The notes under the pieces are model-generated. The model saw only the letters and a program-made list of their open reading frames with translations, ran no database searches and was not told the origin of the DNA. From the NCBI RefSeq assembly GCF_007859915.1, contig NZ_SJPM01000018.1, positions 1 through 64,000 of the forward strand: DNA of 64,000 nt, read 5' to 3'. Origin of the DNA: Neorhodopirellula pilleata. Lineage in GTDB: Bacteria; Planctomycetota; Planctomycetia; Pirellulales; Pirellulaceae. Position 1 is the first letter of the stretch, and the number at the start of each line of letters is the position of its first letter. Below, one piece after another: positions 1 through 64,000 of this stretch. Made by a program: the position numbers and the translations under genes.

Positions 1-208
1 CACGTCTCGATGCCGCTGCGAAGTTGACTGCACAACGCACGTTGAAGCTGAAGTCTGGATGCTTCAGTACCGCCGCAACCACCCAGCCACGAAAGACCAC
101 CGCCATGCCAATTCGATCACGAACCAACACCAAGCCGAGCCCCCGGTCCGCCTGTAATGAACGCCAAAATTCAGCCAAAACCTCAGTCAGCAGTCGCTTG
201 ATTGAGGA
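1..208 (-). CDS. Partial unrecognised open frame running off the left edge
   Basis: This frame is open from a TAA at 211-209 to the window edge, so at most about 69 N-terminal residues are visible. It overlaps the end of the neighbouring MMPL-type gene (stop at 185-183) in another frame. The translation looks protein-like, with stretches such as LAEFWRSLQADRGLG and VFRGWVVAAVLKHP, but I do not recognise a family. No ATG lies where a coupled start would be expected; candidates are CTG at 190, TTG at 178 and ATG at 106. It could be the next gene of the operon or a displaced continuation of the transporter. Confidence 0.35.
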
Positions 209-1355
209 TTAGACAGATGTGAGACGCGTGCCTGGTTTGTAAGTTCATCAGCCATGTCCACAAAAAACTCAAGCGGTCGAATGTTTTCTGCTGTTTAAGT
301 TCAATCGATCGCCAAGCCAAGAAACCGGGCAACAAAACTAGCAAAACCGCGACCGTTACGATTACGCCGAACGCTGCGAAAACGCCAAATTCACGCACCG
401 CCGTCAATCCGCTAACGGCGAGTGATCCAAGACCGATGGCGGTGGTAGCCGAAGAGAGAACGCATGGTAGCCAGCCGATCTGAACGGCTTTTGCAACAGC
501 GGTCCGATCGCCTGTATCTCTAGCCGCGTCCATGGTGTAATTGACTAAATGAATCCCCCCTGCGATGGCAAGCACCTGGATCAGAGGGGGCAGTACGATC
601 ATCAATGCCGTCATCTCGCCGCCGCAATGATGCAGAATGGACAGTGCGATCACTTGGCTAATGCATGACGTCGCAAACACGAGAATGGCAGCATAGAACG
701 ATTCGAGACATAAAACACAGACGCACAGCACAATGATCGACGACATCGGTGCATAGCGACTCATCGTCATTTCGCTAGCTCGGTCGACGGCATACCCGTC
801 CATGATCGGCCCAGCCAAGTGCTGCTGCGAGTATTCGACTCCGGCGTATTTGGATGCCGCCAATTGAATTAGCGGGACTAGCCGTGTTCGTTGGCGCAGG
901 CCTTCTTTGTTGAATGCGATCACGACCGCGGTCGTGGAATCGTCAGGACCTAGCAGTGATCCTGAAAGTCTTTGGCGGGCTTGTTGATCGCTCAGCCTCG
1001 TCGCGAAGTTTGAGAAGGTTCGATGGAGATCACGCCCTGAAACAACTCGATGAAAAAGCCATTTTCCATTCTCAAAAAAGCATGGCGATTCCCGCAGCGC
1101 CTGACAGAATAGATCAAGACTTGAGTTCTCAAGCGTGCAGCCAGGCCAACTGATGACAACAACGTCCGCCGCTCCAAATCGCTCGCTGAACGCGTCGTAA
1201 TCGGCTCGTGGAGCGAAGCTGGCATCAACCCAGTCAAGCGGTGAATTTGCGGCTGGACGGAGTGCACCGATCGCTCCGACAGCAATCCACGGTGAAAGCA
1301 GTAACAGGTAGAGCAGAATAATTTTGAACCGTTGATGGTTCATTGTCTCATTCAT
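183..1355 (-). CDS. MMPL/RND-family transporter, half-size (390 aa)
   Basis: Inner-membrane transporter of the MMPL/RND superfamily, whose members move lipids or hydrophobic compounds. One transmembrane segment lies near residues 9-28, followed by an extracytoplasmic loop of about 175 residues. Five more segments follow between about 208 and 365, including the typical hydrophobic runs IVLPPLIQVLAIAGGIHLVNY and SSATTAIGLGSLAVSGL. This is one RND repeat of six helices; the family is usually twice as long with two repeats. The start at 1355 is set by a 4-base ATGA overlap with the upstream gene, which favours it over the in-frame ATG at 1343. It is the last certain gene of the operon. A half-size protein could work as a homodimer or be truncated. 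Superfamily assignment is firm; substrate is unknown. Confidence 0.75.
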   Translation of the reverse strand: MNETMNHQRFKIILLYLLLLSPWIAVGAIGALRPAANSPLDWVDASFAPRADYDAFSERFGAADVVVISWPGCTLENSSLDLFCQALRESPCFFENGKWLFHRVVSGRDLHRTFSNFATRLSDQQARQRLSGSLLGPDDSTTAVVIAFNKEGLRQRTRLVPLIQLAASKYAGVEYSQQHLAGPIMDGYAVDRASEMTMSRYAPMSSIIVLCVCVLCLESFYAAILVFATSCISQVIALSILHHCGGEMTALMIVLPPLIQVLAIAGGIHLVNYTMDAARDTGDRTAVAKAVQIGWLPCVLSSATTAIGLGSLAVSGLTAVREFGVFAAFGVIVTVAVLLVLLPGFLAWRSIELKQQKTFDRLSFLWTWLMNLQTRHASHICLILNQATAD

Positions 1356-2179
1356 GCTGCAACGCGAGGCCGTTGAGAGTGCTCCGAAGGAAGCGACGTC
1401 GGCGTCACTGGATCCGCAACGAGCGGCTTTTTGGCGAGTAGGCCGACCGTAACAAACGGATATCCTGGAACCGATCGCTCGTAAGCTTTGTACGGTTCGC
1501 CGATGAAATGTTCTAGTCGGCGATCCTTTAAGAAGCTCCCATAAAAAATATAGCTTGTCCAAATCGCGGTGAGAGCGGCGTGGTCGAGCGTCATCGTTGG
1601 CGTAAACCAGATCAGCCCAAGAAAGCTGAGGTAGACCGGATGTCGGATTAGCTTGTAGGCACCGCGCGGTCTAAACTCCCGTCGCGGTGGTTTCTGGTTT
1701 CGTAACCAATAGTAAAACGGCGTCCATCCGTTCTGGTATCCCAGGCCGGTCAGCGCTAACGAGTAAAAGAGCGCTACCCAGCAACCATAAAAACAAATGC
1801 GAACCAACGACTTCGTAAGGCCGCTCGCCTCCCAAAGAACGGTTTCGCTATTTCGCCATCCAAAGAACAACGCCAACAAGCTAACGCATGTAACAACGCA
1901 AAACGTGCTATCGTAGAATGCTTGGGGGATCCACCGTGTCAGATACTTGCGAGTCTTGGGTACCAGCATGACACTGTGTGAAAACGCGAAAAAGATCGCC
2001 AGTCCGCAGTCTCGCGCGATCCAATCGTCGTGAGACCGGCTGATCGCCCCGTCTCGAAGAAACCAAAACAGAAACCATACCGTAACGAGGAACAAGATCT
2101 GGTTACCGAATCCAAAACTCAACCCTGTCAAACGACGCAGCGTTGATGTGCTTGGCGAGTGTGAGATCGAGACATCCAT
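1352..2179 (-). CDS. ICMT/NnrU-like integral membrane methyltransferase (275 aa)
   Basis: Polytopic membrane protein of the isoprenylcysteine carboxyl methyltransferase-like group, which uses S-adenosylmethionine to methylate membrane-embedded substrates. About five hydrophobic segments precede a C-terminal signature: LIRHPVYLSFLG, then an E-x-x-FIGEPYKAYERSVPGYPF block. The arginine-histidine-proline-tyrosine and glutamate-tyrosine elements match the SAM-binding region of that family. The ATG at 2179 is chosen because a GGAG lies about nine bases upstream; an open frame extends to 2272 but overlaps the preceding gene. Its stop overlaps the start of the MMPL-type gene (ATGA), implying translational coupling. 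The substrate is not shown by sequence; operon partners suggest an isoprenoid lipid. Confidence 0.7.
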   Translation of the reverse strand: MDVSISHSPSTSTLRRLTGLSFGFGNQILFLVTVWFLFWFLRDGAISRSHDDWIARDCGLAIFFAFSHSVMLVPKTRKYLTRWIPQAFYDSTFCVVTCVSLLALFFGWRNSETVLWEASGLTKSLVRICFYGCWVALFYSLALTGLGYQNGWTPFYYWLRNQKPPRREFRPRGAYKLIRHPVYLSFLGLIWFTPTMTLDHAALTAIWTSYIFYGSFLKDRRLEHFIGEPYKAYERSVPGYPFVTVGLLAKKPLVADPVTPTSLPSEHSQRPRVAA

Positions 2180-2207
2180 TGTATTGTTCTCCAAGACGCG
2201 TTCGGCG

Positions 2208-3050
2208 TTACGATAGTTTAGGTTTTTCGGCGACGATCGCCCCGTACTGCATCGCGCCGCTTCGGTACGCATTGAGTAGCGCTTCGAACCCGTCGATAAA
2301 ATCGACTTGTTCTTTGTCGAGGATCTTAGCGAGATGTCGTACGCCGCTTCGATCCACCCGTTGCTTGCAAATTTCCCAAGTACGGGTGACTCTCTCAGTC
2401 CAGTCGACGTTGTGGACGATTTTCATTCCGTGGTCAGTCATCCATGCGGCATAGTCGTCGCGAGTCGCCAAAGAAGGGCACACAAATCGCTCGCAAACTT
2501 CTTCGCATTGTCGGCGATGGTCTTCGCGCGTCGTGTCTTCGCCTTCGAACCAGACGCAGATCGCCATGCGGCCACCGGGCCGAAGCCACTGATAAGCTTT
2601 GCGAAAAAAATCAGGTTTTTCAAAAAGATGTTCGGTGCATTCCACACTCCACATCACATCAAAGCTTCCGTCTGAAAAGACAACTTTCTCGGCATCCTCG
2701 GCCAAAAACCGCGTACGCTTGCCGACTCGGTGAACCTTCGATGAAACGGCAGCCCAGCGGCGTTGCAGCGGACTGAGCGTCACCCCGGTGACATCGCACC
2801 CTCGCATCTTTGCTAAACGGATCGACGATCCGCCCATCCCGCAACCGATATCGACAACTTTGTCGTCGGCGGAAATGCCGGCAAGATCGGCCAGCGTGTC
2901 GGTTAAATTGCATTGAGCTTCATAGGGCGACTCGTCCCCGCTCCACAAGCCATGGTGGATATGAGGTCCCCAAAGCAAACGATAGAACAGCGTGCCGAGT
3001 TGGTAGTGGCTGCGTATGGAGCTTTTCTGTACTCCGTCGATCGAGATCAT
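2208..3050 (-). CDS. Class I SAM methyltransferase, tocopherol/sterol methyltransferase-like (280 aa)
   Basis: Soluble S-adenosylmethionine-dependent methyltransferase. SAM motif I is VVDIGCGMGGSSIRLA at about residues 65-80, followed by GVTLSPLQ, a SFDVMWSVECTEHL block and LRPGGRM, the order seen in gamma-tocopherol, sterol C-24 and cyclopropane-type methyltransferases. The N-terminal HYQLGTLFYRLLWGPHIHHGLW segment also fits that group, which acts on lipid-like substrates. It starts 20 bases after the YceI gene and ends 28 bases before the ICMT-like gene, so it is clearly in the operon. The group is well supported; the actual substrate is inferred from context. Confidence 0.8.
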   Translation of the reverse strand: MISIDGVQKSSIRSHYQLGTLFYRLLWGPHIHHGLWSGDESPYEAQCNLTDTLADLAGISADDKVVDIGCGMGGSSIRLAKMRGCDVTGVTLSPLQRRWAAVSSKVHRVGKRTRFLAEDAEKVVFSDGSFDVMWSVECTEHLFEKPDFFRKAYQWLRPGGRMAICVWFEGEDTTREDHRRQCEEVCERFVCPSLATRDDYAAWMTDHGMKIVHNVDWTERVTRTWEICKQRVDRSGVRHLAKILDKEQVDFIDGFEALLNAYRSGAMQYGAIVAEKPKLS

Positions 3051-3070
3051 GTTGTTGCCGCAAAGATTGA

Positions 3071-3796
3071 TTATTGACGCGTTGGAATGTCGGACATCGC
3101 GACGTTAGCTGTCGGAGCGACAAACAGATCGCCGTAAATCTTCAATGAGTCAGCTACACCGATTGCACCGAAGGCTTTCGAGTACGGAGTGATGCCGAAC
3201 GACGTTTGTTTGATGACAAAGTTACCACGAACGTGCAACCAACCACGGGTCTGCTCGACTTCGACGCTGAACTCCAGCGGATGCGTCGTGCCGTGTAGTG
3301 TGAAGTTGCCCTTGAGTTCGTAGATGGGCAATCCGTCCGAACCGGTTTGGCCGGTAGCGATTGCCGAAGCGACATCGAAAGTCGCAGTGGGATATTGAGC
3401 AACATTTAAGATCGCCGATCCCTTCATATTGTTGTTTACCGCCGAGCGTGTTCCCTCGTCGGTCGTTCCTTGCAGGCCGACGTACTTACGGGCAGCTTGC
3501 GTGTCGGCGTCGAAGGAGTTCATGTCGAAGGTGAGTTTTCCTGCATTCTGGTCCGCCCCCAACTCCAGTCTGCTGGACAACAACTTCGCTTCGACGCCGT
3601 GTTGGTGGCCGAGTCCTGTTTTATCAACGAAAACATAAACACGACTCGCTTGAGTCTGGACATCGCCCGGCTTGTAAGAAGGCGTGGTTGCGTCCTGGGA
3701 ACAAGCGACGGGAGCGATGCTAGCGAAGATGATCCACGCCAACGCGATCGTTGCCACCACGTTGATCCGAGTGAGATAAGAATGGGAGCAACGCAT
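3071..3796 (-). CDS. YceI family periplasmic lipid-binding protein (241 aa)
   Basis: Secreted protein of the YceI family, lipocalin-like barrels that bind long polyisoprenoid chains. A signal peptide (VVATIALAWIIFASIAPVACSQ) precedes a mature domain with family features such as LTFDMNSFDADT, KYPT-like AQYPTATFDV, YELKGNFTLHGTTHPLEF and a C-terminal FGITPYSKAFGAIGVADSLKIYGDLF. The ATG at 3796 has an AAGGA about ten bases upstream and gives a proper signal peptide; the open frame continues to 3964 without a better start. It is the promoter-proximal gene of the operon with two methyltransferases and the MMPL-type transporter. Confidence 0.85.
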   Translation of the reverse strand: MRCSHSYLTRINVVATIALAWIIFASIAPVACSQDATTPSYKPGDVQTQASRVYVFVDKTGLGHQHGVEAKLLSSRLELGADQNAGKLTFDMNSFDADTQAARKYVGLQGTTDEGTRSAVNNNMKGSAILNVAQYPTATFDVASAIATGQTGSDGLPIYELKGNFTLHGTTHPLEFSVEVEQTRGWLHVRGNFVIKQTSFGITPYSKAFGAIGVADSLKIYGDLFVAPTANVAMSDIPTRQ

Positions 3797-4019
3797 ATCA
3801 GCATCCTTTGAGATTTTGCTGGGTAAGATAGCGGGCATCGTCCGATGAAACTGCCGCGAGTCGCATTGTGAATGCAAAGCGGGTACCGAACCAAGATCAG
3901 TTGAACCGATGAAGGAAAATTCCGCGAGATTCGGCAACGAATTTTGTTCCATGGGTTTCCTCACGTAGTTATTTTTCCTCCCGTGGATAGATACTGTCCA
4001 CTGTGCTGGACAGACTTTT
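3797..4019. other. Intergenic region upstream of the YceI operon
   Basis: This stretch should hold the promoter of the minus-strand operon. I see no convincing conserved gene and no clear promoter boxes in it. Confidence 0.4.
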
Positions 4020-4280
4020 TCACCTTGGCAGCACCGGCATCGAGACGTCGCTGTTCACCTGACGGGTCGAGGTGCAGGATTCCCAGACCGGTGTCAAACT
4101 GCCGACTCGCTTCTCCAGTTCTTGGATCGATCTGTTACCAAGTATCTGGTTCAGAGTGGAGCGATAGATCGATTCATGAAAGATCCGCCTCAACGAGCCG
4201 TGGACTTCAAAAGCATGATGAACCACTTCGTACGCGACCTTGCCAAACTCATCTTGGCAGTAGTGCCGCAGCGGGACAGA
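4020..4280 (-). pseudogene. Remnant of a GxxExxY-type protein
   Basis: The translation contains FGKVAYEVVHHAFEVHGSL, then RRIFHESIYRSTL, which matches the N-terminal part of GxxExxY-family proteins (an amphipathic helix with A-F-E-V-H, then a glycine or arginine turn and an E-x-x-Y helix). Homology stops after about 60 residues, at LEKRVG, and the frame ends with unrelated residues; the catalytic nuclease-like part of the family is missing. No convincing start exists: the only upstream ATG at 4346 lies inside a repeat. I read it as a decayed copy rather than a working gene. Confidence 0.5.
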
Positions 4281-4290
4281 TGTTGTAATT

Positions 4291-4390
4291 AGGATGGGGA
4301 TAAATTGGGCAAGAAGATGGTGGGGAAGAAAAATGCAAGTTAACAAATTTGTTTCCCATCATCTCTGTCCCCATCCTTTTGCCCTTTTTT
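4291..4390. repeat. Inverted oligomer repeat, GGGCAAAAGGATGG type, copy 1
   Basis: The left part reads GGATGGGGATAAATTGGGC, then AAGAAGATGGTGGGGAAG. The right part reads CCCATCATCTCTGTCCCC, then ATCCTTTTGCCC, the approximate reverse complement. A related pair lies at 4898-5002. It separates the GxxExxY remnant from the EF-hand gene. Confidence 0.55.
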
Positions 4391-4411
4391 CGCTGTCTTG
4401 CGAGTACTCCG

Positions 4412-4927
4412 ATGATACGTAAGTTTTCTATCTACACTGTTTCCGCCTGTTCGATAATGTTCTTGTTTGCTGTTGTGGCTAAACGTGTCGATGCACAGCA
4501 AGAAATCGAAAAGCGATTCGAGCAACTCGATGACAATCGCGATGGAAAAGTCACGCCGGATGAGTTGCGTCAGCCGGCTATTTTCAAAGCCCTCGACATG
4601 GATGGCAACGGCGAGATCACAAAAGAAGAAGCCACGCGAGCTGCCTTGCGCGGTCGATTGAAAAATGCAATTGGCGGAGCCATGGGAAGGAACAACTCGA
4701 ACGACGAGGTTGTTCCAGCCGAGCCAGCAAAGTCACTTGACGCTCCGGTTCGCCAAGGACCGAAGCTGATCACTCCCGGAGAGCACGGCATCGGTCGCTT
4801 CGTCCCTGACTTCGAATTTGCGGATCTTGAGGGGGTAACGAAGAAGCTTCACGGCGACTCCAAAAGCGAACTGACAGTCATCGCGTTTAATCGAGACGGG
4901 CAAAACGATGTTAGGGCAGAAAAATGA
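4412..4927 (+). pseudogene. Truncated EF-hand protein that has lost its thioredoxin-like domain (171 aa)
   Basis: A signal peptide (residues 1-28) precedes two calcium-binding EF-hand loops, DDNRDGKVTPDE and DMDGNGEITKEE, each with acidic residues at the expected positions. The C-terminal part, PGEHGIGRFVPDFEFADLEG...ELTVIAF, resembles the first strands of a redoxin domain, but the frame then ends with [12 protein letters not shown] before any CxxC motif. The ending is encoded by a repeat (4898-4926). The open frame could extend up to 4349, but the ATG at 4412 gives the signal peptide. It may still be made as a shortened calcium-binding protein; I infer truncation by the repeat. Confidence 0.55.
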
Positions 4928-5002
4928 AATCCAGCAAACAGGAATCAAGAATGAATCGAATGTTGTCAATCATCTTTATCTTTTTGCCCACCCATCTTTT
5001 TA
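4898..5002. repeat. Inverted oligomer repeat, GGGCAAAAGGATGG type, copy 2
   Basis: GGGCAAAACGATGTTAGGGC, then AGAAAAATG (4898-4926) resembles the left part of the repeat at 4291-4390, and AATCATCTTTATC followed by TTTTTGCCCACCCATC (4968-4997) resembles its right part. The copy spans the end of the EF-hand frame and the signal peptide of the broken sulfatase. Confidence 0.45.
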
Positions 5003-5244
5003 CTTTATCTCTTGTCGGCTTTGTGACTGCCGCTGAGAAACCCAACATCATCATCTTCTTCGCGGACGACCTTGGTTACGCTGATATTGGTGTCTACGGA
5101 TGCAAAGATATTCCAACACCTCACGTTGATGCGATCGCCAACAGCGGCGTGCGGTTCACCGACGGCTACGCGACGCATCCGGTCTGCTCCCCCTCGCGTG
5201 CCGACTTGATGAGCGGGATGTACCAGCATCGCTTTGCCGGGTAG
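4924..5244 (+). pseudogene. Sulfatase N-terminal fragment (106 aa)
   Basis: The translation has a signal peptide and the start of a type I sulfatase: [20 protein letters not shown] with the metal-binding aspartates, then [15 protein letters not shown] holding the formylglycine signature C-S-P-S-R. It stops after MYQHRFAG, whereas intact enzymes have about 450-500 residues. The stop comes just before a palindrome at 5252-5292, and no continuation is visible in another frame. The fragment overlaps the EF-hand stop by four bases (ATGA); ATG at 4951 is an alternative start. It retains the residues needed for maturation but cannot fold as a complete sulfatase. Confidence 0.7.
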
Positions 5245-5251
5245 GACCAAC

Positions 5252-5292
5252 GGCCCGGCCGTTTGTTCGTGTCGCTAGCAAACGGCCTGGCC
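5252..5292. repeat. Palindrome at the break of the sulfatase fragment
   Basis: GGCCCGGCCGTTTG (5252-5265) and CAAACGGCCTGGCC (5279-5292) are reverse complements except for one base, with a 13-base loop. The sulfatase frame ends seven bases before it. Confidence 0.7.
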
Positions 5293-5489
5293 TTCGGCCC
5301 TAAGACGCTCTCGCGATACTCGCTAGAAGTCGGAGCCAAGCCGGCATGCGGAACAAAAACAAATCTTGGAAAGTTCGCGTCAATACCGACCTTTTAGCAG
5401 GCCAGTTGACTATACACTGGCGAATGGATACTACAAAAAAGAGGGAATGCCCCGAGGCTGTTTTTGTCTTTCAATAGGCCAGCAAATGC

Positions 5490-5529
5490 ATCGCCGGAGA
5501 GGGTCAGACCCTTTTTCGGATAGGCTCTA
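5490..5529. repeat. Partial copy of the GGGTCAGACCC repeat (family B)
   Basis: CATCGCCGGAGAGGGTCAGA, then CCCTTTTTCGGATAGGCTCT matches the right half of the two full copies at 16281-16382 and 53332-53433. The left half is absent. The rest of the gap 5293-5634 shows no recognisable gene. Confidence 0.7.
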
Positions 5530-5634
5530 CATTTCGAAGTGGCGAACCGATGGCGTTTTGGTAAACTGTGCCGCCACATGCGAATCTATCAATGCGTGTG
5601 TCATTGCCATTTCACTCTCTCAATCGGTTTCACC

Positions 5635-6252
5635 ATGCTGCTTACGTCTCTTCGACTCGTTTTCGTACTGTCAATTGTCTCAATTGGTTCGCTTGCGGTC
5701 GCAGCGGACGGCCAGTGGAAGTCCTTGTTCGATGGTAAAACCATGGAAGGATGGGAGATGATCGGCGGTGATAAAAGTCAGTGGGAAGTCAAAGACGGGG
5801 CGCTGAGTGGGTCCGGGCAAGCCTCGATGCTAGTTAACACGACGAAGGCGTATAAAAACTTTCGCTATCGTGCGGAGATCAAGATCAGCGACGGCGGTAA
5901 TTCCGGAATGTATTTTCGCACGACGCGACGCCCCGGTTTCGCCGACGGTTACGAAGCACAAATTGATAGCACACACACCGATCCGATCCGTACCGGCTCG
6001 ATCTATGGAATGTGCCATGTGTACAAAGAGCTCGTGAAACCCGACACTTGGTTCACGTACGAAATCGAAGTTCGTGATGACGTTTGGCGTGGACGCGAGA
6101 TGACGCGGATCAAAGTCACCGTCGATGGCGATGAGCTTTATGAGTACCTGGATTTTGCATTGACTTTCAAGGAAGGTCACTTCGCCTTCCAACATCATGA
6201 TCCGGGCAGCATCGTGCACATCCGCAAAGTGGAAGTTATGGAACTCCCTTGA
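5635..6252 (+). CDS. DUF1080 family secreted protein (3-keto-disaccharide hydrolase fold, 205 aa)
   Basis: Secreted concanavalin-like protein of the DUF1080 family, some members of which hydrolyse 3-keto-glycosides. A signal peptide ends near SLAVAADG. The mature part has the usual features: WKSLFDGKTMEGWEMIGGD, then WEVKDGALSGSG, YRAEIKISDGGNSGMYFRT, and a C-terminal GHFAFQHHDPGSIVHIRKVEV. The ATG at 5635 gives the signal peptide; the open frame extends to 5539 without a better start. It is the first of two such genes in a plus-strand carbohydrate locus. The fold call is secure; the catalytic role is known only for relatives. Confidence 0.85.
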   Translation: MLLTSLRLVFVLSIVSIGSLAVAADGQWKSLFDGKTMEGWEMIGGDKSQWEVKDGALSGSGQASMLVNTTKAYKNFRYRAEIKISDGGNSGMYFRTTRRPGFADGYEAQIDSTHTDPIRTGSIYGMCHVYKELVKPDTWFTYEIEVRDDVWRGREMTRIKVTVDGDELYEYLDFALTFKEGHFAFQHHDPGSIVHIRKVEVMELP

Positions 6253-6317
6253 TCCGGCTACGAGGTCAAAACTGAACCCCGGCTCTCGATCAGCTGTTGA
6301 TCGAGTGAACCGACGGC

Positions 6318-6445
6318 GCTAGCGGCGTGTTGATTTAATCGTAACCCGAAGCGTGAGCGAGGGATTGAGCGCCATTAAGTCCTTTGTATGTATCCCTCGC
6401 TCACGCTTCGGGTTTCAATGAGGACTAAATCAACAGCCCGCTAGC
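6318..6445. repeat. Nested palindromic repeat family A, full copy
   Basis: The outer arms read GCTAGCGGCGTGTTGATTTA and TAAATCAACAGCCCGCTAGC. The inner arms read AACCCGAAGCGTGAGCGAGG and its complement CCTCGCTCACGCTTCGGGTT, around a short loop. The element is 128 bases long. Copies also occur at 6440-6545 and 32325-32451, with a degraded relative at 11839-12035. Confidence 0.85.
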
Positions 6446-6545
6446 GGCGTGTTGATTTAATCGTAACCCGAAGCGTGAGCGAGGGATCTTAGTGGCATTG
6501 AATCCTCTGTTAGTATCCCTCGCTCACGCTTCGGGTTACGATGGG
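6440..6545. repeat. Nested palindromic repeat family A, second copy lacking its right outer arm
   Basis: This copy shares the GCTAGC end of the first copy and repeats the same outer-left and inner arms, but the loop differs and the right outer arm (TAAATCAACAGCC) is missing. With the first copy it fills most of the 360-base gap between the two DUF1080 genes. Confidence 0.8.
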
Positions 6546-6612
6546 AACAAAGAGCCAATCGTTGCAGTGCTTGAAGTAGTATCAGTTGTCCCCTTTGAAA
6601 GAAATTTGATCG

Positions 6613-7251
6613 ATGAAGAACCTTTGCATGAGTGCTTTTTTGACGCTCCTGATTGCTCCGACGGTACTCGCCCAAGACGCTGGTTTCGTGGAACTTTTCA
6701 ACGGCACGGACTTGACTGGCTGGCACCAACGAAACGGGACGGCGACCTACCGCGTTGAAGGTGATGCGATCGTTGGAAAAACGAACGAAGGCAGTCCCAA
6801 TTCGTTCCTTTGCACGGACAAATCTTACGGTGACTTTGAATTGACATTTGACGTCAAAGTGGATAGCCGTTTGAACTCAGGCGTGCAAATTCGCTCGCAA
6901 AGCCAAGGCGACAAACCTGAAGGACGTGTCAACGGACCGCAAGTCGAGATCTCGCTCGACAAGATGGCAGGCTACATTTATGGCGAAGCTGCCGGCGGAT
7001 GGATGACGCCGGACGCCGATCGCAAACCGCATGATACTTTCCAAGACGGCCAGTGGAACTCGTATCGTATTGTCGCGAAAGGCCCGCTGATTCAAACTTG
7101 GATTAACGGCACGCCGATTTCTGACCTGACGCACGAAGAACGTTACCGGTCGCATCCCAAAGGGTTCATTGGCTTACAGGTCCATGGAATCGGTGCCGGT
7201 CAAGGTCCATACGAAGTCCGCTGGCGAAACCTGCGAATCCGTGAGATCTGA
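6613..7251 (+). CDS. DUF1080 family secreted protein, second copy (212 aa)
   Basis: Secreted DUF1080 protein with a signal peptide ending at TVLAQDA. Family motifs are FVELFNGTDLTGWHQRNG, YRVEGDAIVGKT, ELTFDVKVDSRLNSGVQIRS, GPQVEISLD and GFIGLQVHGIGAGQ. It is clearly diverged from the copy at 5635, so this is not a recent duplication. This type (GPQVEI, EDGAGW-like EAAGGW, GFIGLQVH) is common next to sugar oxidoreductases in planctomycetes. Two enzymes of the cytoplasmic type follow directly (7305 and 7997), suggesting one transcription unit for an oxidised sugar. Hydrolysis of a 3-keto-glycoside is inferred from the family. Confidence 0.85.
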   Translation: MKNLCMSAFLTLLIAPTVLAQDAGFVELFNGTDLTGWHQRNGTATYRVEGDAIVGKTNEGSPNSFLCTDKSYGDFELTFDVKVDSRLNSGVQIRSQSQGDKPEGRVNGPQVEISLDKMAGYIYGEAAGGWMTPDADRKPHDTFQDGQWNSYRIVAKGPLIQTWINGTPISDLTHEERYRSHPKGFIGLQVHGIGAGQGPYEVRWRNLRIREI

Positions 7252-7304
7252 GCAAACTCTTCGGTGAGAACGGATTCCCAAGCAACCCACAGGCAAGACC
7301 CGCG

Positions 7305-8000
7305 ATGCGACCGATCGTTCAGATATCACTCGACCTGACCAACATCGACGAGGCGTTGGAAACGGCCCACCTTGCGATGCGTGCCGGCGTGGATTGGCTT
7401 GAGGCTGGTACCCCGTTGATCCTTGCGGAAGGCCTGCACGGGGTACGCGCGTTGCGAGCCGCGTTTCCCCAGACGCCGATAGTGGCCGATCTGAAGACCA
7501 TGGACGGCGGGTACCTCGAGGCCGAGATGATGGCCAAGGCCGGCGCGACTCATGTGGTCGTGATGGCTCGCGCCCACGAGGAAACCATTCGCTGTGTCGT
7601 CAAGGCCGGTGCTGATTTTGGATGCCAGGTGATGGGCGACAACATGGTTTGCGAAGACATGGTCGCCGGCGCAAAGTGGCTTGAAGATCTCGGCTGTGAT
7701 TTCGTGATTCACCACATCGGTTACGACGAGCGTCGTGGGATCGCGGCGAGGGGCGAACGAATGCCAAGCCCGCTCGACCGACTTCGCGAAGTCGTCGAGG
7801 CGGTGAGAATCCCCGTTCAAGCCGTCGGTGGCCTCTCGCTCGAACAGGCGATCGAGTGTCCAAAGTACGGTGCTCCGCTCGTCGTCTTGGGGGCACCGCT
7901 GACGATCGATGCGGATGCTTTCAAAACAGCCGACGGAGACCTGGAAGCGTCGCTCCGAATGATCTGTGATGCCGTTCACGAACAAAAGGTAGGATCATGA
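7305..8000 (+). CDS. 3-hexulose-6-phosphate synthase / keto-gulonate-phosphate decarboxylase-like enzyme (231 aa)
   Basis: Cytoplasmic TIM-barrel enzyme of the orotidine-monophosphate decarboxylase suprafamily. The catalytic D-x-K-x-x-D motif is present as VADLKTMDGG (about residues 64-73), preceded by GVDWLEAGTPLI and followed by GATHVVVMA and AVGGLS. This group either condenses or cleaves hexulose phosphates (ribulose-5-phosphate plus formaldehyde) or decarboxylates 3-keto-gulonate 6-phosphate; sequence reading alone does not decide which. Its stop overlaps the start of the alcohol dehydrogenase gene (ATGA at 7997-8000), so the two are translationally coupled. Confidence 0.8.
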   Translation: MRPIVQISLDLTNIDEALETAHLAMRAGVDWLEAGTPLILAEGLHGVRALRAAFPQTPIVADLKTMDGGYLEAEMMAKAGATHVVVMARAHEETIRCVVKAGADFGCQVMGDNMVCEDMVAGAKWLEDLGCDFVIHHIGYDERRGIAARGERMPSPLDRLREVVEAVRIPVQAVGGLSLEQAIECPKYGAPLVVLGAPLTIDADAFKTADGDLEASLRMICDAVHEQKVGS

Positions 8001-9025
8001 AATCAGCCGCGGTTGTTAACTTCGCGCCCGAGAAAGGATGCGTCGAGATTCGCGAGATCGAGAAGCCAACCATCGGCCCCGACGACGTCTTGCTGGAAGT
8101 TGCCAATGTGGGTGTCTGCGGCAGCGACTTACATCAATGGACGGCGGATCATTCTTGGCCGGTCAACTATCCCGTTGTACTCGGACACGAGTTCGGTGGA
8201 CACGTCGTTCAGACGGGGTCTGCGGTCGAAGGATGGGCGGAAGGAGATCGCGTGGTTAGCGAGACGGCTGCCATCATTGACCAATGCAATCCGATGTCGC
8301 GTCGTGGCCTGTATAACCTGGACCCCACTCGCAAAGGATTCGGCTACGGCGTCGATGGTGCAATGACGAAGTACGTCCGGGTCCCGTCGCGCATCTTGCA
8401 CTTGGTCCCTGATACTCTTCCGTTCGAACATGCGTGTCTGACTGAGCCTTGCTGCGTGGCCTACAACGCGGTGGTTCGCAATGCAAGGATCGAACCGGGT
8501 GACCGAGTCGTCGTTCTCGGTCCGGGAACGATTGGCATCCTATGCGCGGCGATGGCTCGTTTATGCGGAGCCCAGGTGGCACTGGTTGGTTTGGAATCGG
8601 ATCGGCATCGTTTGGCGATTGCCAGCGACCATTACGGATGCGAACAAATCGTGGGCGATCCGATCGATTGGGCACGCCAGCGAGACGGGCTTGGATGCGA
8701 CGGTGTAATCGATGCGGCTGGTGCCAGCGTGACGCTGAAGATCGCCATGGACATCGTCCGTCCCGCCGGATGGATCAGCAAGGTCGGTTGGGGACCGCAA
8801 CCTCTGAATTTTAATCTCGACCCGTTGGTCCAGAAAAATGTCACACTCCAGGGAAGCTTCAGTCATAATTGGCCGATCTGGGAACGGGTGTTGGCCCTGC
8901 TGGCAGGTGGCCAGCTCAACGTCCAGCCGATCATTGGCGGTGTCTGGCCGATCGATCAGTGGCACGATGCGTTTAAGAAAATGCACAAGGGCGATGTGGT
9001 TAAGTCCGTCCTGAAGCCGTTGTAA
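7997..9025 (+). CDS. Zinc-containing alcohol/polyol dehydrogenase, MDR family (342 aa)
   Basis: Medium-chain dehydrogenase that would oxidise a polyol or sugar with NAD(P). Catalytic zinc ligands appear as GVCGSDLHQW and VVLGHEFGG; the Rossmann motif is VVVLGPGTIGIL at about residues 168-179. The structural-zinc loop is degenerate: where relatives have four cysteines, this protein has DQCNPMSRRGLYNL with a single cysteine. It is coupled by an ATGA overlap to the hexulose-phosphate-synthase-like gene, which suggests the ketose it makes or consumes feeds that enzyme. The family is secure; substrate unknown. Confidence 0.85.
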   Translation: MKSAAVVNFAPEKGCVEIREIEKPTIGPDDVLLEVANVGVCGSDLHQWTADHSWPVNYPVVLGHEFGGHVVQTGSAVEGWAEGDRVVSETAAIIDQCNPMSRRGLYNLDPTRKGFGYGVDGAMTKYVRVPSRILHLVPDTLPFEHACLTEPCCVAYNAVVRNARIEPGDRVVVLGPGTIGILCAAMARLCGAQVALVGLESDRHRLAIASDHYGCEQIVGDPIDWARQRDGLGCDGVIDAAGASVTLKIAMDIVRPAGWISKVGWGPQPLNFNLDPLVQKNVTLQGSFSHNWPIWERVLALLAGGQLNVQPIIGGVWPIDQWHDAFKKMHKGDVVKSVLKPL

Positions 9026-9102
9026 ACATTGATCTATCGCGTCTTTTCCAGATTCAACCATTTAACGTTTTCTTTATTTAATACCGTATTAGGAAGTCAT
9101 TG

Positions 9103-10614
9103 ATGATTCGTCGTTTTTCTCGGGCTGGATTGTTTCTTTCGATCGCCTTGGCTAGCCAAATGGCGATTGCAGATGTCACTCTCCCTAACATCTTCAGCAA
9201 CTCGATGGTCCTGCAACGTGACCATTCCAACAAAATTTGGGGGAAGGGGGAGCCCGGTGAATCCATCACTGTGACCATCGATTCTCAGAAACATTCCACG
9301 TCGGCAGATGACGCGGGTCAGTGGAGTGTGTCGCTCGATCCGATGGAGGTTGGCGAACCGAAAGAACTAGTCGTTCAAGGCAAAAATGAGATCCGATTGA
9401 CCGACGTTCTTGTGGGTGAAGTTTGGATTTGTTCGGGACAATCGAACATGCAATGGTCGGTTTCCGCCTCGAATAACTTCGCACTCGAGCAAGCCGCCGC
9501 AGGCCATCCGAATATTCGAATGATCAACTTTCCACAGGTCGGAACACAAGATCCCATTTGGTCGCACAACGATCGAAAATGGATGGTATGTAGCCCACAA
9601 ACCGTTGGCGGTTTTTCAGCGGTTGGCTACTTCTTTGCGCGGCAACTCAACCAAACGTTGAATGTGCCGATCGGCATGATCAACAACGCCTGGGGCGGAT
9701 CCGCATGTGAAGCATGGATCAATCGCGATACGCTCGCTGCCGACGAGCAATTCAAGCCGTTGATGGAGCGTTGGTCCAACAGTGAAAGCCGTTTTGCTGA
9801 TCTATCAGCTAAAACAGATCGTAATGAAAACGAAGAGAAGGAGTTCAAGAATCTTGGCAATCAAATGCGTGGCAACAGTCGGCCTGGCAACATTTACAAC
9901 GGCGTATTGAAATCGCATTTGGGCTACGGAATTCGCGGTGCGATTTGGTATCAAGGTGAATCCAACGCCGGCCGAGCGTACCAGTATCGCGAATTGTTTC
10001 CGCTGATGATTGATTCGTGGCGTAAAGAATGGGGGCAAGGCGACTTCCCTTTCTATTGGGTTCAACTCGCCGACTTCATGGGCGAAAAGTCCGAACCGGC
10101 TGAAAGCGCCTGGGCCGAACTTCGCGAAGCGCAAACGATGACGATGGAGAAGCTTCCGCACACCGGCCAGGCGGTCATCATTGACATTGGCGAAGGAAAA
10201 GACATCCACCCTCGCAACAAAGTGGACGTGGGAATGCGTCTGGCCCGCTGGGCACTTGCCAATGAATACGGGCTTTCGATCCCGTTTCGTAGCCCGCAAT
10301 ACAAGTCGATGGAGGTAACGGGCAACAAAGTCGTTTTGTCGTTTGATCACATCGGCAACGGATGGCGTCCGTTCGATGTCAACGAGTTGCGAGGCTTCAC
10401 GATCGCCGGTGAAGACCATCAATTCGTCAATGCCAAGGCGACTGCCTTGCCAGACGGTCGCGTCGAAGTCTCGGCCGATGCAGTGCAGAGTCCTGCGGCC
10501 GTGCGTTATGGTTGGGCGGACAACCCGATCGTTAACCTATACAACAAAGACGATCTACCGCTGACACCATTCCGCACCGATGACTGGCCTGGCGTCACGA
10601 TCAATTCAAAGTAA
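9103..10614 (+). CDS. Sialate O-acetylesterase-like secreted esterase (SASA domain, 503 aa)
   Basis: Secreted SGNH-type esterase resembling 9-O-acetylesterases, which remove acetyl groups from sialic acid or other glycans. A signal peptide ends at QMAIADV. The nucleophile block is WICSGQSNMQWS (serine in GQSNM), GAIWYQGESNA is the second conserved block, and KDIHPRNK carries the aspartate-histidine pair. The N-terminal beta domain (LPNIFSNSMVLQRD) and length match the family. The ATG at 9103 is preceded by AGGAAG at 9091-9096. Placement between sugar enzymes and another esterase supports glycan deacetylation. Confidence 0.9.
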   Translation: MIRRFSRAGLFLSIALASQMAIADVTLPNIFSNSMVLQRDHSNKIWGKGEPGESITVTIDSQKHSTSADDAGQWSVSLDPMEVGEPKELVVQGKNEIRLTDVLVGEVWICSGQSNMQWSVSASNNFALEQAAAGHPNIRMINFPQVGTQDPIWSHNDRKWMVCSPQTVGGFSAVGYFFARQLNQTLNVPIGMINNAWGGSACEAWINRDTLAADEQFKPLMERWSNSESRFADLSAKTDRNENEEKEFKNLGNQMRGNSRPGNIYNGVLKSHLGYGIRGAIWYQGESNAGRAYQYRELFPLMIDSWRKEWGQGDFPFYWVQLADFMGEKSEPAESAWAELREAQTMTMEKLPHTGQAVIIDIGEGKDIHPRNKVDVGMRLARWALANEYGLSIPFRSPQYKSMEVTGNKVVLSFDHIGNGWRPFDVNELRGFTIAGEDHQFVNAKATALPDGRVEVSADAVQSPAAVRYGWADNPIVNLYNKDDLPLTPFRTDDWPGVTINSK

Positions 10615-10639
10615 TTAGCAGTCCTTCAACGAATCTTCT

Positions 10640-11764
10640 ATGATCAAAACGTATCACCTGTTGTTCGCTTCCGTAGTCGTGATCTTCATCACGCCAATCG
10701 GGCAAGCGAACGCCGAACCGCATGCGCGTCCATTCGATGCCGCCGGTTCACCGCCGTTCGTTCGACTCGACGACGGGCCCGGCATGAATCCGCCGCTCGA
10801 TGCCAATGGTAATTTTCTCGTCGGTCCGGAGTACTTGCCGGCTCCAGAACTCTCTGTCGTCGCTGGTGTTCCGAAGGGCCGTATTGAGCAGTTCACGATC
10901 GATTCGAAGGACACCGAGCTCTTCAATCCAGGAATTGCTCGCGAAGTCTTCGGTACCATTGATCCCAACAATCCCAAGACCTTGATCGTCGATACGCATG
11001 AGATCGACTACACGCGTCAGATCACCGTTTACGTGCCTGCGCAGTATGTGCCCGGCGGAGAGGCTCCTTTCATGGTCTGTCACGATGGTCCCAAAGGACG
11101 TCCCGACATGACGCTTCCTCGCATCCTGGACAACCTGATCGCTCAAGGTCGCGTTCCGCCACTGATTGCCATCATGGTCGCCAACGGCGGTGGCGATGCG
11201 CAGGGTCACCAGCGGGGGAAAGAGTACGACACGATGTCCAGCATGCTTGCCGATTACATCGAAGCTGAGGTACTACCAAGGGTCGAAAAACAATGTAACG
11301 TCAAGCTAACCAAAGACCCCGACGGTCGTGCCACGATGGGGAACAGCTCAGGCGGATCAGCCGCATTGATCATGGCTTGGTATCGCACGGATTTGTATCA
11401 TCGCGTGCTGACAACATCGGGCACGTTCGTGAACCAGCAGTGGCCCTTCAATCCCGAGACGCCCGACGGAGCCTGGGGCTTCCACAACAAGCTGATCCCT
11501 GAAACACCCAAAAAGCCCATTCGATTGTTCATGGCCGTTGGAGACCGTGATAACTACAACCCGAACGTGATGCGTGACGGCATGCACGACTGGGTCGAGG
11601 CCAACCATCGCATGGCAAAGGTGCTCCAAGCCAAAGGTTATGAGTATCAATATCTGTATTGTCAAAACTCCGGCCACGGAGTGCGAAACGCGAAAGAACA
11701 GTTCCTACCTCACGCGATCGAATGGGTATGGCACGGTTACCAAGCGAAGTCGAGTTCGCAATAA
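10640..11764 (+). CDS. Secreted esterase, enterochelin/feruloyl-esterase-like alpha/beta hydrolase (374 aa)
   Basis: Secreted serine hydrolase of the esterase-D-like group that includes feruloyl and acetyl-xylan esterases. A signal peptide ends at GQANAEP. The nucleophile is in MGNSSGGSAAL (G-x-S-x-G), MVANGGGDA and VYVPAQYVPGGEAPFMV mark the family core, and the histidine lies in NSGHGVRNAKEQ near the C terminus. It lies 25 bases after the sialate-O-acetylesterase-like gene in the same direction, so the two are probably co-transcribed. Its substrate is likely an ester decoration on a polysaccharide (inference). Confidence 0.85.
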   Translation: MIKTYHLLFASVVVIFITPIGQANAEPHARPFDAAGSPPFVRLDDGPGMNPPLDANGNFLVGPEYLPAPELSVVAGVPKGRIEQFTIDSKDTELFNPGIAREVFGTIDPNNPKTLIVDTHEIDYTRQITVYVPAQYVPGGEAPFMVCHDGPKGRPDMTLPRILDNLIAQGRVPPLIAIMVANGGGDAQGHQRGKEYDTMSSMLADYIEAEVLPRVEKQCNVKLTKDPDGRATMGNSSGGSAALIMAWYRTDLYHRVLTTSGTFVNQQWPFNPETPDGAWGFHNKLIPETPKKPIRLFMAVGDRDNYNPNVMRDGMHDWVEANHRMAKVLQAKGYEYQYLYCQNSGHGVRNAKEQFLPHAIEWVWHGYQAKSSSQ

Positions 11765-11838
11765 TGACTTCGTGTCAGTTCCAGCTCCTCGTGGTGAGTC
11801 CGGATAGAAAATAGCGGTTAGCGAAGCCAGCTGACGGC

Positions 11839-12035
11839 GCTAGCGGGCTATTGATTTTGTCTGCATTTCAATCCCTCGCTGACCGGCGTGTTGATTGAGT
11901 GCACGTTTGGGAGTTTTCGTTTAACGGCAAGCCGCAGGCGCCTGCGTTTTCAAACCCCGTCGCCTGCGGCTTGCCGTTAAACGATTAAATCAACAGACCT
12001 TGACGCATCGGGTTACGATCTAATCAACAGTCCCC
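11839..12035. repeat. Composite palindrome: degraded family A element with a different hairpin inside
   Basis: Fragments of family A (GCTAGCGGGCTATTGATT, AATCCCTCGCT, ATCGGGTTACGATC, AATCAACAG) surround a separate perfect hairpin whose 23-base arms lie at 11918-11940 and 11961-11983 (core AACGGCAAGCCGCAGGCG). That hairpin is itself framed by GTGTTGATT and AATCAACA. The element fills the gap between the esterase and the ThuA/cytochrome gene; only about 75 bases remain for a promoter. Confidence 0.75.
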
Positions 12036-12111
12036 CGCGCGTTCGGGTTCCCCTAAACCTAAGAATTGACACACCACTAGTTTTAATTTTCCTTGAGGCT
12101 TAGTCGTTTTG

Positions 12112-15100
12112 ATGTTTCGCTGGACCCTGCTGACCTGTCTGCTCCTTGCCGCTTCTTGTCTTTCAGAGATCGGTCTTGCCGATGAAACTCGTCCACTTCG
12201 GGCGTTGCTGATCGCGGGTGGTTGTTGCCACGACTACGCGAACCAGCAAGACGCGATCCGCAAAGGGATTGAGGCTCGCGCGAACATTCGTGTCGATGTT
12301 TATTGGACGGACAATTCGACGACGGCACCAGTGCTGCCGCTGTACTCGAAGTTGAATTGGGCGGAAGACTACGACGTCATCATTCACGATGAGTGTGCGG
12401 CCGACATCAAGGACCCAGCGATCGTGAACCGAATCGTTCAAGTCCATCAGAAGTTGCCGGCCGTTCATCTGCACTGCGCCATGCACAGTTTTCGTACCGG
12501 GACCGACGCTTGGTTCAAACACCTGGGACTGCAATCAAGCGGGCACGGACCGCAAGAACCGATCGCGATCAGCTTTGTTGACACCAATCACCCCATCACG
12601 AACACGCTCGAGGACTGGACGACGATCCGCGAAGAGCTTTACAACAACGTCAAAGTTTTCGACGCGCACCCACTCGCTATCGGCAAGCAAGAGATCCCCG
12701 GTGACAACCGGCGAGTCGAACAAGCTATCGTGGCTTGGACCAATGAATCCGCAGGCGCTCGTAGTTTTAGTACCACGATCGGGCATAACACCGAAACCGT
12801 ACGTGACCCTCGTTATTTAGATCTGATCACCCGCGGACTACTTTGGTCATGTGGAAAGTTAACGCCGGAGTATTTGCGACCCTTCCAAGGCGAGGGCGAA
12901 GTTACCTTCATCGACAAAGACAAGTACAAGCCGATCGATCCGATGGACCTCGGTGAAACGCCCGCCGATGCAACTTTTACGAAGGTCACCGCATCGAGCA
13001 CCCAGAGCGGCCATCCTCCGTATCATGCGATCGACCAAAGTCGACAAACGCGGTGGTGTGCCGACGGTGGCAGCTATCCCCAATGGCTGCAATTTGAATT
13101 CGAGCAACCGCATGTGCTCACCGAGATTGCGATCGATTGGGAATCCCGAAACGCCGCCTATCAGTATCAAGTGGAAGGATCCGTTGACGCCACGACATGG
13201 ATTACGTTGCTCGACAAGACAAAAAATTCAAGCGGCAACCAGGACGCGGATTCACTGGCAAACCAGACCGCCGTCAAGTACATCCGCATTACCGGGGTTG
13301 GCAGCCACGCCGGATGGTGCAGTTTGTGGAACGTTCAACTCAAGGGCGAGGGAATTGGCACGCTATGGCCGGCAGACCCGAAAGCCGACGGAGCGTTCGT
13401 CCCGGTCAAGAGCGATCCATACGTCGATCGCGGCAATGTCCCTCCACGAATCGAGAGTCGATCTCCCGACGAGGAAGCTCAGATCCTGCGTGATGTGACA
13501 GTCCCCGAAGGATTTGACGTGACTGTTTTTGCCGCCCCGCCGGCGGTGAACTATCCAGTGTTCGTTGCGGCGGCGACCGATGGCACCGTCTACGTAAGTT
13601 CGGACGGCAACGGTTCGCTCGGCCGAGATCCTCAACGGGGCCGCGTGATTCGATTGAGGGATACAGACGGTGACGGAAGAGCGGACGAAACGAAGGTGTT
13701 TTGCGAGATCGACTCACCCCGAGGATTGGTTTGGGATCACGATCGCCTGTATCTCATGCATCCGCCCAATTTGAGCGCGTTCATTGACCATGATGGCGAC
13801 GGAGTGGCCGATGAGCAAAAGACGCTCGTGAAAAATCTCGCGTTCGGCTACAACAAGCGGCCCGCCGATCACACGACCAACGGCGTCAGCCTTGGGGTCG
13901 ATGGTTGGCTCTATATCGCCGGCGGTGATTTTGGCTTCATCGACGCCGAGGGAACCGACGGACGAAAGTTAACTCATCGCGGCGGTGGCGTGATCCGAGT
14001 CCGCCCCGACGGAACCGGTTTGGAAGTTTACTCGACCGGGACGCGTAACATCCTCGAGGTCGCGATCAGCCCCACGATGGATATGTTCACTCGCGATAAC
14101 ACCAACGACGGTGGCGGATGGGACGTTCGGCTGCATCACTTCACGGGGATGGATGACCACGGCTATCCTCGTCTCTACAAGAACTTCAACGACGAATGTG
14201 TGCAACCGCTGGCCGACTACGGTGGCGGTTCCGGGTGCGGTGCGGTCTACATCGACGAGCCGGGATTTGGCGATTGGAATGGTGCTCCCTTCACGGCCGA
14301 CTGGGGCACCGGATCGCTCTATCGTCATACGGTCGCCCCCGTCGGTGCAACCTACCAAGAGACCGAATCGCCGAAGTCGTTCATTAAGATGACACGCCCC
14401 ACCGATGCGGACGTCGATGGGAACAGCCGAGTGTATTGTGCCAGTTGGCGTGGTGCGACGTTCAATTGGGCTGGACCGGATGTCGGCTACATCGTTTGCG
14501 TCAAGCCGAAGTCGTTCCAGCCGGCTCCGATGCCGAACTTTGCATCGGCGACTGATCAAGAACTCATCAATGTGCTGGAATCACCGAGCTATCGCCGTCG
14601 AGTGGAAGCCCAACGCGAATTAATCCGGCGTGGCAATTCGGCGTGGAAGCAGCTGCTCGAAGCAGGCGTTGCATCTCGCAGCCCGTTGCGAAACTTGCTC
14701 GATCAACTTCAATCGGATGCGACCGATCAACAATGCATTGAAGCGATGTCGAGTGAAGATCCAGTCGTCGTTCACACGGCGGTCCGTTGTCTCGCCAAAC
14801 GCAATGCATCGACAGCCTGCATGCAAGCAATCGACGACGGCACGCAGCCGTCAAAACTAATTCTCCGTGCCCTCGCAATGATGCACCAGCCCGAAGTCGT
14901 CGATGGCTTGATCCAACGGCTGCCTCGAGCCCAACCTGTTTTACAGCGAGAGATTCTCGTGGCACTTTGTCGGCTCTATCACACCGAAGGCCCTTGGAAG
15001 GGTGATTCTTGGGGGACACGACCTGACACGCGCGGCCCGTACTACCAACCGGAACCATGGAGCGAAACGAATCGAATCGCGAGCATCCTGAAAGCCGCAC

Positions 15101-16275
15101 TCGATTCGGCAAGTCCCAGCGATGCAGCAGACCTGCTGCAAGCCATGCATCGCAATCGAATCCATTCCGACGAAGCACGCGACCAAATGCTGCAACTCGC
15201 GATGTCGAACGATGAACTACTCGCCGCAGCGGTTTCGCAATTAGCGTCAGCGGACGACATCCCGCAAAACGGAGTCGCCCTACTCATGAAAGCAGCCACC
15301 AAGAATGACATCAATCCGGTAGTTCTCGTTGACGCGATGGCCGCATTGGCGAAACTCAATGTCCCGGAGGCATCGACCGGAATGCTTGCGGCACTCTCAA
15401 CGCTCGACCGGTCACGCAGCGCCGGCAATGAGCAGAACAAAGCTCGCGAGATATTTTTGCGTTCCGTTCATTTGGAATCGCTCCTACCGATCTACCAAGA
15501 GGTCGCCGCCAAAGATGTTTCCAACCAAGGTTTCTGGGCCGACATTGCGTTACTGACCGTCGCGACCAAGCCGAATGCCAGCCCCGAGCCCGCCGAGGCG
15601 GCGAAAGCGGCGATCGAGAAAGCATGGCAAGATGCCAAACGGCGGGGGCGATTAATGCAAGCGGCAGCCCGAGTCGACAACCATTATCTGGACCAGAAAA
15701 TACTGGCCGCTCGTGACGACCAAGACCCGGCGATCGCTGAGATTGCCAATTCCACGATAGCCAAGATGAAGATTCAATCGCAGGTGACCGACGACACTCC
15801 CAAGATCGGTTCATTGTCACCCGCCGATGCGGTCGGACAGGTGGTCGCGATGAAGGGGGACGTGTCACTGGGCAAACAAATCTTCACCAAGGCGAACTGC
15901 GTTTCCTGCCATACGGTCAGCCAGGACGAAGCCCAAAAGGGACCGTATCTGGGGAACATCGCGAAAACGTACAAGCGGCCTGATCTAGCCGTCGCTATCT
16001 TGGATCCCAGCAAAACGATTGCTCAGGGTTTCGCTACCAACACAATCCTAACGATCGACGGGAACGTATTGACAGGGTTTGTCACGTTGGAGGAGAGCGA
16101 CCAAGTGACCTTGCGTGATCAACAGGCGAAAGAACACACGATCAGCAAAGACGAGATCGAAGACAGAATCACGTCCGCGATTTCGGTAATGCCGACCGGC
16201 GTGATGAACGAATACAGCACGCACGAACTCGCATCATTGCTCGACTACCTTGAGTCACTCAGCCAAGTTCAGTAG
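12112..16275 (+). CDS. Giant secreted ThuA / discoidin / PVC-type dehydrogenase propeller / HEAT / cytochrome c protein (1387 aa)
   Basis: Multidomain secreted protein of a planctomycete type. After a signal peptide (ends SEIGLADET) come a ThuA-like domain (RALLIAGGCCHDY, about 30-260), a discoidin/F5-8C carbohydrate-binding-like domain (ASSTQSGHPPYHAIDQS...WLQFEFEQP, about 295-420), a membrane-bound-dehydrogenase type beta-propeller (VPEGFDVTVFAAPP to about 800, with calcium-like DTDGDGRADE and DHDGDGVADE loops), a helical HEAT-like region, and a C-terminal cytochrome c domain with haem motif CVSCH near residue 1265. It is thought that such proteins oxidise sugars and pass electrons on through the haem. 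ATG at 12112 is chosen over the TTG three bases upstream. Confidence 0.9.
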   Translation: MFRWTLLTCLLLAASCLSEIGLADETRPLRALLIAGGCCHDYANQQDAIRKGIEARANIRVDVYWTDNSTTAPVLPLYSKLNWAEDYDVIIHDECAADIKDPAIVNRIVQVHQKLPAVHLHCAMHSFRTGTDAWFKHLGLQSSGHGPQEPIAISFVDTNHPITNTLEDWTTIREELYNNVKVFDAHPLAIGKQEIPGDNRRVEQAIVAWTNESAGARSFSTTIGHNTETVRDPRYLDLITRGLLWSCGKLTPEYLRPFQGEGEVTFIDKDKYKPIDPMDLGETPADATFTKVTASSTQSGHPPYHAIDQSRQTRWCADGGSYPQWLQFEFEQPHVLTEIAIDWESRNAAYQYQVEGSVDATTWITLLDKTKNSSGNQDADSLANQTAVKYIRITGVGSHAGWCSLWNVQLKGEGIGTLWPADPKADGAFVPVKSDPYVDRGNVPPRIESRSPDEEAQILRDVTVPEGFDVTVFAAPPAVNYPVFVAAATDGTVYVSSDGNGSLGRDPQRGRVIRLRDTDGDGRADETKVFCEIDSPRGLVWDHDRLYLMHPPNLSAFIDHDGDGVADEQKTLVKNLAFGYNKRPADHTTNGVSLGVDGWLYIAGGDFGFIDAEGTDGRKLTHRGGGVIRVRPDGTGLEVYSTGTRNILEVAISPTMDMFTRDNTNDGGGWDVRLHHFTGMDDHGYPRLYKNFNDECVQPLADYGGGSGCGAVYIDEPGFGDWNGAPFTADWGTGSLYRHTVAPVGATYQETESPKSFIKMTRPTDADVDGNSRVYCASWRGATFNWAGPDVGYIVCVKPKSFQPAPMPNFASATDQELINVLESPSYRRRVEAQRELIRRGNSAWKQLLEAGVASRSPLRNLLDQLQSDATDQQCIEAMSSEDPVVVHTAVRCLAKRNASTACMQAIDDGTQPSKLILRALAMMHQPEVVDGLIQRLPRAQPVLQREILVALCRLYHTEGPWKGDSWGTRPDTRGPYYQPEPWSETNRIASILKAALDSASPSDAADLLQAMHRNRIHSDEARDQMLQLAMSNDELLAAAVSQLASADDIPQNGVALLMKAATKNDINPVVLVDAMAALAKLNVPEASTGMLAALSTLDRSRSAGNEQNKAREIFLRSVHLESLLPIYQEVAAKDVSNQGFWADIALLTVATKPNASPEPAEAAKAAIEKAWQDAKRRGRLMQAAARVDNHYLDQKILAARDDQDPAIAEIANSTIAKMKIQSQVTDDTPKIGSLSPADAVGQVVAMKGDVSLGKQIFTKANCVSCHTVSQDEAQKGPYLGNIAKTYKRPDLAVAILDPSKTIAQGFATNTILTIDGNVLTGFVTLEESDQVTLRDQQAKEHTISKDEIEDRITSAISVMPTGVMNEYSTHELASLLDYLESLSQVQ

Positions 16276-16280
16276 TTGTA

Positions 16281-16382
16281 AGACGTGTCCGATAAGGGGT
16301 CTGACCTTTTGGAGGCGAGTCGATATTCGTTACTTTCATGGTATCGCCGGACAGGGTCAGACCCCTCTTCGGAAAGGCTCTA
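16281..16382. repeat. GGGGTCTGACC repeat family B, full copy
   Basis: The arms GTCCGATAAGGGGTCTGACC and GGGTCAGACCCCTCTTCGGA are imperfect reverse complements separated by about 45 bases. It fills the gap between two convergent genes, and its right end supplies the TAG stop (16382-16380) of the RND permease. A near-identical copy lies at 53332-53433 and a half copy at 5490-5529. Confidence 0.8.
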
Positions 16383-19300
16383 AGCTGAATCCGCTTGATA
16401 GAGAAGCCAGTAGGCCGCCGGGATCACGATCAATGTGAAGAACGTTGATGTGACGATTCCAAAGATGATCGCCCAGGCGAGGCCTGAGAAAACAGGATCG
16501 AGCGTGATGACCCAGTTGGCCAGCAAGGTCGTTCCCGCCGTCAGTAGAATCGGACGCGTGCGGACGGCGACGCTGCGGATGATCGATTCGCGCAGATCGT
16601 GCCCCTCGGCTTGGGCCAAGTGAATGAAATCAATCAAGACGACTGAGTTTCGCACAACGATTCCTGCCAACGCGATCATGCCGATCATCGCAGTGGCCGT
16701 AACGAAGACCGGGTTGGGATGCCCGCCGACGGGGACATTCATGATCGCGTTGAGCCCCCAGAAACCTGGCATGATCCCGATCATCGAGAGTGGGATGGCG
16801 GACATGATGAGGACCGGCAACGTTCGCGAACCGGTTTGAAACATCAAGACAACGAAGATGCCGAGCAACGCGGCACCGAATGCCAACCCGAGGTCACGAA
16901 AAACATCGAGCGTGATGTCCCATTCACCCTCGCCAGCCCACTCGACGACGTAGCCAGAGGGAACCGACCAAGGGACATCGCCACCGGGCGATATCCAAGA
17001 TCGCTGGCTGATGGGCCGCGGTGTTGGGTCACTCGGGATCGCGGCACTCGATGATCGATCCCATTCCACATCGACAATCGCATCGGCCGGTGGCCTTCCG
17101 GCGACTTCGGCGTAAACATAAACAGCTCGTCGCAAATTCTTGTGATAGATTGTCTTGTCTTCAATCGTCTCACGAAACTCGCCCAACGATCCCAGCTGCA
17201 CCGACTGCCCCGCGTCACCTTGCACATAGACCTCTTCAAGATCATCGAGCGCCGATCGGCTCGCCCGTGGAAGCCGTAATTCAACCCACAACGGTTCGAC
17301 TTCACGCGGCAAATGGAAAACCGTCGCTTTGTGGCCGCTGAGGACCGTCGCGATGGTGTCGGCGACCGTTTGGGTGGAAATACCCGACAACGCGGCTTTC
17401 TGTTTGTCGGTTTCAAAAACGAACCGGACTTGGTCGTCCTCAGCACTGGTATCCAGATCAACGACTCCGGGTTCGTATCGCAAACGCTTCTTGACGGTAC
17501 GAGCAACATCGATTTGGGCGGCGTAGTTCCCATCGGGCGGACCGTAGACCTCCGCCGTGATCGAAGCGAGTACCGGCGGCCCCGGTGGAACTTCGACCAA
17601 CTTGATGTTCGCGTCCATTGATTCGGCTAGCGCTGTCATCTCGTCCCGGATACGAAGTAAAATCTCATGGGACTGCTGCACGCGATGTTCTTTCGCAAGA
17701 AGATTCACGCGTATGTCGGCGACGTTGGTTCCCTGCCGCAAGAAGTAGTGCCGAACTAAACCATTGAAATCCATCGGTGAGGACTTGCCGACGATGATTT
17801 CATAATCCTTCACTTCGGACTGACTTCCCAGAAACGCGCCCAGCCGACGTGCTACCACATCGGTACGTTCCAGCGTCGTGCCTTCAGGCATGTCGATGAC
17901 GACTTGAAACTCGTTTTTGTTGTCGTAGGGAAGCATCTTCACCGGAACCCACCGCATGACCGGTGGAATCAACGCGACAACGAACAGGCCAGCGATCAGC
18001 AATAGCACCGCCACGGCAGCAACGCGGCCTTTCAAAATCGGCGACAACATCCAACGGGATAATCGGTAAAGCACCGTTTTCTTAAGGTCGTATGATTGTT
18101 CCTCACCAATCGTGTCGTTGAGTTGCTTCAGTGATACCATTGCCAGCCAAGGCGTGATCAAGAACGCCACCACCGTCGATACCGTCACCGTTAAGGGAAC
18201 ATTGAGCGCCATCGGTGCCATGTAGGGTCCCATCATGCCGGTGATGAATGCCAGCGGCAAGAAACTGACGATGATCGCGAGTGTCGAAAGAATCAACGCG
18301 GGCCGAACCTCTTGAACCGCTCGCAACACCGACTTCCGCGGTGGAAAGACCTTCATCGTGAAATAGCGGGCGATGTTCTCGACATCCGTAATCGGATCGT
18401 CGACGAGCAGCCCGAGCGCTAAGATCAACGCAAACATCGTCACCCGATTGATGGAGTAACCCACCATCAGGTTGATGAACAACGTCAAGCTATAGCAGAC
18501 CGGAATCGCCAACGCGATTACGAGAGCCGGACGCCATCCCATCGTCAAACCGATCAATCCGATCACGGTGAGCACCGCGACCAAGAGGCCCTCGATCAGT
18601 TCATTGACTTTCTCGTTCGCGGTTTCGCCGTAGTCGCGGGTGATCCGAAAATGGACGCCATCGGGCAGATGGGTCGTTTTCAATTCGTCAAGTTTTGCAT
18701 CGACCGCATGGGCGACGTGGACAGCGTTGGCTCCTTTGCGTTTGGCCACTGAAATATGAACAGCGGGATACACTTCGGTCTTGTCGGAGTGCTCTTCATC
18801 GGCCGCGCCGAACCCGATCCAACTGTAATTATCCGGTTCCGCCGGTCCATCGGTGATCGTTGCGACATTCTTCAAATGGACAGGGCGACCGCCGGAGACA
18901 TTCACAACGATCTCATTCAGATCGTCAACACTGCGGATGAATGTGCCGGTCTCGACATTGAATTGGGTGTTTTGTTGTTCGAAACTTCCGTTGCGTGCCG
19001 TGACGTTGCTGACCTGCAACGCCCGCGCGACCTGCATCGGAGAGGTGGCATGCGCCGCTAGACGCTGCGCATCCAAATTGACAAGGATCCGTCGCGGGCG
19101 ACCGCCGACCACTTCGACACGATTGGTGTTGGGAATCGCCTGCAATTCATGTTGAACTTCCTCTGCGATGCGTCTCAGTTCGTGATCGCCGTATCGTCGC
19201 GTTTGATCGGACCACAAGGTCGCGATCACGATCGGCACGTCGTCGACCTCGATCGGCTTAACGACCCAAGACTCCACGACTGATGGAATCTGGTCCACCG

Positions 19301-19685
19301 AAGAATTGATCTTGTTGTAGATCTTCACCAGCGAATCTTCGCGGTCCTCGCCGACATAGAATCGGACGGTGACCACGCACTGCCCCGGCTGGGACATCGA
19401 GTACACGAATTCAACACCGTCGATTTGGTAAAGCAGTTTTTCGAGGCGATCGGTGACTTGACGCTCGACCTCGGCCGCGGAGAGACCGGGTGCGAATGCG
19501 AACACGTCGGCCATCGGCACCACGATCTGCGGTTCTTCTTCACGAGGAGTCAGCACCAACGCGGCAGCCCCTAACATCAACGAAACAAAGATCAGCAGTA
19601 TCGCGACGTCGCCACGAAGAAAGACCTCGACAATGCGAGTCATCATTGGAACATTCGGTTCCTCGGCATCCATACTATTGGGCAT
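16380..19685 (-). CDS. RND efflux permease (1101 aa)
   Basis: Inner-membrane proton-driven RND pump subunit of the AcrB/CzcA type with twelve transmembrane segments, two large periplasmic loops and full length for the family. The proton-relay aspartates are seen in LALGLLVDDPITDVENIARY. In the second repeat, GIVVRNSVVLIDFIH carries arginine where AcrB has lysine 940. The N-terminal signature reads PREEEPQIVVPMADVFAFAPG, typical of the heavy-metal/divergent branch. The start at 19685 overlaps the adaptor gene by 11 bases; ATG at 19673 is the alternative. Substrate class (drug, metal or lipid) cannot be read; neighbours suggest a sulfur or redox stress role. Confidence 0.88.
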   Translation of the reverse strand: MPNSMDAEEPNVPMMTRIVEVFLRGDVAILLIFVSLMLGAAALVLTPREEEPQIVVPMADVFAFAPGLSAAEVERQVTDRLEKLLYQIDGVEFVYSMSQPGQCVVTVRFYVGEDREDSLVKIYNKINSSVDQIPSVVESWVVKPIEVDDVPIVIATLWSDQTRRYGDHELRRIAEEVQHELQAIPNTNRVEVVGGRPRRILVNLDAQRLAAHATSPMQVARALQVSNVTARNGSFEQQNTQFNVETGTFIRSVDDLNEIVVNVSGGRPVHLKNVATITDGPAEPDNYSWIGFGAADEEHSDKTEVYPAVHISVAKRKGANAVHVAHAVDAKLDELKTTHLPDGVHFRITRDYGETANEKVNELIEGLLVAVLTVIGLIGLTMGWRPALVIALAIPVCYSLTLFINLMVGYSINRVTMFALILALGLLVDDPITDVENIARYFTMKVFPPRKSVLRAVQEVRPALILSTLAIIVSFLPLAFITGMMGPYMAPMALNVPLTVTVSTVVAFLITPWLAMVSLKQLNDTIGEEQSYDLKKTVLYRLSRWMLSPILKGRVAAVAVLLLIAGLFVVALIPPVMRWVPVKMLPYDNKNEFQVVIDMPEGTTLERTDVVARRLGAFLGSQSEVKDYEIIVGKSSPMDFNGLVRHYFLRQGTNVADIRVNLLAKEHRVQQSHEILLRIRDEMTALAESMDANIKLVEVPPGPPVLASITAEVYGPPDGNYAAQIDVARTVKKRLRYEPGVVDLDTSAEDDQVRFVFETDKQKAALSGISTQTVADTIATVLSGHKATVFHLPREVEPLWVELRLPRASRSALDDLEEVYVQGDAGQSVQLGSLGEFRETIEDKTIYHKNLRRAVYVYAEVAGRPPADAIVDVEWDRSSSAAIPSDPTPRPISQRSWISPGGDVPWSVPSGYVVEWAGEGEWDITLDVFRDLGLAFGAALLGIFVVLMFQTGSRTLPVLIMSAIPLSMIGIMPGFWGLNAIMNVPVGGHPNPVFVTATAMIGMIALAGIVVRNSVVLIDFIHLAQAEGHDLRESIIRSVAVRTRPILLTAGTTLLANWVITLDPVFSGLAWAIIFGIVTSTFFTLIVIPAAYWLLYQADSA

Positions 19686-20784
19686 CGGATGTCTCCTCGG
19701 AGCGGATCAGGACTCGTTCGCCGGCCTCGACACCACTGAGGACTTCTCGTCGTCCCGGCATCCCAAGCTGGCCGATCTTGACGAGGCGGCGCTCGATCGT
19801 TCCCTCCGGAAGAACCACGTCGACAAACTCAAGTTGTCCGACCTCGATCAGTGCGTCGGTGTTAAGACAAAGGTGACGTCGCTCGCCCGCCGGAATCAAC
19901 AGTCGTCCAAACATACCTTCATACAAATCGTCCGACTTAGGCAGACTTGCTTTAACCAAGAACGAACGACTCGGTGCGTCGGCTTGCGGAACGATTTCGT
20001 CGACTGTTGCGCTGTATTCACGCTGGTGCGCGTCGACGTAGACCTTGAGTTGGTCGCCCGGTTTCAACTGGACGGCCAAGTGTTCCATCACGGGTGCTTC
20101 CAATCGCAAGGACGTCGCATCGTAAAGAACCAGTATCGGGACGCCGGGCTGGGAGATGTCTCCCGGTTCGGCCAAACGATCGACGATCCGGCCGCTTTTT
20201 GCGGCGTCAATCGTCGTGTACGACAACATCACTTCCGCTTCCGAAACGGCTTGGCGGGAGCGAGCTTCGTCCGCGAGCGTTACCTGAACGTCACGCGAGG
20301 CGGAATCAAACTCAGAACGCGAGGCGGCGTTTTGTTGGCTCAGTGTTTCAACTCGTTGATATTGTTTTTCCGCCTGTTTGCGATTCGCGATCGCCGCATC
20401 GAGCGCTCGCTTTGCTTGATCCAATCGCGATTGATACTCTTTGTCGTCGAGCCGGATCAAAACTTGCCCCTGCTCGACTTGGTCGCCTGCCACCACGGCA
20501 ATCTCATCAATCGTTGCCATAATCTTTGATGACACGACGGTCCGGCTGGACGCTTTGAGCGTTCCGATAGCTTCCTCGATCGTTGATTTCTCGATTTCGT
20601 GGACGACATCGGTCCGTTCATTGGCGAGTCGACGGACATGACGATCGGAGCGTCCCGGCTGAACCTTCGATTCAAACATCCCGGATAGCCAGCCAATGGT
20701 AATCACCAAGACGACGAGTCCGGCGATCACCGTGAACACTCGCACGATCCCGCTCGTCCACCTGCGAAAGGCAATCGATTTCAT
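19675..20784 (-). CDS. RND efflux periplasmic adaptor, HlyD/MFP family (369 aa)
   Basis: Membrane-fusion protein that links the RND permease to an outer-membrane channel. One N-terminal transmembrane anchor (about residues 14-36) is followed by a lipoyl-like segment (SSKIMATIDEIAVVAGDQVEQGQVLIRLDD), an alpha-helical hairpin (about 120-190) and beta-barrel regions (GRIVDRLAEPGDISQPGVPIL). The ATG at 20784 overlaps the stop of the small upstream gene (ATGA), which fixes the start even though the frame is open to 20868. No outer-membrane TolC-like partner is in the window. Confidence 0.88.
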   Translation of the reverse strand: MKSIAFRRWTSGIVRVFTVIAGLVVLVITIGWLSGMFESKVQPGRSDRHVRRLANERTDVVHEIEKSTIEEAIGTLKASSRTVVSSKIMATIDEIAVVAGDQVEQGQVLIRLDDKEYQSRLDQAKRALDAAIANRKQAEKQYQRVETLSQQNAASRSEFDSASRDVQVTLADEARSRQAVSEAEVMLSYTTIDAAKSGRIVDRLAEPGDISQPGVPILVLYDATSLRLEAPVMEHLAVQLKPGDQLKVYVDAHQREYSATVDEIVPQADAPSRSFLVKASLPKSDDLYEGMFGRLLIPAGERRHLCLNTDALIEVGQLEFVDVVLPEGTIERRLVKIGQLGMPGRREVLSGVEAGERVLIRSEETSDAQ

Positions 20785-21011
20785 AATTTGTTTTCCTGTT
20801 CCGAATGGTCTACAAACACCACCGATTGAACACCGGGAATCACACGTATCGCCGCTTGGATCAGACATTGATCGTCGCGATCCATTTCCGAGGCTAGCAA
20901 TTTCGCCCGCCCTTCATGGATGTCAAGCACGTCGCAATCGTCGAAGCCGAGACGTTGAAGGATTCGCTGGATTCGATCGACCAACGCGTGATGAGGATCT
21001 TCAATAGTCAT
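20781..21011 (-). CDS. Small protein of unknown function, possibly BON-like (76 aa)
   Basis: Short soluble protein between the FAD oxidoreductase and the adaptor gene. It has an alternating helix/strand pattern (VDRIQRILQRLGF, AKLLASEMDRDDQCLIQAAIRVIPGVQSVVFVD) in which the final I-x-G-V-x-x-V resembles a BON or heavy-metal-associated type beta-alpha-beta end. I do not recognise it firmly and the CxxC metal motif is absent. ATG at 21011 is used; a TTG at 21020 overlaps the previous stop and is an alternative. Its ATGA overlap with the adaptor gene indicates co-translation with the pump. Confidence 0.6.
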   Translation of the reverse strand: MTIEDPHHALVDRIQRILQRLGFDDCDVLDIHEGRAKLLASEMDRDDQCLIQAAIRVIPGVQSVVFVDHSEQENKL

Positions 21012-21016
21012 AGGGT

Positions 21017-22147
21017 TCAATCATTTTGGGCGACTTGAAATTCGTTTACGAAGCGTTTGTCGATCCATGTTTTTAGATGCCAACACCAGCGAGCGTGAGC
21101 GGTCAACCAACCGTATTGCAACAATGCTTTTCCATCGCCCGTGTTGAGGATTTTCAGAAAGTCGTTTTGGGGACAGAACGACTTCATCGCACCTCCCCGA
21201 AGCAATGCTTGCAAGTTGTGCCACAGGATTGGGCATTGTCGTACCGCATACACACCCGCTTTGGGCGATGGCGACTTGACGACGGTGCCGCTGTCGCCGA
21301 CCGCAAAGATTCGTGGATCCGATAGGGACTGAAGGGTTTCACTTGTTGCGAGAAAACCACGTCGGTCGCGCTGCAGGCCGAGCGTCGCGAGAACCGGCGG
21401 TGGCGATGCTCCGGTCGCCCAGACGACACAGTCGGTCGCGTGTCGTATGCCGTCTTCGGTCGCAAGGTGCGTTTCCGCCACCTCAGTCACGCGTTGGCCA
21501 CGGTGGACGGCGATGCTCTTCGTAGCCAATAACTTCTCAGCGCGACGAATGCTGCGATCGGTCATGCCGTCGGCGATGCGGTCACCGCTCGTAAAAATTT
21601 CAATGGTTGCCCGATGCTCAGGATCACGTTTGCGAAATTTTTCGTCCAGGCAATACGCGATCTCGAGTCCGGCGACGCCTCCGCCGACGATCGAAACCCG
21701 CACGGGGCGATTTGCGGCCGACAAGTGCGCGTCGAACCGCTGTATAAATGTCTGCATCGGTTTGATCGGAACCATCAGCGGCGAATCGGCGTGATCGCTC
21801 CACCCCGTTGGCATTGAGCCGACGCCGATCGAAAGTGCGTCAAAAGGAATCGGTTCATGATCGGAAAAGTGAATTTGCCCGTTATCAAGATCAAGCCCAC
21901 AAGTATCCGCGAGTATCAGTTTTGCGCTGGCACGATCGGCAAGCCCTTGCAAGTCGATTCTCATTTCGTCGTCGTCGAACTGACCTCCGAGCGTTCCCGG
22001 CAACATGCCCGAGTACGTTGCCGTTGAGAAGCGACTGATGCACGTGAGTGTGCAACCCGGAATCGGTTCGCTCGCCCATTGCTTGACGACATGAGCGTTC
22101 GTGTGGCCGATACCAAGCAGAACGACGTGCTTGGTCCGTGCGGTCAC
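21017..22147 (-). CDS. FAD-dependent NDH-2/SQR-like oxidoreductase (376 aa)
   Basis: Two-dinucleotide-binding flavoprotein. The FAD motif is VVLLGIGHTNAHVV at the N terminus, the NAD motif VSIVGGGVAGLEIAYCL is near residue 150, and the C-terminal FAD motif is DPRIFAVGDSG. The N-terminal TYSGMLPGTLGG motif marks the group often found fused to or beside selenophosphate synthase, related to NADH dehydrogenase type 2 and sulfide:quinone reductase. The GTG start at 22147 is set by a GTGA overlap with the rhodanese stop; the open frame runs on to 22258 without a better start. In this sulfur-rich operon it might pass electrons from a sulfur compound to quinone; that is inference. Confidence 0.75.
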   Translation of the reverse strand: MTARTKHVVLLGIGHTNAHVVKQWASEPIPGCTLTCISRFSTATYSGMLPGTLGGQFDDDEMRIDLQGLADRASAKLILADTCGLDLDNGQIHFSDHEPIPFDALSIGVGSMPTGWSDHADSPLMVPIKPMQTFIQRFDAHLSAANRPVRVSIVGGGVAGLEIAYCLDEKFRKRDPEHRATIEIFTSGDRIADGMTDRSIRRAEKLLATKSIAVHRGQRVTEVAETHLATEDGIRHATDCVVWATGASPPPVLATLGLQRDRRGFLATSETLQSLSDPRIFAVGDSGTVVKSPSPKAGVYAVRQCPILWHNLQALLRGGAMKSFCPQNDFLKILNTGDGKALLQYGWLTAHARWCWHLKTWIDKRFVNEFQVAQND

Positions 22148-22677
22148 TCGGTCACCTGCTCGTATTTGTCGGGGATGCGATGTCGATCGCTGTAGGTGTG
22201 GATTCGATTGGTCGGTTGGCCATCCAGTGTGACCACGGGAAGCCCCGCGCGAGCCCATTCCAGAATGCTGCCTTGGTAGTTCTTGACCTTCACGCCCGCT
22301 TTGGCGAGTTGTTTAGCGTACGCCCCGCTGCGTCCACCGACGGTGCAATAGGGAATCACCAATCGACCTTGGTATTGTGCCTTGTTCTTTTCATATTGAG
22401 CTTTCGTGATCGCACCAGGAATCACCGAAACGTTGACTTCCGCTTCGCTCCGCACGTCGACAACGACAAAGTCCGACTTCGGTGGAGCTTCTCCGGATTC
22501 ATTCGCTTTGGTTTCGGCTTGCTGTTGTTGCTGAAGCATCTTGGCGAGCGAACTTGTTTCGATCGTTTCGACGGTTGGACCACCGAACAACCCGCCAAAT
22601 TGCGCCGAAGCGATCGGAGCTTCAACGAATAACGTTAGGACGAGGGCGATCATGGGGACAACGAGATTGCTTTTCAT
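22144..22677 (-). CDS. Secreted rhodanese-domain protein (177 aa)
   Basis: Exported protein with a signal peptide (ends APIASAQF) and a rhodanese domain: DFVVVDVRSEAEVNVSVIPGA, then the active-site loop VIPYCTVGGRSGAYAKQL with its cysteine, then GSILEWARAGLPVV. Rhodaneses carry sulfane sulfur on that cysteine. The start at 22677 gives the signal peptide; the frame is open to 22788. It overlaps the FAD oxidoreductase by four bases (GTGA), tying the two functions together. A glutamine run (MLQQQQQAE) lies ahead of the domain. Confidence 0.85.
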   Translation of the reverse strand: MKSNLVVPMIALVLTLFVEAPIASAQFGGLFGGPTVETIETSSLAKMLQQQQQAETKANESGEAPPKSDFVVVDVRSEAEVNVSVIPGAITKAQYEKNKAQYQGRLVIPYCTVGGRSGAYAKQLAKAGVKVKNYQGSILEWARAGLPVVTLDGQPTNRIHTYSDRHRIPDKYEQVTE

Positions 22678-22796
22678 GGATCGGTGCCTTAGTGAACTGA
22701 GTATGGAAATAAAAGTTTTTTCCGTGGCGCCGACCCTTAGTCGACGATTCCGGGTCGGGTGACTGACAGTCGCCGCCACTTTTGCCAACGATTCTT

Positions 22797-23414
22797 TTAA
22801 GTGTTTGGTGAATCAATCCAAAACCAGCCGCGCAGTTCACCTTCCTGGAACCCGGTGGCTTGATCGTTTGGATACTGTCTTGTTAGTTGCTCTTGAATCA
22901 TTTGCGGAATCTGGTCATTGGGACCGTGGCACATCAGACATTGCGTCTGCAACTTGATCGGAAGGAGTGCGGCAGCGTGACCGTTGTCGAGGGTAACAAA
23001 CATCGGTAACTCGGTTTTATCTCGCACCAGTTCGGCCGCCCATGATGGCGCGACATTGTTTGGGTTTCTCAAACGCACGCCGACGCGTCCGATTTGTAGT
23101 CCCTGTTCGGCACCCACTTCTTTGGCGATCGTCGGGGCTTCTTGTTGACAGACGGCGATCGCGGCGGCTGGTCCTCGGTTCGCGATCGCTTCCATTAGTC
23201 GACCGGATAGTCTTGTGAACAAGGCTTCTTTCGCGGCGAGCAATTCGGCCTTTGCTTCCTCGCTGGGTGATTGCCCCGGGACGATCGTTGCCTCACGCTC
23301 TTCGCCGGAGGCGACGACGGGATCGAATTTCTCTTTCGACGAACACCCGACCATCGATAGAAAGCACGCGAAAAGCAGCGAAAGCTTGATCGATTTGGTA
23401 GTCGTGTTTGACAT
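22797..23414 (-). CDS. DUF3365-type c-haem lipoprotein (205 aa)
   Basis: Periplasmic lipoprotein with a lipobox-like LSMVGCSS and one haem-binding motif, CLMCHG, near residue 168, in the Tll0287/DUF3365 family. Typical blocks are GPAAAIAVCQQEAPTIAKEVG, IGRVGVRLRNPNNVAPSWAAEL and the C-terminal GFQEGELRGWFWI. Such proteins act as small haem sensors or electron carriers. ATG at 23414 gives the signal sequence. It is 119 bases from the rhodanese gene and 49 bases from the DsrE gene, all on the same strand. Confidence 0.85.
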   Translation of the reverse strand: MSNTTTKSIKLSLLFACFLSMVGCSSKEKFDPVVASGEEREATIVPGQSPSEEAKAELLAAKEALFTRLSGRLMEAIANRGPAAAIAVCQQEAPTIAKEVGAEQGLQIGRVGVRLRNPNNVAPSWAAELVRDKTELPMFVTLDNGHAAALLPIKLQTQCLMCHGPNDQIPQMIQEQLTRQYPNDQATGFQEGELRGWFWIDSPNT

Positions 23415-23463
23415 GTAGTCTTTGTCGCCAAGTGGACGAGGATCGTTTCGAAGTGAAAGATTG

Positions 23464-24738
23464 CTAGCGATCATTCGGATCAACCTTATTCGAAACCTCG
23501 GGAAGCTCGTAGGGAGTGTGAATTTCTTCCATGCCGTTCTTAATGAACCGGCTGACTAGTTTGGCGTGCTCCTGGACCAGCATGATGACGTAGGGATTGT
23601 CGGAGTGATAGGTAACTTTGACACCTTTGTCCGTTTCTTCATGGGTCAGCGTGTAGTCGTCAGCGTGTTGGATCAAGCCAACGAATACCGGATGAAACGT
23701 CATCGGAGGCAGGGGTTTGTTCCCGAGGACTCGGTCTTCCATTGCCGGCACATGTTCTTTCAGCATCGCAGCGATCATTTCATCATCGGATTCTGTGACC
23801 GCCACCGCCCCATCAGGTAACATCTTCACGGTTCGCTTGATCTTGTGCCGGTCGGCGAACATAGCGTGCAGCGTGCTCATGTCGGATTGCATGCCCGGTG
23901 CGGAACCGTGTCCTTGCGTTGCCATGCGACCGCGTCCCATCCCCGGTCCCGGTCCATGGCCGTGTCCTTCTTGGGCGAGATCTCGGTTTTTTTCTGCCTT
24001 CGACGGTTGCGATTGGGGCGACGGCGCGGGTGAGGCTTGCGCGATCGGAACGTATGCGAAGCCATCGGTTTGAAGGTTGACGACAGCCGTCAACGCCGAC
24101 ACGGCCGTCTTGACAAAACCCGCTACGTCATTGGTCGATGATCCTTTTGAAATCAATGACTGGCCACACACGTACAGATCCACACCCGACTCATCGAGTT
24201 GTCGAAGCAGATTCAAGTTGGGATTGCCGTTGGTTTCAAACTTCGCGGCGTATGCGTCTTCATTGAGAACCGCCAGAGTTGCCTCGCCATGAAAGACAAC
24301 GGCGACTTTGACGTCGACCGGTCGAGCTCCTCCACCCGCGTAGATATTCAGATACTTGGCAACTTTCTCGAGGCCGGGGTTCAGTCGATCTGCATCGCCG
24401 CCGCTGGTCAGGTCGACGAGCAACTTCGTCGAGGCACGAGGTTGTTGATCGGCATTGGGTAAACGAACAACGCCGCCGTATCCCGCGATTGCCGGATAAG
24501 TGACTTCACTCTGTCGATCCACATGTTCCTCGGCTGCGGATCGCTGCATCATCCCGCGACCCTGAGGCCCACCCATGCCACGTCCATGACCGGGGCCTCC
24601 ACCCCCGCCGAATCCCATCCCGCGTCTCGTTCCGGGTTGATCTTGCGCCGATGCCGTCGTAACTGCCGGAGCAAAAGCGAACGTCACGGCGAGCCCGCCA
24701 AGGAAGACCAGGCTCAAAAAGTTAGTCGAACGGCTCAT
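23464..24738 (-). CDS. Secreted DsrE-family protein with a glycine/histidine-rich linker and extra C-terminal domain (424 aa)
   Basis: A signal peptide (ends TTASAQD) is followed by a Gly/Met/His-rich segment (residues 35-70). A DsrE/DsrF-like domain follows (about 80-235: TKLLVDLTSGGD, VKVAVVFHGEAT, ESGVDLYVCGQSL) with a cysteine at the position used for sulfur transfer in some relatives. A second glycine/histidine-rich linker leads to a C-terminal domain (about 285-415) with spaced histidines (MFADRHKIKRTV, EHVPAMEDRV, LIQHADDYTL, VIMLVQEHAKLVSRFIKNG), possibly metal or haem binding. The domain order is readable; the C-terminal function is unknown to me. Confidence 0.75.
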   Translation of the reverse strand: MSRSTNFLSLVFLGGLAVTFAFAPAVTTASAQDQPGTRRGMGFGGGGGPGHGRGMGGPQGRGMMQRSAAEEHVDRQSEVTYPAIAGYGGVVRLPNADQQPRASTKLLVDLTSGGDADRLNPGLEKVAKYLNIYAGGGARPVDVKVAVVFHGEATLAVLNEDAYAAKFETNGNPNLNLLRQLDESGVDLYVCGQSLISKGSSTNDVAGFVKTAVSALTAVVNLQTDGFAYVPIAQASPAPSPQSQPSKAEKNRDLAQEGHGHGPGPGMGRGRMATQGHGSAPGMQSDMSTLHAMFADRHKIKRTVKMLPDGAVAVTESDDEMIAAMLKEHVPAMEDRVLGNKPLPPMTFHPVFVGLIQHADDYTLTHEETDKGVKVTYHSDNPYVIMLVQEHAKLVSRFIKNGMEEIHTPYELPEVSNKVDPNDR

Positions 24739-24778
24739 GGGTTGGCTCCGTCAAAAGGTTAAATAGTGAAACGAAAAA

Positions 24779-24868
24779 CTACTTGGCCGAACCCGTCGAC
24801 ATGTGCATGGCGGTCAGTTCCATCGGCAGGGCAAGCTGTAGATTTTCAATCGATTGTTTGCGTCGCAT
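24779..24868 (-). pseudogene. Remnant of a bacterioferritin-like gene (29 codons)
   Basis: The short frame reads MRRKQSIENLQLALPMELTA, then MHMSTGSAK. The first 21 residues resemble the N terminus of small ferritin-like proteins (S-I-x-N-L-Q-x-A-L-x-M-E-L-T-A-x-H), where the glutamate and histidine are di-iron ligands. The frame ends directly afterwards, so the four-helix bundle is missing. It sits between the DsrE gene and the rhodanese-DUF2892 gene. It could be a chance match or a tiny functional peptide. Confidence 0.35.
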
Positions 24869-24899
24869 CTTGGCTATTCTTTCCGGACGGGTTCTGTAA

Positions 24900-25442
24900 C
24901 TAGGTCGAACAGGAGCTGCCTTGGCATTGATTCCATGGCATCTTGGCGATCGCATTTGCCATCGGACAGAAGCCCGTCGCACCGGCAAACATCAATCCTG
25001 CACCGATGAAAGCCGACAGTCCAACAAAATTAGGATGAACCAAGTAGGCCAACACGACGCCAAGCACGGTGAGGAAACCGGCCGTCAGTTGGACTTGTCG
25101 CATGAGCGGGAATGCCTTCTTGCCTCGGACGACAGGTAGCCCCGCTCGCTCCCATGCGGTCGTGCCACCCTCGACGTCAACGATGTTGTCAAATCCGGCG
25201 TCTCGGAACTTCTTGCAGGCCTGAGCCGAACGAGCACCACTTTGGCAAATCACATATAGCGGCCGATCCGCCGAACTCTTTCGTGATGCCATCACTTGAT
25301 CGGGATTCAGCGAATCCAGCGGAACATTGCGTGCGCACTCCGCATGCACCCCACGAAATTCCGTCGGCATCCGAACATCAATCAAGTCAATTTCGCCGCG
25401 ACTTTGCTCGTCGGCCAATCGTTTCACGTCAATCGTTTGCAT
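24900..25442 (-). CDS. Rhodanese domain fused to a DUF2892 membrane domain (180 aa)
   Basis: Residues 1-105 form a rhodanese domain: EIDLIDVRMPTEFRGVHAEC, then active-site loop VICQSGARSAQACKKF and GGTTAWERAGLPVV. Residues 110-170 are a DUF2892-type pair of transmembrane helices (LTAGFLTVLGVVLAYLV, LSAFIGAGLMFAGATGFCPM) ending in conserved cysteines. This fusion places sulfur transfer at the inner face of the membrane and is commonly found with sulfide-responsive ArsR regulators. ATG at 25442 is chosen; the frame is open to 25526 but covers the operator-like palindrome at 25484-25503. Confidence 0.88.
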   Translation of the reverse strand: MQTIDVKRLADEQSRGEIDLIDVRMPTEFRGVHAECARNVPLDSLNPDQVMASRKSSADRPLYVICQSGARSAQACKKFRDAGFDNIVDVEGGTTAWERAGLPVVRGKKAFPLMRQVQLTAGFLTVLGVVLAYLVHPNFVGLSAFIGAGLMFAGATGFCPMANAIAKMPWNQCQGSSCST

Positions 25443-25483
25443 CGAAAAATCCTTTCCATTTGACCGCTGGTCATTATGTCGTT

Positions 25484-25503
25484 GTATCGATAGTTGGCGA
25501 TAC
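25484..25503. promoter_or_regulatory. Probable ArsR operator ahead of the rhodanese-DUF2892 gene
   Basis: GTATCG and CGATAC are perfect inverted half-sites separated by eight bases, about 40 bases upstream of the start at 25442. The same architecture (TATCG-N8-CGA-Y-A) recurs at 25948-25971 ahead of the regulator. Confidence 0.6.
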
Positions 25504-25547
25504 GTTAAGTTGTGATTCATTAGCAATCGGCTTCGCCGAAAAAAACT

Positions 25548-25913
25548 TTATCCACTCGCCGAACCGGTTTTCAAAAAACGCCCTTCGATGCAGTTCATCA
25601 ACCCAGCCAGGTGCGGTTCGGCGATCTGGTAGAACACTTTGCGGCCTTCACGCTCACTGACAAGGAAGCCGCATCGTTGCAACAGACGCAAATTTTCCGA
25701 CGCGACGTTGTCGGGAACCTCGCAATCTTCGGCGATCTCCCCCACCGTGAACCGACCATGAAGTAGCAATTGAACCATTCGCAATCGGACCGGATGCGCC
25801 AGTGTTTTCAAGCACTCCGCCGCATCGGCAAAGTCCCGCACGCTACCGGGCGGCTTCGTTTGCTTCTTCGCTTTCTTGATCGGCTTGCTGGTGGTCATCG
25901 CGTCTCTCTGCAT
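25548..25913 (-). CDS. ArsR/SmtB-family transcriptional regulator (121 aa)
   Basis: Winged-helix regulator with the ArsR pattern: CLKTLAHPVRLRMVQLLLHG, then FTVGEIAEDCEVPDNVASENLRLLQRCGFL as the recognition helix, then SEREGRKVFYQI as the wing. Cysteines occur at the start of helix 2 (AAECLKTL), in EDCEV, in QRCGF and in MNCIEG; spaced cysteines like these can respond to persulfides as in BigR/SqrR, but the exact sensor pair cannot be assigned by eye. ATG at 25913 is used; ATG at 25898 is possible. It lies upstream of the rhodanese genes on the same strand and has its own operator-like palindrome, suggesting autoregulation. Confidence 0.85.
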   Translation of the reverse strand: MQRDAMTTSKPIKKAKKQTKPPGSVRDFADAAECLKTLAHPVRLRMVQLLLHGRFTVGEIAEDCEVPDNVASENLRLLQRCGFLVSEREGRKVFYQIAEPHLAGLMNCIEGRFLKTGSASG

Positions 25914-25947
25914 CACACTGTGATCTCTCCTCGATTCGATATCTAAA

Positions 25948-25971
25948 ACATATCGTCATATTGCGACATGT
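25948..25971. promoter_or_regulatory. Probable ArsR operator ahead of the regulator gene
   Basis: ACATATCG and CGACATGT are inverted half-sites with one mismatch, separated by eight bases. It lies 35 bases upstream of the ArsR start and shares TATCG-N8-CGA-Y-A with the palindrome at 25484-25503. It is also between the divergent ArsR and sulfatase genes. Confidence 0.6.
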
Positions 25972-26080
25972 CAATAAGTGTTTTTCAAAATTCAACGTTG
26001 GGGCCGTTCCATGCATCAAGGGAATGGAAAGGCACTAGAATAGGTCTTCACTATTAACAGCCCAACTTTGCGAGTTATTC

Positions 26081-27577
26081 ATGGATCGTCGTCGTTCAAC
26101 CTTTTATTTGTTCGCTTCATCCAACCTTTTGATTTGTCTTGCACTTGCAGCGGTGGGCAGTATTGCAGAGCGAGCAAGTGCCGCGGATCCTCCCAACGTG
26201 GTCGTCTTGTTGGCGGACGACTTAGGATGGGCGGGTGTGGGTTATCACGAAGATTGGTTTCAAACACCCAACATCGACCGACTCGTCGCCGACGGCGTGG
26301 AGTTGGACCGGTTTTACGTCGCGCCGATGTGTAGCCCGACACGCGCGGGTTTGATGACCGGGCGTTATCCGATCCGATTCGGGCTTGCCCGCGCGGTCAT
26401 CCCTCCGCAACGCGACTTCGGGCTACCGGTCGACGAAACAACGCTGGCCGAGTCACTCGGTAAGCTGGGTTACGACCGACGTGGCGTTTTCGGGAAATGG
26501 CATTTGGGACATTTGCGTGCCCAATGGCATCCGCTGAACCAAGGTTTTTCGCATTTCCACGGTCACTACAACGGTGCGATCGATTATTTCGACCTGACGC
26601 GTGACGGCGAGCGTGATTGGCACACCGATTGGCAACCAAGCGACGAGGAAGGTTACAGCACGGACTTGATCGCTGATGCGGCGGCGAATTGGATCAGTGA
26701 AGCCGCCCGGCTGGATCAGCCGTATTTTTGCTATGTCCCTTTCAATGCACCGCACTCGCCGTTCCAGGCACCTGACGAGGCGATTCAACGGTTCTCGCAA
26801 CTTTCCACCGGTGGAAGTGGCAAGCAAGCCAAGTCACGCGAAAAGAAGCTGCAAACGCTCGCGGCGATGGTGTGGGTCATGGATCAAGGAATCGGTCGGA
26901 TACTGGATGCGATCGAGCGTTCGGGTGAATCCGACAACACCATGGTTTGGTTCCTCAGTGACAACGGCGGAGTCGGCGAGATCCCGGGCAACAACCGTCC
27001 TTTGCGTGGAAACAAGTTGACCGTATACGAGGGCGGCATACGGGTGCCGGCTTGTGTACGTTGGCCGTCCCGTATTTCGCCGGGAAGTCGCTGCGACGAA
27101 ACGGTCGGGTACATTGATATCTTCCCGACGGTCGTAGCCGCCGCCGGTGGAGATCCGCCCTACATTTCATCAGAACCGCTCGACGGAATGAACCTGCTCG
27201 GCCTGCTGACCGGAGAACCGTCAACCAAACAAGATTTTCGGTCCCGACATTGGTTTTCGTATCACGGTCAACAGGGTGAAGACAACGAACACCTAGCCGT
27301 TACCAGTGAGGGCTGGAAACTCAAGGTCAATGGGCCGCGACTTGAAACCTTGGATCAACTTTCCGATGGGACCAATCGTGTCGAACTGTTTCAACTCTCG
27401 AACGATCCGCTTGAGAATAACGATGTAAGTGCAGCTCATCCTGAGCAAGTCGCCGAGTTAGGGAGAATGCTGATCCAACATCGATCGCTTCAACCGGTCG
27501 ATTCCGTACCACCTTACTCAGTAGGTGGAAAAGACTTCACGCCACCGAGCCGTTGGCGTTTGTCACCAAGCGAGTGA
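26081..27577 (+). CDS. Secreted type I sulfatase (arylsulfatase family, 498 aa)
   Basis: Secreted formylglycine-dependent sulfatase. A signal peptide ends at ERASAADP; metal ligands are in VVVLLADDLGW; the maturation motif is PMCSPTRAGLMTGRYP with the canonical C-x-P-T-R; GVFGKWHLGH and MVWFLSDNGG carry further conserved catalytic residues. The length is normal for the family. It is divergent from the ArsR gene and ends 24 bases from the convergent neighbour. Planctomycetes use many such enzymes on marine sulfated polysaccharides; the particular substrate is unknown. Confidence 0.92.
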   Translation: MDRRRSTFYLFASSNLLICLALAAVGSIAERASAADPPNVVVLLADDLGWAGVGYHEDWFQTPNIDRLVADGVELDRFYVAPMCSPTRAGLMTGRYPIRFGLARAVIPPQRDFGLPVDETTLAESLGKLGYDRRGVFGKWHLGHLRAQWHPLNQGFSHFHGHYNGAIDYFDLTRDGERDWHTDWQPSDEEGYSTDLIADAAANWISEAARLDQPYFCYVPFNAPHSPFQAPDEAIQRFSQLSTGGSGKQAKSREKKLQTLAAMVWVMDQGIGRILDAIERSGESDNTMVWFLSDNGGVGEIPGNNRPLRGNKLTVYEGGIRVPACVRWPSRISPGSRCDETVGYIDIFPTVVAAAGGDPPYISSEPLDGMNLLGLLTGEPSTKQDFRSRHWFSYHGQQGEDNEHLAVTSEGWKLKVNGPRLETLDQLSDGTNRVELFQLSNDPLENNDVSAAHPEQVAELGRMLIQHRSLQPVDSVPPYSVGGKDFTPPSRWRLSPSE

Positions 27578-27601
27578 ACCCTGATGCGGATGTCCACCCG
27601 C

Positions 27602-28297
27602 TTACTGAAGCGCAGGCTGTGTGTTCGGGGCCGAGTGGTGTTCGGCGAGGTGGCGGCACGTTGACACCCATGCTTTGACGCGGCGGAGACTGGGAACGCC
27701 GCGATTTCCCAACAGTTTGCTGCCTCGACTGCTGAGAGAAAAACGTTCCAAATCACGATGCAATTGGGCGGCGGATTCTCGCGATAAACTTGCCACGCTG
27801 CGGCGATGAATCGCGACCAACAGCAACGCGTCTCGGGGCATCATCGTATCGATCGCCAACGACATTCGGATCGCCGCCCGATATCGTCGCAAAGCACGCT
27901 CGGCACGTTCGGGATGGCTCAGACGAGATGCGATCTTCGGTAAATCGCTGTAGACCAAGTCCCCAGCGGTTTGGACGCCGACGTCGGCTAGTTGGTGACA
28001 TCGACGTGGAGGACAGAATTGAAGATGCTCCAACTTCATCGCCAACAATCGCTCTCGATGCGATCCGTTTCGAAGGGCCGCCTCTCCACGCGCGACGGCG
28101 TTCTCACAGGGGATCATTTGGGGAACGATGTCGGACGCGGCGATCAATCGTGGCGTTGCATCGCAGCGACGGTCGGGGACATCGGGGATCGATGGCATGT
28201 CGACCCAAAAGGTGACGTCCGACGCAGATTTCGTACTGCCGATGGAAAGGGAACCATGACGGGCGACTTGGCCGATTTTTTTCAAAAACTCGAACAT
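27602..28297 (-). CDS. Hypothetical protein, possibly with a DUF4332-like helix-hairpin-helix region (231 aa)
   Basis: I do not recognise this protein with confidence. The first 80 residues are variable. The middle (CHQLADVGVQTAGDLVYSDL, then SRLSHPERAERALRRYRAAIRM) has the look of tandem helix-hairpin-helix units as in DUF4332 proteins, and an arginine/leucine-rich helical C terminus follows. There is no signal peptide or membrane segment. It follows the sulfatase tail to tail and stands upstream of nothing obvious. ATG at 28297 has GGAG about ten bases upstream. Confidence 0.6.
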   Translation of the reverse strand: MFEFLKKIGQVARHGSLSIGSTKSASDVTFWVDMPSIPDVPDRRCDATPRLIAASDIVPQMIPCENAVARGEAALRNGSHRERLLAMKLEHLQFCPPRRCHQLADVGVQTAGDLVYSDLPKIASRLSHPERAERALRRYRAAIRMSLAIDTMMPRDALLLVAIHRRSVASLSRESAAQLHRDLERFSLSSRGSKLLGNRGVPSLRRVKAWVSTCRHLAEHHSAPNTQPALQ

Positions 28298-28373
28298 AAG
28301 ATAAGACTCCGGGTAAGAAGCATCCGAGGATGCGTCCGCGATACCACGTGTCCTGGTCCAATCGCCAGACCAA

Positions 28374-29639
28374 TCATGAACGAATTTGCCCCCAGAGCTT
28401 CAGTAGTTCGAGCAAATGCCGCAGCGAATCGGCCATTTCGTTTAGGTTGGCGAATTCCAATACGCTGTGAATGTTGTGCTGCCCCGAGGACAAATTCGGC
28501 GTCGGTAAACCTTTCTCGGTCAATTGACTGCCGTCGGTGCCGCCACGAATGATCGCCTTGGTCGGTTTCACGCCGATCGTTTCGAAGGCTTGCTCTGCCA
28601 AATCGATCGCCTCGGGAAGATCGGCTAATCCGTCGCGCAAGTTGCGATACTGTCGTCGGACTTGGCATTCCACCTTTGTTCCCGGAATCGTCGCAGCGGC
28701 CTGCTCGGCGAGCGAACGAACTTGGGCAGCGAAGGAAACCAACTCGTCACTTTCAAAACTACGCAAAATCAACTCAACACGCGTCGTCCCGACCCCACCA
28801 AAGATATCGTGAACATGAATAAACCCATCGCGTCCTTCGGTCGTTTCGGGGGTTTGCGAATCAATGGGCAACGAGTCGACAAACTTCGCCGCCGCTCGAA
28901 TCGAGTTTAGCATCCTATCTTTGGCGATCGCCGGGTGAATGTTGTGACCATCGAACGTCACCGTCATCGCATCGGCTGAAAACGTTTCCACATCGACGAC
29001 GCCACGACCACCCCCGTCGATCGTGTAGGCAACCGTGGCGTCCAATTCGGCCAGATCGATCTTGTCCGTCCCGCGACCGATCTCTTCATCACACGTCATC
29101 ACGACGCGAACGGGGCCGTGTGGAATCTCAGGATGCTCGACGAGCGTGTGAGCAAGTTCCATGATGATGGCCACGCCTGCCTTGTCATCCCCGCCGAGCA
29201 AAGTATTGCCGTCGGTCGTTACCAGCGTTTCCCCGACCATCGATTCCAGGTCGCGGCAATCGGCAACCCTGATCACACGGCCGTTGGGCAAGGCGATGTC
29301 GCCGCCCGCGTAGTTCTCGATTACTTGCGGTCGGACGTGATCGCTGGGGGCTTCCGGTGATGTGTCTAAATGGGCGACTAAAGCCACGGTTGGCAAGGTG
29401 CCCGGAACCGTCGCAGGCACGGTCGCGATCACCAACCCGTCATCAGTGAACCGAACATCGTCCAGCCCCATCGCCGACAATTCGTCGGCCAAGATGCGGC
29501 CCAATTCCAATTGGCCTGCGCTGCTCGGGTAACCCGTCGCCTGCGGGTTCGCGGCCGTGTTGATTTGGACGTAACGCAAGAATCGCTCCAACAACCGATC
29601 GCACCGCAACTCAGATGTAGTCAACGTGATAGCATTCAT
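28374..29639 (-). CDS. pepT: Peptidase T, tripeptide aminopeptidase (421 aa)
   Basis: Cytoplasmic zinc aminopeptidase of the M20B family that removes N-terminal residues from tripeptides. Metal and catalytic residues are visible in VALVAHLDTSPEAP (histidine and aspartate), LLGGDDKAGVA (bridging aspartate), VVMTCDEEIGRGTDKID (catalytic and binding glutamates), YTIDGGG and the C-terminal SSGQHNIHS. Length and motif order match PepT closely. It seems to be a single-gene unit. Confidence 0.93.
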   Translation of the reverse strand: MNAITLTTSELRCDRLLERFLRYVQINTAANPQATGYPSSAGQLELGRILADELSAMGLDDVRFTDDGLVIATVPATVPGTLPTVALVAHLDTSPEAPSDHVRPQVIENYAGGDIALPNGRVIRVADCRDLESMVGETLVTTDGNTLLGGDDKAGVAIIMELAHTLVEHPEIPHGPVRVVMTCDEEIGRGTDKIDLAELDATVAYTIDGGGRGVVDVETFSADAMTVTFDGHNIHPAIAKDRMLNSIRAAAKFVDSLPIDSQTPETTEGRDGFIHVHDIFGGVGTTRVELILRSFESDELVSFAAQVRSLAEQAAATIPGTKVECQVRRQYRNLRDGLADLPEAIDLAEQAFETIGVKPTKAIIRGGTDGSQLTEKGLPTPNLSSGQHNIHSVLEFANLNEMADSLRHLLELLKLWGQIRS

Positions 29640-29818
29640 TCGTTTGTATCAATCCATTAAGTAAGAAAACACGATCGGCATTCAAAAAGAGCGCTCAACC
29701 GCCGGTTCCGATGCGCTACCAATCGTCAGCGTAGTTATACTCCAAAAGCGTATGGACATCGCGAGGGGCTTGAGCGATGAAACTTCTTTGAGACAACAAC
29801 AAGCAGGAAATTATTTCG

Positions 29819-32143
29819 ATGACGATCCGACGTTGCCTGATCATTCCGTTCTTGGGTCTGCTCGTTCTGGGTTGCGGACCGACCGCCGAGGAACTCCGAA
29901 AGGCAGCCGAAGAGAAGCAGGCTTTAGCTGAACGGGAAACCGAGTTGGTCGCGATGAAAACCGAAGCTCAAGCGATGATGAGATCCGCCGAGTTGCTCGA
30001 TTATCAAGCCAAACAAACGTTGGCAAAAGCGGAAGCGGTGACGTCGGAAAACCGGAAGCAAGCGGAGTCATTCCAGGCAAAAGAAAAGCAACTGGAACAG
30101 ACCGAACGCGAACTCAAGACGCAAAGCGAGCGTGCGGAGCAACTCGCCAAGAAACTCAGTGCTGATACGAAGGAGCTGAGCGAAAAGCTGAACGCGAACA
30201 ATGAACTTACTGAGCAATTAACGGCAAAGCTGCAAGCCACCAAGAAACGTGAGGAAGCTGCCTCCTTGGCCCAAGAGCAAGCCAAGCAATCCATCGAAAT
30301 GGCCAAGACCGACGCCTCCCAAGCCCAAAAAGAGATGTCTGAATCCAAAGCGATCGCTGAGCAAGCCATGCAAAAACAACAGGCAAGCGAAGCAGTGATG
30401 AAGGCAGCCGAGGCGATGATGCAAGATGCAAAGAAGCAATTAGCGCAGGCGTTGGAACTTAACGAGAAATCGACCAAGAGCCAAACCGAAACTCAGCGGA
30501 TGAAGTCGGAAGTATTGGTGATGAAACAGTCCGTCGATGAAGCCCAAGCCAAGTCCGACCGGCAGATGCAAATGGCCAATGAAAAAGCCAAAGTCAACGA
30601 GATCGAAGCGAAGAAACTCGAGGCGAAGGCCGAGTCTCTTAACGCGATGACCAAAGAAATCGCAACAAAGGCGAAGTCACTCGAAGAAAGAGCGAAGGAA
30701 CTTGACGCTAAGTTCAAGAGCAACGAAGAACTCGCCAAACAAACGGACGCCAAACTTGTTGAAGCGAACCGAGTGGCGGAAGAAACTGCCAAGCTAAAAA
30801 CCGAAGCGATGAAGAACGCTGCGGCCGCCAAAGCCGATCTCGCAACCGCAAAGATGCAACAGACGCAAGCGGCATCCGATCGCAAACAAGCTCAAGAAAT
30901 GCTCGAGGCGGCCAAGAAGGAAAAGGCCGATTTTGAGAAACTGGTCGCTGACAGTAAAGTGGTTTTAGAGAAGTCGACGCAAGCTAAGATGGATGCCGAA
31001 TCCGCTCAGGCTGCCAACGAAAAGAAACTCGCTGAAGTCGTGACTGCCCAAAAGAAGGTCGATCAGACCGCCTCGAAAGCCGCCCGCGATCGGGCTGCTG
31101 CCGAAAAAGCAATGCAGGAGACAAAAGACCTGGTCGCTTCCTTGACCGCCGAACGTGAGTCCGCCAAACAAGAACTCGAAGCCGTCAAAGCAGCGCAGTC
31201 GGCATTGGAAATGCAGACGATCGCGTCAAAAGAAGTTCGTCACGCGGCGACGCTCGCCAAACAAGAAGCTTCCAAAGAGCGTGCCCGAACGGAAGAGATC
31301 CGCCGCGAAGCGGAAGCTAGAATCTTGGAAGCGGAAAAGCAAACCGAAGCCGCTCGCCATGCGCGAGCTGATGCCGAGCGGGCGATCGAATTGGCAGGCC
31401 AAGCCAGCGAGCAGGCGGCGAAAGCCAAAGCAGCTGCGATTCGAGAAAAGGCCTCGCTCGTCGACTTGCAGAACGCGGCAAAAAAAGAACGCGACGCCAT
31501 CGACGTGGTGATGAAGGCGATGCAGGAAAGCCAAACCGCAGCCACCAACGCTCAAGCCGCCGCCGAATCCGCTCGCCAAGCAGCGGCGGAAGAGAAGGCA
31601 AGTATCGCGGCAATTGCCGAGAAAGCCGAAACGGCACAGACCGCAGCGAGGCAAGCTGAAAATGCAGCGATCGCCGCCCAGCGAAGGGCGAACGAATCGA
31701 TGCAAGAATCCACTTCCGCACAGGAAGTCGCCGCCTCCCGTATCGCCGAAGCCGATGCCGCCGTCGAAGCGGCGAAGATGGAACAGAAGGCCGCTGCGGC
31801 GCTGATGAGTCAAGCGAACGAGCAATTGGGCTTCGCTCGAGAACTCAAACGTCAAGCCGACGAGACCATCTTGCGTGCTAACCGCGAACGTGAATCCGCG
31901 TTAGTTGCCAAATCGGCTGCCGAAAAAGCTCTGCAAGCGGTCGAAGATGCCAAGCGTGCGATCGGTGCAAAAAGAACCGCAGAAGCGGTTCAAAAGTCCG
32001 CCGCCGAAGCAGCCGCGAAAGCTGACGCAGAACTGAAGGAAGCTAACCTCAATGAAAAAGAGGCCGCAGCTCAAATCGCTAACGCACGCGACGGGAAAGT
32101 AGCCCCGACGACCGAACAACCGGCGTCGGCAAGCGATCGTTAA
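29819..32143 (+). CDS. Long coiled-coil lipoprotein rich in Ala, Lys, Glu and Gln (774 aa)
   Basis: A lipoprotein signal (FLGLLVLGCGPTAEE, cysteine 19) is followed by about 740 residues of nearly uninterrupted helix made of alanine, lysine, glutamate and glutamine with heptad-like spacing; no globular domain is seen. A fully helical rod of this size would be on the order of 100 nm long, so it could span or organise the periplasm. The low-complexity composition also creates long antisense open frames that are not genes. AGGAAA lies about ten bases before the ATG. Partner and role are unknown; it stands alone. Confidence 0.8.
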   Translation: MTIRRCLIIPFLGLLVLGCGPTAEELRKAAEEKQALAERETELVAMKTEAQAMMRSAELLDYQAKQTLAKAEAVTSENRKQAESFQAKEKQLEQTERELKTQSERAEQLAKKLSADTKELSEKLNANNELTEQLTAKLQATKKREEAASLAQEQAKQSIEMAKTDASQAQKEMSESKAIAEQAMQKQQASEAVMKAAEAMMQDAKKQLAQALELNEKSTKSQTETQRMKSEVLVMKQSVDEAQAKSDRQMQMANEKAKVNEIEAKKLEAKAESLNAMTKEIATKAKSLEERAKELDAKFKSNEELAKQTDAKLVEANRVAEETAKLKTEAMKNAAAAKADLATAKMQQTQAASDRKQAQEMLEAAKKEKADFEKLVADSKVVLEKSTQAKMDAESAQAANEKKLAEVVTAQKKVDQTASKAARDRAAAEKAMQETKDLVASLTAERESAKQELEAVKAAQSALEMQTIASKEVRHAATLAKQEASKERARTEEIRREAEARILEAEKQTEAARHARADAERAIELAGQASEQAAKAKAAAIREKASLVDLQNAAKKERDAIDVVMKAMQESQTAATNAQAAAESARQAAAEEKASIAAIAEKAETAQTAARQAENAAIAAQRRANESMQESTSAQEVAASRIAEADAAVEAAKMEQKAAAALMSQANEQLGFARELKRQADETILRANRERESALVAKSAAEKALQAVEDAKRAIGAKRTAEAVQKSAAEAAAKADAELKEANLNEKEAAAQIANARDGKVAPTTEQPASASDR

Positions 32144-32290
32144 CGCACATGAATCAATGACGTTCTTGAGCTTATGGCGAATCAAAACTCGCCAAGACTT
32201 TCGGCGACTAATAGGCCAATCCGAAAATCTTGGCACGTTTCTCTACCCTAAACTTAAGTCGTGCCAGACCCTTAGTGCTTTGTCTAGATT

Positions 32291-32482
32291 CAACTTTAGG
32301 GTTGGCAACATTAGCCGTTTGGGCCTAGCGGGCTGTTGATTTAATCGAAACCCGAAGCGTCAGCGAGGGATTGAACGTCATTAAATCCTTTGTAGGTATC
32401 CCTCGCTCACGCTTCGGGTTACGATGCAAACTAAATCAACAGCCCGCTAGCGTCAAAACGGCTAACCCTAAATTTAGAGTTG
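32291..32482. repeat. Nested palindromic repeat family A inside a further palindrome
   Basis: A full family A element (32325-32451, arms CTAGCGGGCTGTTGATTTA and TAAATCAACAGCCCGCTAG; inner AACCCGAAGCGT) is framed by CAACTTTAGGGTT...TTAGCCGTTT on the left and AAACGGCTAACCCTAAATTT...GTTG on the right, giving a three-layered palindrome of 192 bases between convergent genes. Confidence 0.8.
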
Positions 32483-32499
32483 TCCAAAGTACTAGCTAG

Positions 32500-33903
32500 C
32501 TACTTCAAAACCACGGCGGTAGCATTACCGGGTGACGTGTGAGCGATCGCGATGACATAGGGTTTCTCGAGTGGGCGAGCTCGGTCGCTGACATTCAAGC
32601 CTTCCTCACACAACGCTGCATGTGGGACCGGTGGGACTTGTTGCGACTGCACGCAAATGCAAGCGGCCAACAACACCATCATTCCACTGGCCGCTGACGT
32701 GTGTCCGATCAATCCAGCCGGGAACGTTACCGGCACGTTCGGCGCGATCTGATGGATCGCTTCTCGTTCACAGGCATCGATGATCGGATCGCCGAACGCA
32801 TGGCCCACGATCGCGCCGACTTGTTCACCGGTGATACCGGCTTGCTGCATCGCACCTTGTATCGCGGTGACGATCGCGGCCGTTGAACCTCGCCCCGCAT
32901 CGGGACGAATCTCGGCGGTTCGTTCGTTGGTCTTGAAGCTGATCGACGGGACGAACCGGGATGCCGCGCCGCACACGGTCGCGATCGGCTTGCGGTCCCG
33001 CAAACGTGCTGATTCGCTCGTCTCCAACACGAGGCTGCCCGCCGCTTCGCCGCGAACGAAACCGTCGGCGTCTTTCGCATGTGGACGGCTGGCCCAAGCG
33101 ATCGGATCGCAGACCGATGCGAGGGGCTGGTCTTCGGTGAACAAGGCACGCGTCGCATTGAGCCGACTGCCGACGGCCGAAACGACCATCACGTCAGCGA
33201 TATCGCGGCGCAAGTAGCCACATCCTTCGATGAACGCCGCAGGTCCTGAGGTGTCACCGACGGTAATCGTATTGTTGGGCCCGTGGGCATTGATCACGAT
33301 GCCGTAGTGGCACGCGGGCATATTGGGTAGGTACTTCAACATCCACAAGGGCGTGATGCCTCGCATCGCGGCGGCCCCGAACGGCGTGGTGTCGACGTTC
33401 CCTTGTTCGTCGATGCAGGCGGCAAACGCGTCGGACAATTCCGCCGGTGGACCATAAAGCATTTCACTGCCAAAGACCGTGCCGATCCGGTCACTGGAGA
33501 TCTTGCCACCATGTCGGTAATCCGGATCGGCCTCGAGCTCCGCCGGGAGGTAGTGATCCAGCCCCGCATCGTGGACAGCGAGCTGGGACGCCGCATATCC
33601 AGTTTGAATCTCTCGGCACATGACCTTGAGGGCCTTGCGCGGTTTGACGAACTGCTTGGCGTCGAAATCGACAATCGGGGCCGTCACGGCCGTTCGCGGG
33701 TCCAAACGAACCTCGCCATCGCAATACCGATAACGACGCACGACGTAATCCGTGCTCTTTTGTTCATCGGATAACGTATCAATGTCCTCCATCAACATCA
33801 AACCACTGCGTCCGGTCAACAAGGATTGAGCGAACAGATCGCGTCCGATACCGATCGACGAGACCATTCCAACACCGGTGATGACGAGGTCGGAAGGATT
33901 CAT
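32500..33903 (-). CDS. Beta-ketoacyl-ACP synthase-like protein without the active-site cysteine (467 aa)
   Basis: Thiolase-fold protein of the FabF/KAS II type. The N-terminal LVITGVGMVSSIGIG and the block ADVMVVSAVGSRL fit the family, and the two catalytic histidines remain in VGHAFGDPIIDACE and GLIGHTSAASGMM. Where FabF has a T-A-C-A-T-G nucleophile loop, this protein reads TVGDTSGPAAF, placing aspartate 217 at the cysteine position (codon 33255-33253). It therefore resembles chain-length factors or decarboxylating KS-like proteins rather than a condensing enzyme. ATG at 33903 is preferred over TTG at 33939. No acyl carrier protein or partner KS is adjacent. Confidence 0.8.
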   Translation of the reverse strand: MNPSDLVITGVGMVSSIGIGRDLFAQSLLTGRSGLMLMEDIDTLSDEQKSTDYVVRRYRYCDGEVRLDPRTAVTAPIVDFDAKQFVKPRKALKVMCREIQTGYAASQLAVHDAGLDHYLPAELEADPDYRHGGKISSDRIGTVFGSEMLYGPPAELSDAFAACIDEQGNVDTTPFGAAAMRGITPLWMLKYLPNMPACHYGIVINAHGPNNTITVGDTSGPAAFIEGCGYLRRDIADVMVVSAVGSRLNATRALFTEDQPLASVCDPIAWASRPHAKDADGFVRGEAAGSLVLETSESARLRDRKPIATVCGAASRFVPSISFKTNERTAEIRPDAGRGSTAAIVTAIQGAMQQAGITGEQVGAIVGHAFGDPIIDACEREAIHQIAPNVPVTFPAGLIGHTSAASGMMVLLAACICVQSQQVPPVPHAALCEEGLNVSDRARPLEKPYVIAIAHTSPGNATAVVLK

Positions 33904-34074
33904 GAAAGACGGCCGATCGCGAGCAATAACGGAGTTCAAGTGTGTGGGGGGGCGGGAAGCGAGAAGCGGTTGCTGGCAAAGTATGATCGCCTCCCGGCGC
34001 GATCACCAGTCGGGAGGAGCAGAATTCCTAGGAAACCACGACGATCTTCCACTTTTTTGCCGAAAATACCGAAA

Positions 34075-34494
34075 TTACTCGCCACCCACCAACTCGATCG
34101 GGGCGTGAATGTCCGGATGCAGACTTTGATGGACGGGGCAGTGTTCGGCGGCTGCCTGAAGACGCGCTCGCATCGCCGCATCGAGTCGCAATCCGGACGG
34201 AAAAGTGACCGTCGTGACGAGGCTGCCGATCCGGCGAATCGGAGTTTGAACCATCTCTTTGGTGACGTGCACGGTCGTTCCCGCTAAATCGAGCTCGTGT
34301 CGTTGAGCAACCAAACCAAGGATTGTCAGAACACAAGTCCCCAGTGCCGTCGCCACTAAATCCGTCGGCGAAAACGCCGACCCGGATCCGCCGTTGTCGA
34401 CCGGGGCATCGGTCGTCAGAGTCTTTCCGCTGGGCCCGTGGGTAGCAGTGCAGTGCAATTTGCCATTGTAAAGGGCGGTCAGTTCAACCGACAT
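34075..34494 (-). CDS. OsmC/Ohr family peroxiredoxin-like protein (139 aa)
   Basis: Cytoplasmic thiol peroxidase family protein that reduces organic hydroperoxides. The two catalytic cysteines are in ALGTCVLTILGL and AAEHCPVHQSL, and the N-terminal arginine-region and AFSPTDLVATAL block fit OsmC-type rather than Ohr-type members. ATG at 34494 is chosen because the upstream extension runs into a dispersed repeat. The next gene upstream (TatD) is separated by the heptamer array, so it probably has its own promoter. Confidence 0.88.
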   Translation of the reverse strand: MSVELTALYNGKLHCTATHGPSGKTLTTDAPVDNGGSGSAFSPTDLVATALGTCVLTILGLVAQRHELDLAGTTVHVTKEMVQTPIRRIGSLVTTVTFPSGLRLDAAMRARLQAAAEHCPVHQSLHPDIHAPIELVGGE

Positions 34495-34515
34495 CAGATC
34501 AATATCCTTAAAAAA

Positions 34516-34554
34516 GTAGGCTGGGTCGCAGCGATAGCGGAGACCCGGCATTGA
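34516..34554. repeat. Dispersed repeat TAGGCTGGGTCGCAG...GACCCGGCATT, copy 1
   Basis: GTAGGCTGGGTCGCAGC, then GATAGCGGAGACCCGGCATT. The same ends occur at 39922-39962 with a different centre. An inverted ACCCAGCCTA piece lies at 34832-34841, on the other side of the heptamer array. Confidence 0.75.
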
Positions 34555-34563
34555 GGGGCTGCG

Positions 34564-34740
34564 GGTTCTTGGTTCTTGGTTCTTGGTTCTTGGTTCTTGG
34601 TTCTTGGTTCTTGGTTCTTGGTTCTTGGTTCTTGGTTCTTGGTTCTTGGTTCTTGGTTCTTGGTTCTTGGTTCTTGGTTCTTGGTTCTTGGTTCTTGGTT
34701 CTTGGTTCTTGGTTCTTGGTTCTTGGTTCTTGGTTCTTGG
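34564..34740. repeat. Perfect heptamer array (GGTTCTT) x 25.3
   Basis: The seven-base unit GGTTCTT is repeated 25 times without a single mismatch over 177 bases. Because seven is not a multiple of three, the array is open in all frames and gives repetitive peptides on both strands, which I do not count as genes. It lies between TatD and OsmC, inside a TAGGCTGGGT / ACCCAGCCTA inverted pair. Confidence 0.97.
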
Positions 34741-34840
34741 CTGACCTGTTTAGCCTTATTCCCGCTAAAAAGCGGAAGGCTGTTCGTCACTTTCAAGTCC
34801 GCCGGGTGTTCGTCGTCAAAGCCCTCCTCCACCCAGCCTA

Positions 34841-35614
34841 CTAGGGCAACTGAAAAAAGCGTTTGGCGTTGGCCGTGGTGATCTCCGCCAGTCGCTCCGG
34901 CGCGACGTTTCGAACCTCGGCCAGTTTGTTGAGCGTGTGCCGCACTCGAGCCGGCTCGTTGGGCCGTTTGCCTCGCATCGGTTCGGGAGACAGATAGGGT
35001 GAGTCGGTTTCAATCAACAATCGATCATCCGGTACGATCTTGGCGACTTCACGAAGTTCATCGCTTTTCTTGAACGTGACCATTCCCGCGAAACTGATCA
35101 TCAGCCCGAGATCCAAGCACTGGCGTGCCTCGTCGAGATTCCCGGTGAAGGAGTGCATCACGCAGTGCGGAAGCGGTCCGGATTGGCGTTGGAGTTGTTC
35201 AATCACCAACGGGCAGCTCTCACGCATGTGAATCACGACCGGCAGTCGGGTTTGGCGGGCGAGATTTAAATGTCGATCGAAGTACTCGCGTTGAAGGTCC
35301 ATCGGAGTATCGTCCCAATAGCAATCCAGCCCGGTTTCACCGATGCCTCGCACACCGGGTTGTCCGGCCAATTCCTCGATCACGGCGAAATCGTCCGGCC
35401 CGGCTTCGGCGGCGCAGTTGGGTTGAATACCGACGACGGCGTGCAAGTAGCCCGGATACATCGCGGCTAATTCGCACGCCCGGCGACTAGTGGTCACATC
35501 GATTCCAATCACGCCGATGCCGGTGACCCCGGCGGCACGTGAACGCTCGACGACTTCGTCGACATTCTCGCGAAAGACATCGGAGTTCAGGTGGGCGTGG
35601 GTGTCAAAGAGCAT
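34841..35614 (-). CDS. tatD: TatD family metal-dependent DNase/hydrolase (257 aa)
   Basis: Cytoplasmic TIM-barrel hydrolase with a two-metal centre. Motifs: LFDTHAHLNSDVF at the N terminus, GIGETGLDCYWDD (glutamate ligand), LPVVIHMRES, VMHSFTGN and LLIETDSPYLSPEPMRGKRNEP-like segment. ATG at 35614 puts the metal-binding DTHAH next to the start as in relatives; the frame is open to 35662 but would overlap the AsmA-like gene. The start is 9 bases after that gene's stop, implying a shared transcript. Its last codons touch the ACCCAGCCTA repeat fragment. Confidence 0.92.
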   Translation of the reverse strand: MLFDTHAHLNSDVFRENVDEVVERSRAAGVTGIGVIGIDVTTSRRACELAAMYPGYLHAVVGIQPNCAAEAGPDDFAVIEELAGQPGVRGIGETGLDCYWDDTPMDLQREYFDRHLNLARQTRLPVVIHMRESCPLVIEQLQRQSGPLPHCVMHSFTGNLDEARQCLDLGLMISFAGMVTFKKSDELREVAKIVPDDRLLIETDSPYLSPEPMRGKRPNEPARVRHTLNKLAEVRNVAPERLAEITTANAKRFFQLP

Positions 35615-35622
35615 GAGGACTT

Positions 35623-37038
35623 TCAAAACGGTTGTGCGATCGAGCGTGGCTGGTCGCTCCATGGCTGCAAACGCCCGATCCGGGCGGCCGGTTCGGTGGG
35701 ATTGGCGTCGGCGGCAGCCGGAACGAGCGATTCGCCGTTGGGGGAGATCATCTGCGGCAAAGTTTGTCGTGGTGGTTGCAAGATCTGCAAGAGGCCCGCC
35801 GTTTGACTGGACAGAGGAATCGAAACCGAATGCGGCGAAGCGACCAACCGTGCCAAATTAGTAGCCGGCAACCACTGGTCAGCCGAAACGACGACCGGGC
35901 GTCCGGCTGCGGAAACAACGACGCCCGCGGGCAACCACTCCTGCCCAGGTTGAGTTCGACAGATGCCCTCGACGCGGAGTTGCGCCGCGTACAATTCGAA
36001 CCGCAGGGCCAGTGCGTCGTAACTAAAATCAGTCGCCGTCACGGCGGTCAGTTCGCACCCCAAATCTTCAGCCAGGCGCGGCAGCAATGATGCGGACATC
36101 CACCCCGTGCCTGACCGAAGTTCGCCTGAAACGTTCACGCCGCCTTCGGCGTCGCTGCGGTCTAATCGGCATCGCGAAAAGGCCAATGTGGCGCGTCCGG
36201 TCACTCGATGCGGGAGCTCTTCGGTGAGCCGACCTAGATCCACCTGGTCAAACCGTCCGGTCAGGTCGATCGCCCATGGCGGCGGTCCGAAACCCTGGGA
36301 TAGCCCATCCTGCCGATGTCCCGAAATCAGCCCGCTGAACGTCGCATCGTCTCCAAATCGCCGCAGGAAAGGCAGATAATCGCTCAAGGTCGCGACGTTC
36401 AAAGCCATCGGGCCGGTCTGCAACGACCACGCCGTCGTCGGCGGCGACGTTGATCGGTCACGGGTGATGTGGGCATTGAGCCCCTCGACGTGCAACTCAC
36501 CCTCGGCAGGAACGCACCGCACGCTGATCGAGACCCGCGGCCCTTGGGGCGTCAAATGGGCGTCTAAATCCCGAATCGTCTGCGAAACAGTGGAGCCTCG
36601 CAGGGTCAGATCGTCGGCGGCGATTCGTACGGCATGTCGGGTCTGTTCCGGCCGGCACAAGAATCGGTCGTGTACCAGGCTAGCAATCCGGTCGAGCGAC
36701 TCGACCCGAATTTCAGGTTGGCTGAGCCGAATGACGGTCGTGGGCGACTCGCTGATCCAACATAGCGAACGGACCGTGGCGATCGTTTGCATCGTCTCAC
36801 CGTCGGACAATTGAACGTCGTAGAGCCGCCAAGTTTGGGGATTGGAACGTTCGAATCGCCCGATTTTCACATCCAAGCCCGTTTGAAGAGCCAGTTCACG
36901 CTGCAGTTGTTCCCGAACCTGGCTCTCATACCATGGTGTCCAAGTGACGACGATCGCAACCAAAGTCAGGGCGGTCGGAAGAGCGCAGCAGGCAACGAAC
37001 AGCCATCGAGCGATCGCCCGCGTGGTTCGTTCGTGCAT
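35623..37038 (-). CDS. AsmA-like single-pass membrane protein (471 aa)
   Basis: One N-terminal transmembrane helix (LFVACCALPTALTLVAIVV) precedes a beta-rich region typical of AsmA/DUF3971 proteins: TGLDVKIGRFERSNPQTWRLYDVQLSD, then repeated short strands such as WAIDLTGRFDQVDLGRLTEELPHRVTGRATLAF. AsmA-like proteins may bridge inner and outer membranes for lipid transfer. A second, much larger AsmA-like protein is at 42215-45787. The C-terminal 60 residues are proline-rich and low in order. The family call is by fold pattern, so alternatives are possible. Confidence 0.65.
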   Translation of the reverse strand: MHERTTRAIARWLFVACCALPTALTLVAIVVTWTPWYESQVREQLQRELALQTGLDVKIGRFERSNPQTWRLYDVQLSDGETMQTIATVRSLCWISESPTTVIRLSQPEIRVESLDRIASLVHDRFLCRPEQTRHAVRIAADDLTLRGSTVSQTIRDLDAHLTPQGPRVSISVRCVPAEGELHVEGLNAHITRDRSTSPPTTAWSLQTGPMALNVATLSDYLPFLRRFGDDATFSGLISGHRQDGLSQGFGPPPWAIDLTGRFDQVDLGRLTEELPHRVTGRATLAFSRCRLDRSDAEGGVNVSGELRSGTGWMSASLLPRLAEDLGCELTAVTATDFSYDALALRFELYAAQLRVEGICRTQPGQEWLPAGVVVSAAGRPVVVSADQWLPATNLARLVASPHSVSIPLSSQTAGLLQILQPPRQTLPQMISPNGESLVPAAADANPTEPAARIGRLQPWSDQPRSIAQPF

Positions 37039-37145
37039 GATATTGGTGTCCCCCGTGAGGATTTTTCGGTCTTCCCAAGGATAGAAAAAACTCCCCGATC
37101 AACGACAGTCCAATGACAAGGTTTCCCCCATCCTGCCCTCCCTAT

Positions 37146-37241
37146 TTCCCTGTTTCCCTGTTTCCCTGTCTTCCTGTCTTCCTGTCTTCCTGTCTTCCTG
37201 TTTCCCTGTCTTCCTGTTTCCCTGTCTTCCTGACATCCTGT
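37146..37241. repeat. Octamer array (TTCCCTGT / CTTCCTGT), 12 units
   Basis: Twelve eight-base units alternate between TTCCCTGT and CTTCCTGT, with the last two slightly degraded. The array lies 108 bases upstream of the AsmA-like start in the divergent gap before the BBP7 gene. Confidence 0.9.
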
Positions 37242-37728
37242 ATTCCCTAGACATGGAACCTGTAACGGATGGGCAAAGTCCTCCCGGTAGTCACACTGGA
37301 CCGGTTGAGGGGCGTTTGGCGGTCGAATGCATTGTGATCTGCCGACGACGCGGGTTTACTCACTTTCCTGGTTTTGCACGGTGGATAAGGTTTCACCCTC
37401 GCCGATCAGATAGGGCGTTGGGATTGCGGTTGATCGCGAGCATAGGCGTGCGAATCTAGGCGTATTCACCACAAATCCCTTTCCATGCCAACCCGCAATC
37501 AAGCTGGACGGTCGTGTAGTCACCATTGTCTTCCCAATCGAAGATAACTGGTGACTGGATTGATACGATTTTGTTGGAGCAAGTGCCTCTCCCGTCGGAC
37601 AGGCCTCACGGTCATCCGGCTTCGTTCCGCCACAAAAACGATCAACCTTCCATACGACTTCGTTCGGGCCTCGCGGATCGGTCAATGCAATGACGCACCT
37701 GAAGCGACTGAACGAAGGAGTCGAAACA
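37242..37728. other. Intergenic region ahead of the BBP7 gene
   Basis: I see no convincing gene here: short open frames on both strands have no recognisable features. It should contain the BBP7 promoter, but no clear boxes stand out. A GAAGGAG-like stretch lies just before the ATG at 37729. Confidence 0.4.
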
Positions 37729-39756
37729 ATGAAATTCAATGTCTTGCGAAGCGTGGCCGCGTCCCTTTCTTTGGGAGTATGCACCATCGCTTCGGCGCAA
37801 TACGGCCCAACACCCGCTGGCCCCTACGGACAGGCCGGCTATGGTTACGGTGCGCCTCAGTCGTACCACTCACAAGCTCCTTCGCAAGCTCAAGCTGGCG
37901 TGCCGAGAACTCAGGCGTTCCAGTCCTACGGTAGCAACGTCTACCAGCAACCGGCCTACCAGCCACCGAGCTACCAGAGCCCGTCCAAATGGAGCAACTT
38001 CGGGATCGGAAACAACAGCGGTCCGGCTCTTTTTCAACCTGCGTCCACTGGTCAAGCAGAGATGCTTCCGGCGCCCGAACCGATTCCTACGCCGACACCG
38101 AACTACGGTGGTCCTTCGTATTCCAACGCTCCTTCGCAAGACTCCTATCAACACGCGCCGCAGGCTCAGTACTCGGCACCGGCACCGATGCAGTACTCGG
38201 CACCTGTGCAGCACTCCGCTCCCGTGCAGTACTCGACGATGGAGCAACACGGTGCTCCGGTTCACATCGGTGCACCGGTTAATGATGCATACTGCGAATC
38301 ATGCAACCAAGCCCCAGTTCAAAGCCAATTCGTCCAAGCCGCTTCCCAGCCTTGGGAAGGTGTTTCCTACGCAGCACAGTCGTGCGGAATGCCTGTCGCC
38401 GCACCCGTCCGTGCGCCGCTGTTCCCGTGGTTCGGATCGTTCGACCTGCTGTTTTTCGACCTCGAAACCAACGGAAAAGATCGCACCGTCGCGGCAGCCT
38501 ATTCCGCAGTTGATCCGACCCGACCTTACTTGCCCGCGATGGGTTCCTCGTCGATCGATCCTGATAACGCCTTGGGTTACAACCTGACGTTCGGACGGTA
38601 TCTCGGTTGCGGGCAATACGGCCTTGGTGTGTCGTACTTCAACTTCGATCCGAGCCAAGAGAGTGTCTCGTTGTTCAGTGCCGGTCCGATCGATGCTGCC
38701 AACGGCGAAGGTGGTTTGCGAGCTGGAATGCCGCAATACAACGGCGCCACAATGGCATACCTGTATGACAACGGCGGAGGAGTCTACAACCCTGTCACGG
38801 GTGCCGGGTCGCCGTACACCGTCTACGACATCATCGACGGTAATGCCGGACAAACCGCGCTGGATGGTGGCGACACCGATGCCGCCCCAGGTGGCGCGGG
38901 CGTAACCTCGAACGCCGAAGCCGTACGGATTCGCGCACAGCGTGACGTTGATATCCAAGGCATCGAATTCAATTTGTTCAGCTTCGGTCTGATGGGTGCC
39001 CAACGTGCGTCGGCGCTGAGCTGCGGCGGTGGTGGTTGCGGAACCGGAATCGGTTCGTTCTTGGGTCTAGGCGGTTACCGCGGTATCGGCGGCTACGGCG
39101 GCGGTGCATGTGGCGACTCATGCCAGCCCTGTGGCGATCCATGTGCCCAATCCTGCGGACCGCGTTTCGGGTTCGGTGGTGCGGCCGGCCCACTCGTTCG
39201 ACCCTGCAACGGGAAGGTCCAAGTCGTCACCAGTCACGGATTCCGTTGGTTCCAGTTTGAAGAGACCACCGACTTCGCTTACGACGTCGATGGACGAGTT
39301 GGATACACCGACAACGACATTTACGATTTCACACGAGTCGAAAACAACCTGTTCGGATACCAATTCGGAAGCCGTTTGATTTACTGCCTGCACAATCGGG
39401 TGAACTTCAACGTCGCCGGCAAGTTCGGTATCTACGGGAACAACGTCGAACAACGCCATACCTTGGGTTCGCTCAACGATTTCGCCGAGCTCGCCGCGAT
39501 GCCAGGCTTGGATATCAATTACGAATCTGAAGATACCGTCTTGTCGACCTTGGGCGAACTCGACCTCGGTTTGGGCATCCGCGTAAGCAATGCTTGGACG
39601 GTTCGCGGCGGTTACCGGATCATGGGTGTGACCGGAATCGCTACCGCGAGCGACTATGCCCGCGACTACACGTCATCGACCGCAGCCGCAGCGATTCATG
39701 CCGACAAGAGCTTGATTCTCCACGGTGCCTACGTCGGAGCCGACTTCAACTTCTAA
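37729..39756 (+). CDS. BBP7-family outer-membrane beta-barrel protein (675 aa)
   Basis: A signal peptide (ends TIASAQYG) is followed by about 190 residues rich in Pro, Gln, Tyr and Ser with repeats such as QYSAPV and QHSAPV. A BBP7-type barrel domain begins at FPWFGSFDLLFFDLETNG and ends with aromatic-rich strands and HGAYVGADFNF, a phenylalanine end typical of outer-membrane barrels. Inside it is a Gly/Cys insertion (SCGGGGCGTG, GACGDSCQPCGDPCAQSCG, about residues 440-495) that could bind metal or form disulfides at the surface. ATG at 37729 gives the signal peptide. A terminator follows at 39877. Confidence 0.85.
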   Translation: MKFNVLRSVAASLSLGVCTIASAQYGPTPAGPYGQAGYGYGAPQSYHSQAPSQAQAGVPRTQAFQSYGSNVYQQPAYQPPSYQSPSKWSNFGIGNNSGPALFQPASTGQAEMLPAPEPIPTPTPNYGGPSYSNAPSQDSYQHAPQAQYSAPAPMQYSAPVQHSAPVQYSTMEQHGAPVHIGAPVNDAYCESCNQAPVQSQFVQAASQPWEGVSYAAQSCGMPVAAPVRAPLFPWFGSFDLLFFDLETNGKDRTVAAAYSAVDPTRPYLPAMGSSSIDPDNALGYNLTFGRYLGCGQYGLGVSYFNFDPSQESVSLFSAGPIDAANGEGGLRAGMPQYNGATMAYLYDNGGGVYNPVTGAGSPYTVYDIIDGNAGQTALDGGDTDAAPGGAGVTSNAEAVRIRAQRDVDIQGIEFNLFSFGLMGAQRASALSCGGGGCGTGIGSFLGLGGYRGIGGYGGGACGDSCQPCGDPCAQSCGPRFGFGGAAGPLVRPCNGKVQVVTSHGFRWFQFEETTDFAYDVDGRVGYTDNDIYDFTRVENNLFGYQFGSRLIYCLHNRVNFNVAGKFGIYGNNVEQRHTLGSLNDFAELAAMPGLDINYESEDTVLSTLGELDLGLGIRVSNAWTVRGGYRIMGVTGIATASDYARDYTSSTAAAAIHADKSLILHGAYVGADFNF

Positions 39757-39876
39757 GTTGATCGTGGTGGCATAAAAGTCTTCGTCGCGGCTCTTGATCT
39801 GGCTTCGACGCGGACGCCACCGCTGCTCAACGACCGTCACCGGCGACCTGTCCGGGATTCCCGGTGACAATCGACA

Positions 39877-39913
39877 CCTCAGGGTTTTCGCAAGAAAGCC
39901 CTGAGGTTTTTTT
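39877..39913 (+). terminator. Rho-independent terminator after the BBP7 gene
   Basis: CCTCAGGG and CCCTGAGG form an eight-base perfect stem with a 14-base loop, followed directly by seven T residues. It lies 120 bases after the BBP7 stop. A weaker hairpin (TCACCGG / CCGGTGA) precedes it. Confidence 0.85.
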
Positions 39914-39921
39914 GTCTTCCT

Positions 39922-39962
39922 GTAGGCTGGGTCGCAGCCGCTTCGGCGAAGACCCGGCATTG
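39922..39962. repeat. Dispersed repeat TAGGCTGGGTCGCAG...GACCCGGCATT, copy 2
   Basis: GTAGGCTGGGTCGCAGCCG, then CTTCGGCGAAGACCCGGCATT. It matches the copy at 34516-34554 at both ends but differs in the centre. Confidence 0.75.
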
Positions 39963-39965
39963 TCT

Positions 39966-40086
39966 CTAGTGGTCTGGGACAGCTAAAAGTTAGGGTAGTG
40001 GATCTTGTTAAAGATCCTGTAGCGGTCGGATCTTTAACAAGATCCACTACAGCCAACCCTAGTTCTTAGCTGTAACAGACCACTAG
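39966..40086. repeat. Nested palindrome with CTAGTGGTCTG ends
   Basis: Outer arms CTAGTGGTCTG and CAGACCACTAG, then AGCTAA...TTAGGG / CCCTA...TTAGCT, then an inner perfect pair TGGATCTTGTTAAAGATCC / GGATCTTTAACAAGATCCA. Its right end provides the TAG stop codon (40085-40083) of the MntR gene. Confidence 0.85.
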
Positions 40087-40502
40087 TCAATCTGCTTCAT
40101 CGGCAACCCCGAGTCCAGTACCTGTTTCATCGCCGCTAGCGTCTCGTCGCTGACATGATGTTCGATCCCTTCGCTGTCGATCGCCGCCGCCGATTCGCTG
40201 ACGCCGATCCGCTTTAAGAACGACTTGACGACCTCGTGCCGCCGTCGCGATTTGGTTGCCAAGCGTTTCCCTTTGCTCGTCAGCGTGATCGGCTGATAAG
40301 GCGATGTTTCGACCAGCCCGTCTCGTTGCAATCGGCCGACCGTCTTGCTGACCGTCGCATGAGTAACGTCGAAATGCGAGACCAGGTCCATCGCTCGGCA
40401 GACGCCGGCGTCGGCGATGGCGTCCGCGATCGCCTCGACGTAATCCTCGGCCACCTCACTGGCGTGATCGGATCGAGTTCGCTGATATTTTCTCGATGGC
40501 AA
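40083..40502 (-). CDS. mntR: MntR-like DtxR-family metal-dependent regulator (139 aa)
   Basis: Manganese/iron-dependent repressor. The N-terminal SDHASEVAEDYVEAIADAI is typical of MntR, DVTHATVSKTVGRLQRDGLV is the recognition helix, and the C-terminal IDSEGIEHHVSDETLAAM carries the glutamate and histidine metal ligands. The start is a TTG at 40502 with AAAGGGG about ten bases upstream; no ATG fits. The stop codon is donated by a palindromic repeat. It is divergent from the DUF1559 operon, and two operator-like palindromes lie between them (40643-40689). Confidence 0.85.
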   Translation of the reverse strand: MPSRKYQRTRSDHASEVAEDYVEAIADAIADAGVCRAMDLVSHFDVTHATVSKTVGRLQRDGLVETSPYQPITLTSKGKRLATKSRRRHEVVKSFLKRIGVSESAAAIDSEGIEHHVSDETLAAMKQVLDSGLPMKQID

Positions 40503-40642
40503 ACGGCCACCCCTTTGGGTCTGGTTGACGGCGTGGATGACGCCTGCGGTCGATCCGCCAAGCGGAAGCGCATGTTAGCGAACGATGAAAACTTCGCCAA
40601 CCCTCTTGATCTCGGCTCGACCGACCTTTATCGTTGGGCGAA

Positions 40643-40662
40643 AAGTTAGCCCGGGCTAACTT
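40643..40662. promoter_or_regulatory. MntR/DtxR-type operator 1 (perfect 20-base palindrome)
   Basis: AAGTTAGCCCGGGCTAACTT is a perfect palindrome with GTTAG/CTAAC half-sites six bases apart, similar to DtxR-family boxes. It lies 50 bases before the DUF1559 start. Confidence 0.7.
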
Positions 40663-40673
40663 CCCGCGCAAAA

Positions 40674-40689
40674 GTTAGTCGCAGCTAAC
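40674..40689. promoter_or_regulatory. MntR/DtxR-type operator 2
   Basis: GTTAGTCGCAGCTAAC repeats the GTTAG-N6-CTAAC half-sites of operator 1, 29 bases further downstream, and ends 22 bases before the DUF1559 ATG, where a bound repressor would block transcription. Confidence 0.7.
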
Positions 40690-40711
40690 ATTGAATGAAG
40701 GAAACAATCCG

Positions 40712-41800
40712 ATGAAAATATTGAAACACCGTGCACGATATAGAGCGTTTACGTTGATCGAACTGCTCGTGGTCATCGCGATCATCGGCTTGTTGGTCGG
40801 ACTGCTATTGCCCGCCGTGCAAGCGGCCCGCGAAGCGGCGCGACGGATGTCATGCAGCAACAACCTTCGCCAAGTGGGGCTGGCATCTCACAATTATCAT
40901 GCCGCTTACAACCGCTTCCCCTCCGGCTATGTGTCGTTCGCGACGAACAACGGATTGGCCCCCGCATCGGTCCATATGGACGCGACCACCTGGGACGCCG
41001 GACCGGGTTGGGGATGGGCCGCCGGGTTGTTGCCCTTTGCCGAAGCCAGTGCGGTGGTCGGCCAGTTGCGAATGGACGATCCGATTTGGTCAGCCTCGAA
41101 CGAGCAGGCGATCGGCTCGACGATCCCGATGTTTCTGTGTCCCAGCACCACCGGCGGCGATGAGCCGTTTGTGATTCGCGACGAGTCGGGCAATCCTTTG
41201 GTGATCGCCGGTCGTGAAGTGCGTATCGGACGCAGTCACTACGTGGCCAGCCACGGCCAAGAAAGCTGTTGGGGCGAATGCGGTTCGGCAGCAACCGGAG
41301 AAGTGTTTACCAACATCTACACTTCAACTACGACCATCGTACCGATCGATGGTGATGCCGGCCGAGTTGCCGACGGTCCATTCTTTCGCAATTCAAAAAC
41401 CCGGATGCGCGATGTACTCGATGGCACCTCGAATACCATTTTTTTCGGTGAGCATAGTTCGGCGTTGAGCGAGAAAACATGGGTCGGAGTCGTACCGGGG
41501 GCCTTCACTCACCCGCAGGTTCTCTCGCCCGAGAACGGCCCCGACGCTGCGGCAACGCTGACGCTCGTTCACGCCGGACCGTCCGGAGGTGAACTCGACA
41601 TCACCGGCTCGCCGATCATTCACCCGGTGAACTTCCCGACCTATCACGTCGGCCAGATGTTCTCGGAGCATCCCGGAGGCGGGATGGTCGGCTTGGGCGA
41701 CGGATCGGTTCGCTTCGTCTCCAACTTCGTCGATCTCTACCTCTGGGCCGAGCTATCGAGCATGAACGAAGGTGAACAGATTGATTGGGAGAAGTTCTGA
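40712..41800 (+). CDS. DUF1559 pilin-like (type II secretion pseudopilin-like) protein (362 aa)
   Basis: Planctomycete DUF1559 protein with a type IV pilin-like N terminus, RAFTLIELLVVIAIIGLLVG, cleavable before phenylalanine, then LLPAVQAAREAARRMSCSNN and NLRQVGLASHNYH. The C terminus has the conserved LGDGSVRFVSNFVDLYLWAEL block. Such proteins are abundant in planctomycetes and their role is uncertain. ATG at 40712 follows GAAGGAA. It lies immediately after two MntR-type boxes and overlaps the next gene by one base (TGATG), so it heads a two-gene, probably metal-regulated operon. Confidence 0.88.
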   Translation: MKILKHRARYRAFTLIELLVVIAIIGLLVGLLLPAVQAAREAARRMSCSNNLRQVGLASHNYHAAYNRFPSGYVSFATNNGLAPASVHMDATTWDAGPGWGWAAGLLPFAEASAVVGQLRMDDPIWSASNEQAIGSTIPMFLCPSTTGGDEPFVIRDESGNPLVIAGREVRIGRSHYVASHGQESCWGECGSAATGEVFTNIYTSTTTIVPIDGDAGRVADGPFFRNSKTRMRDVLDGTSNTIFFGEHSSALSEKTWVGVVPGAFTHPQVLSPENGPDAAATLTLVHAGPSGGELDITGSPIIHPVNFPTYHVGQMFSEHPGGGMVGLGDGSVRFVSNFVDLYLWAELSSMNEGEQIDWEKF

Positions 41801-42180
41801 TGCCATCGTCTCAATCCAAAAATCGATCGGCGGGCCCATCAAAGCAACGCTCCTGGAGCATCGCATTCGCCTCGCTCGTCGTGCTAGTATCATCGGCGTA
41901 TTGGCTCTGGCCGACGCCGACGGTGACACTCGATGACGCTGGCTACCAACTCACCATGGCACTGTATCGAATCTGCAACCAGGAAGACGCCGAGGGTCTC
42001 GAGAAAGTAGCTCGTAGCCTTGATCAATCCCCTGAACTTCAGAGTCTTTCAAACGAATCCAGACATGCAATCGCCATGGTCATCAGTCGTGCCAAAGTCG
42101 GCGATTGGAAAGACGCGTTGACCACATGCCGGAAATTGATGGACGACCAAGTTCGTCAATCCAGTCTTGTCGCCCGTTAA
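41800..42180 (+). CDS. Small single-pass membrane protein of unknown function (126 aa)
   Basis: The ATG at 41800 shares its first base with the DUF1559 stop. One transmembrane helix (SIAFASLVVLVSSAYWLW, about residues 18-36) precedes an 80-residue helical domain (YQLTMALYRICNQEDAEGLEKVARSLDQ, then AIAMVISRAKVGDWKDALTTCRKLMDDQ) that looks like two TPR-like helix pairs. I do not recognise the family. Position makes it the second gene of the MntR-facing operon. Confidence 0.7.
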   Translation: MPSSQSKNRSAGPSKQRSWSIAFASLVVLVSSAYWLWPTPTVTLDDAGYQLTMALYRICNQEDAEGLEKVARSLDQSPELQSLSNESRHAIAMVISRAKVGDWKDALTTCRKLMDDQVRQSSLVAR

Positions 42181-42214
42181 GGAAGCCTGGAAAGGACTCG
42201 GCAAAGCGGGTGAC

Positions 42215-45200
42215 CTACCTCGAGACGGCAGACGTGTCGGCGGTTGTCGAACGGACCATGCCGGGGAACCAATCTTCAAGCGTTTGGCTGACTCCGGAAA
42301 GAGCGCGGCGTTGGATCGTAGGCGATGCCAGCGGCCCGTCGACCTCGATGGTCCAAAACGTGTAACTCGTATCACGCAGCGGGCTGATGACTTTGCTGAA
42401 CAAGTTTTGTGGACTGACGCGGGTGTTGAATGTCAGATCCAAGTGCTCTTGTCGCGACAGCGTGCCTCCGCCATCGAGTGCGACCAGATCGCCCCACAAT
42501 GTCAAACGATTGAAATGAACATCTTCCCCGAACAGGCTGAACTGGGTCTCACCGTCGGTGAACGCAACCGCTTCGGTGGGCGTGATTCGCAGTAGGTTGA
42601 GCGTCTGCACGATCAAGGGTAGTTCGTATAGGTTTGCGCCGCTGAGTCTTCCTGTTCCCGATCCTTTTAATAGATCGGTGTCGTTCAAGCGTCCTTCGAT
42701 TCGGGAGTTCATGTCAAACCTCCCCTTGATGCCCGAACGGGTTTGTCCCATTTCTGCCAGGATCGTGGCGATCTTGGCGTCCGACAATGAAACGCCGACG
42801 TCAAAATCACCACTCGATAGCGCCACCGTCCCACTGATGTCGATCAAACCGCCGAATAGGTTGCCAACCACCGGCGCTTGGCCGGTCACCGGACGTTCGT
42901 TAAGCGGATTGGTCGATCGCAGCGGTTGCCCGGTGATCGGATCGTCGGCACTGGAGAGAGTCCCCAATCGCAAGAGATCGCCGGCGATCGAAAACGGGCC
43001 TCGAATTCCTGTCGCTTGCAGTCCGAAGGCGTGCAACGAGTCGATCGCAACCCGCCCGCCTGCACGAATGATTTCGCCCTCTTTAATGCCACGAACGTCG
43101 ATTTCCCCACGCAACGAATGGACCGGGCCGACGTCACTGATTCGATTGCCTTCCAATTGCACCGTCACGTCCCAATCCAACGCCGGGTCGGGATGAGTCT
43201 CATCGGGAAGGCGGATGTGAGTCGTACCTCGAATCCCTAACGGTCCTCGTAGATCCAATCCACGCATCGCCCACGCCATTTGTTCGGGCAGGGCCGCGAT
43301 GAGTTCTTCGTCGGGGATCAGGCGACAACCGGTGTGCAAGTCCATCGACAACCACCACTGTCCGCCCGTGTCCGGCTCACATACGCCGTCGGCAATCAGT
43401 CGCGATGCGTCGTGGCGGCCACGCAGATTCTCGATCACAACGCGTTGATTCTGATAAGTTACTTTGCCACCGACGATATCGATCCGATATGGGATCGCTT
43501 TTGGGCGTATGCTTAAGGCGTTCGGCTGGACGCTTTCGCCGGACCGTTGCGCTGCCGTCAATGACAAATCGATCGGTTGAGAGCCGCGCTGGTGTATTTG
43601 AACGTCGACCTGGTCCAATGTGCCGGCGGGCGTCAATGCGTCCCAAATCGGACGAGACGACTCGGGCAATGACACCCGCAATGCTTGGTCCATCGCCAAG
43701 TCGGCCACGCGGAATCGCAGGTTCAGCTCCGATGGCCTGGACAGTCCGTCCGTTCGGTCTTCCGCCAATGGCATCTCGTAGAGACCATCACAAGCGATCT
43801 TAGCCGCGCCCGCGTTGTTGGCCGTGAACCCGATGATCCGGACAAGATCGTCCCGAACTTGTATTCGTCCATCGACATTGTAGAGGGGATAGGCGAAGTG
43901 GTCATATCGCAATGTTCCACCGGTGACTCGCAGGTCCACTTGGCGAGTCGTCGTCCCTTGTTCATCGGTTTGAAAGAGGGCGGATGCGAGTTCCACGGCA
44001 CCTCGCGGATGCAACGATCGTACGAATGACTCGAGTTTCGAGACCGATCGGCTATCACTTTGAATTGTTGCACCCGGTAGCGGATGCGGCATTCGGACTC
44101 GTGCGAATTCGCCATCGCGTGGTGTCAATGAAGCGATCAAAGCGTGGTCAATCGGTATCGCCCCTTCGGATTGGATTAAGATCTTCTTCTTGGGAGTGAC
44201 GACCTGCTCGGGAGTCAATTTCAAAGGAACTTCAAATTGACAGTGCATACGTCGACCGCCCGCCAAGCCGGTTAAGCGTTCGGCGTTGACTTGTCCGTCG
44301 GCGATATGAATCCATCCGGTCAACTGCTCGATCGGGTAAGGGAACTTCTCATAGTTCACGTCGACTTGGTCGCAATAAACTTCCGCATTGATCTGCCATT
44401 GCGAGAGCCACGATCCGGCTAGCGATCCAAGGGCGAGTGGGAAAGCGGAACGCAATCGAGCGTTCACGTCGATCTGACCGTTCGGTTCAAACCGATCGAA
44501 CAGTACCATCGAGCGGGAAGGAAGGATCGACTCGTAGCGGCGATCGATCTGCAAGTCTTCGGCGGACAACACGAGGTCAGCGTTGGCGACAGAAACAACG
44601 AGCGTCGATGGTCCCATTGGAATGCGGAGCACTGGCGAATCTTGTGGTGTCGTAACGACGAATTCACTCGGCAGCATCTGCAGATTCAGATCAGCCGATG
44701 CGGTTGCCTGGCAAAGAGCATCGCCCAACCGTACTGACGACGGCAGCAACTCGATGCGTTGCGGTGTGCAATGAATCGCCCCTTTTAAATCGCGAATGTC
44801 GTCTCCGATTCGCTTGTCCAGCCACATCGCTCGATGGACGGCCAAGTCAGCGGTATAGTCCAGTGTGGTCGGCTGGTTTGGTCGGACAAGATGTTGGAAC
44901 TGCACTTGCAAGTCGCCCAGCATCTCGAATTTGAGCTCCGGGGTGATGATCTTCGAATCGCCCAACCATGGCTGCAAACGGCTTAGAACCGATTGATCGA
45001 TCTTCCAATTTGTCACCGACATCTGCATCTGCGTCAGACGTCGCTGCTGTCCATCGTCGTGGGACCTCAGTTTCATTTCAAAACCGCCGCAAAGGTCGCT
45101 TTCGCCTCGGATCGTGATTCGTTTGTCCGACGGAACCGATGGCGTTTTCGCGCCAAGTTGGGTGCCCCCTCCCGAATCGCAAGACGATAAGACCACCATG

Positions 45201-45787
45201 TCGTTGCAACGAATTTGCAAAGGTCGTTCGGTTTGATCGGCGACGGTCAAATCGATCGCTGTCGAACGCAGTTCGATTTGCGGGCAAACCGGACCGAGTT
45301 GCGGCGGCGGCCACAAACCTGCAAGCGACACCGCTCCATCGGCACCCAAGTTCAATGCTGCATGGACCCCGTCCAAAACAACCCGACGGGTCGTTAGGGG
45401 ATTTCCATCTCCGAAGAACTTTTCCGGATGAACGTCCGCGAAAACGGTAATCGAGGCGATCTCGACCGGGGCCCGCGAGATCCATTTGGACACCGAGGCG
45501 GCCAGCGGAAGGACGCCCGAACCCGATGACTTGGGTGAAAAGGCGATGCCTTCAAACTGCAGGCCGATTCCCGGGCGATAAATACCACGGCGGATTGAAA
45601 CGTCCCAATCGACGTAATGCTCTCGTAGTTGTTTTTCAAATACACGCCGGGCTTGTTCCCCGATCGTTTGAGGTGCGATCGTCCGCCCGACAAAGAAGAT
45701 CGCCGCGCAGACGACCACCAAGACCAGCAACGCTTTCACGCGTCCCGGTTTCGGTGGTGACGGGGGATCGGATTCCGGCTTGGGCAA
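42215..45787 (-). CDS. Large AsmA-like inner-membrane-anchored protein (1190 aa)
   Basis: One N-terminal transmembrane helix (VKALLVLVVVCAAIFFVG) is followed by over 1100 residues of mostly beta structure. The end has the AsmA C-terminal pattern: SGTGRLSGANLYELPLIVQTL, then LLRITPTEAVAFTDGETQFSLFGEDVHFNRLTLWG, and DLTFNTRVSPQNLFSK. AsmA/TamB-like proteins form long grooves thought to carry lipids across the periplasm. The start is a TTG at 45787 with AAGGA upstream; no ATG fits. It converges on the DUF1559 operon. A smaller relative is at 35623. Confidence 0.75.
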   Translation of the reverse strand: MPKPESDPPSPPKPGRVKALLVLVVVCAAIFFVGRTIAPQTIGEQARRVFEKQLREHYVDWDVSIRRGIYRPGIGLQFEGIAFSPKSSGSGVLPLAASVSKWISRAPVEIASITVFADVHPEKFFGDGNPLTTRRVVLDGVHAALNLGADGAVSLAGLWPPPQLGPVCPQIELRSTAIDLTVADQTERPLQIRCNDMVVLSSCDSGGGTQLGAKTPSVPSDKRITIRGESDLCGGFEMKLRSHDDGQQRRLTQMQMSVTNWKIDQSVLSRLQPWLGDSKIITPELKFEMLGDLQVQFQHLVRPNQPTTLDYTADLAVHRAMWLDKRIGDDIRDLKGAIHCTPQRIELLPSSVRLGDALCQATASADLNLQMLPSEFVVTTPQDSPVLRIPMGPSTLVVSVANADLVLSAEDLQIDRRYESILPSRSMVLFDRFEPNGQIDVNARLRSAFPLALGSLAGSWLSQWQINAEVYCDQVDVNYEKFPYPIEQLTGWIHIADGQVNAERLTGLAGGRRMHCQFEVPLKLTPEQVVTPKKKILIQSEGAIPIDHALIASLTPRDGEFARVRMPHPLPGATIQSDSRSVSKLESFVRSLHPRGAVELASALFQTDEQGTTTRQVDLRVTGGTLRYDHFAYPLYNVDGRIQVRDDLVRIIGFTANNAGAAKIACDGLYEMPLAEDRTDGLSRPSELNLRFRVADLAMDQALRVSLPESSRPIWDALTPAGTLDQVDVQIHQRGSQPIDLSLTAAQRSGESVQPNALSIRPKAIPYRIDIVGGKVTYQNQRVVIENLRGRHDASRLIADGVCEPDTGGQWWLSMDLHTGCRLIPDEELIAALPEQMAWAMRGLDLRGPLGIRGTTHIRLPDETHPDPALDWDVTVQLEGNRISDVGPVHSLRGEIDVRGIKEGEIIRAGGRVAIDSLHAFGLQATGIRGPFSIAGDLLRLGTLSSADDPITGQPLRSTNPLNERPVTGQAPVVGNLFGGLIDISGTVALSSGDFDVGVSLSDAKIATILAEMGQTRSGIKGRFDMNSRIEGRLNDTDLLKGSGTGRLSGANLYELPLIVQTLNLLRITPTEAVAFTDGETQFSLFGEDVHFNRLTLWGDLVALDGGGTLSRQEHLDLTFNTRVSPQNLFSKVISPLRDTSYTFWTIEVDGPLASPTIQRRALSGVSQTLEDWFPGMVRSTTADTSAVSR

Positions 45788-45844
45788 CGTAACGGTCTCG
45801 TCCTTGAGAACGTGGAGGAATTCCCAATGTTACCGCCTTGTTTC

Positions 45845-47488
45845 CTAACTCAACCACCCCAAAAACGATGCAAAACGATACAACCAAGGACTTTGCCATG
45901 GCGAATCGAGCGATGTCGACATCGAGAAAACACTCGCCGCAAGAAGCACTCCCAACATAATTCGCCCTACCGCCTTTTCGCTCCACGAGTCCGCTTCGGC
46001 CAGCATCCCGTACAACCACAGGGGGGCGAACCACAGCATCCAACGGAAACAAATGCTGACACCGCCATAATTTCGGTCGATCTCGGGTCTGGCCACGTAA
46101 AACGCGAAGCATACGAGAGAGGAAAGGGCAACCGAAACCGCCAATCTTCGTTCGTATCCCGGTCCCTTTAGGCAACGATAAGCCAGCCCAAACGGCATGA
46201 GAATCCAAATCGGAGTCAAGGAAAACAGGCCGTAGTGTCCGACGGTCGCGTGAAACAGGTAAGCCGCTCGGCTCGGTTCACCCAAATCTACCCCGCGTCG
46301 GTTGCCCGACCGCCAATAACTGCGAGGGTATTCGTACCAATCATCCCAACTGCGGAGATTCCACCGTGCTCCGGATTTGGATGCCGGATCTTGCTCGACC
46401 TTATACTGAATCTCTCGAAACTTCCCATCTTGCTCAAATTCCGCGACGATCGCGTATCCACCCTCGAACAGGGATCGCACCAAAATGCTCTTTGCCGATT
46501 CGAGCGGCTGAGTTTCTCGCAACGCGTCGCGCAGCGAGTCGGCGACCGCCTTTTCAGAATCTTGTGCCGCAACATTCCACTCAAACGTGTCTTGAACGTC
46601 GCCGTAACCTCGATGGGCATACGGCGTCCGCCAGCTTTGGTGCGCCCAGTAATTGGTGCCGAAGATGCCAGCGGCAACGATCATCGCGCCGAGCAGAAAG
46701 CCGGGAATCGATCGAGGAGCCTCCCACGCAAACAGCACGCCCCATAAACAGAACATGGAAAGGGCGGGCAATTCACACGCGACCGTAAAAGCGGCTGAGG
46801 TGCCGGCGACAAACCATGGCCAAAATCGCGGCATATAGGTCAGTGAACTGAAATCGTCATGAATTCGTTCGCAACAACGCAGGTAAATCCATAACGTCAG
46901 TGAAGTCGCCGCAGCGGCGAACAAATGATTGTTCAGTGCAATGGCAAACGGTGTCAGCATCGTGCCGAAACACGCTGCGGCGACGACGAGCCGTTTGGCA
47001 AAATCGGTCGTGTCGGTGCGTTCGACCGTCCACATCATGGTGACCAAAAACAGTGCGAGCGTGGGCACATTGATCAACAACAGCAACATTCGCGGCACGT
47101 AGATCGGTTGATCCGTCATCGACAAGCCGGTGCTCCAGTGCAACGCTTTGTAAACACCTGCGATCAACGTGGTCAGCAAAGTGGGTTTGCTACTGTAGTA
47201 GTGCAGCCGTCCATCCGGGCCGACGTGTCGGACTTTGTCGATCGTATCCCATAACCGATGACCTTTGGGCGTCTTAATCACGATCAGTTCGTCGATCGCA
47301 AAGGTGCCTTTCTCGACCAACGCGGCAACGCTAACCCATCGACTGCGATCGTTCGCGCTCAGAAATGCTGAATCCCCCTCGGGATTGATGACGGTCGCGA
47401 TCCGGCCGGATACTAACGCCAACGTGATCGCGATCAGGATGAAGTGCATCCGGATCCGCCGCTGCTGCGGTTGCTCGTGTTTCCGCAT
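45845..47488 (-). CDS. Polytopic membrane protein, GT39/mannosyltransferase-like (547 aa)
   Basis: About ten transmembrane segments with a large early loop (residues 40-110, with DSAFLSANDRSRW and HYYSSKPTLLTTLIAG) and a large late loop (about 290-400), an arrangement like lipid-linked glycosyltransferases of the GT-C type. No clear DD or DE catalytic pair after the first helix is certain; the K-P-T-L-L motif in the loop recalls ArnT-like proteins. Its start overlaps the stop of the polyprenol-phosphate glycosyltransferase gene by one base (TAATG), so the two likely act together: one charges a lipid carrier and the other uses it (inference). Confidence 0.65.
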   Translation of the reverse strand: MRKHEQPQQRRIRMHFILIAITLALVSGRIATVINPEGDSAFLSANDRSRWVSVAALVEKGTFAIDELIVIKTPKGHRLWDTIDKVRHVGPDGRLHYYSSKPTLLTTLIAGVYKALHWSTGLSMTDQPIYVPRMLLLLINVPTLALFLVTMMWTVERTDTTDFAKRLVVAAACFGTMLTPFAIALNNHLFAAAATSLTLWIYLRCCERIHDDFSSLTYMPRFWPWFVAGTSAAFTVACELPALSMFCLWGVLFAWEAPRSIPGFLLGAMIVAAGIFGTNYWAHQSWRTPYAHRGYGDVQDTFEWNVAAQDSEKAVADSLRDALRETQPLESAKSILVRSLFEGGYAIVAEFEQDGKFREIQYKVEQDPASKSGARWNLRSWDDWYEYPRSYWRSGNRRGVDLGEPSRAAYLFHATVGHYGLFSLTPIWILMPFGLAYRCLKGPGYERRLAVSVALSSLVCFAFYVARPEIDRNYGGVSICFRWMLWFAPLWLYGMLAEADSWSEKAVGRIMLGVLLAASVFSMSTSLDSPWQSPWLYRFASFLGWLS

Positions 47489-48660
47489 TACGAATGGGTT
47501 CCGCGTGGATCATCAAAGCCGACAACTTGCGAGACGCTGTAGGTGACATGTTGCATCGGCAAAACGCTCGCTCCACCTCCGACGTTGGATTGAATCTGGA
47601 TTTGCCTTAAAGAGCGGTCTCGAGCCGCCGAAACTGAAACGATCAACTCCGCGATCAATCCCGCGAGCACACATTGCGCTCCCAACAACACAGCGAGAAT
47701 GCAGTAATAAAAAATCGCGGTCGCGTGCAAATGCAATGGCTCGCCGCCAGAGACTCGAGTAATCACCCACATGGCGCTGAGATACAACATGCCCAACGAC
47801 CCGGCAGCGAAACAAGCCAATCCCGCCGAGCCGATCAGATGCAGCGGCCGGCGACCGTAACCGGTCAACAAATAAACGCTCATCAGGTCCAAGAATCCCT
47901 TGCCGATTCGCGACCACCCGTACTTCGAATGGCCGTGCTGCCGGGGATGATGCAGCACCTCAATCTCGCCCACCCGCCATCCGCGAGCGGACGCCAAGAC
48001 GGGGATAAAACGATGCCGCTCGCCGTACAAATCGACTTCCGCGAGCACTTCACGCCGATAGGCTTTGAAGCCGCAGTTGTGGTCATGCAGCCGAACTCCG
48101 GTTAGCCCGCTGACCATCGCGTTGAACACACGACTGGGCAAGACCTTGTGCCATGGGTCATGCCGGACCCGCTTCCATCCGCTGACCACGTCGTGCCCCT
48201 GTCCGATCGCATCCAAGAAACGTGGGATCTCATCGGGATCGTCTTGTAAGTCCGCGTCCATCGTTAGCACGACGCGACCACGAGCGACTGCAAACCCGGC
48301 CGCAAGTGCCGCCGCCTTGCCAAAGTTGCGACGCAAACGGATCGCCAAAGTTCGCGATGCCGGAACGGACGACGATACCAACCCCGCCAATCCGCTCATC
48401 TTCTCCCACGTCGCATCGGTGGAGCCATCGTCAATGAAGATTACCTCGACCGACTTATCGCACGAACGACAAACTTCAACTACACGGCCGTGCAGACGTG
48501 CGACGGAGTCTTCCTCGTTCATCGCCGGAACGACAACGGACAAATCAAAATCCGTGACGGCTTCAGGGCGACTTGATGCCGGCTGAGTCGAAGGCGGTCG
48601 GTTGGCGAGCACTGCGGCGTCGAACGCGTCTGTCGACGAATAAAGTGATTCTGTATTCAT
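47488..48660 (-). CDS. Family 2 glycosyltransferase, dolichol/undecaprenyl-phosphate sugar transferase-like (390 aa)
   Basis: Membrane GT2 enzyme that transfers a sugar to a polyprenyl phosphate. LSVVVPAMNEEDSVARLH opens the domain, VIFIDDGSTDATWE and VLTMDADLQDDPDEIPRFL give the nucleotide-sugar and metal-binding aspartates, and HDHNCGFKAYRREVL is typical of the DPM1/GtrB/ArnC group. Two C-terminal transmembrane helices (about 280-350) follow. ATG at 48660 is used; ATG at 48669 is equally in frame. The N-terminal 45 residues are a variable extension. It is coupled to the polytopic protein gene downstream. Confidence 0.85.
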   Translation of the reverse strand: MNTESLYSSTDAFDAAVLANRPPSTQPASSRPEAVTDFDLSVVVPAMNEEDSVARLHGRVVEVCRSCDKSVEVIFIDDGSTDATWEKMSGLAGLVSSSVPASRTLAIRLRRNFGKAAALAAGFAVARGRVVLTMDADLQDDPDEIPRFLDAIGQGHDVVSGWKRVRHDPWHKVLPSRVFNAMVSGLTGVRLHDHNCGFKAYRREVLAEVDLYGERHRFIPVLASARGWRVGEIEVLHHPRQHGHSKYGWSRIGKGFLDLMSVYLLTGYGRRPLHLIGSAGLACFAAGSLGMLYLSAMWVITRVSGGEPLHLHATAIFYYCILAVLLGAQCVLAGLIAELIVSVSAARDRSLRQIQIQSNVGGGASVLPMQHVTYSVSQVVGFDDPRGTHS

Positions 48661-48879
48661 GGTCCCCATTTTGGTTGGCGGAACCGTCAGAGTGTAGAAC
48701 AAATCTTCCGGTTGGTATCACCCCCACCCGAATAATCTTGGCCGGTTTTCTCGCGGTCCGGTTGATCGGATGATGAGCCGAAGTGTGAACGAAGATGAAC
48801 TAGCCCTTAATCCGCATCAAGGGTGCTCATGTTCACCGGATTGGCGATTCAGCCGTACTGGCAAGCTGAAACACACGCC

Positions 48880-50217
48880 CTACTTCAAATCGACTAGGTG
48901 CCAAGCTTCGATTTGACGCCTCATCCGCGAGACCACGTCGGGATGGTTCGCGGAGACTTCGATCTTTTCATGCGGATCGGTCTTGAGATGATACAAACGC
49001 ACTGGTTGATCATCCCATGAATGCACGTCGCGATAAAGCGTTGTGTCTTTTCCATGATAGCGGACCAGCAGTTTCCAATCGTCTTCGACGCACCACAGAT
49101 ATTGCAACGTGTCGTCGGGCGCGTCGGGGGTCATGTTGTGAATCGCGTGCGTCACGCCGTAGACGGCTTGGCGCTTCGATCTCGCGTTGTCGTCCATCAA
49201 GTTGATACCCGGCAAGTCCGCCGGCGGTCGCTCACCTACGGCGGCGGCAATCGTCGGGAAAATATCGATGGCGTGGGCTAGGTCGTCCGAGCGACCGGCG
49301 CGAATTCTATCGGGCCACGAGATCATGATCGGGGTGCGGATGCCGTATTCATAGGGCGAACCCTTGGAACGCAATGCATACTGACGCCATTGTTTTTGGT
49401 TCGGGTCGTCGGCGTTGGTACTGATCGGCATCCATCCGTTGTCGCAGATATAAATAACCAACGTGTTCTCACGCACTCCTTTGGCATCGAGATGATCGAG
49501 CAACACACCGCACGTTTCGTCGAACCATTCACACATCGCATCATAGCACGCGACGTCTTCGGCCCGACCGTCGCGACGATATTTGTCCCATAGTCGCTTC
49601 GGCGGATTGTGAGGCGAGTGCGGCATGAATGGAGCGTACCAAACTAAGAACGGTTTGTTGGCTTGCGTCGCCCGGTCGATGAATTCAGTCACCGGTCGCA
49701 TCGTCTCGCGGCCGATCTTCAATCCCTCATCGCCATGACGTCCGCCACGCTGGGGATCGCCGTGCGTCATGCCGTCGGTAAATCCGCCGTCGCTCCAGGA
49801 ACCTTCCCACCATTTGCCGGATTGATGAGCCAGGTATCCGCGATCGGTCAACCAGCGGACAAAACTGGCATACTGATGAAACGCCTCGCGCATCGGCGCA
49901 TCGAGCGCCGCCCGTTGGTTCTTTCCGTCGACATCGTTGCCCGTGATCCCATGCTCGAACGGATACCGCCCCGTCAACATGGATGCGAGCGAAGGACGAC
50001 ACAACGGTGAGGCGACGTAGCCACGTTCGAACACCAAACTGCGCCGGGCTAATGCGTCTAAATGCGGCGTCTGGATATCGGGATGGCCCATGAAACCGTA
50101 GTCGGTCCACGCTTGGTCATCGCTAAGGATAAAGACGACGTTGGGTGGATCGGATGCGAGCGTCGGCTTGAACCAAACGCAAACAACAATCAGCAAAGCA
50201 AAAAGGCGAGTATTCAT
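48880..50217 (-). CDS. Secreted sulfatase with a CRPSL active-site motif (445 aa)
   Basis: Secreted type I sulfatase with signal peptide (ends PTLASDPP), metal-binding VVFILSDDQAWTDYG, HQSGKWWEG and LVIYICDNGWMP blocks. The maturation motif reads ASPLCRPSLASMLTGRYP: cysteine and proline are present, but leucine replaces the arginine of the usual C-x-P-S/T-R signature at +4. Formylglycine formation may therefore need a permissive generating enzyme, or the protein may belong to a sulfatase subfamily that tolerates this. Otherwise it is complete. It is followed by a 476-base repeat-rich gap. Confidence 0.88.
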   Translation of the reverse strand: MNTRLFALLIVVCVWFKPTLASDPPNVVFILSDDQAWTDYGFMGHPDIQTPHLDALARRSLVFERGYVASPLCRPSLASMLTGRYPFEHGITGNDVDGKNQRAALDAPMREAFHQYASFVRWLTDRGYLAHQSGKWWEGSWSDGGFTDGMTHGDPQRGGRHGDEGLKIGRETMRPVTEFIDRATQANKPFLVWYAPFMPHSPHNPPKRLWDKYRRDGRAEDVACYDAMCEWFDETCGVLLDHLDAKGVRENTLVIYICDNGWMPISTNADDPNQKQWRQYALRSKGSPYEYGIRTPIMISWPDRIRAGRSDDLAHAIDIFPTIAAAVGERPPADLPGINLMDDNARSKRQAVYGVTHAIHNMTPDAPDDTLQYLWCVEDDWKLLVRYHGKDTTLYRDVHSWDDQPVRLYHLKTDPHEKIEVSANHPDVVSRMRRQIEAWHLVDLK

Positions 50218-50470
50218 CGGAAAATCAAATGGTGAATAGAGAACAAAGAACCGACCAGAAACATGTTATCGGCCGCAGCGCTACGGGGTGACTTCGAGGT
50301 ACGGAACTTCGGGATCGGGAGGCGGAGCCTCCTAGGCAGTGCGTTCCCAGGCGGGAGTCTGGGAACGAGTGGATTGTCCAAACTGGTTTCCAGGCTGCCG
50401 CGCTCGTTATACCCCACAAGTCATTATGAATTGCTCCCCTGCCAGCTCGTCTGGCAGGAAGCCGAGGTTG

Positions 50471-50589
50471 GCAAGCTAGACACAAACCGCAGTTTTCCCA
50501 ACCTTCCGAGTTTCACTTGTGCTCGCCGCTTGAAGCCGCGAGCACAAGTGAAACTCGGAAGGTTGGGAGGGCGTCGGTGTCTAGCTTGC
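50471..50589. repeat. Two-layer long hairpin with 29-base perfect inner arms
   Basis: Inner arms at 50497-50525 and 50539-50567 (29 of 29 bases complementary, 13-base loop; core TTCCGAGTTTCACTTGTGC). Outer arms GCAAGCTAGACAC (50471-50483) and GTGTCTAGCTTGC (50577-50589). A further small palindrome, GTTCCCAG / CTGGGAAC, lies at 50343-50366. These explain most of the gap 50218-50693; no gene is seen. Confidence 0.9.
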
Positions 50590-50693
50590 AAACCTTATTC
50601 ACCCACGAGACGAGCTCGTGGGGGTCAAAAAGATGTGTAGGATAAAGAGGGCGGGAGCCTAGGGAACGAGTGGAAGCGTTAGGGCTGATTTGA

Positions 50694-51947
50694 TTAGGAA
50701 TGTGCCGCAACCGCTAGCAACGATTCGCGTCCGACCAACCAACTCGAGGTGCTTTGAATCGCTAGGTCCGTTTCGTCCAAGGGTTGCCCCGAGCGGATCG
50801 CTGAAATGAACGCATTGAACTGGCCTTGCCAGCCTTTACCGGCGATTTCTTTCGCGTCGCTTTGCCAGACAATCTTTCCCGCAGCATCGCGGATCAAGCC
50901 TCGGGCGAAATCACAACTTCCCAAGCTGCCTTCGAGCAACTCGCCCATTCCACGACGTTGGCTGTGGTCGCCACCATAACTCGCTAGCGCGATCCGACCG
51001 TCGGAATAAGTATAACGTATGGCTTGATCCTCGGATTCGGCGTAGATAGGTGTTGCGCCGAAAGCCCAATTGACAACGTCGAGCGAGTGGAGCAAACGGT
51101 GATCGATCACGTCACCGCCTGCCCAGCGGAAATGCATCCAGTGCTTCAGCTCGAAGTCACCCGATCGGGTCTGGTTCCGCTCGGCCGATGGCGGTAAGCC
51201 GATTTGCGAAGCGTACAGATTGGCGCTGACGAGGCGACCGATCTTTCCAATGCGAAGTTGTTCAATCGTCTGTTGTGACCGGACCTCGTGGCGTCGTTGT
51301 AATCCGGAGGCCACGGCCAATCGTTGGTTTCGCGCGGCGATCGCGGCCGCCTGGATTTTCTCCAAGCCGTTTTGATCGATCGCCACGTGGCTTTCCATCA
51401 TCACATGTTTACCCGCCTCGATTGCGGCGGAAAATTGGTCGGCGCGAAACACGGGCGGGGCCGCCAAGATGACCAAGTCGATGTCGGTGGCGAGCAATTG
51501 TCGCCAGGCGGTTAGTCCGACGAAACGGCGATCGCCTACGTTGACGAATCCAGACTGACGGCTGTTGATCGCTCGATAGGCGGATTGCAGTTGGTTACCA
51601 AATGCGTCGGCCATCGCAAACAACTCGACACGTCCGGAATCGAGCAGATGGTTGGTTTGCAACGCTTCGATCGCGGCGGCCTTGCCACGGGCCCCGCAAC
51701 CGATCAAGCCGACGCGGAGGGTGTCGCTGCCGAACGCATGAGCGGCGCGTGCGATCGTTTGCTCGGCCGCCAAGACGGCTCCGCCGGCGATCGCCATCGA
51801 GCTTTTGGCAAAAAATCCACGGCGGTTACCGACGCCTACCAAGGCCTCATTGATTCGACCGGGAACGTTGTGACGACCGGCTTCGTGCTGGCGACCGGCG
51901 GACTGTACGTGCGCGGCCAAGGGGGCTTTTCGATTAGGTTGCGTCAA
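50694..51947 (-). CDS. Gfo/Idh/MocA-family oxidoreductase with Tat signal (417 aa)
   Basis: A twin-arginine signal (NRRGFFAKSSMAIAGGAVLA, residues 41-60) precedes a Rossmann domain with LRVGLIGCGARGK. In this family a K-H-V-x-x-E-K-P motif carries the catalytic lysine; here it reads GKHVMMESHVAID, so serine 186 replaces that lysine. The later HFRWAGGDVIDHRLLHSLDVVNWAFG is conserved. The start is a TTG at 51947 that overlaps the der stop (TTGA); a TTG at codon 36 would give a more usual short Tat leader. It may be a non-catalytic or altered enzyme. Confidence 0.82.
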   Translation of the reverse strand: MTQPNRKAPLAAHVQSAGRQHEAGRHNVPGRINEALVGVGNRRGFFAKSSMAIAGGAVLAAEQTIARAAHAFGSDTLRVGLIGCGARGKAAAIEALQTNHLLDSGRVELFAMADAFGNQLQSAYRAINSRQSGFVNVGDRRFVGLTAWRQLLATDIDLVILAAPPVFRADQFSAAIEAGKHVMMESHVAIDQNGLEKIQAAAIAARNQRLAVASGLQRRHEVRSQQTIEQLRIGKIGRLVSANLYASQIGLPPSAERNQTRSGDFELKHWMHFRWAGGDVIDHRLLHSLDVVNWAFGATPIYAESEDQAIRYTYSDGRIALASYGGDHSQRRGMGELLEGSLGSCDFARGLIRDAAGKIVWQSDAKEIAGKGWQGQFNAFISAIRSGQPLDETDLAIQSTSSWLVGRESLLAVAAHS

Positions 51948-53272
51948 GTGTTCGCCTCCGCTCGGGACCGTTTCTGCAAATACAGTTTAATCGGAACCTC
52001 GCCGAATGGCAGGTGATCACGAAACCAACTCAACAAATAACGCTGGTAATCATGGCCCAACGCGTTCGGCTCGCTGCACATCACGACGATCGTCGGCGGT
52101 TCGGTCGATACCTGGGTCGCGTAAAAAATCTTGGGACGGCGGTTTTGATACATCGGTGGCGGATGTTGGACGATCGCGGCCTGGACGATCCGGTTGAGTT
52201 CACCGGTCGAGACCCGCGTTTGAGCTTGCTTGAACAGCATCTGAGCGTGATTGAGCAATGTCTTGACGTTCTTGCCTGCTTTGCCCGTGATGAATGCGAT
52301 CGGAGCGTAGGTCAACGTCGTGAACTGGTGATGAAGGTAGTCTACCCATTTCTCGGACGGGACTTGGCCCGCGTACAAGTCCCACTTATTGACGACGAAA
52401 ATCACCGGCTTATGGTTCTCCATAATGTAGCCGACGAGTTGTTTGTCGACTTTGCTGATCTTCTCAGCGGCATCGAAAAACATCAGCACAACGTCCGCAC
52501 GGCGGACACTGCGTTGGGCGCGGTGTGTGCTGTAGAACTCCAGGTCGGTTCGCACCGATTTGCGTTTTCGCAAACCTGGGGTGTCGATCGCCGTGAAGGT
52601 TTGTCCGTCGAGTTCGAAGTGAACATCGACGCTGTCACGCGTCGTGCCGGCGACTTCGCTGACGATCATCCGGTCGGTTTCGGCTAACGAGTTGACGAAC
52701 GTGCTCTTGCCGACGTTACGTCGTCCGACGATCGTCATCTTCATCGTCGATTCAGGCGACACGGTGTTATCGTCTTCGGGTAATCTTTCGACGATCGCCT
52801 GAAGTAAGTCTTCGCGACCCCGGTTTTGCATCGTGCTGACGGTCAACAGCAAACCGCGACCGAGCTGACGGAATTCTTCGGCGTGGATATCTTGGTGTTC
52901 CTGGTCGGCTTTGTTGACGACCAAGATCACCGGCCGCTCGATGCCGCGAAGTCGCTCGACGACCTCGACGTCCAGAGGCATGATGCCTGTTTGCACGTCC
53001 ACGACGAGAATGATCACGTCGGCTGAAACCAAGGCGATTTCGATTTGGCGAGAAACATCGGCCGTCAAGTTGTCGGCATCGACCACGCCGATTCCGCCCG
53101 TGTCGATCAATTCAAAAAAACGATCATCGGTCTCGATCAACGTCGTCATCCGGTCGCGCGTCACCCCTTCGTAGTTATCGACGATGGCGAGACGGCGTCG
53201 GGCCAGCCAATTGAAAAGGCTGCTTTTGCCCACATTGGGGCGACCGACGATGGCGACTTGGGGAACGGGCAT
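51944..53272 (-). CDS. der: Ribosome biogenesis GTPase Der (EngA), 442 aa
   Basis: Essential GTPase for 50S ribosome maturation. It has two tandem GTP-binding domains, with P-loops GRPNVGKSSLF (residue 9) and GRRNVGKSTFV (about 182), two DTPG-type switch motifs (ELIDTGGIG and AIDTPGLRKRKS), and two NKxD motifs (VVNKADQ and VVNKWDL). The C-terminal KH-like domain follows (RRPKIFYATQVSTEPPTIV). Order and length match the family exactly. It overlaps the Gfo/Idh gene by four bases, an unusual pairing that is likely local. Confidence 0.96.
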   Translation of the reverse strand: MPVPQVAIVGRPNVGKSSLFNWLARRRLAIVDNYEGVTRDRMTTLIETDDRFFELIDTGGIGVVDADNLTADVSRQIEIALVSADVIILVVDVQTGIMPLDVEVVERLRGIERPVILVVNKADQEHQDIHAEEFRQLGRGLLLTVSTMQNRGREDLLQAIVERLPEDDNTVSPESTMKMTIVGRRNVGKSTFVNSLAETDRMIVSEVAGTTRDSVDVHFELDGQTFTAIDTPGLRKRKSVRTDLEFYSTHRAQRSVRRADVVLMFFDAAEKISKVDKQLVGYIMENHKPVIFVVNKWDLYAGQVPSEKWVDYLHHQFTTLTYAPIAFITGKAGKNVKTLLNHAQMLFKQAQTRVSTGELNRIVQAAIVQHPPPMYQNRRPKIFYATQVSTEPPTIVVMCSEPNALGHDYQRYLLSWFRDHLPFGEVPIKLYLQKRSRAEANT

Positions 53273-53331
53273 ATTTTTCGGGGAGGGACCGGAACGAGCG
53301 TATCTGATATGGTGATGTTTTCTCTATTCTT

Positions 53332-53433
53332 AGAGCCTGTCCGAAAAGGGGTCTGACCCTTTGGAGGCGAGTCAAGTCTTGCTGTCTTTTTAGTATCGCG
53401 GGAGAGGGTCAGACCCCTTTTCGGATAGGCTCT
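53332..53433. repeat. GGGGTCTGACC repeat family B, full copy
   Basis: AGAGCCTGTCCGAAAAGGGG, then TCTGACCC on the left and GGGTCAGACCCC, then TTTTCGGATAGGCTCT on the right form an almost perfect 28-base inverted repeat around a 45-base centre. It lies in the divergent gap between der and the uracil-DNA glycosylase gene. Confidence 0.88.
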
Positions 53434-53500
53434 TCGCTTTCATCTTAGTCTGCTGGGCCATTTTCAAGAATCCCTTCCGACGCAAAGCCTTAACGGATTC

Positions 53501-54433
53501 ATGACCAAAACCGAATCCACCACCGATCAGCCGCTTCAATCGCTCGATGCGGGCGAAATTGCCGCCGCCGGACACGAGTTGTTGGAGCATTTGCGGCGAA
53601 GCGGCATTCGATTTGTGCCCATCGCGAGTCAACATGGTGTGGAATCATGGTCAACACAGTTCGCATCCGAAGCGGAAGCGGCTGTCACTTCGTCCGCCGA
53701 CCCCGCACCGCCAGCCTCAGCGTCGGTAGATTCGCCGCTCAAGAAACCGGTTTCGGCTGCTGCGGGGCCTGCGGTCAGCCCAGCCGTCAACCCGGCGACC
53801 AGCCGCTTGGCACCGGTCGCGGCAGTGCGGTCCGATGGCTCCGGGTACTCGGGGGGTGCCTTGCCACTGGCCGATCGGGAGGCCGTCTTTGCGGAAATGG
53901 CCGGCACGGTCTCAGCGTGCACACGATGTAAAGAACTGGCCGCGTGTCGAACACATACCGTGTTTGGCGAGGGCAACTTGACCCCCCGGTTCGTTTTCTT
54001 CGGCGAAGGACCTGGGGCAGACGAAGATGCCACCGGGCGACCGTTCGTTGGCAAAGCAGGCCAACTGTTGACGAAGATGATCGAGGCTTGCAAGTTGTCG
54101 CGTGACGAGGTCTACATCCTCAACACCGTCAAATGCCGCCCGCCCGGCAATCGCAACCCGGCCCCGGGGGAGATCGCGAATTGTCGCGAGTACTTTGAAA
54201 AACAATTCGAAATTTTGCAGCCTGAATACATTATCTGCTTGGGTGCGGTTCCTTCACAGGCGTTGCTAAACACCAAGCTCTCGGTCGGCCGATTGCGACA
54301 AACCTTTCATCAGTACCGCGATTCCAAAGTGCTCGTGATCTATCATCCGGCTTATCTGTTGCGAGAACCCGAGGCCAAACGAGCCGCCTGGGCCGATCTG
54401 CAAATGCTGATGAAAGACGCGGGGTTAGGCTGA
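53501..54433 (+). CDS. Family 4 uracil-DNA glycosylase, Fe-S type (310 aa)
   Basis: DNA repair enzyme that removes uracil. The catalytic core (about residues 125-310) shows ACTRCKELAACRTHTVFGEG with the first iron-sulfur cysteines, FFGEGPGADEDATGRPFVG, the motif YILNTVKCRPPGNRNP, EIANCREYFEKQ and the C-terminal HPAYLLR. A proline/alanine/serine-rich linker of about 120 residues precedes the core, which is longer than in typical family members. The stop shares a base with the start of the next gene. Confidence 0.92.
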   Translation: MTKTESTTDQPLQSLDAGEIAAAGHELLEHLRRSGIRFVPIASQHGVESWSTQFASEAEAAVTSSADPAPPASASVDSPLKKPVSAAAGPAVSPAVNPATSRLAPVAAVRSDGSGYSGGALPLADREAVFAEMAGTVSACTRCKELAACRTHTVFGEGNLTPRFVFFGEGPGADEDATGRPFVGKAGQLLTKMIEACKLSRDEVYILNTVKCRPPGNRNPAPGEIANCREYFEKQFEILQPEYIICLGAVPSQALLNTKLSVGRLRQTFHQYRDSKVLVIYHPAYLLREPEAKRAAWADLQMLMKDAGLG

Positions 54434-54693
54434 TGCTTCAACGTGACCTTCGGTCGAAACCGGTGATCATCGCCAAAGGGATGCTGTTTTTGCTGCTGGG
54501 AATCTTCAGTGGCGGGTTATTGCTCACTTCGATCTTTTCGATCCGAAATCTGTTGTTGCTCGGACTGACCATTTGGAGCTTTTGTCGGTTTTATTACTTT
54601 GCGTTTTACGTGATCGAACATTACGTCGACAGTAAATACCGCTTCACCGGTCTGATCGATTTCGGCAAGTATCTATTCAAACGAGGACGATAA
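54433..54693 (+). CDS. Small two-helix membrane protein (86 aa)
   Basis: The ATG shares its first base with the uracil-DNA glycosylase stop (TGATG). Two hydrophobic segments (VIIAKGMLFLLLGIFSGGLLL and LLLLGLTIWSFCRFYYFAFYVI) are followed by a short basic tail with KYRFTGLIDFGKYLFK. No family is recognised. Coupling suggests it is translated with the glycosylase. Its last 17 bases overlap the convergent metallophosphoesterase gene. Confidence 0.75.
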   Translation: MLQRDLRSKPVIIAKGMLFLLLGIFSGGLLLTSIFSIRNLLLLGLTIWSFCRFYYFAFYVIEHYVDSKYRFTGLIDFGKYLFKRGR

Positions 54694-55504
54694 CCGGTTC
54701 GAACGGAACGTGACGCACCGCCGCGCCCCCGTTGTGAAATTCCACACCTGCGACGGTCACGGCATCCATGCGACGATGTGTGTGTCCGAACACGATACGT
54801 TCGATCCCGTCGCCGACCCATTCCGGTTGGTCGCGAACCCATCTCAAGATCCGCAAACAGACGCTGCGCCGTCGATGTGCCACTCCGGCCGTTGCCAAGT
54901 GCAGCCGCGCTGCGACGGCGGCGTTATACAAACGATTGCGAATCATGGGCGGCTCATGGTCGCCGACACGTTCGTGCTCCCATCGACGTCGATAGTGGGT
55001 CAATGAGACGTTTCGACCGATTCGCTTGGGCATCGACTCGATCACGTCGCCGTGCAAAAACAAACAATCGTCGATCCGAACGGCGTCCAACCCGGCGAAC
55101 GTCGATCCGGCGGGCATCGCCCAGACGTCGCCCTCGGGCGACGGTCCGGCCCAAGAACGAAGTTCGGTTTGAAAGGACGGTTGAGCGTCGTGATTCCCGG
55201 TCAAATACACGAACGTTTTCTGATCGAACTCATCACGCCAACGCTGCAACCACGCGATCGCGATTCGCCGCGAAGTCGCCCCGTCGCCTTCGCATGACCA
55301 ATGGAAATCAAACAAATCGCCGCCCCAAATGCACACGTTGCATGATTCGATGGCGCGGCGCACCGATGCCTCGTGGCGTGCGTAATCATGGCGGGAGCTG
55401 AGCAGATGCAAATCGGAAATGAACGCGATCGTCAACGGATTGCCAAGATCGCCGTCGCCCGAACGAACCAATTTCACGATTCTTGGCGAGCTGGTATCGT
55501 GCAT
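54677..55504 (-). CDS. Metallophosphoesterase, UDP-diacylglucosamine hydrolase-like (275 aa)
   Basis: Calcineurin-like two-metal phosphoesterase. Motif order: AFISDLHLLSS (D-x-H), WGGDLFDFHW (GD), YLTGNHDAQP (GNHD), FLHGDVIES (HGD) and VFGHTHRRM (GHTH). The layout resembles LpxH-type hydrolases of lipid A synthesis, but substrate residues cannot be assigned by eye. ATG at 55504 fits best; the frame is open to 55585 and would cover the divergent neighbour's promoter. It overlaps the small membrane protein gene tail to tail by 17 bases. Confidence 0.85.
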   Translation of the reverse strand: MHDTSSPRIVKLVRSGDGDLGNPLTIAFISDLHLLSSRHDYARHEASVRRAIESCNVCIWGGDLFDFHWSCEGDGATSRRIAIAWLQRWRDEFDQKTFVYLTGNHDAQPSFQTELRSWAGPSPEGDVWAMPAGSTFAGLDAVRIDDCLFLHGDVIESMPKRIGRNVSLTHYRRRWEHERVGDHEPPMIRNRLYNAAVAARLHLATAGVAHRRRSVCLRILRWVRDQPEWVGDGIERIVFGHTHRRMDAVTVAGVEFHNGGAAVRHVPFEPVIVLV

Positions 55505-55555
55505 CAGTATGTATCTCGCGGTATCGAGCCTGCCCAAAAACGAGCAACCTGACAA

Positions 55556-57250
55556 ATGAATTCGAAAATGCCCACGCCTTCGCAAAATTCCGCTCGTGGT
55601 CCATTACGCCGAGCGATCGCGTCTGGTTTGATCGGTGGCGGATTGTTGGTCGCGGTTCAAGTCTATGCCCCTTCGACGGATTATCAATATGCGTTCTTCG
55701 CAACGGTGGCCATCGGCTTGGTAACGATCGCGACGGTTTCGTTGTTCTTACAGATCGCGTTTCACCGCACCGGATATCCATGGCTTGTCCCCGCCGTCGC
55801 GACGTTGGTGGCGATCACCTTTTTCGGCACCGTCCGTGTGAAGACGCTCTCGGGCGAAATGATTCCTCAATTTGAGTGGCGGTTCGCGTCGCGGAAGGTA
55901 CCCGAACTTCAAATTGCACCCCAAGCGGTGCCGATCGAATCCGTTCAAGCGGAAACGAATCCGAATGCCGACGACACCACCACCGAGCTCATCGAACCGC
56001 CATCGTCTCAGTGGATCACCACCTGGGGCCAGTTCCTGGGTAACCAACGCGACGGCGTGGTCGGAGAGCGTTTGTTCGAGATTCCTGAATCTTCGGCAGA
56101 GGTAACCAAACGTTGGAACATCGGCATCGGTGGCGGTTGGGCTTCGTTTGCGATCGCGACCGATGCCGACGGCAACGGCATTGCGGTGACACTCGAACAG
56201 CGTGAAGCTCGCGAGTGTGTCACCGCGTACGATCTATCGAATGGTGAATTGAAATGGATCGTCGATCATGAAGCGTATCACTTTCATCCGCTCGGCGAAG
56301 GCGGCCCAAGATCAACACCGACAATCCACGACAATCGAGTCTACGCCCAAGGCGCGACGGGGATGGTGTGGTGTTTGAGCCTCGAAACGGGCGAGCAGAT
56401 TTGGAAACGGGATTTATTGCAGGCCGGTGGTTGGGATCAAGCCGCCTCGGAAATCGCGATCACTTGGGGACGCAGCGGCTCGCCGCTGTTGGTCGACGGG
56501 CAGTGCATCGTTCCCCTGGGAGGGCCGACGGTGGTCAATGGCGAGCAAGCCGACCGTGCACTGATCTCGCTTAACGCCCAAACGGGTGAAACGCGTTGGA
56601 CAGCGGGCGATCAACAAATCAGCTACGCGTCGCCTCAGTTGATGACACTCGATGGCGTGCGACAGATCGTTTCGGTCAATGAATCGAACATCACCGGCCA
56701 TGCCATCGATACCGGCAAGGTCCTTTGGCAAACCGATTGGCCGGGTCAATCGAGTGGCGGCGCGAACTGCGCCGCTGCCATTGCGGCGGGAACGAACCGC
56801 TTCGTTGTCGGAAAAGGCTACGGCGGCGGCAGCGCTTTGATCGAAGTCACTCTTAACGGTGAAGATTGGCAGGTCAACGACATTTGGCGTTCCAATCGCG
56901 TCATGAAAACCAAGTTCAACCACTGTGTCGTCCGCGATGGCATTGCCTACGGATTGTCCAACGGGGCGTTGCAAGCGGTCGAACTGGAGTCCGGCGAACG
57001 GTTATGGGAACAAGGCCGAGGAGGTCGCTACGGTCAAGGCCAAGTGATCTTGGCCGAAGACGTCCTGATCGTTCAAGCGGAAATGGGCGACGTCGCACTC
57101 GTCGCCGCCGAACCGAACGAGTTCAACGAGCTGATTCGAATCCCGGCTCTGGACCAAAAAACCTGGAATGTACCGAGTCTTTCAGGCAATATACTACTCG
57201 TTCGCAACGGCGAAGAAGCCGTCGCGTTCGATCTACCGGGGAAAAAATGA
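55556..57250 (+). CDS. Membrane-anchored PQQ-type beta-propeller protein (564 aa)
   Basis: Three N-terminal hydrophobic segments (about residues 20-95) anchor a periplasmic beta-propeller of PQQ-dehydrogenase/BamB-like repeats: FLGNQRDGVVGERLF, then blades such as AYDLSNGELKWIVDHEAYH, GMVWCLSLETGEQIWKRDLL, ALISLNAQTGETRWTAGD, and AVELESGERLWEQGRGG. No PQQ cofactor or metal ligands can be assigned, so it may be structural or binding rather than an enzyme. It is followed 25 bases later by the glycosidase-like gene and is probably co-transcribed with it. Confidence 0.82.
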   Translation: MNSKMPTPSQNSARGPLRRAIASGLIGGGLLVAVQVYAPSTDYQYAFFATVAIGLVTIATVSLFLQIAFHRTGYPWLVPAVATLVAITFFGTVRVKTLSGEMIPQFEWRFASRKVPELQIAPQAVPIESVQAETNPNADDTTTELIEPPSSQWITTWGQFLGNQRDGVVGERLFEIPESSAEVTKRWNIGIGGGWASFAIATDADGNGIAVTLEQREARECVTAYDLSNGELKWIVDHEAYHFHPLGEGGPRSTPTIHDNRVYAQGATGMVWCLSLETGEQIWKRDLLQAGGWDQAASEIAITWGRSGSPLLVDGQCIVPLGGPTVVNGEQADRALISLNAQTGETRWTAGDQQISYASPQLMTLDGVRQIVSVNESNITGHAIDTGKVLWQTDWPGQSSGGANCAAAIAAGTNRFVVGKGYGGGSALIEVTLNGEDWQVNDIWRSNRVMKTKFNHCVVRDGIAYGLSNGALQAVELESGERLWEQGRGGRYGQGQVILAEDVLIVQAEMGDVALVAAEPNEFNELIRIPALDQKTWNVPSLSGNILLVRNGEEAVAFDLPGKK

Positions 57251-57275
57251 AAGACTCTGTTCGTGAGGAACAAGC

Positions 57276-58460
57276 ATGATTCGCGTCGTTCTGTTGATGG
57301 TCGTTGTTGGTGCCACCGCATTTGCGCCAAACCCACCGTTGTACGCTCAGCCGCCGGTTCGAAATCCAACCATCCTCGCGCACTACATGCCGTGGTACGC
57401 GGCGAAACCGATGAGCGAACGTTGGGGGTGGCACTGGACGATGGATCGATTCGATCCCGAGAAGACGGTAGACGGTCAACGCGAGATCGCGTCCCATTAC
57501 TATCCAATAATCGGTCCCTACGATTCGGGCGACGAAGACGTGATCGAGTGCCATTTACTGATGATGAAAGCCGCCGGCATCGACGGAGTGATCGTGGATT
57601 GGTACGGGCTGACGGATTTGAACGACTATGCGATCCTTCATCGAAACACGACGCGAGTTCTGCAACAGTGTGAACGATTGAAAATGAAGTTCGTGATCTG
57701 TTACGAAGATCAAACGATCCCGAAACTCGTCGATGCCCAGCGAATCGATGCGACCGAACGGGTCTCTCATGCGGCATCCGAGATTCAGTGGCTCACCCAG
57801 TATTGGTTTCAGTCGCCAGCCTACCTGAAGCTCGACGACCGACCGATCCTCTTGTCGTTTGGACATGCGGGCCTGAACGATGATGAGTGGACCCAGTGCC
57901 TAGTCCAGGTTCCGACGCCGATTGCTTACTTCAGTCAAGACTATCGTCGTTCATGTGCCGTCGGCGGATTCGGCTGGCCTTCGCCACGCAACGGTCTGAC
58001 CCAAGTGGGACGATTTGCGAGCGAAGCCCAGAAGTGGACGCACGCGATCCCGGCGGCGTTTCCAAGATTCAACGATATCTATTCGGAAGCCAATGTGAGC
58101 GAAGGCTATCCGATACTCGACGACAACCAGGGACGCACGTTGTCGGGGTCCCTCATGCATGCACTGAAATGGAACCCGGTCGCAATCCAGATCGCGACCT
58201 GGAACGATTGGGGTGAGGGAACCCAGATCGAACCCAGTCGCGAGTTTGGTTTTCGTGATTTAGAAATCATTCAACGCGTTCTCAAGAGTCGACAAAGCGG
58301 CAGTAAGATTCCTGAGTCCGCTGCATTGGCGTTGCCTCTTGAATTATTGAAACTTCGTCGCAACCAATCCGCCCCGAAACGAACACTCGATGAACTCGCC
58401 GATCTTATGGCTGATCGCGAGTGGGATCGCGCCGAATCATCATGGCCAACATCGCGATAA
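57276..58460 (+). CDS. Secreted glycoside hydrolase, GH71/GH99-like (394 aa)
   Basis: Secreted TIM-barrel protein of the GH71/GH99-like group (alpha-glucanase and endo-alpha-mannanase relatives). A signal peptide ends at PPLYAQPP. Markers are [14 protein letters not shown] near the N terminus, [36 protein letters not shown] and the C-terminal [14 protein letters not shown], the usual end block. The last 56 bases overlap the convergent lnt gene, so both C termini share DNA. Confidence 0.82.
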
Positions 58461-60066
58461 ACCAGCCTCCGGCAATCGCGGTCGGCCACGAACCGACGCG
58501 AACGTACAACGTGCGGCGGTCGTCGAGGCCGGGCGTGGTCATGATTTGGCCCGCCTCATCCAACGGGACTTTCTCGACGATCTTGCCGAAGCTATCGATC
58601 CAGGCGGTCGGGCCTCCGTTGGCCGCCGACAACACTGGACGCCGCGTTCCGATCGCCACCATTTGAGCGCATCGTAGATGATGACTGACCACGGCGGTGT
58701 GATCGAACCACGCATCGTTGGTCAACGTCACGATCGCATTCGCTTCAGGACGCTCGTGCAGATGATTCACGGCGATTCGTTCGACGGCGGTCTCAATGCA
58801 CAGATTTGGCAACAGTTTCAAACCGCCCACGTTAAAAACGTTGGGACCATCGCCGGCGTCCAATCCTAACCCCGGCGGCACATGATCTCGCAAGATCGGG
58901 ATCGAACGAATCAATGGAATGTACTCGCCGAACATGACCAAATGATTCTTGGCATACACCCCTTCGACTTGCCCGCTCGGATCAACGTGCAACACGCCGC
59001 TGTACTGTTTTGCGGTCCGGCCGTAACGAACCACCCCGCAGCCTCCGATGATCGACGGCGGTGGGAATGCATCGCCTTCGTTCAACGGCGTCATAGCGGC
59101 TTGCAAATTGATCGATCGGCGAACGAATTGTCGCTGAGTGTCCGCGATAATCTCGCGAAATTGCGATTCGGTGAATCGGAATTTCTCGCCGCCTGCTTCT
59201 TCTGGAACGGTCAGTTCGGCGTCGGCGATGATCCAAGGTTGCCCGCCCGAGAACATCGACTCCGGCCAAACGACCGCATCGATCGGTACGTCCGAATTGG
59301 CGATCGCGTCGATTGTTTGCGACGCGTAACGATTGAAAATTTCTTGTTCGCGGCCGAGGTCTTGCTGGTATTCGGTTTGTTCGTCACGTCCGACCAATAG
59401 GATCCGAGTGTCCGACGGCGTAACCGGATAGCTCAAACGATGGTTGCCGTATAGACCTGAGGTGATCAGAAAGACCGCAGCCATCGACGTCGACCGTATC
59501 CATCGTGCTGGCGTGCCTTGGTAGGCCGAAACCGCGTCGGCGATCGCGTAGTTGACGATCACGATTAGGAAACTGACCGCGTAGGTGCCTTGCAAGTCCG
59601 CAATTTGAATCAACCATCCGCCGGGCATGTCAACGAGAGTGTGACCTAGCATCAAGACGGAAATTCCGGTCGCAAAATAATTGCGAACCCATTCGCCACC
59701 GACCCACAACGCCGCCGCAGTGAGCGGGTGGTCATGCCGACGCAAGAGCACGACGAACAACAGCGGGTAGATCGCAAGGTAAGCGGCCATCGCCGTCAAA
59801 GGCACGAACATCAACGGATGAGCGTGCCGCAATCCTTGTAAAGACGCCAAGTAATAACCGACGAACACCGAATAAACGATGCGTTTCCATTTCACACCGC
59901 TTCGTGCGGACAAACGCTCGTCACGAGCCAATTGGATCAACGGCACCAAAGCCACGAACGCCAAAGGCCACAAGTTGATGCCCGGCCCGGTCAAGTACAA
60001 CAGTACCGCCGAAGCGAGCGTGGTGATCCCGATGACGCGACTGGAGCGTTTCTCTGTCATGCTCAT
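58405..60066 (-). CDS. lnt: Apolipoprotein N-acyltransferase (553 aa)
   Basis: Inner-membrane enzyme that adds the third acyl chain to lipoproteins. The first 220 residues hold about seven transmembrane helices. The periplasmic nitrilase-type domain has the triad glutamate in [11 protein letters not shown], lysine in [15 protein letters not shown] and cysteine in [13 protein letters not shown] last helix ([14 protein letters not shown]) anchors the end. The ATG at 60066 shares a base with the upstream stop (TAATG). It overlaps the convergent glycosidase gene by 56 bases. Confidence 0.92.
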
Positions 60067-61034
60067 TACTTGAAGTTCGGCGTCGGCGGCCGGTAATCGC
60101 TCAAGCGGATCGTCTTGAACCAATCGATCGTGCTTTCAAGTCCGTCGTCGAGTTTGATACCGGGAACCCAACCCAACTTTTGCTTGGCCAACGAGATATC
60201 CGGTCGTCGACGGGTGGGGTCGTCGGCGGGAAGCGGTTCGAAGGACAACTTGCTCTTGGAACCCGACATGGCGATGACTTTTTCGGCGAGTTCTTTGATC
60301 GTGAATTCGTCCGGGTTGCCGATGTTGACCGGACCGATGAAATCGTCTTGGTCCATCATCGCGATGATCGCGTCGACGAGATCATTGCGGTAACAGAACG
60401 ACCGCGTTTGAGATCCGTCACCGAATAACGTGATGTCGTCGCCCGCCATCGCTTGGCGAATGAACGTCGATACAACGCGACCGTCGTAAGGATGCATCCG
60501 TGGTCCGTAGGTGTTGAAGATGCGAACGATGCGGACGTCGACTCCGTTGGAACGGTGATAATCCATGAACAACGTTTCGGCCACACGTTTGCCTTCGTCG
60601 TAACAAGCGCGGATGCCGATCGGGTTAACATTGCCGCGATACGATTCGGTTTGCGGGTGTTCCTCCGGATCGCCGTAAACCTCTGACGTACTCGCTTGCA
60701 AGATTCTTGCCCCGCATCGTTTGGCGATGCCCAGCATATTGATCGACCCGAGAACGCTCGTTTTGATTGTCTTGATCGGATTGAATTGATAGTGCCCCGG
60801 TGCAGCCGGGCAGGCCATGTTGTAAATCTTGTCGACTTCGAGGTGAATCGGCAAAGTGATATCGTGGCGGATCAGCTCGAAGTTCGGCCGGTCGAGCAGA
60901 TGGACCACGTTGGTCTTTTGGCTGGTGAAGAAATTGTCCAAACAAATCACATCGTGTCCGGCGTCGACAAGACGCTCACAGATGTGAGAGCCAAGAAAAC
61001 CGGCACCACCGGTAACGAGAATGCGTTCGATCAT
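60066..61034 (-). CDS. UDP-glucuronate decarboxylase (UDP-xylose synthase-like), 322 aa
   Basis: Cytoplasmic short-chain dehydrogenase/epimerase. The NAD motif is [29 protein letters not shown] and [13 protein letters not shown] are signatures of UDP-xylose synthases, and the catalytic residues are in [14 protein letters not shown] and [13 protein letters not shown] (Y-x-x-x-K). It would convert UDP-glucuronate to UDP-xylose for surface polysaccharide. Its stop overlaps the lnt start, giving a two-gene cell-envelope operon. Confidence 0.93.
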
Positions 61035-61210
61035 GGAAGCCGTCTGAAAAAAAGGATTGGGGCGAGTCGTGGAGGCCGCATGGTCCTACGATCCCTTGTT
61101 TTTGTCGAGATGGATTTGGTTTCGCGTCAAGATTCCTTCCGCCGGACGGGCCGGACTGCTAACCTTGGGGCGATCCCCACCAAACCGTTTCATTCTTCGC
61201 AGTTTTTATC

Positions 61211-62221
61211 GTGCCTCACGCTCAAATTGGTCCTATCGCGGTGCATTTGCCGCCTCGGGTGGATGACAACGAATCGCTAAAACAGCAATACCCGGGTTGG
61301 GATTTGGACCTGATTGCCGAAAAAACCGGCATTACTCAGCGTCACATTGCGGCCGAGGGAGTCACCTCATCGGACTTGGCCGTTGCCGCTGCGGAAGATC
61401 TTTTCGAGCGGGAATCGATCGATCGGTCGACGATCGATTTCGTGCTGTTCTGCACGCAAACCCCCGACTACCCGTTGCCGACGACGGCTTGCTTGATCCA
61501 AGACCGTTTAGGATTGTCGACCCGGTGCGGGGCGATCGATTTTAATTTGGGATGCAGCGGTTTTGTCTACGGGCTGGCGATGGCCGACGGGCTGATGAAA
61601 AGCGGTGCGGCCAAGCGGATCTTGCTTTTGACGGCCGAAACGTACAGCAAGTACATCGACGAAGCGGACCGGAGCCTGAGAACGATTTTCGGGGACGCGG
61701 CGGCGGCCACGCTTCTGACCGCCGAAGAGTCGCCGAGCCTATGGGGGTTTCAATTTGGCAGCGACGGCAGCGGTGCCGACATGCTGATCGTAGGCGACGG
61801 GGGATGCCGGTCCGCCGACGACGCCATCCGGCCCCGGCACCGAAAACGTTGGAAAAGCCGTCTGTACATGGACGGGCCGAGCCTGATCAATTTCACCGTC
61901 GAGGCGATCCCGCGATTGTGCGAAGAGATCCTCAGCGAAAACGGTTTGACGGACGCCGACGTGCACCGATACTTAATGCATCAAGCGACCTGGAAAATGC
62001 TCGATCAATTGCGGTTGCGGATGAACGTGTGTGAACAGCGACTGCCGATCGATATGGCGGACATCGGCAACACCGTTTCCTGCACGTTACCCATTTTGAT
62101 CGATCGTGTTCGGTCGCGGAACGAACTCGCCGCCGATCACACCAATCTGTTGGTCGGTTTCGGGGTCGGGCTGTCGTGGGCGGGATGCCTATGGCGAGAC
62201 CAATTTCAGGCTGCAAAATAA
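61211..62221 (+). CDS. 3-oxoacyl-ACP synthase III (FabH-like), 336 aa
   Basis: Thiolase-fold condensing enzyme. The active-site cysteine is in FNLGCSGFVYGL, the histidine in HRYLMHQATWKML and the asparagine in IGNTVSCTLP. KTGITQRHIA and VLFCTQTPDYPLPTTACLIQ fit the FabH family. The start codon is GTG at 61211. Divergence from housekeeping FabH (R-H-I-A instead of the usual R-R-x-A, shorter GDGGCRSADDA block) suggests a secondary acyl pathway. It is divergent from the UDP-xylose synthase gene. Confidence 0.88.
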   Translation: MPHAQIGPIAVHLPPRVDDNESLKQQYPGWDLDLIAEKTGITQRHIAAEGVTSSDLAVAAAEDLFERESIDRSTIDFVLFCTQTPDYPLPTTACLIQDRLGLSTRCGAIDFNLGCSGFVYGLAMADGLMKSGAAKRILLLTAETYSKYIDEADRSLRTIFGDAAAATLLTAEESPSLWGFQFGSDGSGADMLIVGDGGCRSADDAIRPRHRKRWKSRLYMDGPSLINFTVEAIPRLCEEILSENGLTDADVHRYLMHQATWKMLDQLRLRMNVCEQRLPIDMADIGNTVSCTLPILIDRVRSRNELAADHTNLLVGFGVGLSWAGCLWRDQFQAAK

Positions 62222-62243
62222 TCATTCCTTACGGGGACCCCCA

Positions 62244-63041
62244 ATGAGCGACACACCGAACTGCACTGGTTGTTTTCTCGTCGCCTCGCCCTATCTCGCC
62301 GACGGGCATTTTTTTCGCGCGGTCGTATTCATCGTCCGACATACGAGCGAAGGGGCGTTCGGCGTTGTAATCAATCGAGTCGGCGAGCAACGGTTCAGCG
62401 AAGTGGTCGAAATGTCCGACCCGACTTGGCAAAAATCGTCTTCAAAATCGTCATCCAAAATCAAGTCGTCCAAGCTGGTGGATACGGCGTCGGACCTGAA
62501 TTTGAACGAAGCCTCGTTCGCGAATCCATCTTCGAGTTCGAACGACCAGCTGGCTCGATCGGATGTCTATCGCGATTGGATCCACATCGGCGGACCGGTT
62601 GATGGACCGTTGCTGGCCCTTCACAACATCGCCGGGATCGGCGAACCGTGCGGTATCGACGACGAATCGGATTCCCATGGAACCCAGGCGGTCGTGAACG
62701 ATCATCCCGCCGAGTCGTTCGGGTCGATGTCGATCCAGTGGGCCGATGTTCCGGCGTGGATGACCGCAGACGAGGACCACTTGCGGCTCTTATCTCGTCG
62801 CGAAGACGCCAAGCTCCGATTCATCGTCGGTTATTCGGGCTGGGGTGCAGGCCAATTGGACGATGAACTCGAAGCAGGCGGTTGGTTGGTCACGCCCGCC
62901 GAAGCCGAATCGATCTTCGGCAACGAAGATGACGTTTGGGAAAAACTCGTCAAACGATGCGGCCACGCGATCTTAAAAGACCTACGACCCGACTTGGCGA
63001 TGCCGGCGGAGAGCGAGTCGTTCGATCCAGGTATGAATTAG
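62244..63041 (+). CDS. YqgE/AlgH family protein with an internal serine/lysine insertion (265 aa)
   Basis: Family of conserved cytoplasmic proteins of unknown biochemical role. LVASPYLADGHFFRAVVFIV, GAFGVVINRV, HIGGPVDGPLLALHN and FIVGYSGWGAGQLDDELEAGGWLV are all present. Between VINRVGEQRF and the IGGPV block the protein has an extra segment of about 60 residues rich in serine and lysine (KSSSKSSSKIKSSK), so it is longer than the usual 190 residues. ATG at 62244 fits the family N terminus; the frame is open from 62106. It runs into the phosphatase gene 5 bases later. Confidence 0.88.
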   Translation: MSDTPNCTGCFLVASPYLADGHFFRAVVFIVRHTSEGAFGVVINRVGEQRFSEVVEMSDPTWQKSSSKSSSKIKSSKLVDTASDLNLNEASFANPSSSSNDQLARSDVYRDWIHIGGPVDGPLLALHNIAGIGEPCGIDDESDSHGTQAVVNDHPAESFGSMSIQWADVPAWMTADEDHLRLLSRREDAKLRFIVGYSGWGAGQLDDELEAGGWLVTPAEAESIFGNEDDVWEKLVKRCGHAILKDLRPDLAMPAESESFDPGMN

Positions 63042-63046
63042 CGCCG

Positions 63047-63769
63047 ATGGCACGCTACGTGATCGGCGATGTCCACGGTTGCAGCAAGGCATTGCGGTCA
63101 CTGCTTGAAGCCCTTCAACTCGGATCAACCGACGAAGTGATCTTCGTCGGCGATTATGTCGACCGCGGTCCCAACAGCCGCGATGTGATCGACCAACTCT
63201 TGACGCTCAAACAGCAATGTCGCTTGACGACGCTGAGGGGAAACCATGAAGTCATGTTGCAAGGCGTCGTGATGTGCGACATGAGTGACGAAACATGGAT
63301 GCGCAGCGGCGGCAACGCAACGATCGCGAGCTATGGCGGTTCGGCAACGAAGATTCCTTCGAAACACCTGGACTTCTTTCAAGACCTGCAACGCTATCAT
63401 GAGACGTCCAAAGAAATCTTCGTTCACGCGATGTACCATCCACAGCAAAACATACGCGAACAAAGCGACGAGCTTACATACTGGACGCATTTACCGACTC
63501 CGGTTCCGTTGCCCCATTACAGCGGAAAACGTGTGTACGTCGGCCATTCACCTCAATCAGGCGGCGACATCCTGCGGCACGCCCACTTGGTCGGCGTGGA
63601 TACGTATTGTTTCGGCGGCGGTTACCTAACGGCAATGAACTTGGAGACCGAAGAGCTGACTCAAACCGACCGCCACGGTCACGTCCGTCGAGTTCCGATC
63701 GAACACCTCTTTCACGCCGCCCACCGGGCAATGAGCTGGTTGATTAAACGTCAACGAAAAACGTCTTAG
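63047..63769 (+). CDS. Calcineurin-like serine/threonine-type phosphatase (240 aa)
   Basis: Cytoplasmic metallophosphatase of the PrpA/ApaH-like group. Motifs: YVIGDVHGCSKAL (D-x-H-G), IFVGDYVDRGPNSRDV (GDxxDRG), TTLRGNHEVML (GNHE), and a later GHSPQSGG and HAHLVGVDTYCFGGG holding metal histidines. Such enzymes dephosphorylate proteins or bis-nucleotides. The ATG at 63047 gives MARYVIGDVHG, the usual start. It is co-directional with YqgE and the glycosyltransferase that follows 13 bases later. Confidence 0.9.
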   Translation: MARYVIGDVHGCSKALRSLLEALQLGSTDEVIFVGDYVDRGPNSRDVIDQLLTLKQQCRLTTLRGNHEVMLQGVVMCDMSDETWMRSGGNATIASYGGSATKIPSKHLDFFQDLQRYHETSKEIFVHAMYHPQQNIREQSDELTYWTHLPTPVPLPHYSGKRVYVGHSPQSGGDILRHAHLVGVDTYCFGGGYLTAMNLETEELTQTDRHGHVRRVPIEHLFHAAHRAMSWLIKRQRKTS

Positions 63770-63782
63770 TAGCCTATCCCAC

Positions 63783-64000
63783 ATGAAAGCGATCTCGATC
63801 ATCATCCCGACTTTCAACGAAGAAGCGACGATCGAGGAAGCGATCCGGTCGGCGTGCAGGCACGACGTGGTCGAAATCATCATCAGTGATGGCGGCAGCG
63901 TCGACGCCACACGGACGATCGCGACCACGATGCAAAGGGACGATCCTCGAATCACGGTGATCAACGAGGCACAAGGCCGTGGTCGGCAACTGGCCGCCGG
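63783..64000 (+). CDS. Glycosyltransferase family 2, TIGR04283-like (partial, right edge)
   Basis: Only the first 72 codons are in the window. The translation begins MKAISIIIPTFNEEATIEEA and contains VVEIIISDGGSVDATRTIA, the nucleotide-sugar-binding D-G-G-S, and ends at GRGRQLAAG, a motif typical of the TIGR04283 group of small GT2 enzymes seen in arsenosugar-type clusters. No conclusion on substrate is possible from the fragment. Confidence 0.8.
   Translation, partial: MKAISIIIPTFNEEATIEEAIRSACRHDVVEIIISDGGSVDATRTIATTMQRDDPRITVINEAQGRGRQLAA

Follow-up and report, generated by a model that had tools for sequence, protein, structure and literature searches.

The window, a 64,000-nucleotide stretch from the start of contig NZ_SJPM01000018.1 of Neorhodopirellula pilleata, carries a block of four minus-strand genes at positions 183 to 3796. 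Read from right to left, these encode a YceI-family protein, a soluble methyltransferase (MT), a putative membrane methyltransferase of the ICMT superfamily (ICMT-like), and part of an MMPL transporter (Table 1). Direct reading of the sequence gave gaps of 20 bp between the YceI and MT genes and 28 bp between the MT and ICMT-like genes, followed by a 4-bp overlap between the ICMT-like and MMPL genes. The tight linkage of the four genes and the ATGA coupling of the last two, both proposed in a sequence-only reading of this DNA, were thus confirmed.

Table 1. Features of the four-gene block and of the insertion sequence at its left end (window positions)
Feature	Position	Strand	Details
YceI-family protein	3071..3796	-	241 aa; signal-like N terminus by reading alone; PF04264, 69.1 bits
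MT, soluble class I SAM methyltransferase	2208..3050	-	280 aa; PF08241, 67.5 bits
ICMT-superfamily membrane methyltransferase (putative)	1352..2179	-	275 aa; NF045656, 107.8 bits (cut-off, 270)
MMPL transporter gene, N-terminal half	183..1355	-	390 aa; PF03176, 47.5 bits
ATGA overlap, ICMT-like stop and MMPL start	1352..1355	-	Direct reading
Target-site duplication, 6 bp, TCTAAT on the minus strand	208..213		Second copy beside the C-terminal half, G000:C1
Terminal inverted repeat of the insertion sequence, 13 bp	195..207		Compared flanks
End of multi-copy insertion sequence, DDE transposase PF13701	1..207		Contig begins within

We examined the block proteins by profile and fold comparison. The YceI protein scores well above the PF04264 cut-off of 23.7 bits. 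The YceI family is without strict isoprenoid specificity: HP1286, described as a YceI homologue, has a different cavity and may accept fatty acids or amides (PMC5329642, in the part considered). The AlphaFold2 model of MT has a mean pLDDT of 90.8, and its closest solved folds are AtmM, RebM, TleD, MitM, and SpnF, with geranyl-diphosphate C-methyltransferase following at rank 18. In sequence as in fold, MT comes closest to methyltransferases acting on sugars and natural products, so both O- and C-methylation are possible. MT was also aligned in sets of 12 (A1) and 31 (A3) rows.

The ICMT-like protein gave a single Pfam match just under the cut-off (NnrU, PF07298, 24.5 versus 24.7 bits) and a single NCBIfam match, to the methanethiol S-methyltransferase MddA, far below the cut-off (Table 1). 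Its AlphaFold2 model (mean pLDDT, 91.0) found weak Foldseek matches, the best being a steroid 5-alpha-reductase (E = 0.075), with ICMT at E = 0.23 and none at E = 0.001; its profile had no match among PDB sequences up to E = 0.1. The motifs RHPxY and KDxR were invariant across 36 aligned rows, and it is these motifs and the sub-cut-off MddA profile that suggest membership in the ICMT superfamily. MddA is the closest curated family, and an enzyme of that kind would methylate methanethiol or sulfide to dimethyl sulfide. However, the other four block proteins scored lie in the same low range as this one (97 to 106 bits; 97 to 108 for all five), whereas six MddA-type paralogues encoded separately in relatives score 230 to 348 bits, four of them above the cut-off. 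Four aligned paralogues also have EER where the block proteins have KDR, and the block is linked to a polyketide synthase, as described below. We rejected MddA identity on the profile scores and the motif, and regard it as extremely improbable.

The sequence-only reading was right about the family of the transporter, but the gene is split in this genome, which that reading had no means of knowing. The MMPL open reading frame encodes 390 amino acids, compared with 765 to 795 in L061, L062, L064, L072, L106, and L111, and it is 42 to 52% identical to the N-terminal halves of the 769- to 792-residue proteins of L061, L062, L064, and L072. The gene sequence proper spans 208 to 1355; positions 183 to 207, and with them the whole of the last seven codons, belong to an insertion sequence within which the contig begins at base 1 of the window. 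We located the C-terminal half on another contig of the same genome (L088, 9186 to 10365, equal to G000:C1:640185-641364). Joined together, the two flanks give one frame matching full-length MMPL proteins, and each bears the inverted repeat of the insertion sequence and an identical 6-bp duplication, TCTAAT. Thus, a multi-copy insertion sequence cuts the MMPL gene in two in this genome, and this copy, at 390 residues and split, does not form a full-length transporter with both halves. Recovery of the other half, together with a clear insertion boundary, led us to reject a truly half-size MMPL. Since the gene is split, export by this pump has probably been lost; the YceI, MT, and ICMT-like reading frames are still open.

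An intact gene that merely appears broken through misassembly would be consistent with the insertion sequence being a collapsed repeat and with the different flank on its far side in contig C1. Collapse may misplace flanks, yet it does not create an insertion boundary within a gene, and the inverted repeat and the shared duplication on both flanks argue for a real insertion, as TCTAAT occurs in none of the three other left and seven other right flanks listed for this element. We therefore consider an assembly artefact highly improbable.

To follow the block in relatives, we kept 80 named loci (L102 to L181) from a search with MT alone, and scored genes with home-made profiles at a 60-bit threshold. 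Two of these loci, L163 and L167, come from one strain, and many stretches end at contig ends. Four loci were fetched twice (L060/L102, L061/L113, L063/L125, and L067/L178), and the counts use L102 to L181 alone. The four genes were adjacent and in the same order in 31 of the 80 loci, so the arrangement exceeds a chance one and the gene order that the sequence-only reading proposed to check is kept in other planctomycetes; the YceI gene lay immediately upstream of MT in 59. MT itself is patchy: of the 198 genomes in our sample of the class, 23 carry it.

The block usually neighbors an operon for a type III polyketide synthase (PKS). Of the 34 well-flanked loci, which extend 9 kb or more to both sides of MT, 31 have a type III PKS within 10 kb of MT, 28 have an FAD oxidoreductase, 28 have a further methyltransferase (MT2), and 16 have MMPL. 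By Pfam, the three partners are a chalcone/stilbene synthase, FAD_binding_3, and Methyltransf_25. At least one of the three is in the stretch in 32 of the 34 (L143 by a cut MT2 only, at 105 bits), and L102 and L155 have none within 10 kb. All seven genes were found in 15, and L109, L113 (identical to L061), L114, and L116 carry them as one single-strand run. Aeoliella straminimaris (L159) likewise has the seven together, and Rhodopirellula sp. JC639 (L106) has a form with five genes. The 80 loci include 50 with a PKS match in the stretch (L140 at only 138 bits) and four with the oxidoreductase and/or MT2 but no PKS match in the stretch (L115, L143, L149, and L180). We searched the genomes of the remaining 26: each contains a PKS match, at E < 1e-36 in 25 of them; the weakest, in G074, is partial (2.8e-16).

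The association also held across whole genomes, for which MT and PKS were tallied by eye. In the class sample (n = 198, including this genome), a PKS at E = 1e-45 was found in 22 of 23 genomes with MT versus 106 of 175 without it (Fisher p = 0.0004); leaving this genome out gave 21 of 22 (p = 0.0007). The sole genome with MT and no PKS at that threshold was G090. MT and PKS lie no more than 10 kb apart, by eye, in 16 of the 22 genomes having both. A second genome set, again without this genome, gave 12 of 13 with MT, two of which (G031 and G036) have only distant MT matches, versus 20 of 46 without (p = 0.0017). In G050, which has MT, the best PKS match reached only 1.1e-5. As the PKS is common without MT (the 106 of 175), the block would be an optional addition for tailoring and export. 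On a PKS tree, some of whose rows were labeled by hand from search results as having the block alongside or not, this label needs eight changes, at least five of them forced, compared with a mean of 19.4 in shuffles, suggesting the linkage is partly inherited, yet was gained or lost several times.

In this genome, the sole PKS match lies on contig C10 rather than on C18, with none beside the block. This PKS sits, outside the window, in a three-gene operon with a methyltransferase and an FAD oxidoreductase, and falls in a 13-row clade labeled as without the block. Judged by gene position and the PKS tree, the block family belongs with the alkylresorcinol cluster, and the present copy is detached from its usual PKS lineage.

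Such a detached block with a split pump may be no more than the dead remains of a lost cluster, yielding no product. The genome has no block-type PKS, and loss by steps can be traced among relatives: in G009 (on the contig of L102), MT persists together with fragments of YceI and ICMT; G025 retains MT alone; L103 has YceI fragments; and in L105, the tail of an MMPL gene separates MT from PKS. Against this, YceI, MT, and the ICMT-like gene are uninterrupted, and a PKS persists elsewhere in each of the 26 genomes without partners in the stretch. The dN of MT to its relatives is low (0.15 to 0.19), although synonymous sites are near saturation, so this gives weak support for selection and concerns the past only. 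We regard a remnant as a real possibility but the less likely state; it is compatible with the block being an alkylresorcinol arm.

The gene families fit the earlier proposal of a lipid methylated twice and exported, with two methyltransferases, a lipid-binding protein, and a lipid-type exporter. The proposed isoprenoid part, however, finds no support: the operon that usually accompanies the block encodes a type III PKS, an FAD oxidoreductase, and MT2 as a third methyltransferase, and YceI is not isoprenoid specific. In an isoprenoid pathway, the lipid bound by YceI would be a polyprenyl one, methylated by MT and the ICMT-like enzyme and exported by MMPL. In the literature considered in part, a role in the metabolism, transport, or storage of isoprenoid quinones has been put forward for YceI-like proteins, and one cyanobacterial hierridin-like cluster includes a prenyltransferase (PMC8086630, in part). 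MT resembles geranyl-diphosphate C-methyltransferase in fold and by NF041943, but at 75.4 bits against a cut-off of 400, and no prenyltransferase or terpene synthase was recognized, by reading without profiles, among the 15 neighbor clusters listed. We consider an isoprenoid product very unlikely.

Instead, the genomic evidence makes it likely that the block serves a planctomycetal cluster for alkylresorcinols (hierridin-like phenolic lipids) as its arm for tailoring and export, here detached and with its MMPL gene cut. The type III PKS would convert fatty acyl-CoA and malonyl-CoA to 5-alkylresorcinols, as published for relatives; MT and the ICMT-like enzyme would each add one methyl group to the phenolic head, the latter perhaps by O-methylation, a guess by analogy with SrsB. 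YceI may bind the amphiphile in the periplasm, and MMPL may transfer the phenolic lipid outward, as their families suggest. In most long-flanked MT loci, this arm lies close to the operon of MT2, oxidoreductase, and PKS; here, it stands apart, on another contig than the PKS. Weighing against this reading are the lack of a PKS beside the present copy and the other lineage of the genome's only PKS, the MT genomes G090 and G050 and the loci L102 and L155 described above, the frequency of the PKS without MT, the presence of MMPL in only 16 of the 34 well-flanked loci, and the resemblance of MT to sugar and natural-product enzymes.

The partner operon itself is known. Milke et al. (2024, PMC10896814, in part) describe a planctomycetal alkylresorcinol operon of methyltransferase, FAD oxidoreductase, and type III PKS, the kind of three-gene operon found on C10 and near the block in most well-flanked loci. 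It differs in having three genes only, and the main text has no mention of YceI, MMPL, or isoprenylcysteine. The nearest description is that of 'S. ferox', in which a lipoprotein, a lipid/isoprenoid-binding protein, and two methyltransferases share an operon with the PKS; in the parts of that paper considered, the lipoprotein, binding protein, and second methyltransferase appear for 'S. ferox' only. The same parts report alkylresorcinols made in Corynebacterium (C.) glutamicum by the PKSs of G. maris, R. baltica, S. maiorica, and 'S. ferox', with production not shown for those of P. limnophila and A. californiensis. Co-expression of the two 'S. ferox' methyltransferases gave no additional product, which counts against an alkylresorcinol arm; the function of these compounds is called elusive, and those made in C. 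glutamicum are not necessarily the final ones (PMC10896814, in part).

Our literature searches found no paper naming the four-gene arm, save the partial 'S. ferox' description, though arms described under other protein names would escape them. Papers combining at least two of type III PKS, YceI, and MMPL were mycobacterial only, with YceI absent, and YceI was likewise absent from those on Planctomycetota alkylresorcinols with a transporter or methyltransferase. Thus, the three-gene core is already published and the four-gene arm apparently not named before. The earlier remark that no characterized pathway has exactly this set holds apart from the characterized partner operon and the partly described 'S. 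ferox' operon.

Two further systems resemble parts of the arrangement. The cyanobacterial hierridin cluster hidABC shares the core of methyltransferase, oxidoreductase, and PKS (PMC10896814 and PMC8086630, both in part), but YceI, MMPL, and isoprenylcysteine have no mention in PMC8086630; the parts considered name RND transporters in connection with other type III PKS clusters and note that some hierridin-like clusters have additional methyltransferases. In the srsABC operon of Streptomyces griseus, compared by description only, an alkylresorcinol synthase is accompanied by SrsB, annotated as an isoprenylcysteine carboxyl methyltransferase, which with SrsC modifies alkylresorcinols; it has three genes only, with YceI, MMPL, and a second soluble methyltransferase not named in the part considered (PMC6669644). 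Linkage of a type III PKS to an ICMT-like gene was seen in the related loci, and the product of that gene is a candidate SrsB-type enzyme, with motifs and a sub-cut-off profile in its favor and a weak fold search.

We tentatively suggest, with rather less confidence than in the arm itself, that some planctomycetes make a phenolic lipid, methylate it, and export it to the cell envelope or surface with a set of seven genes (for a PKS, an oxidoreductase, three methyltransferases, a carrier of the YceI family, and an MMPL pump), two-gene forms such as the MT-PKS pair of L105 being reduced versions. With a recurrent arm of carrier and pump, the product of some species would be expected to undergo further methylation and to leave the cytoplasm; this gives chemists the envelope and medium as targets besides cell extracts, and extra genes to co-express. 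The lipids exported by MMPL proteins in mycobacteria may be a distant functional parallel to such seven-gene phenolic-lipid export.

The four tightly linked minus-strand genes of the sequence-only reading are present at window 183-3796, with the proposed coupling of the last two: the ICMT-like and MMPL genes are joined by an ATGA overlap. Its family calls for YceI, MT and MMPL hold by profile, and its call for the ICMT-like enzyme finds matches only below cut-off. MddA-type proteins also occur apart from the block at six loci (L049-L054, in genomes G028, G026, G030, G053, G056 and G016), four of which score above the NCBIfam cut-off. At window 4924-5244, a 106-aa ORF resembles a sulfatase start followed by a stop, possibly a truncated gene.

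Genes of the block in the window
Gene	Position	Strand	Family evidence
YceI	3071-3796	minus	profile agrees
MT, class I methyltransferase	2208-3050	minus	profile agrees
ICMT-like membrane methyltransferase	1352-2179	minus	Pfam and MddA matches, both sub-cut-off, nothing else
MMPL gene	183-1355	minus	profile agrees

MT and ICMT were each used to search 60 genomes (this one among them), and the two were adjacent in several relatives. A type III polyketide synthase (PKS), an FAD oxidoreductase and another methyltransferase (MT2) adjoin the block in the neighbourhoods inspected, with domains checked. Named genomes were scanned for MT relatives, yielding 196 stretches; we mapped the best 80 of these, whose titles are those of planctomycetes or unnamed bacteria and many of which are short, with seven home-made profiles. 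Conservation of the four-gene order was borne out, as four adjacent genes, in 31 of these best 80 of 196, and the genes counted were YceI (61), ICMT (67), MMPL (47), PKS (50), oxidoreductase (44) and MT2 (45). In the 34 of the 80 that had flanks of 9 kb or more either side of MT, the counts were 27, 26, 16, 31, 28 and 28, respectively. At least one of PKS, oxidoreductase and MT2 occurred in 32 of these 34; L102 (Aporhodopirellula aestuarii) and L155 had none of the three. Genome-wide searches for the 26 of the 80 without any of the three in the stretch gave a PKS match in every case, 25 at E<1e-36 and one partial only (G074, 2.8e-16). For a gene picked at random, the chance that a PKS lies within 10 kb is roughly 0.3%, taking 1.1 PKS genes per 7 Mb. 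One locus, L072 (G031:C1:5957500-5974000), has YceI-ICMT-MMPL with no MT between, and the PKS match of that genome lies elsewhere.

Among 198 genomes drawn evenly from the class, this one included, MT was found in 23 and PKS (counted at E 1e-45) in 128. PKS was present in 22 of the 23 MT genomes (p 0.0004; exception G090), and in 16 of those 22 the two lie within 10 kb on one contig. MT is thus patchy and rarely found without PKS, which is common without MT, a pattern expected for an optional tailoring arm.

A BlaI-like repressor and M56 (BlaR1-like) pair, named by resemblance only, occurs in seven stretches (L062, L065, L118, L129, L135, L142 and L174) of the 92 scanned, a set holding at least four loci twice, and frequently lies between the PKS arm and the block arm. 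The pair is noteworthy because, according to PMC10896814, S. griseus becomes more sensitive to beta-lactams when srsA is lost.

The single PKS match in this genome is on contig C10, as part of a methyltransferase-oxidoreductase-PKS operon. In a PKS tree of 79 rows, it falls in a fully supported 13-row clade with 11 of 12 genus relatives and G023, and in no member of this clade does a block adjoin the PKS. Those PKSs that are linked to the nearest blocks, whether intact or partial (L103-L106 and L109, titled Stieleria, Rhodopirellula or TBK1r), fall in another supported clade, so the block here is detached from its usual partner lineage. The block is similarly eroded in close relatives: G009 keeps MT plus pieces of YceI and ICMT, G025 keeps MT alone, and L103 has YceI pieces with MT and PKS. 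L105 has MT and PKS with an MMPL C-terminus stub between them at 10863-10991, which points to a deletion that produced the two-gene MT-PKS form. The two-gene methyltransferase-PKS operon described for Stieleria maiorica (PMC10896814) may be such a product.

The MMPL gene is broken in this genome. Window base 1 is base 1 of contig C18, and the first 127 bases are identical to part of an element on contig C1 encoding a DDE transposase (PF13701). These bases recur at six further places beyond the window and C1, and its opposite end is found at eight places other than C1; these repeated ends indicate an insertion sequence present in several copies and collapsed in the assembly. At window 207 the element terminates in a 13-bp inverted repeat, and TCTAAT (minus strand) comes next. 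On C1, TCTAAT likewise adjoins the other end, ahead of the C-terminal half of an MMPL gene; TCTAAT is absent from the three other left and seven other right flanks listed. Joined by script, the two flanks give a single open frame of 773 codons, which aligns over most of its length with three full-length MMPLs (49-57% identity) and in which we found no further damage. Export by this pump was probably lost. Near G000:C1 638424, the far side of the element is joined to sequence with a DUF1559 gene and lacks the inverted repeat, either a truncated copy or a false assembly join.

The YceI family is known for binding amphiphiles and the MMPL family for exporting lipids; here YceI would bind the amphiphile and MMPL would export the lipid, in the presumed direction. 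MT and the ICMT-like enzyme would methylate an alkylresorcinol, the presumed substrate, at putative sites and in a putative order. By model and by profile, MT groups with AtmM, RebM, TleD, MitM and geranyl-diphosphate methyltransferase, and is therefore compatible with O- or C-methylation. A precedent for the ICMT-like enzyme is SrsB, which acts on a hydroxyl. SrsB is an ICMT-family protein that modifies alkylresorcinols together with SrsC (PMC6669644). According to PMC10896814, four of six planctomycetal PKSs tested in C. glutamicum gave pentadecyl- and/or heptadecylresorcinols, the G. maris methyltransferase and oxidoreductase together introduced a single methyl group, probably on carbon, and the two 'S. 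ferox' methyltransferases made no visible addition.

The core methyltransferase-oxidoreductase-PKS operon is already published; the linkage, co-occurrence, families and MMPL break are observations of this analysis. A literature search, which would miss other protein names, found no paper naming the YceI-MT-ICMT-MMPL arm. The one account of this arm in the literature searched is a partial one, for 'S. ferox', where the PKS is preceded by two methyltransferases, a lipoprotein and a lipid/isoprenoid-binding protein (PMC10896814).
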